NCBI GenBank assembly: GCA_002869015.1 | Contig: PKTT01000002.1 | Coordinates: 1-32,298 of the forward strand | Direction of reading: 5' to 3' | DNA length: 32,298 nucleotides | From: Deltaproteobacteria bacterium | GTDB taxonomy: Bacteria > Desulfobacterota > Deferrisomatia > Deferrisomatales > BM512 | In this document: piece by piece, positions 1 through 32,298 of the stretch | Position numbering within the stretch: position 1 is the first letter of the stretch | Layout of the letters: each line of letters starts with the position of its first letter | Position numbers and translations under genes: made by a program | Notes under the pieces: generated by a model | Database searches by the model: none | The model's input: only the letters and a program-made list of their open reading frames with translations | Told to the model about the DNA's origin: nothing

Positions 1-3000
1 GGCTGAAGAGCCTTCCGTTACCGAGCCCACCTTCACGCCTTCTCCCTGCCAGGAGAAGTCGGGCACTGTGCCAAGGCTCACCCTTCGCCGCTCTCCTGCA
101 TCCACAGCTGAGCGCCCAACCGGAGCGGCGGAAGATTTGCCGGCTCCTTCAAGCATGATTGTGAGTGGTTCAGGTCTTCCGGCCAGGTATTCGACGGCCT
201 CCTTCGCCACCTGAGCAACCCCCACCATGCCGTCATAGTCAACCTTGTCGGCTGTATCCCCGACCGTGTGATAATCGCTATTTGCTCCGGTAAAGAGCTG
301 AACCGCTGGAACTCCAACCGCATTGAAGGAGGATTGGTCACTTGAGCCAAAGTCCTTTGAGACCGACTCGACGCTAACCCCCGTTACAAAACCAGCCCCC
401 ATGAATATATGGACCCATTCACGTGCTGAGCCTGCACCAAGTATCAGGAGCTTCCCATCTCCCAGATGACCGACAGTGTCGAGGTTAACCATCGCATATA
501 AATCTTTGCCCCCGGCAAAAGCACCATCCCTCAACATATATTTCGAGCCGGCCCGTGCTATCTCCTCGCCGCCGAAGGCTGCAAAGATCACTGAGCGGTC
601 ACTGCCTGCCTCTGCAAAGTAGCGGGCAAGCTCAAGGAGCACAGCCACACCGGAAGCGTTATCATCAGCGCCCGGATGCAGTTGGCCCTCTTCGCCGCGC
701 CTTACATCGGGCCAGCCATAGCCAAGGTGATCATAATGCGCGCCGACAACTATGTACTCATCCTTTAATTTGGGGTCTTTGCCTCTGATAAGCCCAATTA
801 CATTAGTTAAAACCCCTGACTCTCCACTCTCTCCAACTTCACTGAATTGCTGCAAGTAGCCAGAATCACCAGCGGGCTCAAGGCCTGCACCTTTGAATTC
901 CTGCACAAGATAATCAACAGACTGGCTCAGCCCATCGCTTCCAAAACCTCTTCCTTCGAAGGCAGGAGACGATAGCAGTTCCACCATTTCACGCATCCGC
1001 TTTTGAGAAAATAGCGGCGGTAAAGTGGCAAGCGGCGTCCGCTTGGGGAGCTTGCCAATCACCGCATCTGAGTTGAAATAATGGGTCAGCGGGGACCCTA
1101 CTGCGGGCCAGCGCCCCTTAGCGATATTAGCTGGCTCATCCCCCTCGAAACCAAGGTAGCTGTATTTATGGTAGTGGGGAAGTTTTCTTGCGAGCCCCTC
1201 CATCGGCGAAATGGAGTCCGCCGCCAATATTGCTATATAGCTAGTATCATTCTCGCCCCTCTTGGCGGTGACTACTATCGAGTGACCTTCACGGGGTACC
1301 GTGGCATAACCCATGTCACTCTCATCCTCTTTTAGGGTTAGAGCATATGGAGAGGCCGCTGCTTCAAACTCCTCCCTAAAGCGGTTCTCCCACCCCATAA
1401 GCCATACGCTCCCCTCCTCCGGCAACGCATCAAGCTCCGAATCGAGCAGCGTCGAAGACTCGCCCTCCACAGAGGCGGAGAGCTTGTCCGCCAACGCGCG
1501 ATAACCATCGAGGAGCTCTGCTTCCGCTCCAGATGGCAGGACAAAGGTCAGGCTCTTCGAGCCGAAGAGGCCTGAGAGGGCCGGGGGTGTCTCCGAGGGG
1601 TCGAGTAGTCTGAAGAGGTCGAACTCAGGGTCGGCATCGACCCTCAATGGGGTTCCCTTAACAGCAATAGAGAATGGTGTTTTCTCCCCTGATACGGAAA
1701 CCTTTTGGTAAACCACAGAGCCGCCCTCAAGTGTAACGGCTATATTGAGGTCGAAATCGTATTGCTCTCTCTGGCGCTGCCGGATGACTCCACTTACAAC
1801 TCCACCGGCTGCCTCAACATCATTAATCTCTATTGAAGGCGCGCCTGTTCGCTCCACCCACTGCTCAAAAAACCATCCGAGGTCGCTACCATATACCTCA
1901 GAAAACACACGCTTCAAATCGCTCCAGGACGCTCTCTTCCAGAGCATTTCAGAGTAGAAGCGCTGAAGCCCCTTAGAAAAAAGCTCATCTCCAAGGAGGC
2001 CTCGCAGCATGTGGAATGTCATTAGGGACTTGCCGTAGCCTAGCGCTTCCGATGCAGCGCTATGGCGCGAGACAAATGAAGTGAGGGGGGCGTCCTGCCG
2101 CTCCGCTACGTAATCGGCGTATTTTTGCAGTGTAGACTCACGGTAGCCGTGCCCGGTCCCAGACTGCTCGCTCATGAGGTGGTCGGCAAGGTAGGCGGTT
2201 AAGCCCTCCGCCCAGTTTCCGCTTTCGTAATCAATATAAACAGAGTTGCCCCACCAGTTATGAAGTATCTCGTGGGGGTAGGATGTCCGCAATATGAAGG
2301 GCAGGCGGATGACCCTTGGCCCAAGCAGCGTAAAGGAGGGCATACCAAAGCCCGTCTCCCAGAAATTCTCCACCAGGGCGAACTTGGAGAAGGGGTAATC
2401 GCCGACTAGCTTCTCATACATCTTCACATAACGTGCTGTCGAGTCGAGGTATTTGTTAGCGAGCGCTCCGTCGGGCGTCCTGAGATATGCCTCGGCGATA
2501 AATCCATCCTCAGCCAATTCGTAGCGGGTAAAGGGAGCGGCTACAAGCCATATATCATCCTGACCCGCTCCGGAGATCCAGCTCACAACATTTTTTCCCC
2601 TGTCCTCACGTCTGCCCTGGCTGACACAATCCCACCCTTCGGGGAGGGTCGCCTCAAGTTCAAAGGTTACCAGCTCATCACCGTCAAAAAGCGGAAGCCA
2701 GAGGGTTGAAAAGGAGAGCACCGCGCCCTCTTCGGAGATTGTTCCAGGCGTCGACTTAAAGCCCCTTGCATACTCTCTTCCAGCAGAGGTGGGCGGGTGG
2801 TGTATCTCGCCACCGTAGTTTACAGTGAAGCTTTCAGTCCCTTCACTCAACTTAACCCTGTATTGGGCGCTCCATGGGGGTGCGTCCTGCCCACCTTGCG
2901 CCAACTCTTCGAGCTCTCCTCCCTCGATCTCGGGTGATAGACCCTGGTGAAGGAGGAAGCGCTCCTCACCTTCCGCACCGGCACGCGTTACCCTATCCGA

Positions 3001-3132
3001 CACTTTAAGTGAATGCGCGGCGGGGTCCAGTGTGACCGATATCCGATGGTGTGTCCTGGCGCCGAGAGCATTGGAGGCATTGGCGCCAATCGGAATAAGG
3101 AGGGCTGCTGCAATTAGCGTAAAGCACTTCAT
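1..3132 (-). CDS. Secreted M1-like aminopeptidase / M28 peptidase / PDZ fusion (C-terminus outside window)
   Basis: 1044 codons are open from an ATG at 3132 to the window edge. An N-terminal signal peptide (MKCFTLIAAALLIPIGANA) points to export. The first half is M1-like: HEILH at about residues 287-291, followed by NWWGN and a distal zinc-ligand Glu in NWAEG at about 309, so 17 residues separate the second His from the Glu where most M1 enzymes have 18. The second half, about residues 710-970, is an M28 peptidase with a full ligand set: AHYDH (His about 799), HPGADDN (from about 819), GGEE, NLD and DYHTVGD. The last visible residues (RVSLGTVPDFSWQGEGVKV) match the start of the PDZ domain often appended to M28 enzymes. 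Expected role: periplasmic or extracellular removal of N-terminal amino acids from peptides. It lies last in view of a minus-strand run with a kinase, a rhomboid and a repeat protein, 12 bases after the preceding gene. The function of the roughly 250-residue linker between the two catalytic parts is not recognised. Confidence 0.9.
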   Translation of the reverse strand, partial: MKCFTLIAAALLIPIGANASNALGARTHHRISVTLDPAAHSLKVSDRVTRAGAEGEERFLLHQGLSPEIEGGELEELAQGGQDAPPWSAQYRVKLSEGTESFTVNYGGEIHHPPTSAGREYARGFKSTPGTISEEGAVLSFSTLWLPLFDGDELVTFELEATLPEGWDCVSQGRREDRGKNVVSWISGAGQDDIWLVAAPFTRYELAEDGFIAEAYLRTPDGALANKYLDSTARYVKMYEKLVGDYPFSKFALVENFWETGFGMPSFTLLGPRVIRLPFILRTSYPHEILHNWWGNSVYIDYESGNWAEGLTAYLADHLMSEQSGTGHGYRESTLQKYADYVAERQDAPLTSFVSRHSAASEALGYGKSLMTFHMLRGLLGDELFSKGLQRFYSEMLWKRASWSDLKRVFSEVYGSDLGWFFEQWVERTGAPSIEINDVEAAGGVVSGVIRQRQREQYDFDLNIAVTLEGGSVVYQKVSVSGEKTPFSIAVKGTPLRVDADPEFDLFRLLDPSETPPALSGLFGSKSLTFVLPSGAEAELLDGYRALADKLSASVEGESSTLLDSELDALPEEGSVWLMGWENRFREEFEAAASPYALTLKEDESDMGYATVPREGHSIVVTAKRGENDTSYIAILAADSISPMEGLARKLPHYHKYSYLGFEGDEPANIAKGRWPAVGSPLTHYFNSDAVIGKLPKRTPLATLPPLFSQKRMREMVELLSSPAFEGRGFGSDGLSQSVDYLVQEFKGAGLEPAGDSGYLQQFSEVGESGESGVLTNVIGLIRGKDPKLKDEYIVVGAHYDHLGYGWPDVRRGEEGQLHPGADDNASGVAVLLELARYFAEAGSDRSVIFAAFGGEEIARAGSKYMLRDGAFAGGKDLYAMVNLDTVGHLGDGKLLILGAGSAREWVHIFMGAGFVTGVSVESVSKDFGSSDQSSFNAVGVPAVQLFTGANSDYHTVGDTADKVDYDGMVGVAQVAKEAVEYLAGRPEPLTIMLEGAGKSSAAPVGRSAVDAGERRRVSLGTVPDFSWQGEGVKVGSVTEGSSA

Positions 3133-3144
3133 CTTTTGCCTATC

Positions 3145-3825
3145 TCACCTCGCCGGGAAAATCCATATGTAAAGGGTTACCGGCTCTTTGTGCATGTGAA
3201 ATTTAAGGGATGTTTTCTCTCCGCTAAAGTTTAGTGAGACGGGAGTTTCAACAGCTTCCGGCAATAGCCTTACATATTCCCCGTCCCGCTCTTTGACCTC
3301 GGCAGCGGAGATGTACCTTAGCAGGTCACCCTCGCCAACCTCCCCCAGCGTCACCCAGCCGTGATTTTCGAGTCTAATTCTCTGCGCAGCCCCCCAGCGC
3401 CCCTCATACCACTCAACTGTTCCCTTTGAAACCCGCTTACGCCCAGCCCATTTAACTGCTCTGTGGATGATACGCCCCCTCAATGACTCATCTTCCAAAC
3501 TTGCCGCAGCCTCCAGCAGAAGGTCTCCAGCTTCGCCGGAAAGGTCCGGGTCGTAGAACACGGTGCTTGACAATAGGGATACGGCAAGCTCTACCCGCCC
3601 CTCCCGGAATTTAATTTTCGCCGCAGCCAGATATTTTTGTGCGGCCATGTCATTTAGCTGGGGAGCCCCCTTTATAGCCTGGTCGAAGCGCTCCCCCGCC
3701 TCAAGATAACGTCCACTTTCCAGAAGCGCAGCGGCCTCATCGAAGAGGCTATCTCCTCCAAAGGCGGTCGCCGTACTTAAGAGCAGCAAAAATGTAAGGT
3801 AAAATAGCTTCCTCAATCCTTCCAT
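3145..3825 (-). CDS. Exported TPR-like hypothetical protein, 226 aa
   Basis: The N-terminus (MEGLRKLFYLTFLLLLSTATAFGG) is a clear signal peptide. Residues about 27-125 read as helical repeats of TPR type (LFDEAAALLESGRYLEAGERF and similar), and the rest is probably a beta-rich region ending in an aromatic tail (YIWIFPAR). No catalytic motif is visible, so I assign only an exported repeat protein that may act as a scaffold. The ATG at 3825 sits directly behind a GGGAG sequence, which is too close for a good ribosome site; a TTG three codons later (3816) has better spacing and leaves a normal signal peptide. It lies 69 bases after the rhomboid gene and 12 bases before the M1/M28 gene, so it is probably cotranscribed with both. 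Confidence 0.7.
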   Translation of the reverse strand: MEGLRKLFYLTFLLLLSTATAFGGDSLFDEAAALLESGRYLEAGERFDQAIKGAPQLNDMAAQKYLAAAKIKFREGRVELAVSLLSSTVFYDPDLSGEAGDLLLEAAASLEDESLRGRIIHRAVKWAGRKRVSKGTVEWYEGRWGAAQRIRLENHGWVTLGEVGEGDLLRYISAAEVKERDGEYVRLLPEAVETPVSLNFSGEKTSLKFHMHKEPVTLYIWIFPAR

Positions 3826-3894
3826 CTCCCTTATGCAATGGTCGGTTAGAGTTTACCAGCGGCGGCGGCAAAGGTCAGCGCAAAAGGATTTTAA

Positions 3895-4797
3895 TCAGGA
3901 GAGGGCGAGCGCCCAGGAGATCGCTACAATGGCTATCGCGCCAACGCCTGCGAGCAGTTGGCTTATTAAGGCCCAAGCAGCATGTCTTTCCAACAACTTC
4001 CCAGTTGGTAGACCTAATAAAAAGCCCGCACCTAAACCCATAATATGGGCCGTGAAATCAACCCTCTCACCCGGCCCGCCCAACATTGCGAGGAGGGCTG
4101 CCCCGGCCCCGAGGGGGAGTATCCATCTCCGCCAGGGCATATCTCTTCTTCTTAAGACGGCAAAGGCTGACAGAACGCCGATTGTTCCGAAGAGCGCTGT
4201 TGATGAGCCTACCGAGATGTGCGGCATCCCCTCATAAATAACCGTCAGGATGTTGCCTGCCGCTCCGGCCGCAAAGAATAGCAAAAGCCCGAATCCTGCG
4301 CCCGCATCCTTGATGAGCCAAGAGAGGAAGAAAACTCCCACCAGCGCGTTGCCGCCAAGGTGTCTGAAATTTGCGTGAAGGGTCAATGCTGTAACAGAGC
4401 GCCACCACTGCCCCTCCCAAAGCATCTTGGCGGCGGAGACCCTACCCGCCTCTACGATATAGGAAAAGCTGCCTTGAGAAAGGTCGAGCAAAACGGCTAA
4501 AGCGCCAAAGAGAACAACCGAGATTAGGAACTCATCGCCTCTTGGCTTTGTCGTTTCATAAATAGGAGGCCACTCGGAATTTTCATCTTCATAGAGCTTT
4601 AGCTCCCGCTCGGCGCGCTCAAGGTCAACCTGCATTACGGATATCACCACTATCCGCCCAATATGCCTCAAACGGTGGGGAACTCCGCGTGCGTTCAACA
4701 CAAGCGCCCACTCCCTGGCTTTTGGAGCAGGGGGGCGCGCTACCTCGACCCATTCCTTTTCGGTTTCAGGGGATTTAATGTCAGGGAGTTGGCTCAA
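3895..4797 (-). CDS. Rhomboid-family intramembrane serine protease, 300 aa
   Basis: Rhomboids cut transmembrane substrates within the membrane using a Ser-His dyad. The core shows the family signatures in order: GQWWRSVTALTLHANFRHLGGN (split here by its key residues: WR, then H-x-x-x-x-H-x-x-x-N), GSSTALFG with the presumed nucleophile Ser199, and AHIMGLGAG with His251. Six or so hydrophobic segments follow residue 90. The soluble first 90 residues contain a small domain (WALVLNARGVPHR and onwards) like the N-terminal cytoplasmic domains of other bacterial rhomboids. The only usual start in the open frame is TTG at 4797; the frame is bounded upstream by the stop of the kinase gene 78 bases away. 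It probably shares a transcript with that kinase and the secreted peptidase downstream. Substrates are unknown. Confidence 0.88.
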   Translation of the reverse strand: MSQLPDIKSPETEKEWVEVARPPAPKAREWALVLNARGVPHRLRHIGRIVVISVMQVDLERAERELKLYEDENSEWPPIYETTKPRGDEFLISVVLFGALAVLLDLSQGSFSYIVEAGRVSAAKMLWEGQWWRSVTALTLHANFRHLGGNALVGVFFLSWLIKDAGAGFGLLLFFAAGAAGNILTVIYEGMPHISVGSSTALFGTIGVLSAFAVLRRRDMPWRRWILPLGAGAALLAMLGGPGERVDFTAHIMGLGAGFLLGLPTGKLLERHAAWALISQLLAGVGAIAIVAISWALALS

Positions 4798-4875
4798 GCT
4801 GTCTTCTTTCCGTGCTTTTGGTGGTCCGGCGAACTCAGCGGGGTCCGGTACAATGTAAGCACAATTAAAGCCCTG

Positions 4876-7089
4876 TCAAAGAGCCTTCCCCAAATACTCC
4901 GATATTCTCTTAACCAACTCCTCTTCTGGCAGAAGTTTCTGGAAGACCTCCCGCACACCGGCCCCTTTGAATCCATCAAGCGCTTCGGGCAATGCTAGAG
5001 AGGTAACCGCCAGAACAGGAATGCCGGGGTGTTCATCTGCTAAGCGCTCCACCAGAGCCCTTGCCCCTTCACCCGGGATAATGAGCTCCGTAATGATAGC
5101 TGCCGGAGGAAATTCGAGGCCTTTAATATCTTGAATCAAACCGTTACCATCAGAGAGCGCGGTGACCTCCCATCCCTCAAGTTGAAGGGAAGAGGCCAGC
5201 TGGGCCCTAAAGAGAGGGTCCGGATCAATGATGATTATCTTTCGAGGTTTTAAGGCAAAGGCAAGGGTAAAGGTCGCGCCTTTGTTTGAGTTGGCTGTCA
5301 AAGATATCTTTGCGCTGTTTAGCTCGGCAAGGGTAGCCGCCATCATTAGACCCAGCCCTGAGCCGCCATCCTCCACCCTGGTCGTAAATGCCTCCTCAAA
5401 TATGCGCTCCTCAAGTCCCGGGGGAACGCCCGGTCCATTGTCGGAGACCGAGATCCTTACCTCCCGGTGGTCGCCCTCAAGGGTGAGAATTATTTGGGGG
5501 TCTTTATAACCAGCCAATGCCTCCCTGGCGTTTATTACAAGGTTCATTATTATCTGCTCAAGGTGACCCCTGTTTGCAGGCACCCTCGGCAAACCTCCCG
5601 CCACTTCCAGCTCCAGGGCGAAGTTATTTGGAAGTGCCCGGCGCATCAACGCGCCCAAAGAGTGCAGCACCTCGGAGAGGTCCAACATTGATACCCTGTC
5701 TGCCCCCGAATCTGGAAAAGCTCCACCTACCGCTGAGGCGCTTAGGAGCTCCTTGGCAAGGTCCCCTCCCCTTAAGGCGGCATTTTTTACGTCGGATAGA
5801 ACCCCTGTATCCCCTGCGTTGTCGCAGCATGCGACTATTGTCTGGAGGACATTCCCAAGGTCATGGGCGGTCCCGGTCAGGCGGCTGTCATCCCCTGCGC
5901 CAGCAAGCTCAATTATCAGAGAATCCCTTCCGCCTACTATACGCCTCTCTGCTCTTACGCTCATTCTCGCCACACCCTTATGAGTTAAAAGGTTGGCGGT
6001 AAATGTGCGCGGCCCCTCCAAAAAGGAGTGCTCAACCTCATTTTTGTAGGTCTCAATTCCGCCCGGCGCCGCTATATTCCAGAAGTGTTCTCCAACCTTG
6101 GCGAAAGGTGACGCACCTTTATTTACCCCCTTTATAATTCCGCTGACAGGGTCAGCCACCAAGGCTGGAACTCCAATGCGATTAAGCAGCGCATCATAGG
6201 GGTCAACTTCCCCGGGCTCTTCACCATTGGGGTGGTCGATGAGAAAGAGCGTTCCGAAATGAGATGGCCCTCTGGAAAATTCCATAGGCTCGTCCGAGCC
6301 CCTCAACTTGAATGTGGCACTTGTCTTTGATGAGGTAAGCCACTCATTGAAGCGTTTCCTCTCCTGCTCGGCGACAATGGCTGATGGGTGCTTTCCTATA
6401 AACTCTGTAAGCTGCCCAAAGAGGGCGATATTGGATATGTAAACCAGCCTCTGAGCGCTGTCGGCAAGGAGAGCGCCTTGTAAACCCCCAGATATTCTAG
6501 AAAGCTCCTCGCGGTCACGCTCCTCAATGAGGAACCGTAGCATTATCGCGAAGAGGAGCACCCAAAATATTGGAGAGTAGCCAAAGGGTGGCAGGGCTGT
6601 AGCAAGGTGGGCAAATGATATTGAGACCATAACGAATGATGAGGCCAAAATTAAGATTAGCTCGCGTGATCGCACCCCGCTCCAAACTCTGATGCCCGCA
6701 AAAAAAAGGACCCCTACTATAGTCAAGAAAAGCGGTCCAACGCCTGCGATCCGGTTAAGTCCCAGGTACGCAGCTAAAGGGATCCAGGCAAAGAGTGGCG
6801 CGAGATAAAGTAGAATGGAAATTTTCAGACGGCGGCCAGTAGCCACGGAAGCGCAGCCAAGCGCTACGAGCAGGATCCCCAGATAACCTAAAGAGAAGGG
6901 GTAGGAGGCATAGATGTACCCCTTGTTGCCCAACATGAAGGCGTCAATCCCATGCCTCATGGCGACAACAAGGAGCGATAAGGCCCAGGGCACGCGAGCT
7001 GGTGAGCGAACACCAACCGAGATAAGAGCACTCCCCCCGCCCAGAAGCGCGAAAGAGTATGTCCACTGTAGTGCTTCAGCCCAGTTCAA
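4876..7089 (-). CDS. Membrane hybrid sensor histidine kinase with degenerate receiver domain, 737 aa
   Basis: About six transmembrane segments fill residues 8-190, followed by a short linker helix and PAS-like material to about 390. The dimerisation box carries the presumed phospho-accepting His409 in TAHDLGNVLQ. The ATPase domain has its N box (IIMNLVINAREAL), G1 (DNGPGVPPG), F region and G2 (GSGLGLMMAATLAE). A receiver occupies about 617-737 with the acidic pair (Asp622, Asp624), a conserved Thr696 and Lys718, but the usual phospho-accepting Asp is Glu668 (codon GAG at 5086-5088). The start is TTG at 7089, preceded by a strong GGGGGGAG site at good spacing; an ATG further upstream is out of frame. 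No partner response regulator is adjacent in the window. It is the first gene of a run with the rhomboid and the peptidase. Sensed signal unknown. Confidence 0.9.
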   Translation of the reverse strand: MNWAEALQWTYSFALLGGGSALISVGVRSPARVPWALSLLVVAMRHGIDAFMLGNKGYIYASYPFSLGYLGILLVALGCASVATGRRLKISILLYLAPLFAWIPLAAYLGLNRIAGVGPLFLTIVGVLFFAGIRVWSGVRSRELILILASSFVMVSISFAHLATALPPFGYSPIFWVLLFAIMLRFLIEERDREELSRISGGLQGALLADSAQRLVYISNIALFGQLTEFIGKHPSAIVAEQERKRFNEWLTSSKTSATFKLRGSDEPMEFSRGPSHFGTLFLIDHPNGEEPGEVDPYDALLNRIGVPALVADPVSGIIKGVNKGASPFAKVGEHFWNIAAPGGIETYKNEVEHSFLEGPRTFTANLLTHKGVARMSVRAERRIVGGRDSLIIELAGAGDDSRLTGTAHDLGNVLQTIVACCDNAGDTGVLSDVKNAALRGGDLAKELLSASAVGGAFPDSGADRVSMLDLSEVLHSLGALMRRALPNNFALELEVAGGLPRVPANRGHLEQIIMNLVINAREALAGYKDPQIILTLEGDHREVRISVSDNGPGVPPGLEERIFEEAFTTRVEDGGSGLGLMMAATLAELNSAKISLTANSNKGATFTLAFALKPRKIIIIDPDPLFRAQLASSLQLEGWEVTALSDGNGLIQDIKGLEFPPAAIITELIIPGEGARALVERLADEHPGIPVLAVTSLALPEALDGFKGAGVREVFQKLLPEEELVKRISEYLGKAL

Positions 7090-7151
7090 GCGACTCCCCC
7101 CGTCTTGCCGGTTGAGCGCACTAGCCCCATGCGCGAAAATCCAGAGGCTAC

Positions 7152-7180
7152 ATTCTCGCTCTCTTTTACAGAGGGGTCAA
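7152..7180 (-). promoter_or_regulatory. Candidate sigma-70 promoter for the kinase-rhomboid-peptidase run
   Basis: On the minus strand, TTGACC (7180-7175) and GAGAAT (7157-7152) are separated by exactly 17 bases. It lies just downstream of a terminator (7200-7242) and about 60 bases before the kinase TTG start, which is where a promoter must be. Match judged by eye against the TTGACA/TATAAT consensus. Confidence 0.42.
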
Positions 7181-7199
7181 ATAGTCGGAGCATACGGCG

Positions 7200-7242
7200 A
7201 AAAAAAAATTAACCCCCGTCCCCGGGTGAGGGACGGAGGTTT
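7200..7242 (-). terminator. Terminator C, upstream of the kinase promoter
   Basis: On the minus strand the arms CCGTCCC (7236-7230) and GGGACGG (7222-7216), extended past one mismatch, close a 7-base loop, and nine T residues follow at 7208-7200. It is the third minus-strand terminator in 290 bases and would insulate the kinase operon from upstream transcription. Confidence 0.7.
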
Positions 7243-7333
7243 TAGGAGGGGAGTCGAAGGCGGAAAAGGGAATTAAACTGCTTCGACAGAACCTAAGATG
7301 AGGGACGGATCTATTCGGTTACAAAATTTTGAG

Positions 7334-7372
7334 AAAAAAAAAGCCCGTTCCGAAGGAGGTGACGGAACGGGC
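7334..7372 (-). terminator. Terminator B with anti-Shine-Dalgarno loop
   Basis: On the minus strand a perfect 10-bp stem (GCCCGTTCCG with CGGAACGGGC, 7372-7363 and 7352-7343) closes a 10-base loop and is followed by nine T residues (7342-7334). The loop reads TCACCTCCTT, the same ten bases as the conserved anti-Shine-Dalgarno tail of 16S rRNA. Terminator function is well supported; any role of the loop in pairing with messages is inference. Confidence 0.85.
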
Positions 7373-7449
7373 ACAGTTTGTGTGAGAGCAGCTACTCTCA
7401 TTAGCTTAGACGCGGTTTGCGTCAAAAGGGTTACACTTTTGGTCATAAT

Positions 7450-7484
7450 AAAAAGAGGGCGGCGGCCAAAGCCGTCGCCCTCTT
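7450..7484 (-). terminator. Terminator A (14-bp stem) after the OB-fold lipoprotein gene
   Basis: On the minus strand a 14-bp stem (7484-7471 with 7466-7453, one G-U pair at 7462/7475) closes a 4-base loop and runs into TTTTTATTAT. It begins 22 bases after the lipoprotein stop codon and is a textbook intrinsic terminator for that gene. No T-run follows on the plus strand. Confidence 0.88.
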
Positions 7485-7505
7485 CCAAAACGCAAGTTTT
7501 ATTAA

Positions 7506-8279
7506 CTACTTGGAGGGTGCCACAATACCATCTTCGATAATCAGGTCATAGAAATAACCCATTCCGAAGTCCTTATCGACAACGGGCTTACCTGTGACGA
7601 CAACTATGTCGCCAACCTGAGCGTCTCCATTTGTGGTGACGGTGAGGTCATTTTCTTTTTCACCGCCGGTACCATCCTGAACGTGAATCCAGGTCTTGCC
7701 CATGATTCCGCGGCTAACTTTAACAACCTTGCCACGCAGCTTAACCTCTTTCCCTGCGAGCTCAGCTTTCTTCGCGTAGAGGTCTCCTACGGTAACGCCG
7801 CCCTCAAGGGGCTCTACTCCAGAGACATCCTGAGCGGCCACGACATTGCGCCCGGAGGATACGGGCATGGAACCGTCCGCGCCCATCGCTGGTGCTACGG
7901 AACCATTGGAGGGAACGATTGCGCCCGCGAAGAAGAGCATCGGGAATGTGCGGTCAAGGGTGGTGGAATAATAACCCGGCATTGGAGAAGCGCCGCTGAT
8001 GCTAACGACCTCGCCTACACTTACCGCAACTTCGGGTGCGGCAACCCAGAAGGTTTCGCCGGAGCCGTTGTCGATATTCACGTAGGTATAGCCGCCGGAG
8101 TTCATAGTCTCGATGATAGTCCCGACGGTGGGGATTTTAATCGCTTCACCGGCCATGGGGGCTGCTTCAGGGGCTGAAGCGGCGGTCTCCTGCGCGGCGG
8201 GCGCGGGCTTGTCATCGGAACATCCCGAGATAAAAAGGGCGGCAACAGCAAGCGCCATGACAACTTTCAAAATCTTCAT
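7506..8279 (-). CDS. Lipoprotein with two OB-fold-like domains, 257 aa
   Basis: The N-terminus MKILKVVMALAVAALFISGC ends in a lipobox (ISGC), so Cys20 is probably lipidated; an alanine/proline-rich linker follows. Two similar beta-barrel-like units follow: residues about 50-115 (TVGTIIETMNSGGYTYVNID with VGEVVSISG) and about 165-250 (GKEVKLRGKVVKVSRGIMG, WIHVQDGTG, GDIVVVTGK). The second resembles the bacterial OB-fold family related to nucleic-acid-binding anticodon domains, seen in exported proteins of several Proteobacteria. Because it is exported, binding to nucleic acid is not the obvious role; small-ligand, metal or glycan binding is equally possible. Start ATG at 8279 follows a GAGGAGA ribosome site. 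It ends at terminator A and is transcribed divergently from the mla operon. Confidence 0.82.
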   Translation of the reverse strand: MKILKVVMALAVAALFISGCSDDKPAPAAQETAASAPEAAPMAGEAIKIPTVGTIIETMNSGGYTYVNIDNGSGETFWVAAPEVAVSVGEVVSISGASPMPGYYSTTLDRTFPMLFFAGAIVPSNGSVAPAMGADGSMPVSSGRNVVAAQDVSGVEPLEGGVTVGDLYAKKAELAGKEVKLRGKVVKVSRGIMGKTWIHVQDGTGGEKENDLTVTTNGDAQVGDIVVVTGKPVVDKDFGMGYFYDLIIEDGIVAPSK

Positions 8280-8343
8280 TTTTTATTTCTCCTCGATTAG
8301 CCCGCTCGATTTCGGGCAACAGTAATTAGCCGCAAGGGCGTAC

Positions 8344-8372
8344 ACTATACAAAATACCAGAGAACATTTCCA
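8344..8372 (-). promoter_or_regulatory. Candidate promoter of the OB-fold lipoprotein gene
   Basis: On the minus strand TGGAAA (8372-8367) and TATAGT (8349-8344) are 17 bases apart, giving a leader of about 60 bases. The leader holds a small hairpin (GCCCG/CGGGC, 8317-8313 with 8304-8300) just before the ribosome site, which could affect translation. Confidence 0.35.
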
Positions 8373-8400
8373 TATTTGTCGCTTTCAAATAAACGCTTCA

Positions 8401-8429
8401 TTGATTGAAGATGGATTGAATGCGATAAT
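8401..8429 (+). promoter_or_regulatory. Candidate sigma-70 promoter of the mla operon
   Basis: TTGATT (8401-8406) and GATAAT (8424-8429) are separated by 17 bases. The first transcribed base would be near 8436, about 40 bases before the mlaE ATG at 8476. This also argues that the open frame starting with TTG at 8401 is not the true protein start. Confidence 0.5.
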
Positions 8430-8475
8430 TTATAGTCGACGAGTTGATTACCGTCAGCCGACAAGCGGAGAAAAG

Positions 8476-9261
8476 ATGGGCCCGGTACAAGCGTTGGGAG
8501 AGACCTCCCTCTACTATATAAATTTCGCGGGAAAGATGACCCTGCTATTGGGCCAGTGCATCTGGGCCGCTATAACTCCACCCTACGATTGGCGCGCAAT
8601 TTTAAGGCAGATAAACTTCATCGGCGCACGCTCAATGGGTGTAATTATCCTAACGGGCCTCTTCACCGGGATGATCCTCAGCCTACAGGGGTACCATCTC
8701 CTCAGCCAATACGGCTCTGTCAGCGCTCTTGGAGCAGGAGTCGGCAATGGTCTCATTCGCGAGCTGGGGCCAGTATTAACTGCTCTTATGGTTATAGGCC
8801 GGGCCGGATCGGCTATATGCGCCGAGATCGGCATCATGAGAAACTCAGAGCAAATCGACGCCTTGAGCTGTATGGCCATCGACCCGGTGCGTTACCTGTT
8901 GGCGCCAAAGTTTACCGCCTGCGTTTTCTCCATGCTTCTTTTGAGCTTCATCTTTGACGTTGTGGGCATCTTCGGGGGTTACATAGTTGGCGTCGCCCTC
9001 TCCGACGTTAGCTCCGGCAGCTACTTTCAGGGCATGGCAGATGCAATATATTTCAGTGATGTAAAGATGGGGCTATATAAGGCGGCTGTTTTTGGAATCG
9101 TGACCGTATGGATAGCCACCAGCAAAGGTTACTTCGTACATCTAGAGCGGCTTGGCGGTTTCGGAGCCGAGGGGGTTAGCCGCGCGACCACCAACGCGGT
9201 TGTCCTCTCGTCGGTCTCCATACTGCTTTGGGATTATCTAATCAGCGCACTTATGATTTAA
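8476..9261 (+). CDS. mlaE: MlaE-family ABC permease of phospholipid transport, 261 aa
   Basis: MlaE is the inner-membrane permease of the MlaFEDB complex that moves phospholipids between the inner membrane and the periplasmic carrier MlaC, keeping the outer membrane asymmetric. The protein shows the family pattern: amphipathic N-terminus, RSMGVIILTGLFTGMILSLQ, then ELGPVLTALMVIGRAGSAICAEIG, and further hydrophobic helices ending in ILLWDYLISALMI. Start: ATG at 8476 behind GGAG with five bases of spacing gives 261 residues, the usual size; the longer frame back to TTG 8401 overlaps the promoter. It is first in an operon with mlaF, mlaD, mlaA and mlaC. No MlaB (STAS) gene is present in the window. 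Confidence 0.93.
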   Translation: MGPVQALGETSLYYINFAGKMTLLLGQCIWAAITPPYDWRAILRQINFIGARSMGVIILTGLFTGMILSLQGYHLLSQYGSVSALGAGVGNGLIRELGPVLTALMVIGRAGSAICAEIGIMRNSEQIDALSCMAIDPVRYLLAPKFTACVFSMLLLSFIFDVVGIFGGYIVGVALSDVSSGSYFQGMADAIYFSDVKMGLYKAAVFGIVTVWIATSKGYFVHLERLGGFGAEGVSRATTNAVVLSSVSILLWDYLISALMI

Positions 9262-9271
9262 GGAAGACGGC

Positions 9272-10045
9272 TTGAAGATTATCGAGCTTGAGGGAGTATG
9301 CAAATCCTTCGGCAAACAGGAAGTTTTAAAGGACGTCAACCTCAGCCTTGAGGAGGGCAACACGCTAGTAATCGTAGGTGCCTCCGGTCAGGGTAAAAGC
9401 GTCCTTTTAAAGCACATGCTAGGGCTCCACCGTCCCGATTCAGGTAAGGTGCGCGTTTTGGGGCATGAGCTTGGCAAGGCTTCAGAGAGAGAGCTAAAGG
9501 AGGTTAGAAAGCATTTTGGGGTATTATTTCAGAACGCTGCCCTTTTAGACTCGCTTAATGTATTTGATAACGTGGCTCTGCCCTTAAGGCAGCGCACCTC
9601 GCTCTCTTCAAAGCGTATCGCCGAGCGTGTGCATGAGCTACTTGAAATGATGGATCTGCCGGAAGCCCACGACAAATTCCCGGCTCAGCTCTCAGGGGGC
9701 ATGAGAAAACGCGTCGGGCTTGCGAGGGCGCTATCGCTTGATCCCCAGCTTGTATTCTTTGATGAGCCGACCACCGGCCTTGACGTACACAAATCAAATG
9801 AGATCTACCGTCTCTTTCATAAGACCAGGGAGAAGCTCGGCTATACGGGCGTTATAGTAAGCCACGATGTTCCCAAAATATTTAAACTTGCCGACGAAGT
9901 AGCGCTCCTTGCCGAGCGGACAATCCAAGTATCATTACCGCCGGAGAAATTTCAAATTTCTGAAAATCCCCTCGTTAGCTCCTTCGTCAATACGACGATG
10001 GGGCCCGTATATATAAGCGAGAATGAGGAATCGAGGATATCATGA
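9272..10045 (+). CDS. mlaF: MlaF-family ABC transporter ATPase, 257 aa
   Basis: This is the ATPase that powers the MlaE permease. It carries Walker A (GASGQGKS, residues about 37-44), a Q-loop (VLFQNAALLDSLNVFDNVA), the ABC signature LSGGMRKRVGLARAL and Walker B with catalytic Glu (LVFFDEPTTGLD), then the H-loop (VIVSHD). The replacement of the common signature LSGGQ by LSGGM is typical of MlaF proteins. It starts with TTG at 9272, preceded by AAGGAAGA, ten bases after mlaE ends, and overlaps mlaD by four bases (ATGA). Confidence 0.95.
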   Translation: MKIIELEGVCKSFGKQEVLKDVNLSLEEGNTLVIVGASGQGKSVLLKHMLGLHRPDSGKVRVLGHELGKASERELKEVRKHFGVLFQNAALLDSLNVFDNVALPLRQRTSLSSKRIAERVHELLEMMDLPEAHDKFPAQLSGGMRKRVGLARALSLDPQLVFFDEPTTGLDVHKSNEIYRLFHKTREKLGYTGVIVSHDVPKIFKLADEVALLAERTIQVSLPPEKFQISENPLVSSFVNTTMGPVYISENEESRIS

Positions 10046-10488
10046 ATAAAATCAGTACCGAGACCCTCGTGGGGCTATTTGTCATAATAGGCTTCGCATG
10101 CTTTGCCTTTATAGCGATAAAGCTCGGCGATGTGAGCTTCTTTGAAAAGAATGAATACACCCTCTCGGCACGCTTCACTTCAGCCTCGGGGCTTAAAGTA
10201 GGGGCGCCCGTTGAGCTGGCAGGAGTCCGCGTAGGTTTGGTCAAGGGGATATTGGTTGACCCAAAGGAGTACGAAGCGGTCGTCACCTTTACCGTAAAGG
10301 AGGGGGTGGAGCTCCCATCCGATTCAATTGCTTCCATTCGTACGGCGGGAATCATTGGGGATAAATACATCAAACTTACCCCCGGGGGCATGTTTGATAC
10401 GCTGGCGGATGGGGGAGAAGTTTTCGAGACAGAGAGCGCCATCTCCATTGAAGAGCTGGTGAGCAAATATATATTTGAAAAGAATTAG
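10042..10488 (+). CDS. mlaD: MlaD-family MCE-domain lipid-binding protein, 148 aa
   Basis: MlaD forms a membrane-anchored hexameric ring that passes phospholipids between MlaFE and MlaC. One transmembrane helix lies at about residues 9-27, followed by a single MCE domain (residues about 38-117) with the typical sequence GLKVGAPVELAGVRVG and IGDKYIKLTPG. The length matches the family. The ATG overlaps the mlaF stop (ATGA), indicating coupled translation, and the stop codon is directly followed by the mlaA start. Confidence 0.94.
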   Translation: MNKISTETLVGLFVIIGFACFAFIAIKLGDVSFFEKNEYTLSARFTSASGLKVGAPVELAGVRVGLVKGILVDPKEYEAVVTFTVKEGVELPSDSIASIRTAGIIGDKYIKLTPGGMFDTLADGGEVFETESAISIEELVSKYIFEKN

Positions 10489-11340
10489 ATGACCCGGTCG
10501 TCACTACTTATATTTATCTCTTTAGTTTCGCTGCTCTCTTTGGCAGGGTGCGCATCCTCCCCCGAGCGCGCTGACACTTCTGCACCGCCCGAATACAGGA
10601 GCACTACCTCTGTGGACTCAGCGGGGGAGGCTTTGCCAGAGAAGGGTTCCGATGATTTTGAAGACCCCATTGAAGATCCTTTCTCGGACCCATTTGCTGA
10701 TGATGAGAGTGGCCAGACAGATGAGCTCGCCTCAATCAGTGACCCCCTGGAGCCGATAAACAGGGTCTTTTTCTACGTAAACGACAAAGCTTATTTCTAC
10801 TTTTTCAAACCGATTGCAAGGGGGTGGCGAGCTGTCGCGCCTGAGCCGGTCAGGGTAGGCATAGGCAATGTATTCTCAAACCTTATGGGTCCGCTTAGGA
10901 TATTAAACTCTATCCTCCAGCTTGACCTTGAGGGCGCAGCCGGCGAATTTGCGCGCTTTGCGCTAAATACGACCATTGGGCTTTTGGGCTGGTTTGACCT
11001 CGCTTCGGAGCGGGGCTACCCCAACGACAAGGAAGATTTCGGTCAAACCCTAGGCTATTGGGGCGTCGGCACAGGCCCCTATCTGGTCCTTCCCTTCTTT
11101 GGCCCCTCTACCCTCAGGGATGGGGTTGGGCTGGTCGGTGATTTATACCTAGACCCTGTAAATTACACTGATGATGAGTTAAATTGGCATGAGTCAGCAA
11201 TTAAGGCCGGCGTCGAAGCCGTAAATACTTTAAGCCTCGACAAGGATACTTACGAGGGTGTCATCAAGGAGTCGGTAGACCCCTATCTATTTATGAGAAA
11301 CGCCTACCTGCAGAGGCGAAAGGCACAGGTGAAAAAGTGA
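10489..11340 (+). CDS. mlaA: MlaA (VacJ-family) outer-membrane lipoprotein, 283 aa
   Basis: MlaA removes mislocalised phospholipids from the outer leaflet of the outer membrane and hands them to MlaC. The signal peptide ends in a lipobox (LAGC, Cys21). An acidic, low-complexity linker of about 60 residues precedes the VacJ domain: DPLEPINRVFFYVNDK, FARFALNTTIGLLGWFD and QTLGYWGVGTGPYLVLPFFGPST are family signatures. The linker is longer than in E. coli MlaA. The ATG directly abuts the mlaD stop and the end overlaps mlaC by four bases. Having mlaA inside the mlaEFDC operon differs from the E. coli arrangement, where it lies elsewhere. Confidence 0.95.
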   Translation: MTRSSLLIFISLVSLLSLAGCASSPERADTSAPPEYRSTTSVDSAGEALPEKGSDDFEDPIEDPFSDPFADDESGQTDELASISDPLEPINRVFFYVNDKAYFYFFKPIARGWRAVAPEPVRVGIGNVFSNLMGPLRILNSILQLDLEGAAGEFARFALNTTIGLLGWFDLASERGYPNDKEDFGQTLGYWGVGTGPYLVLPFFGPSTLRDGVGLVGDLYLDPVNYTDDELNWHESAIKAGVEAVNTLSLDKDTYEGVIKESVDPYLFMRNAYLQRRKAQVKK

Positions 11341-11948
11341 CCATCAGGTCCATTAGACCATTAAATTTAATTGCCCTTGGCGTCGCGGTGGTCTTTATGG
11401 CTGCTCAGGCGGCCTTTGCCGCTCCGACACCTACGGATGCACTTAAGTCGACAATCGACAAGGTGCTTGTCATTTTAAAGGATGAGACAAAAACCCCACA
11501 GCAACGTAAAGCCGTGGTAGTCGAAACTGTCCGGGAAAGATTCGATTTCACATCCATGAGCCAGTTCGTTCTCTCCAAAAACTGGAGAGAGGCTAATGAT
11601 GAGCAGCGTTCCACCTTCATAGAGAAATTCAGCAAGATACTTGAGAACACTTACGCCGGGCGCCTACAGGAGTATTCCGGTGAAACCGTCAAATATCTGG
11701 ATGAAAAGATAAGGGGCGACAAGGCCCTCGTCGATACAGCAGTAGCTACCGCCAGCGCCGATATACCTATATCTTACAAGCTAAGGGCTGAGGGAGGTGA
11801 CTGGTATATCTATGATGTTGTTATTGAGGGGATAAGCCTCGCAAGAAACTACAATGCCACTTACAACGAAGTTATCCACAAGGAGGGCTTTGACGGCCTC
11901 TTGAAGTTGATGGAAGAGCGCATCCAGAGCGGGGAGTCAAAAGAATAA
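11337..11948 (+). CDS. mlaC: MlaC-family periplasmic phospholipid carrier, 203 aa
   Basis: MlaC (Ttg2D family) shuttles phospholipid across the periplasm between MlaA and the MlaFED complex. A signal peptide ends near residue 29 (AAQAAFAA). The mature part shows family features: RREKVRERFDF-like segment (VRERFDFTSMSQFVL), FIEKFSKILENTYAGRLQEYSG, and WYIYDVVIEGISLARNYNATYNEVI. It starts with GTG at 11337 overlapping the mlaA stop (GTGA) and its own stop overlaps the next ATG by one base (TAATG), so the cassette is tightly coupled. Confidence 0.94.
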   Translation: MTIRSIRPLNLIALGVAVVFMAAQAAFAAPTPTDALKSTIDKVLVILKDETKTPQQRKAVVVETVRERFDFTSMSQFVLSKNWREANDEQRSTFIEKFSKILENTYAGRLQEYSGETVKYLDEKIRGDKALVDTAVATASADIPISYKLRAEGGDWYIYDVVIEGISLARNYNATYNEVIHKEGFDGLLKLMEERIQSGESKE

Positions 11949-12394
11949 TGGAGCCTCGCTGCGCCCACCACCCGCTCCTTAACCATCTCTCCGAGCCGGA
12001 GCGTCTTGCCCTTGGCGCATGTGTAGCCGAGCGAACGATCAAGGCGGGAGAGGCGCTGTGGGATGAGGGGGATGACGCCAACTTCGCGGCGCTCGTAATA
12101 TCAGGCAGGATAGAGCTTCTGAAGAAAACGGAGTTCGGCGGGAGGCGCTTTGTGGTCGGCCTCTTCTCTTCTGGGTCAATCGTAGGAGAAGAAGCATTAT
12201 CTAAAGGCAATGAAAAACGTCCTGAGAGGGCGGAGGTAACAGAAGATTGCACCTTCATGGTTTTGGAGCCTAAGGGCATAAAAAATCTGGCAGACTCAAA
12301 CCCTGCGGCTGCTATAACGGTCCTTTCTCTATTGCTTCAGGTTTCTACTCGCAGGCTCTCGCATGCGTATGAGCGGCTTGCGTCCATATTTTAA
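11948..12394 (+). CDS. Stand-alone cyclic-nucleotide-binding-domain protein, 148 aa
   Basis: The sequence is a single CRP-type sensor domain: a first beta-roll (IKAGEALWDEGDDANFAALVISGRIELLK), then the phosphate-binding cassette region GSIVGEEALSKGN with an Arg close behind (RPERAEV), then the C-helix (NPAAAITVLSLLLQVSTRRLSHAYERL). No helix-turn-helix follows, as the protein stops about 60 residues short of CRP-like regulators. It might bind cAMP, cGMP or c-di-GMP, or another small ligand, and act through a partner. Its ATG overlaps the mlaC stop by one base, so it is the last gene of the mla operon. It ends 19 bases before the converging 30-heme cytochrome gene, with no terminator visible in between. 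Confidence 0.85.
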   Translation: MEPRCAHHPLLNHLSEPERLALGACVAERTIKAGEALWDEGDDANFAALVISGRIELLKKTEFGGRRFVVGLFSSGSIVGEEALSKGNEKRPERAEVTEDCTFMVLEPKGIKNLADSNPAAAITVLSLLLQVSTRRLSHAYERLASIF

Positions 12395-12413
12395 AAGCGA
12401 CCAAGCCTGCCCC

Positions 12414-15400
12414 CTATTCCCCCTCCCGGCTCCTCCACTCCTCAATCAATGTTTCCCTATGGAACTCTTTGCCAACATCCCACCAAATTTGATGATATTT
12501 ATTAAAATGGTTAATCAGATCATCTTTATGGCAATCCGCGCAGACGCTGTAATCAAGACCCCTTAGGTCCGATAGCTTCAAAAAACTGAACCGATTAGGC
12601 AAAATCGCTCCATACACGAACTCCCTTGAGGGGTTGAAAACATGGGGTTCGTGACAGCTGACACATTGCAGAGAACCATTTGGGACAAGCTCTCCATCCC
12701 TATCATAGAGGGGTATGACAGGGTCCTCACCGGTCCTGATGAACCAGGAGTCAACCATAAGCATCGGCCATTGCAGATAGATGGTATCTCGGTTCGTGTA
12801 CGCTATCTCGCCATCTTGTATATGGTATTGCATTAGGAATGGTTTATCTGCGGAGCGCTTCTCGGCCGTGTGGCATGAACGGCATCTTCTGTTCGGCTCA
12901 AATTCCGCGGGCCCAGGCGTTATGCCCCAGAGGAAATCATCCATAGTCGCTCTATGCGCTGTGTGGCATGGGCCACAGGGGTATGGCAGATCGCCCTCCC
13001 CGGACCCAGGCAAATTATGTGGAGTGCCTGCTACTACGAGCTTATCCGTATGGCAGGCGCCGCATAAGCCGCCCCCCTCAAGCGGCAATCTTAAAAAGTC
13101 CTCAACAATCCCGCCTTTCCCACCTCCCTGTCCATCCGTTTGACCATGAACATTGTGGCAGGTCGAGCAAGTAACCAATTTGCCGTCGGAGTTTCCAAGT
13201 GAGTCGTAATGTGGAAGCGTCGAAAAGCCCTCCTCAATGCCATCCACATTTACCGAATGAGAGCGGGCCCCATGAAAGGGTGAGTCATCCAATGACTCCT
13301 CTATATGGCAACCAGCCGACATACACTTCCTATCGTTCCAGGTTCCTATTCCCTGCACCATCAGCTCCCACACCCTCGGCCGCTCGCCACCATTTGCATG
13401 CAGCTTATGGCAGTAAGTACAAACCTCTCCCTTACCCATGGATAAGGGAGAGTGGTTTGATGATAGGATGCTAACCTTCTCTATGTGGCAGGAAACGCAG
13501 AGAATTGGTGGGTTTTTGGTCTCCCTGCGCATGGAGCCAGGCACATGCATGGTATGGCAGGTAGGACAGCTGATGAACCCTTTTGGCTCTCGGTTACCAT
13601 CTATCCCGAAAAGAGGCAGCTCACCCGTTTCCCGCTGCCAGGGAGGGGCGCCGCCCATTGAGTGCTGTACCGATGAATTCATACCGTTACCATGACACTT
13701 GCGGCAGAACTGCTCAATAACGTCGCCATTGGAGTAATCCTTTATCCTGCTGACTTCGCGGTGCGGCCTGTGGCATGGCAGGCAGCTGTCGCGCGTCTCT
13801 TCTGGTTTTGCTGATATCTTTGAGATATCGGTTTTAGTGCCATCATGGCTACCGCTCAGCACGCCAACCTTATCCCCGTGGCATTTGAGACATAGCGTCG
13901 ATGGCTCTTGCTCTCGCAACATCTTTCGATTGTTTGAGTGGGGGTCGTGGCAGGTGGGGCAGTACACCTCCCCCTCTATGCCGCTTCTCAGAACTTTATC
14001 GAATAAAGGATATTCACCCGGAGATACCGTCTTAGCGCCGGTGTGGTCTGTTCTCTTGACGTCGCCATGACACTCACGGCAAACGCTCGCCGGGGGCGCA
14101 TCGCCGTGTGTCTTGTGGCAAACTGTGCACCCGCGTTCATCGCCACCATGAAGCGGCACATTTTTTCTCTCTTCATGGCAATCTACACAATTTGATACCG
14201 GCGATTGCAAGGGGTTATGTACGGAGTGGCAGCTACCGCATGAGAGCACCTTGCGAGTCTCATTAAAGGGTGAGCCGCCATCAATAGTCTGCTCCCCTTG
14301 GGACGCGTTGAGCTCAACGCCAACGGGGTGCGCGCCTCCCATCTTCCCCGAAACGGTATAAGGATTTTGGGCAAGGTGACAATAAAGGCAAGAGGTATCT
14401 TCGTTTTTATTGAGCAGTTTACCGAAAGGAGCGTCATGCATCACGTGGCAGGTAACGCACTCCAAGGTCCCGTCATCGTTGATTTTGTAGCCCTTTTCAC
14501 CTACGAACTGAAGCACCCCCTCCTCCATCTTTGATGATGGCCCGTGTCTTCCCATTTGGGCGGCATGGCATTCGGCGCAGAGCATGGCGCCTTTGTTCAG
14601 AGTCTTAAGGTAGGCTACAGGTTTCCCTCCGGGCTTAACTGGGTTGTGTATTGAATGACATCCCAAACAGCCCGTATTCCCATCTGCCGTGTGGCTGCCA
14701 GTGCTTGTCGCATTTTCGTGGCAGGAGGTGCATTGGCGGTCACCAACGCCTTTATTCGGCTCAGCGCCGTGGACCTGATGGCAGTCATAGCAGGATTCGT
14801 AGGGCGGGGTCACCTTTTGCGTTACAGCTGAGTTTGGGTGACAAATCAGGCATAGAGTTTCACTATCTCCCTCACCCGGCAGAAGTGGCATCAATAAAAG
14901 CGATTCTCCCCTCGCCCCATGAGGATTGTGACAACTTCTACAGCCCATCTCCCCGCCGCCACCTAAAAGACCCCCTTTTGACAAAACTCTGCCTTTGGCG
15001 GCCTCGTCACTTAGGACCATGCCATTATGGTAGTGATTCATCTTTTCGTGACAGGAGGTACAAACACCATTAAGGGGTTCGTCGCCGCGAAGCCATCTCT
15101 TTGTCAGCGCACTCTTTCCATGTGCTGTGTGGCAGCTACCGCATTGAAGTTTGCCGCTAAAAACGGGAAATGCTTTAGAGGATGCTTTAAATGATACGCC
15201 GGTTGGGTGCTGCCCTCCAAAAGTGAGCCTGTGCCGGCTATCCACAACCGAGCCGTTGTGACAGGACCAGCAATTGTACTCCATAGCCCCCTCGTACCCC
15301 TCCTCCAGCCCTGGGGAACCGTAGAGGAGTTCATAAGCCTTTACGTCTCGACCAGGGTGGCAGAGGACGCAGGGGCGCCCCTCGGCCGGGCCACCTGAAG

Positions 15401-15449
15401 CAACCGCCAATGCAAACTGAGGCGAGAAAATGAGCGCCAGAAGCGCCAA
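12414..15449 (-). CDS. Exported 30-heme c-type cytochrome, 1011 aa
   Basis: By reading the protein I count 29 CxxCH motifs plus one CX4CH (CMSAGCH, about residue 700), so up to 30 covalent hemes, one per roughly 34 residues; many are followed by distal His-containing segments suitable as second axial ligands. A hydrophobic N-terminus (ALLALIFSPQFALAVASG) marks export through Sec; there is no lipobox. The protein is expected to act as a long-range electron conduit in the periplasm or at the cell surface. The start is doubtful: TTG at 15449 is the first common start, but it leaves a signal peptide without a basic end, whereas upstream in-frame codons encode RIRLIY and a CTG at 15458 overlaps the preceding stop (CTGA). 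It is the last gene of the cytochrome/TonB operon. Confidence 0.93.
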   Translation of the reverse strand: MALLALIFSPQFALAVASGGPAEGRPCVLCHPGRDVKAYELLYGSPGLEEGYEGAMEYNCWSCHNGSVVDSRHRLTFGGQHPTGVSFKASSKAFPVFSGKLQCGSCHTAHGKSALTKRWLRGDEPLNGVCTSCHEKMNHYHNGMVLSDEAAKGRVLSKGGLLGGGGEMGCRSCHNPHGARGESLLLMPLLPGEGDSETLCLICHPNSAVTQKVTPPYESCYDCHQVHGAEPNKGVGDRQCTSCHENATSTGSHTADGNTGCLGCHSIHNPVKPGGKPVAYLKTLNKGAMLCAECHAAQMGRHGPSSKMEEGVLQFVGEKGYKINDDGTLECVTCHVMHDAPFGKLLNKNEDTSCLYCHLAQNPYTVSGKMGGAHPVGVELNASQGEQTIDGGSPFNETRKVLSCGSCHSVHNPLQSPVSNCVDCHEERKNVPLHGGDERGCTVCHKTHGDAPPASVCRECHGDVKRTDHTGAKTVSPGEYPLFDKVLRSGIEGEVYCPTCHDPHSNNRKMLREQEPSTLCLKCHGDKVGVLSGSHDGTKTDISKISAKPEETRDSCLPCHRPHREVSRIKDYSNGDVIEQFCRKCHGNGMNSSVQHSMGGAPPWQRETGELPLFGIDGNREPKGFISCPTCHTMHVPGSMRRETKNPPILCVSCHIEKVSILSSNHSPLSMGKGEVCTYCHKLHANGGERPRVWELMVQGIGTWNDRKCMSAGCHIEESLDDSPFHGARSHSVNVDGIEEGFSTLPHYDSLGNSDGKLVTCSTCHNVHGQTDGQGGGKGGIVEDFLRLPLEGGGLCGACHTDKLVVAGTPHNLPGSGEGDLPYPCGPCHTAHRATMDDFLWGITPGPAEFEPNRRCRSCHTAEKRSADKPFLMQYHIQDGEIAYTNRDTIYLQWPMLMVDSWFIRTGEDPVIPLYDRDGELVPNGSLQCVSCHEPHVFNPSREFVYGAILPNRFSFLKLSDLRGLDYSVCADCHKDDLINHFNKYHQIWWDVGKEFHRETLIEEWRSREGE

Positions 15450-15454
15450 ATATA

Positions 15455-15664
15455 TCAGGCGGATTCTGGTTTCTCCCTTTTGAAGAGGAAAAATGCGCCT
15501 CGGACCTCACCTTCGGCGTTAGTGTACGGAATTGAGTTCACGAGCTCCCAACCCTCCCCGCCCGCGCGCTGCGCCTTGTCGAGATTAAGCCCCTCCTTGG
15601 GCAACCCTCCAAATGGTTCGGGGTTGGGGATGAAAATTTGTCCATACTCCCATTTTTTGCTCAT
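15455..15664 (-). CDS. DUF4177-like small protein, 69 aa
   Basis: The short protein begins MSKKWEYGQIF and contains GEGWELVNSIPY, then GAFFLFKREK. The pattern WEY near the start and GxEGWELV in the middle is characteristic of DUF4177, a small family of unknown function. No signal peptide or membrane segment is visible, so it is probably cytoplasmic, which is odd among exported redox neighbours. I start it at ATG 15664, which overlaps the NHL gene stop by four bases (ATGA), rather than seven codons earlier. It ends beside the start of the 30-heme cytochrome and may matter for translating it. Confidence 0.75.
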   Translation of the reverse strand: MSKKWEYGQIFIPNPEPFGGLPKEGLNLDKAQRAGGEGWELVNSIPYTNAEGEVRGAFFLFKREKPESA

Positions 15665-16533
15665 TTCACATACTCCTCCAGCCACCTCACGCTCCCTCTA
15701 CGCCCCTCTACGAGGAGAATCCCCTTACCGAAAGCGGCATCGTAGTGAAGATGAAGCGGGTCATTGTACTTCCTGTTACCGGGCCAGAAGAGATCCCAGC
15801 CGCTGCCATAATAGTTGAGTCTTGCGACGCGCCCTGAAATGCCGTCGGCAACCCAGACATAGCCCCACTCGTCAACCGCAACACCCGTCGGCCGGGTAAT
15901 CCCGGTATCGCCGAGGTCATAGGCAGCTTCGAGCTCTCCATTGTTACTTATTCGCAACAACGAAGGGCCCATCGGGTCGGTTACATACCCTGTACCATCA
16001 CCTCCGAGGGCCACTGCGTAGGGGCTCTTTAAAAGCTCGTTACCCTTTTTAACGCCACCGAGATATTCGCCATCATAGGCAAAGAGGAGTATAGCGGCGG
16101 GGTCCTTGAAAGTTACCCAGACGATGCCGCTGCCTGCCGCGACTCCCGCGACCTGACGGTAGGTGCCAGGAGTGTCCAGATGAAGCGCATCACCATCCGG
16201 TATCCCTGCTCGATACTCCTTCAGCCAAAGCTCCCCCTCAAGGTGAAGCACTAAAAATAGCAGACCCGTTTCATCGCTTGCTATCCCCACTGCCCCATCG
16301 GATCCCTGAAGGATCTTCCAGCTTTTGACGGAGTCATTTTCAAGAAAGCCCACCTTCACGCGAGTGCGGCTCTCAAGGAGCGCAACGCCATCGCGTCCAC
16401 CCTCAAGGGTCGCCGTCACCGCAGCACGCGGCAAAAGGTTCCCGTCAGAGACAATACCAGCTGCTGATACAACACCCCCCAGGCATAAAGCCATGCAAAG
16501 TGCCGCGGTGAGATAAATAAATCGGCTCGGCAT
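15661..16533 (-). CDS. Exported NHL-type beta-propeller protein, 290 aa
   Basis: A signal peptide (MPSRFIYLTAALCMALCLGG...SAA) is followed by repeating beta-strand units with NHL/SMP-30-like phrases: GVAAGSGIVWVTFKDPAAILLFAYDG, PYAVALGGDGTGYVTDP, and PTGVAVDEWGYVWVADGISGRVARLN. The most regular units lie in the second half. Such propellers frequently accompany multiheme cytochromes and may serve as protein-binding scaffolds; no enzyme activity can be assigned. ATG at 16533 overlaps the preceding stop (TGATG). Its position between the diheme protein and the 30-heme cytochrome suggests a part in the same envelope assembly. Confidence 0.8.
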   Translation of the reverse strand: MPSRFIYLTAALCMALCLGGVVSAAGIVSDGNLLPRAAVTATLEGGRDGVALLESRTRVKVGFLENDSVKSWKILQGSDGAVGIASDETGLLFLVLHLEGELWLKEYRAGIPDGDALHLDTPGTYRQVAGVAAGSGIVWVTFKDPAAILLFAYDGEYLGGVKKGNELLKSPYAVALGGDGTGYVTDPMGPSLLRISNNGELEAAYDLGDTGITRPTGVAVDEWGYVWVADGISGRVARLNYYGSGWDLFWPGNRKYNDPLHLHYDAAFGKGILLVEGRRGSVRWLEEYVK

Positions 16534-17039
16534 CAACGCCTCCCCAAATATCTGAGCACACTGAGGTCTTCCAGCACTCTAAGGCGTGGGCCTGAGTAGA
16601 GACCGCCTAGGATCTGAGAGCGTCTTCGGTGGCATGTCTTGCAGTCAAGAGGAACTTTCCGCTTCGCTACGTCATCATCACTTTCAAGAACCTCTACCCA
16701 TAATCCCTCTCGCACCTTTCTGGAGAGCGCCAACTTCCCACTCTCCAAGCGCTTTACGTATGAGCTCCTCCCCTTCATGTGACAAGGGGAACACTCCATA
16801 GCTCTTAGATGGAGGTTCAGGAAGGCTGCATTTTCAACTTCCGGCCCATGTGGGTAATCACCTGAGTAGCTTGTCCCGGCCCTATCCTTTGTATGGTACT
16901 CGCCAATTAGGGGACCGCTGCTAGCTACAGCAGCAACCTCTGGAACAAAAATGTCCAGATTACCGAATAAGGCTATTAGACCCATTAAACTGGCAAGAAA
17001 AAGAATGGAGGCAAGTGTGCGTGTTAATTTACCGGCCAT
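16533..17039 (-). CDS. Membrane-anchored or exported diheme cytochrome c, 168 aa
   Basis: Two heme motifs are visible, CSPCH (about residue 83) and CKTCH (about 137). The N-terminus has one hydrophobic helix (residues about 8-30), which could be an uncleaved anchor similar to small quinol-linked cytochromes or an ordinary signal. The rest has no recognised domain. ATG at 17039 overlaps the preceding stop by one base (TGATG) and its own stop overlaps the NHL start likewise. Sitting directly after the quinol-oxidase-like c/b fusion, it may pass electrons from it onward. Confidence 0.82.
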   Translation of the reverse strand: MAGKLTRTLASILFLASLMGLIALFGNLDIFVPEVAAVASSGPLIGEYHTKDRAGTSYSGDYPHGPEVENAAFLNLHLRAMECSPCHMKGRSSYVKRLESGKLALSRKVREGLWVEVLESDDDVAKRKVPLDCKTCHRRRSQILGGLYSGPRLRVLEDLSVLRYLGRR

Positions 17040-18781
17040 CACTCACCCCCCTCTTCTTCAATACGCCTTATCAATTCTCGCGCTTTTGGTGCGGGAGCAC
17101 CGAACTCATCCTGAGCAAGATATTTTTTAAGGACAATTGCCGCCCTCTTCTTGTCGCCTGACTTATAAAGAGATACGCCAAGGTTATAGAGCGCCTGGGA
17201 ATACCCTGGGTAAAGTTCCAATGCTTTTATGAAATGCAGCGCCGCCTCCCTGTAGCGACCCTCAAGCGCTGCGCTATTGCCCCGTTCAAGCAGTTCCTCC
17301 ACAGAAACGCTCTCGTCAACGGGCTCATCACCGGGTTCGAGGCCCTGATTAAGGTCGCTTACTATCTCCTCCGCCCAACCCCGGCGCATCATCCAAACCC
17401 TGTTAAAGGGCGAACGGCCGGTAATCCAGGAGTGGTTGAACCAAAGCGCTCCGGGTTGAAGTAGTGAAAAGTAAATGTGCCAAGCAAGGCAGATGACAAA
17501 TAAGAGGCCCAGGGCCAAGTGAATTGAAGCTGCCTCCATAAGGCCATTTGGCCCCAGGAGAGTGGAGAGTCTGCCTGGATTGGACATTGCAAAGCCGGTG
17601 AAAGCCATTGTTGGAACAAGGAGGAAAAATAGCCCGTAGGAGAAGCGCTCCTTATAGCCAAATCGCCCGTAAGGGGTGACATTTTTCATGACTCCCAAGT
17701 GCCAGAGGAGGCTCTTAAAAAATTGCCCTATATCTCCAGGTCTGGGCAGCAAACCTACTGGGGTCAACCCCTCAAGCCAGTCCACACAAAGTTTGGCAAG
17801 GTGTAGCAGCCATGCTCCCAGGAGAGAAAAGCCGAAGAGCCCATGGAAAGTTGAGAGTAGTCCCGTCTCCAACCCCAAACTCTTTGCTAATGATGGGAAG
17901 TGCAGCAGCGGCCCAGTGGCAAGAGCAAAAACGCCACCTGCTAAAGCTAAAATATGTATCCACTTGTTAATTGGGTCGAAAATCTCCACAGAAGATGGCG
18001 TGGTCAGACCATCTTCAGCCCTTACCCTCTCACCCCTGAAGGAGTGCAATAACAATATCCCTGCAATAAAAAGAGCGATAAACCCCATTGCTGACCTTGA
18101 ACCAGCCCAGGGTTTCAGGCTTGCCCCTTTGCCATGGTCGAAGACCGCGCCAAAGGAAATCGGTTTGTCAGGGTGGCAGCCGGAGGTCGAGCATGCCCCC
18201 CTCGCAGCTTCAGCTGAGCCTATCCCGTGATGCCCGTGGCATGTCTTGCAAGTTGGCGCACGCCCGTCGGCCCTTGCGCGCGCATGCCCGCGCTCGGCGA
18301 TAGCGCCTATAGAGGAAGGGTAAAGTCCATTAGGAGAGTCGAGAGAGGAGTGGCAGCCAGTGCAGAGTATCTCTCCTCGACTACCGCGTGCAGCCGAGCC
18401 GGCGTCATGACAGTTGAGGCAAGGCACCTTCCCGCTCCGGGCATGGGCTGAGCCCCTTTCATTATCCCACTGGGCTTTGTGGCTTGCATCCCGTACATGA
18501 CAGGGTAAGTCACACCTGACCTCCATCTCATCGCGGTGGGGGTAGCCACCAACCTGTTTATGGCAATCAGCGCAGGGAAGCCTGCCATGAACAGAGGTGT
18601 CAAAGAAATCCACCTCAAGCCATAGCGCCTTCTCACCATCGTGAAGGCCCGTGGCCCCGTGGCACTCAAGGCATGCATCAGCGCCAAGCGATCCCCCAGG
18701 CGCCAATAAAATAGCCGTTAGGAGGATTGAGAGAGTTGCTCCCGCCCTAATCCAATTCAATCGTGAAATAGACATCAACAT
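17039..18781 (-). CDS. CbcL-like multiheme c / b-type cytochrome with C-terminal TPRs, 580 aa
   Basis: After a signal peptide the first 210 residues carry seven c-heme motifs: CLECH, CADCH, CDLPCH (CX3CH), CLNCH, CTGCH, CKTCH and CSTSGCH (CX4CH). A transmembrane helix (about 225-245) leads to a b-type cytochrome region of HydC/FdnI type with His-bearing helices (WIHILALAGG, STFHGLFGF, LHLAKL, SIHLALGLLFVICLAWHIYF), suited to two b hemes. The C-terminal 100 residues are TPR repeats (ALEGRYREAALHFIKALEL, SQALYNLGVSLYKSGDKK). Geobacter CbcL, an inner-membrane quinol oxidase for metal respiration, has the same c-plus-b design but not, to my knowledge, the TPR tail. Expected role: take electrons from menaquinol to periplasmic cytochromes. 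The start may be ATG 18781 or 18775; both overlap the TonB-like gene end. Confidence 0.88.
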   Translation of the reverse strand: MLMSISRLNWIRAGATLSILLTAILLAPGGSLGADACLECHGATGLHDGEKALWLEVDFFDTSVHGRLPCADCHKQVGGYPHRDEMEVRCDLPCHVRDASHKAQWDNERGSAHARSGKVPCLNCHDAGSAARGSRGEILCTGCHSSLDSPNGLYPSSIGAIAERGHARARADGRAPTCKTCHGHHGIGSAEAARGACSTSGCHPDKPISFGAVFDHGKGASLKPWAGSRSAMGFIALFIAGILLLHSFRGERVRAEDGLTTPSSVEIFDPINKWIHILALAGGVFALATGPLLHFPSLAKSLGLETGLLSTFHGLFGFSLLGAWLLHLAKLCVDWLEGLTPVGLLPRPGDIGQFFKSLLWHLGVMKNVTPYGRFGYKERFSYGLFFLLVPTMAFTGFAMSNPGRLSTLLGPNGLMEAASIHLALGLLFVICLAWHIYFSLLQPGALWFNHSWITGRSPFNRVWMMRRGWAEEIVSDLNQGLEPGDEPVDESVSVEELLERGNSAALEGRYREAALHFIKALELYPGYSQALYNLGVSLYKSGDKKRAAIVLKKYLAQDEFGAPAPKARELIRRIEEEGGE

Positions 18782-19616
18782 GTATGTCCGCCTTGACCGC
18801 AGGGAAGGGCCAATTATCGACCTCTTCCACTACCCGGTTAACAAAGAGCGCAAAGCGCTCCTGAGCTTCTTTGGTGGCTGGTGTTTTGAGTTCCCGCTTG
18901 ACTATATTGCCCTTTTCATCGGTCTTCAGCCGGTAGTAGACGCGGCATATGTTCTCCTTAAACTTGCTCTTCTTCACCTTTACGATGTCCGGGTAGGGTA
19001 TTCTTGGTGGGTGTAGCTGCAAATCGGTAACCGGATATGTATTGACCACAACCCGTATTAGCGAATCCAGCTCAACCTCCTCGTCCGCATACCCATCGCC
19101 ATCACCGCTGCCGCCGCTTTGTGAGCCCCCGACATCAGCCTCGCCAAGCGCAACTGAGTCCCACTTTGACTCCTCGCCCGAGAGCTCATCCTGATACTCT
19201 GCAAGCTCTTCCATCAACTTCTGGAGTTCCCTCTCCTGCTCGGAAGAATCCTCGGCATCCTTGGAACGGAGCCCGGTAACGTGCTCCAGCGCTTCAGTTG
19301 ATTTAGGCGCCACCCTCTCAGGCTCTACGGCCTTGGCGGGCTCGGGAGCTTTACGCTCTCGGGTTCGATTAGCCTTCTCCCCTTGCGCCAAAGCCTTTTT
19401 CTTGCCGGGGAGCCTCTTTACCTCCTCGCGAGGCGGCGGAGGAGAGTAGCTCCTAGCTACCATGACCCTTCTGGCACGCTCCATGACAGGGCTGTAACCA
19501 ATTTTGGGGCCCCAAAAAATCAGTATGTGGAGGATAAGCGCAAGGACCAGACCGACGATGAAACCAAAGCGCCTTCGCCTCTTCTCGCGCTTTCGCTCAA
19601 GGTCGCCCTCCCACAT
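18747..19616 (-). CDS. TonB-like energy transducer, 289 aa
   Basis: A basic cytoplasmic N-terminus (KREKRRRRFG) precedes one transmembrane helix ending LALILHILIFW, with the His in the helix that is typical of TonB/TolA-like proteins. A short proline stretch (SPPPPREEVKRLP), a long charged linker of about 110 residues and a Gly/Ser/Asp-rich segment follow, then a C-terminal domain of about 90 residues (DIVKVKKSKFKENICRVYYRL, ending in DVYFTIELD) resembling TonB_C. TonB proteins transmit proton-motive force from ExbBD to outer-membrane receptors. ATG at 19616 overlaps the exbD stop (TAATG). It is wedged between exbD and the CbcL-like cytochrome. TolA-like or adventurous-motility-type partners are alternatives. 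Confidence 0.78.
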   Translation of the reverse strand: MWEGDLERKREKRRRRFGFIVGLVLALILHILIFWGPKIGYSPVMERARRVMVARSYSPPPPREEVKRLPGKKKALAQGEKANRTRERKAPEPAKAVEPERVAPKSTEALEHVTGLRSKDAEDSSEQERELQKLMEELAEYQDELSGEESKWDSVALGEADVGGSQSGGSGDGDGYADEEVELDSLIRVVVNTYPVTDLQLHPPRIPYPDIVKVKKSKFKENICRVYYRLKTDEKGNIVKRELKTPATKEAQERFALFVNRVVEEVDNWPFPAVKADIHVDVYFTIELD

Positions 19617-20026
19617 TATTCCTTCTCTTTCGCCACCGTGGGCAGCGCAACGTCTCTAACACCTGCCTTTAATAGCTCATCCATAACGTCGGCTACGATC
19701 CCATAATTGACATTTCTGTCGCTCTTAACCACAACCGGTCGGGAAGGGTTCGCGGTGCGCTTTGACGTTATATAGGGGCCAATCTTCTCAAGCCCCATCT
19801 TCTGCCCGTCGGCAAAGACCTCCCCCTCCTTCGTCACGGAGATAACCACCTCTCTGGTCGGAACGGACTCCCTTACTTCCGTGTCTGGAAGCTCAATCAC
19901 TATTCCGCTGTCCACTGCAAATACTGTAGTAAGCATAAAAAAGATGATGAGCAGGAAGGCGATATCAGCCATCGATGACATCGGCACAGCCTCATCGTCT
20001 TCAGTTAACCTGCGCTTAAATTTCAA
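19616..20026 (-). CDS. exbD: ExbD/TolR-family proton-channel subunit, 136 aa
   Basis: ExbD forms the proton-conducting motor with ExbB. The single transmembrane helix carries the essential Asp in MADIAFLLIIFFMLTT, followed by a periplasmic domain ending in NYGIVADVMDELLKAGVRDVALPT, a standard ExbD/TolR pattern. I place the start at TTG 20026, directly behind GGAGG with eight bases of spacing inside the exbB end; the resulting N-terminus (LKFKRRLTEDDEAVPMSSM) has family length, whereas an ATG at 20095 would add 23 basic residues and overlap exbB by 80 bases. Confidence 0.93.
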   Translation of the reverse strand: MKFKRRLTEDDEAVPMSSMADIAFLLIIFFMLTTVFAVDSGIVIELPDTEVRESVPTREVVISVTKEGEVFADGQKMGLEKIGPYITSKRTANPSRPVVVKSDRNVNYGIVADVMDELLKAGVRDVALPTVAKEKE

Positions 20027-20678
20027 GGTAGGTTCCTCCAATCTCCTCCCGAGAGAGTTGGAGCGCCTGCTTCTCCTCAGCATTTTCAAGGGCATCCAGG
20101 AATCGCATCGACGCCTCCTCCATCTCCATGACGAAGCTGTTTACCTTGCCCATGAGGAGGGAGTGGACAAAAAATACGGGGATAGCAACGGCCAGGCCGC
20201 CAGCGGTGGTGATAAGCGCCTCGGAGATGCCAACGGCAACGGCGGCGGGGTCTCCGGCCCCGGCTTTGCCCATTGCCTCAAAGGCGTTGATCATACCGGC
20301 TACGGTCCCAAAGAAGCCTATGAGCGGGGCGGTCTTTGCGACCGCCTGCAACAGTGAGAGCCCCTTTTCGAGTCTCCCCACCTCTACGTTGCCACGAGTC
20401 TCAATGGCCCGCTCTACCTCACCCCTGCCTCGCTTTACTTTCTCCAGTCCGGCGGCAAGGATTCGCGCCATCGCCCCGTGACCCGAGCGAGCGCTCTGAA
20501 GGGCGTCATCGTAGCGCTGCACCTCAAGCGCCGCTGCTATGCGTGCAAGAAAGGTTTCAGTATCCGTGCGGGCTCGATAAAGCGTTATCGCTCTTTCCGC
20601 CATTACGGCAATTGCTACTACTGAGAGAGCAAGCAACGGCCACATTGCCGGGCCGCCCTTTTGAAAGAGTTCAATCAT
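20016..20678 (-). CDS. exbB: ExbB/TolQ/MotA-family proton-channel subunit, 220 aa
   Basis: Three transmembrane helices are visible: residues about 12-30, APLIGFFGTVAGMINAFEAM (about 115-135) and ISEALITTAGGLAVAIPVFF (about 149-170), with a cytoplasmic domain between the first two. The second and third helices match the ExbB/TolQ consensus that lines the proton path around ExbD. ATG at 20678 is preceded by AAGGTGG at six bases. It begins 12 bases after the 12-heme cytochrome and overlaps exbD, so motor and cytochrome are translated from one message. Confidence 0.95.
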   Translation of the reverse strand: MIELFQKGGPAMWPLLALSVVAIAVMAERAITLYRARTDTETFLARIAAALEVQRYDDALQSARSGHGAMARILAAGLEKVKRGRGEVERAIETRGNVEVGRLEKGLSLLQAVAKTAPLIGFFGTVAGMINAFEAMGKAGAGDPAAVAVGISEALITTAGGLAVAIPVFFVHSLLMGKVNSFVMEMEEASMRFLDALENAEEKQALQLSREEIGGTYLEI

Positions 20679-20690
20679 GGCTATCCACCT

Positions 20691-22088
20691 TTAATCGTAA
20701 CGTGCATGGCATGGCGTACAGAGCTCTGCAAAGGATGGGACCCTCCAGCGGAGTTCCTCCTCGGCGCCGAGAGCTTCGCTTCCACTCGTAACACCCTTAT
20801 CATGGGGGTTGTGGCAAGTGGTGCAAGAGATCATGCCCTTGGAATCTATGGGCATGAAGACCCTGTGGCGCTCCTCATAATCCTCAAGTTTCGCCTTCTT
20901 CTCAGGGCTGATTTCAACTATGTGATTTATCCCGCTTGGGTGGGGGCTTGAGTTGTGGCATTTGACGCAAAGCTCAAGGGGGGAAAATTTGTAGGCCAAT
21001 ATTCCCGGGTCCTCCAGCTCAAAGTCTTCGGTGCGGATGTGGCAGAAAACACAGGCGGAGGTTACGATATTCCCCTTCTCGTCGACCTGCCTATGCGGGC
21101 TCAGCCCCCCATCCCCTGCCTTTGGGTGGCAGTTATAGCAAAAGTCTGTAAAAGCAGAATATGGACCACCCCTTAAAAAGGCCCTGTTTCTCTCTGAAAC
21201 CGGCTCATTGCAGGGCTCGTCATGGCAAGTTGAGCAGGTGGTCTTACCATCTTCAGCAAGTGGAAAATTCAAAAAATCCATTGGATATGTTTTTTCGGAG
21301 GAGAAGACCTCCGTCGCGTGAACCGCTTCATGCCTTACGGCATGGCACCTAACGCAACGTTGGACCGGATCGTCATCGAAGAAGACCGGCGTACCGAAGG
21401 GCTTCATATCCTCGGTATGGCATGCCAAACACCCACCCTTTGATGCGTGGGGATATATATGGATGGAATTTTTCGCGAAATCTTTGAAGCCTAGCTTTAG
21501 AGATGAGGATGAAACCTGCTTTGAATGCATATCATGGCAGGTTGAGCAGGTAAGGGATTGCCCCTCCTCGGCAAGCCCGGCCACAACCAAATCTCCGATT
21601 GCACTTTCAGGGTCATCAATCACCCTTGTGTGCTCCCTTCCGGCATCTTGGTGACACATCCTGCATAGGTCAGCCACATTCTCTCTATCGGTAGCTTTGC
21701 CGTCCAGCGTTCTGAAGGTCATAGCTGTGGGCTCGGCTTTCTCATCCGGCGGGGTGAGGTGGCAGAAAAGGCACATCGTCGCGGAGTGGGGGTTCACCAC
21801 TACCCTTGAGGTGGGCGCTTCAAGCTTTCCCGAGAGCGTTTCATGGGCCATTGCAAGGGAGTCCTCGTCATCCGCCGTGACAAGGAAGAAGAACATCTCA
21901 CCCTCCCGGTGGCAGACCTTGCATGTTTTTTTAAGGAGTTTGTGCTCTTTTTCATCGGAGCGGATGATAAGAAAGGACCCCTCACCCGCCAGCTCCCCAC
22001 CATCGGGAGGGTCAGCTGCAAACAGCGAAGATGCCATTGGGAGAAGAAGCGCCGCCAATAGAAGAAAACGAAACAATATGGACATCAT
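20691..22088 (-). CDS. Exported 12-heme c-type cytochrome, 465 aa
   Basis: Twelve CxxCH motifs are present in order: CKVCH, CLFCH, CRMCH, CSTCH, CLACH, CVRCH, CSTCH, CYNCH, CVFCH, CVKCH, CTTCH, CTPCH. The first follows a signal peptide (SILFRFLLLAALLLPMASSLFAAD), without a lipobox. There is no other domain; many motifs are followed by His-rich turns that can supply second ligands. It is expected to carry electrons in the periplasm. Starts at paired ATG codons 22088/22085 behind GAGGG; an in-frame TTG nine codons earlier lacks a ribosome site. It is the first gene of the operon, 33 bases behind a good promoter. Confidence 0.93.
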   Translation of the reverse strand: MMSILFRFLLLAALLLPMASSLFAADPPDGGELAGEGSFLIIRSDEKEHKLLKKTCKVCHREGEMFFFLVTADDEDSLAMAHETLSGKLEAPTSRVVVNPHSATMCLFCHLTPPDEKAEPTAMTFRTLDGKATDRENVADLCRMCHQDAGREHTRVIDDPESAIGDLVVAGLAEEGQSLTCSTCHDMHSKQVSSSSLKLGFKDFAKNSIHIYPHASKGGCLACHTEDMKPFGTPVFFDDDPVQRCVRCHAVRHEAVHATEVFSSEKTYPMDFLNFPLAEDGKTTCSTCHDEPCNEPVSERNRAFLRGGPYSAFTDFCYNCHPKAGDGGLSPHRQVDEKGNIVTSACVFCHIRTEDFELEDPGILAYKFSPLELCVKCHNSSPHPSGINHIVEISPEKKAKLEDYEERHRVFMPIDSKGMISCTTCHNPHDKGVTSGSEALGAEEELRWRVPSFAELCTPCHARYD

Positions 22089-22120
22089 CCACCCTCGGGA
22101 AACCCAAAATTTCAATACCC

Positions 22121-22150
22121 TTTATACTTAAGAACCCGGCGTTTTGGCAA
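22121..22150 (-). promoter_or_regulatory. Candidate promoter of the multiheme cytochrome / TonB operon
   Basis: On the minus strand TTGCCA (22150-22145) and TATAAA (22126-22121) are 18 bases apart, placing the transcript start near 22114 and leaving a short leader before the ATG at 22088. A 6-bp-arm palindrome lies about 37 bases upstream of the -35 box. Confidence 0.45.
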
Positions 22151-22186
22151 ACACGCCTTATGATTCATAGGCACAACACAGGGCGT

Positions 22187-22205
22187 CTATCAAAAAAAAT
22201 GATAG
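22187..22205. promoter_or_regulatory. Palindrome CTATCA-N7-TGATAG, possible operator between divergent transcripts
   Basis: The arms CTATCA (22187-22192) and TGATAG (22200-22205) flank seven A residues. It lies upstream of the cytochrome operon promoter and of the divergent gene promoter, a usual place for a shared regulator site. It is A/T rich and not a convincing match to the Fur box I know, so the regulator is unassigned. Confidence 0.35.
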
Positions 22206-22265
22206 CGTTTTTATCAATTTTACACTGATTTTATAAAACTATCTGGGTAATCTTAAAACTTTAGC

Positions 22266-22294
22266 TTATCCTGAGCACAATAAGTGGCGATAAT
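22266..22294 (+). promoter_or_regulatory. Candidate promoter of the TlpA-like gene
   Basis: TTATCC (22266-22271) and GATAAT (22289-22294) are 17 bases apart, about 55 bases before the GTG start at 22349. Weak -35 match; judged by eye. Confidence 0.3.
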
Positions 22295-22348
22295 ATCCCT
22301 ACTTGTGGCGAACCTTTTTTATTCTTCCCGCTGGAAGGACGGAACAAA

Positions 22349-23251
22349 GTGAAACGTAACCTGCTAAAAAATCTTGCCACCCTGGCTATCGCGGGGGTTC
22401 TCGCGGCTGCCCCTGCTTGGGCAGACTCATTCAAGAGAACCCATGAGGGGGAGACATACAAGGACTTTACCCTCTCAACCCTTGAGGGGGAAGCTAAAGC
22501 CCTTTCTGAGAACCTTGGGAGCGAAGGAACTATCCTTGCCTTCTTCGCAACGTGGAATTCACGCTCGGAAGAGGTCTTGTCAGATATTCAAAAGCTCCAC
22601 GAGAAGTATGGCGCTAAAGGTTTAAGCGTTATAGGGGTAAACGTAGAGCATGCCGAATGGTCACCCGAAGAGGAGCCTCTGATACGAAAAGCGATATCCG
22701 ACGCGGGCGTTACCTTCCCTGTGCTGGTGGACAAAGACTTCACCGTCTATAACGACTACGGCGTAATCGCGGTGCCCTCTATCGCCCTCATCGACGGAAG
22801 CGGAAAGATACTCAGGCTCACCACCGGTTACTCATCCACCGGTAAATATGAGTTCAAGGATTCAGTAGAGTCCGTCATGGGCGTTGAGAAAAAACCGGTG
22901 GTCGCCGAGACAAAGGGCTACCACCCGGATACTATGGCGCTTAGGAATGGTAAAATGGCGGAGCGCTTCTTTGATAAGCGCATGTACGCCCGGGCAGAGA
23001 AATATGCATTAAAAGCAATTGAGATAGATGAAAACTATGTTGACCCATACCGCCTCCTGGCAAAAATTTACAAGGAGGCTGGAATGAATGATGATGCGAT
23101 GGCCGCCTCAAAAGCGGCTGACGATATTGAGCGGGCATTGAAGGCCAATGAGCAGGGCATCGAAAAACAGCCTGCTGAAAAACCCGATGATAAAAATGAT
23201 GGCGGCGGGACCTCGACAAAGCCGGAAAAGATAGAGAAGCCCCACGCTTAA
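22349..23251 (+). CDS. Exported TlpA/AhpC-like thioredoxin-fold protein lacking cysteines, with TPR tail, 300 aa
   Basis: A signal peptide (residues 1-25, ending AWAD) precedes a TlpA/ResA-like domain of about 140 residues: FTLSTLEGEAKALSENLG, then the active-site region FFATWNSRSEEVL, then the cis-Pro loop VIAVPSIALID. In active relatives the motif reads W-C-x-x-C; here it is W-N-S-R-S, and the whole protein contains no cysteine, so it cannot do dithiol chemistry. Residues about 190-255 form TPR-like helices and the C-terminus is a charged, low-complexity tail. It starts with GTG behind AAGGA and ends at a terminator. Divergent from the multiheme operon, it might serve as a binding or assembly protein for exported cytochromes, which is inference. 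Confidence 0.85.
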   Translation: MKRNLLKNLATLAIAGVLAAAPAWADSFKRTHEGETYKDFTLSTLEGEAKALSENLGSEGTILAFFATWNSRSEEVLSDIQKLHEKYGAKGLSVIGVNVEHAEWSPEEEPLIRKAISDAGVTFPVLVDKDFTVYNDYGVIAVPSIALIDGSGKILRLTTGYSSTGKYEFKDSVESVMGVEKKPVVAETKGYHPDTMALRNGKMAERFFDKRMYARAEKYALKAIEIDENYVDPYRLLAKIYKEAGMNDDAMAASKAADDIERALKANEQGIEKQPAEKPDDKNDGGGTSTKPEKIEKPHA

Positions 23252-23271
23252 TATCTTATAAAAAACTAATG

Positions 23272-23300
23272 AGGCCGCTTTTAGGAGCGGCCTTTTTTTA
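23272..23300 (+). terminator. Intrinsic terminator after the TlpA-like gene
   Basis: Arms AGGCCGCT (23272-23279) and AGCGGCCT (23286-23293) close a 6-base loop and are followed by a T-run on the plus strand. On the minus strand the hairpin lies just after the SMUG1 stop with T-rich sequence a few bases beyond, so it may serve both converging genes. Confidence 0.85.
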
Positions 23301-24008
23301 TATCTTGATACCCATATCAGTGAGCTCGCGTTCGACAAGCTCAGCCCACCCCCTGTTTGCCGCTGGGTTTGCCGGGCTTGGGTGGGATATGCGCTCAATC
23401 CTCACACCCTTCTGCTCAAGAGCGGCCAGAGCCCTCTCCGCTGCGAAACGGCCAACTCCAATCACGAGCTCAGCGCCGAGGTACTCAATGTAACTACGCA
23501 AAGCTTCATCGCAGGGCTTAAAGAGCGCCTCACGCTCCATGGACTTCAGTTTATCAGGGGTTCGATTCCTACCGCTCTCTTCAAGAAAGATAAGAGGACA
23601 GTAGTTGACAACGAAAAAGCGCTTAAAGAAGTTATCCGGCTCGCCAAATCGATCTTTCGCCCAACCCCAAAGCCTGCTGCCGCTGACTTCACTGCGGGTG
23701 CAATCAAAACCAGTAACGGGCCTCTTTGGATGTTCATTCTCGGGCTTTTCTACATCCTCATCAATCTTCATCCACCCCTTGACCAACCGCACCTCCCCAA
23801 AGGGCACCCCAGTCTGCGCCATCCCCCATGGCCCCGGATTCATTCCGAGAAAGACGGCCTCCTTTTTTGGCCGCCCATAACGGCTCCAAAACGCCATGTG
23901 TGGCCGCTCGGCATACTTTAGGGGGTTGTAAACGGTATGCACCGGCTCCGCGAAGGATAACTCTTCCACCTCGCTGGAAAGTTTAGCCAAAATACTTTCT
24001 ATATCCAT
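23298..24008 (-). CDS. SMUG1-like uracil-DNA glycosylase, 236 aa
   Basis: SMUG1 enzymes excise uracil and oxidised pyrimidines from DNA to start base-excision repair. The protein has the diagnostic motif 1, GMNPGPWGMAQTGVPFGEV, with the catalytic Asn, and motif 2, HPSPANPAANRGW, with the catalytic His. The insertion-loop region between them (VGRFAAERAL) is also typical. Bacterial SMUG1 is known from Geobacter among others. I start at ATG 24008 because GAGG sits five bases upstream; the ATG at 24068 has no ribosome site and would add 20 residues. It is a single gene converging on the TlpA-like gene. Confidence 0.9.
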   Translation of the reverse strand: MDIESILAKLSSEVEELSFAEPVHTVYNPLKYAERPHMAFWSRYGRPKKEAVFLGMNPGPWGMAQTGVPFGEVRLVKGWMKIDEDVEKPENEHPKRPVTGFDCTRSEVSGSRLWGWAKDRFGEPDNFFKRFFVVNYCPLIFLEESGRNRTPDKLKSMEREALFKPCDEALRSYIEYLGAELVIGVGRFAAERALAALEQKGVRIERISHPSPANPAANRGWAELVERELTDMGIKI

Positions 24009-24081
24009 TAGTACCTCAAGAACGTTTTCGGGGCTCTCCTTCACCCAGATATTAAAGTCAGCGAACATTAAAATAAAGGGC

Positions 24082-24109
24082 TTGAAAATTTTATATATGC
24101 TTCGGTAAT
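24082..24109 (+). promoter_or_regulatory. Weak candidate promoter of the ECF sigma operon
   Basis: TTGAAA (24082-24087) and GGTAAT (24104-24109) are 16 bases apart, about 45 bases before the ATG at 24153. ECF sigma genes often autoregulate through a different promoter type, which I could not identify here. Confidence 0.25.
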
Positions 24110-24152
24110 CCGCTGCCTTTAAGGATACGTCGAATAAACTATAGGAGACGAT

Positions 24153-24779
24153 ATGAATTCAACGGCGAGTTCAGTTCACGCCGCGAGTCCTTTAGGGTAT
24201 GATTCTACGACAACTCTTAGGGACAGCGGCAAGATGACCGATACCGAATTTGAAAAATTCGTCATGGAAAATGAGGATGCGGCTTTGCGCCTTGCTTTCT
24301 CCTATCTAAAGGATTGGGAGGAAGCTCGTGACGCAGTCCAGGACGGGTTTGTCAAAGCTTACCGCAAGATGGGGAGCTTTCGGGGAGATTCATCCAGGCG
24401 CACTTGGTTCTACCGGCTAATGGTGAACCTCCTGAAGGATAAATTGAGGCGCAAGAAAGTTCGTAGGATAGTCAGCTTCATGCCCTTCGGCTTTTCAGGG
24501 GAGGGCGACGAGCCTCCCCCTATGGATCCTGCCGATTCAGCGCAGGGTCCCGCCGAAGAGACAGAAGCGCAGGCAATCAGGGAGGCCTTTGAGCGAGCGC
24601 TTGAGGCCCTTCCCGAACGTCAGGGGCAAGTCGCGGCGCTTCACCTGGCTTCTGGGTTGACACTTAAACAGGCTGCGGAGACCCTGGGCATTAGCGAGGG
24701 GGCAGCAAAGGCACATTACTTCAGGGCGGTAAGAGGACTCAGGAAGGAGATGGCCCTCTGGAAGGACGAGACAACATGA
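24153..24779 (+). CDS. ECF-type RNA polymerase sigma factor (RpoE-like), 208 aa
   Basis: Region 2 is clear (YLKDWEEARDAVQDGFVKAYRKMGSF, followed by RTWFYRLMVNLLKDKLRR, residues about 48-105), then an acidic linker, then region 4 (ALEALPERQGQVAALHLASGLTLKQAAETLGISEGAAKAHYFRAVRGLRK, residues about 148-198, seen here as the LTLKQAAETLGIS helix-turn-helix). The N-terminal 28 residues are an unusual extension; an internal ATG at 24234 is possible but the ATG at 24153 has a good AGGAG site. It overlaps the anti-sigma gene (ATGA), the usual regulated pair. Likely senses an envelope signal through its partner. Confidence 0.9.
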   Translation: MNSTASSVHAASPLGYDSTTTLRDSGKMTDTEFEKFVMENEDAALRLAFSYLKDWEEARDAVQDGFVKAYRKMGSFRGDSSRRTWFYRLMVNLLKDKLRRKKVRRIVSFMPFGFSGEGDEPPPMDPADSAQGPAEETEAQAIREAFERALEALPERQGQVAALHLASGLTLKQAAETLGISEGAAKAHYFRAVRGLRKEMALWKDETT

Positions 24780-25228
24780 TTGAAAAATATTGCGATGCCA
24801 AATGGGAGGAAGAACTCCTCCAAGCCGCATGGACTGGAGAGTCCAGCGTTGAAATTGTCGAACACCTTGCCGGCTGCGAAAAATGTCGCGCGTTCCTCAA
24901 AGCCGAGCAAAGACTCTCCGACGTAGCGCGTGATGCGGCTTTTTCCGTCAAACCGGGAGTAAAGCGGGGACTGCGTGAGGGTATATTCTCGCGGACTACC
25001 AGAAGGCCCTCATTTACCCACCGTTGGCAAGTGTGGGGAAAGGCGCTGGTTGCGGCTACGGGCATGGTCGCGGTGCTCTTCGTAATCCGCATGAACACAA
25101 ACGTCCAGACACCAAAACCCACGGTACCCGTTGGAATAGACATGGAGCTGCTTCAAAATATGGACGTTATTGAAAACATGGAGCTGCTAGAGATGCTCGA
25201 CGCGCTGGAGGAGCTTAGCGATGGCTGA
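24776..25228 (+). CDS. Zinc-finger anti-sigma factor, 150 aa
   Basis: An N-terminal ZAS-type motif, H-x3-C-x2-C (HLAGCEKC, residues about 30-37), is followed by a linker and one transmembrane helix (ALVAATGMVAVLFVI, about 89-103). The remaining 45 residues are periplasmic and acidic, rich in Met and Leu (MELLQNMDVIENMELLEML). It should hold the ECF factor inactive until a periplasmic or redox signal releases it. The ATG overlaps the sigma gene stop, and the end overlaps the next small gene by eight bases. Confidence 0.87.
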   Translation: MIEKYCDAKWEEELLQAAWTGESSVEIVEHLAGCEKCRAFLKAEQRLSDVARDAAFSVKPGVKRGLREGIFSRTTRRPSFTHRWQVWGKALVAATGMVAVLFVIRMNTNVQTPKPTVPVGIDMELLQNMDVIENMELLEMLDALEELSDG

Positions 25229-25391
25229 TAAGAGCCCTTGCACCCTCTCAGAAGCGGAGCTACGAGAGCTTATGACGAATCTGGATTTCTTTCTGGAGCT
25301 CTCCGACGCTGAACGCTTCGCGACGGACTGCGATAACGATGAACCGGAAATCCCCGCTGGAGCCGTGAATGAAGTTCCAAAAGCCCCTTGA
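25221..25391 (+). CDS. Small acidic protein in the sigma operon, 56 aa
   Basis: An ATG at 25221, inside the anti-sigma end and following GGAGGAGC, opens a 56-codon frame starting MADKSPCTLSEAELRELM and ending in PKAP at a TGA (25389-25391). It closes the gap between the anti-sigma gene and the next gene, overlapping both (8 and 23 bases). The middle (LDFFLELSDAERFATDCD) is helical and acidic. I do not recognise a family. The perfect translational coupling on both sides is the main evidence that it is real. Confidence 0.65.
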   Translation: MADKSPCTLSEAELRELMTNLDFFLELSDAERFATDCDNDEPEIPAGAVNEVPKAP

Positions 25392-25887
25392 TCGGATGAC
25401 GAGGCGTGAAGCGCTGGCAACGCTTATGGTCTGCGCGGCAGCGGTGATAATGCCTGAGATCTCTTTAGCCGACTCAAAGGATGAATCCGTAAAGAGATGG
25501 GAAACTCTTACCCCGGAGGAGCGTGAAAAGGCACTGGAGAGCTTTAAGAAGTGGCAGAAGTTGGATGGTAAAAGCAGGAAGCTGCTAGAGCGCCGTTATA
25601 GACGATGGATGGATATGAGCAAGGAACAACGGGAGTTCCTAAAGAGAAACGCTGAACGTTGGAGGCGCATGGACAGGGAGGAGCGTAAATGGCTCATGCG
25701 AAACTTTAAAAAGTGGCGCACCCTCTCTGAAAAGAGGCAAACCCGCCTATCGGAGATGCTAGACCGCCTCCACAAAATGAACCAGGAGAACAGAAGCCGC
25801 ACCATAAACATGTTAAAAAAGTGGAGAAAATTGAATCAGCGCGAGAGGCTTGAGCTTAAGCGCTGCCTTAACGATGATTGCAAGTAG
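25369..25887 (+). CDS. Exported DUF3106-like protein of seven 18-residue repeats, 172 aa
   Basis: The N-terminus (MTRREALATLMVCAAAVIMPEISLAD after nine residues, written here by its key features: two Arg, hydrophobic core, cleavage near LAD) is a signal peptide and may use the Tat route. The mature chain is seven tandem units of exactly 18 residues, each with Trp first (Leu in unit 6), Leu/Met fourth, Arg ninth and Lys/Arg last, for example WRKLNQRER. This matches the DUF3106 family, found near ECF sigma genes. The repeats should form a highly basic, extended helical structure, comparable to the periplasmic stress chaperone type but unproven. ATG at 25369 has GGAG at six bases. Its TAG stop directly abuts the stop of the converging antiporter gene. 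Confidence 0.82.
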   Translation: MKFQKPLDRMTRREALATLMVCAAAVIMPEISLADSKDESVKRWETLTPEEREKALESFKKWQKLDGKSRKLLERRYRRWMDMSKEQREFLKRNAERWRRMDREERKWLMRNFKKWRTLSEKRQTRLSEMLDRLHKMNQENRSRTINMLKKWRKLNQRERLELKRCLNDDCK

Positions 25888-27564
25888 CTAATCATCAAGG
25901 AAGTAATTGTAGTCCTGTCTGGCCCCACTCTCGAGAATCTCGTAAATTTCAGCCGAACTCCTAGCCGTAAGTAAGTGGGCCCGCACCTCCGGGTCACTCA
26001 TAAGACCGGCCACCGCAGACATAATCTCAAGGTGGCGCTCTTCATACCCCTCAGGGGTCGCAATCAGGATTACCACCCTTACAGGCTCCCCGTCCGGGGC
26101 GTCGAAATCAACCCCTTTGGGGCATAAACCCATGGCGCCAAGTATCTCCGGCCCTGACTCTATATGCGCATGCGGCAGCGCAACCCCCGAGCCGATGGCA
26201 GTAGAGAAGCTTCTTTCGCGCGCCTCCACAGACTCCACCAGATCATCCAGCGTTACATCGCTGACGCCATGGGTCTTTATCATGAATTCACCCATCTTGC
26301 GGATAGCGTCCCACTTATCCTCCGCTTTCAGAGGGTATAGGATATGCTCCTCCTGTAAAAACTCAACCAAGCGGCGTCTATCCTTACCCGCCTCCTCCGC
26401 TGCCCGCACGCTCCTCCTTACGAGTGGAGGGCCAAAAATCTCATTTAAAACCACCGTAGCCAAAACAACGTTGGTTATGGCGCCGACTAATTCGGAGGGG
26501 AAGCGGCCATCACCCTGTAGGACTACAAGTAGGCCAATTGCTAAACCGGCCTGCGGCAAAAGGGTTGGCCCGATGGCTTTTGATACCCTGGGAGGAGCGC
26601 CCCCTATATAGGCTCCTATGGATGCGCCAAAGACCTTTCCGATGCCACGCGTCACAAGGTAGGCACCACCAGCAACACCCATCGCCGGCAGTGAAGATAG
26701 GTGGAGGTCAATTCCTGCAAGGGTAAAAAATGATGTTAGGACCATCGGCTGGAAGTCCTCCAGCGCGCTTACCAGGTCCTCCCCCTCACGCCCGGAGTTT
26801 CCAAGGACAACTCCCATGGATAGATTCGTAAGGAGTGGATTCAGCCCTATGGATTGAGCGCCGCCCGTAGTCATCAAGACTCCGAAGAGGAGGCCCGTAA
26901 AGGGGGTTATGTCTCGCCTGCGGACTGCGGTGAGGATCAGCTTGCCCGCGACAGCTCCTATCATCACCGAAAATAGAAGGTCTCTCCCCGCCAAGGCAAG
27001 CTTCGTCCCCAGAGAGCCCGCTCCAGGCCCTACGAACTGCGCCGCCGTAACCATAGTGGCGGAAAAGAGGATGAGACAGAGCACATTGTCAAGCGCAACA
27101 GAGGCAAGGGTGGTTTTAACCATCAACCCCTTTGCCCTCTCCTCCCTGAATACCGCAAGCACTGTCGCCGGAGCTGTTGCTGTGGCTATAGCGCCAAGGA
27201 TCAAGGACATCGCCATATCTTCCGTCAGAAAATATATGGCGAACACAACCAGTGAATAGGTAAAGATGACCTCTACCAGCGTTACGGAGAGTATTCTCCT
27301 GACAGAGTTATGGAGCCGCCGCCAGCTCAGGTGACCGCCAATTACTGCTGTTATAAGCCCCATGGCGAACATGGTCGCGGGCTCTAGCAGCTGCGCTGTG
27401 CCTTCGGAGAAAAACCCGAATATCGATGGCCCAAGCGCAACGCCAACGATGATGTTGCCTGTCACCGAGGGCATGTGTAGCCTTTTGGCCAAAAGCCCCC
27501 CCGCATAGCCACTGGCGAAGATAAGGGCAATTGTAAAGAGTGGATTTAAAGCATTTATATCCAA
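25888..27564 (-). CDS. CPA2-family Na+(K+)/H+ antiporter fused to PTS EIIA-like domain, 558 aa
   Basis: Residues 1-385 are about twelve transmembrane helices of a CPA2 antiporter: GGLLAKRLHMPSVTGNIIVGVALGPS at the start, GAIATATAPATVLAVFREERAKG and the buried acid pair in SVALDNVLCLIL, then GLNPLLTNLSMGVVLGN. Residues about 405-550 form a PTS EIIA domain of the fructose/nitrogen type with the presumed phospho-His465 in GSGVALPHAH and the GVDFDAPDG stretch. EIIA domains on antiporters probably regulate ion transport by phosphorylation or direct binding. The start is TTG at 27564 behind GGAG with five bases of spacing. It ends tail-to-tail, without a gap, with the DUF3106-like gene. Confidence 0.9.
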   Translation of the reverse strand: MDINALNPLFTIALIFASGYAGGLLAKRLHMPSVTGNIIVGVALGPSIFGFFSEGTAQLLEPATMFAMGLITAVIGGHLSWRRLHNSVRRILSVTLVEVIFTYSLVVFAIYFLTEDMAMSLILGAIATATAPATVLAVFREERAKGLMVKTTLASVALDNVLCLILFSATMVTAAQFVGPGAGSLGTKLALAGRDLLFSVMIGAVAGKLILTAVRRRDITPFTGLLFGVLMTTGGAQSIGLNPLLTNLSMGVVLGNSGREGEDLVSALEDFQPMVLTSFFTLAGIDLHLSSLPAMGVAGGAYLVTRGIGKVFGASIGAYIGGAPPRVSKAIGPTLLPQAGLAIGLLVVLQGDGRFPSELVGAITNVVLATVVLNEIFGPPLVRRSVRAAEEAGKDRRRLVEFLQEEHILYPLKAEDKWDAIRKMGEFMIKTHGVSDVTLDDLVESVEARERSFSTAIGSGVALPHAHIESGPEILGAMGLCPKGVDFDAPDGEPVRVVILIATPEGYEERHLEIMSAVAGLMSDPEVRAHLLTARSSAEIYEILESGARQDYNYFLDD

Positions 27565-27671
27565 AGGGTCTCCAATGGTTAATTAACGACTCTTACTAAA
27601 AGATAGGGGATGATGCGCTATGATTAAAGTAAAAATAATGCCGGCGCATATATCAAAGGGGCCACCACTCT

Positions 27672-28253
27672 TTACTCAATTTTATCTATAACTTTTATAA
27701 GACCCGTACCTAGGTCATATACCCAGCCGTGGCAGGAAAGCTTTTTTTGCTCAACCCCCTCCTTGACCTCATCAATTAAGAGCAGGTTTTTTAGCTGTAG
27801 CCTCACGTTCTCCTCCACAAGGACCTTGAGTCGCTCCTCCTCATTTACATCACCGCCAAGCTTGTCGCTTACCTCTTTGGCGGGCGCCGCCTTTTCAAGC
27901 CATGAGTTGACAGCCTCATTCTTAACAAGGCCATTGTCGAGCGCTATCAGCCCGCCACAACCATAGTGCCCGCACAACACAATGTCTCTAACCGCCAGGA
28001 CCTTAACCGCATATGAGATTACTGCGGCGAGGCTTGGGTCATCCGGGCGGATTATGTTGGCTATGTTCCTGTGAACGAAGAGCTCTCCAGGTGGGGCGGA
28101 GGTAATTATATTCGGAACGACACGCGAATCAGAGCACCCTATCCAAAGGGCCCTGGGAGACTGCCCCCGCTCCAGCTCGTTGTAAAAATCAGCGGCTGGA
28201 GAGAATATCTCCTCTACATATTTCAGGTTGCCCTCCAGGAAGCGCTCGCTCAC
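27672..28253 (-). CDS. Beta-class carbonic anhydrase, 193 aa
   Basis: The enzyme interconverts CO2 and bicarbonate. Zinc ligands and the Asp-Arg dyad are visible: WIGCSDSRVVP (Cys, Asp, Arg) and LCGHYGCGG (His, Cys), with HRNIANII between them, all diagnostic of beta carbonic anhydrases. I place the start at GTG 28253, which has a perfect AAAGGAGG site at five bases, giving an N-terminus SERFLEGNLKYVEEIF like the family; the longer frame from GTG 28307 has no ribosome site and runs into the promoter. It is divergent from tyrS. Confidence 0.95.
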   Translation of the reverse strand: MSERFLEGNLKYVEEIFSPAADFYNELERGQSPRALWIGCSDSRVVPNIITSAPPGELFVHRNIANIIRPDDPSLAAVISYAVKVLAVRDIVLCGHYGCGGLIALDNGLVKNEAVNSWLEKAAPAKEVSDKLGGDVNEEERLKVLVEENVRLQLKNLLLIDEVKEGVEQKKLSCHGWVYDLGTGLIKVIDKIE

Positions 28254-28285
28254 GGTATCCTCCTTTACGGTATCAATATTTATGA

Positions 28286-28314
28286 AGTATCTCTTCCAAT
28301 TGGACACTTTGCAA
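28286..28314 (-). promoter_or_regulatory. Candidate promoter of the carbonic anhydrase gene
   Basis: On the minus strand TTGCAA (28314-28309) and GATACT (28291-28286) are 17 bases apart; the transcript would begin about 25 bases before the GTG at 28253. It overlaps the tyrS promoter on the other strand, so the two genes may compete for polymerase. Confidence 0.33.
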
Positions 28315-28329
28315 AAAGATTACTTATAA
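28300..28329 (+). promoter_or_regulatory. Candidate promoter of tyrS
   Basis: TTGGAC (28300-28305) and TTATAA (28324-28329) are 18 bases apart, about 85 bases before the tyrS ATG. No T-box or other leader structure is evident. Confidence 0.32.
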
Positions 28330-28420
28330 GCGCCATATTTGCTCCTCAAAAAATTTGGAAATACGAGGGCAAAGAGGCATAATACCTTGCCTTGACCGCC
28401 ACAACAAAACGGAGCAGAAA

Positions 28421-29692
28421 ATGAAATCCCTGTACGACGTCCTTGAAGAGAGAGGCCTCATCTCACAGTGCACAGATGAGGAGCTTCGCGATAAGTTAAT
28501 CAAGGAGAAGTGTACCGTTTATATAGGATTCGACCCCACCGCCGACTCCCTGCACCTCGGCTCTATGGTGCCGATAATGGTCCTTGCCCACTACCAGAGG
28601 TCGGGACACACAGCCATAGCGCTGGTAGGAGGCGCCACAGGCATGGTGGGCGACCCCAGCGGCAAAAGCGAGGAGCGGAACCTCCTCACGGCGGAGCAGG
28701 TAAAGGAGAACGTGGCGGGGATCAGGAAGCAGCTGTCGCACTTTTTGGACTTTGACGGCGACAATCCGGCGCTGTTGCTTGATAACCACGATTGGATAGG
28801 CCCGATGTCCTTTATCGACTGGCTTAGGGATGTGGGCAAATATTTCAACCTCAACGTAATGCTTGGAAAAGAGTCGGTAAAGGCACGGCTCGCCTCAGAC
28901 GCTGGGCTCTCCTACACGGAGTTCAGCTACCAGACGATGCAGGCATACGACTTCCTGCACCTCTTCGACCACCACGGCTGCACCATCCAGGGCGGCGGAA
29001 GCGACCAGTGGGGCAACATAACAGCCGGTATCGACCTTATTAGAAAAGCACGCGGAAAATCCGCTTATGGTCTTACCTCACCGCTGATAACAACAGCGAA
29101 GGGTGAAAAGTTCGGCAAATCAGCGGGCAACGCAATCTGGCTCGACCCCAACCGCACAAGCCCATACAAATATTACCAGTACTGGATCAACACCGATGAC
29201 CGAGACGTAGAGCGTTATCTGAAGTTCTTCACCTTCCTTCCCATTGAGGAGATAGAGGAAATTATGAGGGCGCACGAAGAAGCCCCCGGTAGGCGCGAGG
29301 CCCAGAGAAGATTGGCTATAGAGTCAACGACATTGGTGCATGGTCAGGAAGGTCTTGATAAAGCCCTAAGGGCAAGTCAGGTTCTCTTCGGTGGTGAAAT
29401 CGACGGCATGAGCGATGGAGAGTTAAGCGAGATTTTCGCTGATGTACCCTCCATAGAGATTGGACGAGAACGCCTTAACGATGGCATCGGGCTTATCGAT
29501 CTGCTACACGAAGCCGGTGCATGCAAATCTAAGGGGGAGGCGCGCCGCGACATAACAGGCGGCGGCATCTACATAAACAACGAGCGGCAAGGGGATATTG
29601 AGCGGGTGGTTACTGAAGATGACCTTGCCACTGAGACCATTCTGGTTCTTAGGAAGGGCAAGAAAAATTACAGGATGGTGCGCTTCACTTAA
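28421..29692 (+). CDS. tyrS: Tyrosyl-tRNA synthetase, 423 aa
   Basis: The class I synthetase charges tRNA-Tyr. The HIGH-type motif is HLGS in GFDPTADSLHLGSMVP, the tyrosine pocket includes YTEFSYQTMQAYDFLHL and GGSDQWGNI, and the KMSKS-type loop is KFGKS (GEKFGKSAGNA). The C-terminal 65 residues form an S4 RNA-binding domain (ACKSKGEARRDITGGGIYINN). Length and order match bacterial TyrRS of the E. coli type. ATG at 28421 follows GGAG at six bases; an in-frame ATG at 28355 would add 22 residues that relatives lack. Confidence 0.97.
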   Translation: MKSLYDVLEERGLISQCTDEELRDKLIKEKCTVYIGFDPTADSLHLGSMVPIMVLAHYQRSGHTAIALVGGATGMVGDPSGKSEERNLLTAEQVKENVAGIRKQLSHFLDFDGDNPALLLDNHDWIGPMSFIDWLRDVGKYFNLNVMLGKESVKARLASDAGLSYTEFSYQTMQAYDFLHLFDHHGCTIQGGGSDQWGNITAGIDLIRKARGKSAYGLTSPLITTAKGEKFGKSAGNAIWLDPNRTSPYKYYQYWINTDDRDVERYLKFFTFLPIEEIEEIMRAHEEAPGRREAQRRLAIESTTLVHGQEGLDKALRASQVLFGGEIDGMSDGELSEIFADVPSIEIGRERLNDGIGLIDLLHEAGACKSKGEARRDITGGGIYINNERQGDIERVVTEDDLATETILVLRKGKKNYRMVRFT

Positions 29693-29704
29693 AGGCAGCG
29701 CTTA

Positions 29705-30172
29705 TCACCTGAAGATTACGTAGCATTTGAGGGTACTTCCAAACTCCTTCGTCCCGAGGCGCGTGTACTGTAGTGAAACGAGCGCTACTTCATCGCCGGA
29801 GAGGGTAGACCAAGGCGCCATGTATTGCCTGACGTAGGTCTCCTCATCCTTTGAAGTGTCCAGGTGCTCGACCCAGCTCCAATAGCCCTTCTCACCAAGT
29901 TTATCGGGGAAGTAGCCGTCGTCGCGCATCTTGCTCCTCAAAAACTCAAGGAGCTTCATTGGAGGATACGGCGCGTCTACATCATATACTACCTGCCAAG
30001 TTCCCGTATAAGAGAGCTCCTTGGCTGAAACGTTATAAGCCTCCGGGTAGACAAGCGCCAACACCTCAGCAGGTGGGGCCTTCTCCTTCTTTTTCGAATC
30101 CTCGGCTGCCTTTTCGGAGCAGCCCAGTAGGGCTACTGTAATTAACAGTATAAAGATCGAAAATCTTCTCAC
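29705..30172 (-). CDS. Lipoprotein of unknown function, 155 aa
   Basis: A lipobox (ALLGC, Cys18) follows a short basic and hydrophobic N-terminus. A charged linker leads to a domain of about 115 residues with VYPEAYNVSAKELSYTGTWQ, a LLEFLRSKMRDDGYF helix and beta strands ending in LKCYVIFR. The alternation of strands and one helix resembles small lipoprotein domains that appear in DUF-type families, but I do not recognise one. GTG at 30172 has GGAG at seven bases. It converges on tyrS with a 12-base gap. Confidence 0.72.
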   Translation of the reverse strand: MRRFSIFILLITVALLGCSEKAAEDSKKKEKAPPAEVLALVYPEAYNVSAKELSYTGTWQVVYDVDAPYPPMKLLEFLRSKMRDDGYFPDKLGEKGYWSWVEHLDTSKDEETYVRQYMAPWSTLSGDEVALVSLQYTRLGTKEFGSTLKCYVIFR

Positions 30173-30217
30173 GTCTCAACTCCGTCCAAGCCGCTGTGAA
30201 ACATAAACTCATTAAGA

Positions 30218-30226
30218 ATTATATCA
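30218..30226 (-). promoter_or_regulatory. Extended -10 promoter of the small lipoprotein gene
   Basis: On the minus strand TGATATAAT is a perfect extended -10 element. No strong -35 box lies at normal spacing, which extended -10 promoters tolerate. The leader would be about 40 bases. Confidence 0.45.
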
Positions 30227-30283
30227 CAATTACCTGAGGAGAAGCCAAAGAAGGTAGAGCAGCTCTTTTGGGCTACTCCCGGG

Positions 30284-30312
30284 TTGATTTTTTCAATCAC
30301 TTGCTTTAATCT
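30284..30312 (+). promoter_or_regulatory. Candidate promoter of the TetR-family regulator and efflux genes
   Basis: TTGATT (30284-30289) and TAATCT (30307-30312) are 17 bases apart, about 40 bases before the regulator start at 30354. The -10 word is part of a directly repeated 11-mer (see the operator entry). Confidence 0.33.
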
Positions 30313-30334
30313 TGTGCTTTAATCTATTGATTGA
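30293..30334. promoter_or_regulatory. Possible TetR operator: repeats within the promoter
   Basis: An inverted pair, TCAATCA (30293-30299) and TGATTGA (30328-30334), flanks two direct copies of TGCTTTAATCT (30302-30312 and 30315-30325, period 13). Both structures overlap the candidate -10 region, as expected for self-repression by the adjacent regulator. Confidence 0.4.
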
Positions 30335-30353
30335 CCCATTCCCCGAGGAAAAT

Positions 30354-30986
30354 ATGAGTGAAGAGAAGACAACTCAGGAGCGGCTTCTGGAGGCGGGAGC
30401 GGAGCTTTTCTCCAAAAAGCACTACTCAGAGACCTCTACAAGGGAGATTGCAGAGGCGGCAGATGCAAATGTCGCGGCGATAAATTACCACTTCGGCTCA
30501 AAAGAGAACCTTTATAAAGAGGTTATCCGCAAGGTAATTAGAGACCAAAAAGAGAAGCGAAAAAATCTGGTTGACCCCCTATGCTCCGCTGAAGCTCCTC
30601 CCCTTAAAGAACTCATAGCCAACTTCATAGAGGGCCACTTCGAGCTGAAAGACAGCGAAGAGATTTGCGCCGTCGACCTGCCCTTGGTCTTCAGAGAGAT
30701 TTCCAGCCCTGGTCCGGGCTTTGAGATAATTGTGGAGGAGATGATCAGGCCCAACCACGACCTTCTTTTCAAGCATATACGAAGGGAGTACCCGACCATC
30801 TCACCTGAAAGGGCCTCAATGTGCATAGCATCACTGATAGGCCAGATAATTCACTTCATAAGGGCGCGCAAAGTTCTTGAGTCGCTCTTCGACAGGGAGT
30901 ACGACCCAGAGTTTGCCAGCAGGATAAGCAAGCACATAGTAGAGTTCTCCATAGCTGGTATGGAGGCTGCCGCATGCGAAGAGTAA
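30354..30986 (+). CDS. TetR/AcrR-family transcriptional regulator, CecR-like, 210 aa
   Basis: The N-terminal helix-turn-helix is typical: ERLLEAGAELFSKKHYSETSTREIAEAADANVAAINYHFGSKENLYKEV, summarised as GAELFSKKHY, then STREIAEAA, then INYHFGSKENLY. The ligand-binding part contains PLVFREISSPGPGFEIIVEEMIRP, a pattern of the CecR/YbiH subgroup that controls drug-efflux genes. ATG at 30354 has GAGGAA at about five bases; the open frame upstream to ATG 30312 lacks a site and overlaps the promoter. It overlaps the outer-membrane channel gene by 13 bases, suggesting the pair forms an efflux operon under its own control. Confidence 0.9.
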   Translation: MSEEKTTQERLLEAGAELFSKKHYSETSTREIAEAADANVAAINYHFGSKENLYKEVIRKVIRDQKEKRKNLVDPLCSAEAPPLKELIANFIEGHFELKDSEEICAVDLPLVFREISSPGPGFEIIVEEMIRPNHDLLFKHIRREYPTISPERASMCIASLIGQIIHFIRARKVLESLFDREYDPEFASRISKHIVEFSIAGMEAAACEE

Positions 30987-32298
30987 CCATACTTACCACC
31001 TTGTTTATCGCGCTTATCCTGACTGGCTGTGCGGCTACCGGTAAAAGGGCAGAGGAGCCTGCGCCCGAGCTGCCCTTGACCTTGACCCTGCCCGACCACT
31101 TTGGCACCGATAGCGCGGCCGATGAGGTTTTGCATGAGGGCTGGTGGCTGAGGTGGAACGACCCTGTGCTAAACGCCCTTATAGAGGAAGCGGTCGAGTC
31201 CAATCTGGATTTAAAGCTCGCCGCCGCGAGAATAAGGGACGCGCGGATATCGCTTGAGTTGGCGCATGCCGACCTTTTACCATCCGTAAGCGCATCGGCA
31301 TCTGCGGGAAGAAGCAGGAACAACAACCTCGACAAAATCGTCAACTCATACTCCGCCTCACTTAACTTATCTTGGCAGGTAGACCTTTGGGAGAGCATCG
31401 CCTCAAGGGAGCGCGCCGCTCTCTACGACCTTGAAAAGCTCCGCGAAGAGAATGTACGCGCCTACCGCTCAATTGTCGCCTCAGTGGTGAAAAGCTACGT
31501 TGCGATGCGAAGCGCCGCTGAGCAGGTAACCCTCGCCGAGGAGATGATCTCCAACGACGAAGAGCGCCTAGAAGTGGTAAGGGCGCGCTTTGAAGCGGGT
31601 CTTGCGCCATCCTCTGATGTCTACATGGAGGAGCAGACACTATCGGAAACCCGGGCAAGGCTCCACATCTACAAGGCCGAGAAGCGCATAGCTCGCCACG
31701 CCATCAACACCTTGGTCGGCAGATACCCGACAACCTCCATAGGGGAGAGCATTGAGCTGTCCCTGCCCTCCCCCGTATCGGTCGGGCTGCCCTCCTCTCT
31801 TCTTAGCGAACGCGCTGATGTCCGGGCGGCATTGAATGCCGTTAAGGCCCAGGCATGGCGTGTGTCAGCATCTGAAGCGGACCTTATGCCCTCCTTCACC
31901 ATTTCAGCCTCGGCAGGGGTGAATGGGGAGAATCTTAGCGACCTTTTTGATTGGGAGCGCCGCTTCTGGAACATTCTCGGGAACCTTCTCTACCCAATCT
32001 TCAATGGCGACAAACTTAATAAGGCGGTGACTAAGGCGCAGGTGCTGGAGGAGCAAGCGGTGATCTCTTACGGTAAAACGATCCTCTCAGCCATGAAGGA
32101 AGTTGAGGACGCCCTTATTACTGAGAGCGAACAATTTAACCGCCTCAATGCCCTAACTGAATCGGCGGAGTTGGCAAAGCTCTCACTGGAAATAACGCAG
32201 GACAGGTACTCCCGGGGGCTCACAACCATCATACCCTCATTAAATGCGAGGAGGGCTCTTTACTCCGTAGAGTCATCCAAACTTGACGCAAAAAAGAC
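30974..32298 (+). CDS. NodT/TolC-family outer-membrane efflux lipoprotein, partial
   Basis: The ATG at 30974 inside the regulator gene opens a frame to the window edge, 441 full codons without a stop. A lipobox (ILTGC, Cys19) marks lipidation. The protein then reads WWLRWNDPVLNALIEEAVESN, two long alpha-helical TolC-type halves (KSYVAMRSAAEQVTLAEEMI and SLEITQDRYSRGL among others) with beta-strand regions (SVSASASAGRS, FTISASAGV), the usual internal duplication of outer-membrane factors. It would form the outer-membrane channel for an RND or ABC efflux system whose other parts probably lie beyond the right edge. Relatives are about 460-480 residues, so only the end is missing. Confidence 0.92.
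   Translation, partial: MRRVTILTTLFIALILTGCAATGKRAEEPAPELPLTLTLPDHFGTDSAADEVLHEGWWLRWNDPVLNALIEEAVESNLDLKLAAARIRDARISLELAHADLLPSVSASASAGRSRNNNLDKIVNSYSASLNLSWQVDLWESIASRERAALYDLEKLREENVRAYRSIVASVVKSYVAMRSAAEQVTLAEEMISNDEERLEVVRARFEAGLAPSSDVYMEEQTLSETRARLHIYKAEKRIARHAINTLVGRYPTTSIGESIELSLPSPVSVGLPSSLLSERADVRAALNAVKAQAWRVSASEADLMPSFTISASAGVNGENLSDLFDWERRFWNILGNLLYPIFNGDKLNKAVTKAQVLEEQAVISYGKTILSAMKEVEDALITESEQFNRLNALTESAELAKLSLEITQDRYSRGLTTIIPSLNARRALYSVESSKLDAKK

Follow-up and report, generated by a model that had tools for sequence, protein, structure and literature searches.

A Ton/Tol-type motor gene set kept within a multihaem cytochrome cluster

The window analysed here is the whole stretch of 32,298 nucleotides (32.3 kb), with which a contig of 103 kb begins in a genome of 2.53 Mb. 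Positions 12414–22115 hold nine genes on the minus strand, A to I, in which we counted haem motifs and assigned domains with Pfam:

20691..22115, minus strand: A, 12-haem c-type cytochrome with a signal peptide and without a lipobox (12 CXXCH)
20016..20678, minus strand: B, ExbB/TolQ-type proton-channel subunit (PF01618, E 1.4e-32)
19616..20095, minus strand: C, ExbD/TolR-type subunit (PF02472, E 1.8e-27)
18747..19616, minus strand: D, putative TonB/TolA-like force transducer, with one transmembrane helix carrying His30, a long linker and a TonB-fold C-terminal domain (residues ~184–289)
17039..18781, minus strand: E, 7-haem periplasmic cytochrome (E1), di-haem b561-type membrane domain (E2) and cytosolic TPR domain, fused (PF01292, TPR)
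16533..17042, minus strand: F, membrane-anchored 2-haem cytochrome (haem motifs)
15661..16536, minus strand: G, secreted NHL six-bladed beta-propeller (PDB relatives: NHL/Pizza propellers and the PknD sensor domain)
15455..15685, minus strand: H, small DUF4177-like cytosolic protein without a signal peptide (sub-threshold domain match)
12414..15449, minus strand: I, 30-haem secreted cytochrome (29 CXXCH and 1 CX4CH)

All nine genes named in an earlier, sequence-only reading of this DNA are present, and its counts of 12, 7, 2 and 30 haems are borne out by the motifs (12 CX2CH in A; five CX2CH, one CX3CH and one CX4CH in E; two in F; 29 CX2CH and one CX4CH in I). Its NHL propeller likewise has six-bladed propeller relatives in the PDB. 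The DUF4177 label that it gave to H falls below threshold (E 0.03), but a weak match recurs in 10/10 H homologues. A is predicted to be periplasmic or to lie at the outer-membrane face, and some relatives of F have 3 haems. C probably starts at 20026 rather than at 20095, and the annotated TTG start of I (15449) cuts into its signal peptide. No sigma-70 promoter or terminator signal at the cluster rose above chance. The same genome contains many further multihaem loci.

This arrangement is not limited to one genome. A search with E over the window's whole class (12 genomes) located E in all four families, and the order A-B-C-D-E-F-G-H-I is common to the loci read from families f1, f2, f3 and f4, with three copies broken by contig ends or spread over contigs. 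Genes outside the cluster are common only to members of family f1, to which the window belongs, and this marks the limits of the cluster. The TonB-like gene D is found in 11/12 genomes of the class; in the only member without a match (G006), A stands at the edge of a contig of 3.3 kb, so the rest of its cluster was probably lost in gaps. A profile search with D matched 15/395 genomes sampled over the phylum (11 in the window's class, 2 in a second class and 2 in a third), and class-wide follow-up in the two further classes matched 2/2 and 4/26 genomes. Strong matches to H (E < 1e-30) fell in exactly the same 15/395 genomes. Full-length matches to A, at 570–693 bits, also numbered 15 genomes (those with D, minus G004 with its cut contig, plus G006); the next best match scored 266 bits, and A orthologues at 570–693 bits are confined to motor-bearing lineages. 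Because all of these genomes fall in three classes, the counts are not independent events. In the third class (L069, L071) the order is A-B-C-D-E1-E2-F-G-H-I, and in the second A–G form one unit and H–I a second unit elsewhere, both kept in G032 and G069. Such conservation across classes excludes chance adjacency.

The multihaem/b-type fusion for which E had been called CbcL-like stands for the window, but most relatives outside the window's family encode it as two genes: fused E occurs only in that family, and a 7-haem gene followed by a b561+TPR gene is found in families f2–f4 and in one member of f1 (G002). A scan of contigs with E matched the sister species only. H is 62–92% identical within the class, compared with ~38–62% outside the genus for the cytochromes around it.

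Several genes border the cluster. Convergent to it, at window positions 8401–12394, is an Mla lipid-transport operon with its full set of genes (for MlaE, ABC ATPase, MlaD, MlaA and MlaC), and then a gene with a cyclic-nucleotide-binding domain; MlaC and the latter gene, and MlaE where covered, stay beside the cluster in family f1 relatives. On the other side, a divergent gene (22349–23251) that flanks A in family f1 encodes a thioredoxin-like protein with TPR repeats, which could be a cytochrome-maturation factor. Genus g4 has, directly after the 30-haem gene, a gene for a secreted protein of 427 aa that is HEAT-repeat-like in appearance (L045:15821-17104 and L046:4286-5569). In the third class, the gene immediately upstream of A encodes a PEGA-domain protein (L069:5978-7279 and L071:13261-14547) and has feoB and the gene of an iron-dependent regulator as neighbours.

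The sequence-only reading had proposed a complete ExbB–ExbD–TonB set. ExbB and ExbD are clear in Pfam, which also recognizes the multihaem and b561 domains of the cluster. D has no Pfam match at 0.01, and its identity therefore rests on structure. Residues 184–289 were modelled by AF2 mostly at good confidence, and Foldseek and VIA placed the C-terminal domains of TonB and TolA at the top of the matches, the best with a Z of 6.3 over 77 residues. Z values of 5–6 are moderate, yet TonB and TolA entries make up nearly all of the top matches. We therefore assign D as a TonB/TolA-like transducer by its C-terminal fold, and a transmembrane histidine present in all 13 cluster D homologues that have an N terminus agrees with its TonB-like label. 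The membrane histidine of the transducer contacts the motor in both ExbBD–TonB and TolQRA (PMC12204202). The equivalents of ExbB Thr148 and Thr181 are kept in the cluster ExbBs, and that of ExbD Asp25 in every homologue that covers it, one ExbD fragment being without the aligned stretch. Judged by these key residues, the cluster motor is intact.

The motor genes also form a lineage of their own. In the ExbB tree, the cluster ExbBs make up one side of a branch (support 93/91), apart from other ExbB paralogues. Three other ExbB loci occur in the window's genome: one is a Tol-type set that includes a TonB_2-domain protein, another is an ExbBD pair linked to TPR, and the third combines a TonB_C protein with TPR neighbours. 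The cluster clade of ExbB was not seen detached from cytochromes in the 395 genomes. Conserved order, strict co-occurrence, a separate ExbB clade and intact catalytic residues thus support the earlier suggestion that this motor is dedicated to the cytochrome cluster. We also observed in G069 a gene for a 2076-aa secreted protein (L073:3393-9623) that has HEAT-like repeats by appearance and ends in the TonB-like C-terminal domain of D; no cytochromes are encoded nearby.

Weaker A-like matches in other families sit in clusters with a matching order: A-like, a 6–7-haem E1, a b561 E2, a 3-haem F, the NHL protein G and a 16–22-haem I-like cytochrome. The A-like gene stands last in one variant. Such clusters (L181, L186, L188-L192, L195 and L196) are common across the phylum, some genomes having two, and may represent a general electron-transfer module. 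Over 208 kb of these loci we found no gene for ExbB, for ExbD or for a TonB-like or DUF4177-like protein, and none of the five E2 relatives tested from them has a TPR domain. By contrast, in motor clusters the TPR domain is fused to E2 or a separate TPR gene follows it, and I and its relatives have 29–30 haems. The motor genes, placed between A and E1, thus form with the TPR domain and with H, placed between G and I, an accessory set whose members occur together and which is added to a common electron chain. As the form without them is frequent in the phylum, the motor is an addition and not a general requirement; these motor-less chains show that electron transfer in general proceeds without need of one. 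The NHL tree is compatible with a single gain of the motor, without demonstrating one.

The electron chain itself contains recognizable elements. E2 has five invariant histidines in 11 sequences and matches the formate dehydrogenase subunit FdnI (1kqf_C, E 7e-8), consistent with a di-haem b-type quinol site, and E is predicted to be a quinol oxidoreductase. In the copies of E1 that we read, the five CX2CH motifs and the CX3CH motif are kept throughout, and the CX4CH motif in two of three classes. By sequence, I has no relative in the PDB and A has weak partial matches only (NrfB, OmcS), and we do not claim a nanowire identity for either. The AF2 model of A was too poor for use (mean pLDDT 47.6). 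We also dropped a TonB-box-like strand at the mature N terminus of A, a by-eye call, as short hydrophobic stretches occur in some motor-less A-like proteins as well.

On balance, and with slightly better than even confidence, we favour the reading that the locus encodes a quinol-oxidizing electron-export complex of the Cbc5/CbcL type whose dedicated Ton/Tol-type motor acts on the complex's own outer component. The nine genes would then specify one trans-envelope machine. From the families to which its parts belong, E would oxidize menaquinol at its b-haems, and electrons would flow via the 7-haem domain and F, first to A and then to the 30-haem I, in the direction of the outer membrane or of an acceptor outside the cell. 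The proton gradient, acting through ExbB–ExbD, would drive D, which would span the periplasm and pull on or remodel a component of this complex in the outer membrane or at the cell surface. This component would most likely be A, G or I, or a barrel encoded outside the cluster, which itself contains no outer-membrane barrel gene. The effect would be to assemble, position or open the conduit. Found only with the motor, the TPR domain and H may couple the quinol oxidase to it on the cytoplasmic side. The stronger form of this proposal, in which part of the proton gradient does mechanical work on the cell's own cytochrome conduit, by opening, assembling or positioning it, and extracellular electron transfer is thereby energized, is a tentative one to which we give somewhat less than an even chance.

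The two nearest rivals share with the favoured reading a motor that serves the cytochrome machine. According to the first, the motor acts as TolQRA with G in the place of TolB, and bridges the membranes or constricts the envelope at the cytochrome complex. The periplasmic haem chains could thus reach across, and the energy would go to architecture and not to the conduit. Consistent with this, TolQ/TolR models give the ExbB and ExbD of the cluster higher scores than exbB/exbD models do, the best family model for D is TolA (a weak match), the fold of D fits both TonB and TolA domains, and a six-bladed propeller is encoded in the cluster. However, there is no OmpA/Pal-like gene, and hence no Pal-like lipoprotein, within the cluster, and a separate Tol-type motor locus stands elsewhere in the genome. 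G also occupies the same position in motor-less clusters, so it is not a motor-specific partner. Taken together, we consider a tether of this kind unlikely.

According to the second, D drives the export or surface assembly of I as a filament or surface wire, with H as an accessory for I. H stands directly before the large cytochrome gene even where the H–I pair is detached, and I has 29–30 haems with the motor and 16–22 without it, as would suit such a role. The cluster, however, contains no secretion channel, and H has no signal peptide. We regard an export or assembly motor, too, as improbable.

The classical role of a Ton motor would be to energize a receptor for iron, haem or another metal, which the cytochromes would then reduce. 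An iron link is possible, because the copies in genus g34 (L069, L071 and L120) adjoin feoB, and L069 also adjoins a gene for a regulator with iron-dependent-repressor and FeoA domains. TonB-dependent receptors are moreover present in other cluster-bearing genomes, including G002 of family f1 and those of family f2. However, Plug domains (PF07715) were missing from the window's genome (G000) and from G001, G003 and G004, and receptor barrels (PF00593) from G000 and G003, in searches that detected the positive controls from E. coli, Caulobacter and Bacteroides. The two genomes that lack both domains are rated 95% (G000) and 100% (G003) complete, and the motor is intact in them. In addition, no receptor was recognized beside any copy of the cluster, where one had been thought worth seeking. 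It follows that, in most of family f1 at least, no canonical TonB-dependent receptor can be the client of this motor. Receptor-mediated metal uptake, one of the functions considered in the sequence-only reading, is not supported, at least for the window's family. Neither of the outcomes that would have refuted that reading was seen: the gene order is shared beyond this genome, and no TonB-dependent receptor that the motor could serve was found in it. We consider a classical role very unlikely. Least probable of all is a motor with a separate job that is co-located for shared regulation only: motor-less clusters do exist, but the three motor genes are kept between A and E over three classes despite products down to ~25–50% identical, and H and the TPR domain co-occur with them.

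Proton-driven motors of the ExbB–ExbD–TonB kind are normally used for nutrient import, and the passage of electrons out of the cell along multihaem chains is regarded as downhill, with no energy required at the outer membrane. The cluster suggests that running or building the electron-export machinery costs some cells energy. A dedicated motor inside such an operon, in genomes with no TonB-dependent receptor detected, would imply that electron export demands mechanical work of some bacteria, and the Ton/Tol motor family would gain a role beyond transport, envelope constriction and gliding. The motor-less relatives provide natural controls.

Among known systems, the chain resembles Geobacter Cbc5 in composition at least as much as it does CbcL, both being compared by description. 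Cbc5, a menaquinol:cytochrome complex (cbcEDCBA; CbcBA with OmcQ/CbcC), has 7-haem c, b561-type b, 12-haem c and 2-haem c subunits (PMC7726332, PMC7894505, PMC11434368), which are the haem counts of E1, E2, A and F. Its descriptions include no ExbBD–TonB, TPR, DUF4177-like protein or 30-haem cytochrome, all of which are present here, and they present CbcE, the fifth subunit, as a membrane protein, whereas the cluster has an NHL propeller. CbcL, with nine c-haems and six helices, joins a periplasmic multihaem domain to a membrane domain of the di-haem b type in one protein (PMC9129911). E shares this described architecture but has 7 haems instead of 9, adds a TPR domain and is split into two genes in other families. 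The N-terminal multihaem domain and C-terminal b-type membrane domain with conserved histidines of the CbcL/MtrH/MtoC quinol oxidoreductases are likewise found in E. The MtrB/PioB barrel of MtrAB-type porin–cytochrome conduits was found in 0/9 genomes (PF11854), in a search specific to this type of barrel.

On the motor side, the cluster shares with Ton systems motor subunits above the family cut-off, the key residues, a transducer with a transmembrane histidine and the TonB C-terminal fold; it differs in that no receptor was found in the window's genome and the motor lies inside a cytochrome cluster. With Tol–Pal it shares the highest-scoring TolQ/TolR models and a propeller protein nearby, but it has no Pal in the cluster, and its propeller, an NHL protein, occurs also without the motor. 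That the same type of motor can drive other envelope tasks has a precedent in AglRQS and further family members that do not serve transport (PMC12204202), although, unlike this cluster, they are without cytochromes. Cytochromes are never mentioned in that 2025 survey of periplasmic force transducers. In the open-licence PMC literature searched, no paper joins NHL repeat, multiheme and ExbD, and other co-mentions are unrelated or treat the systems separately. As the sequence-only reading had supposed, no system of such composition is described in that literature; the combination joins a motor and a cytochrome cluster that are each of a known kind.
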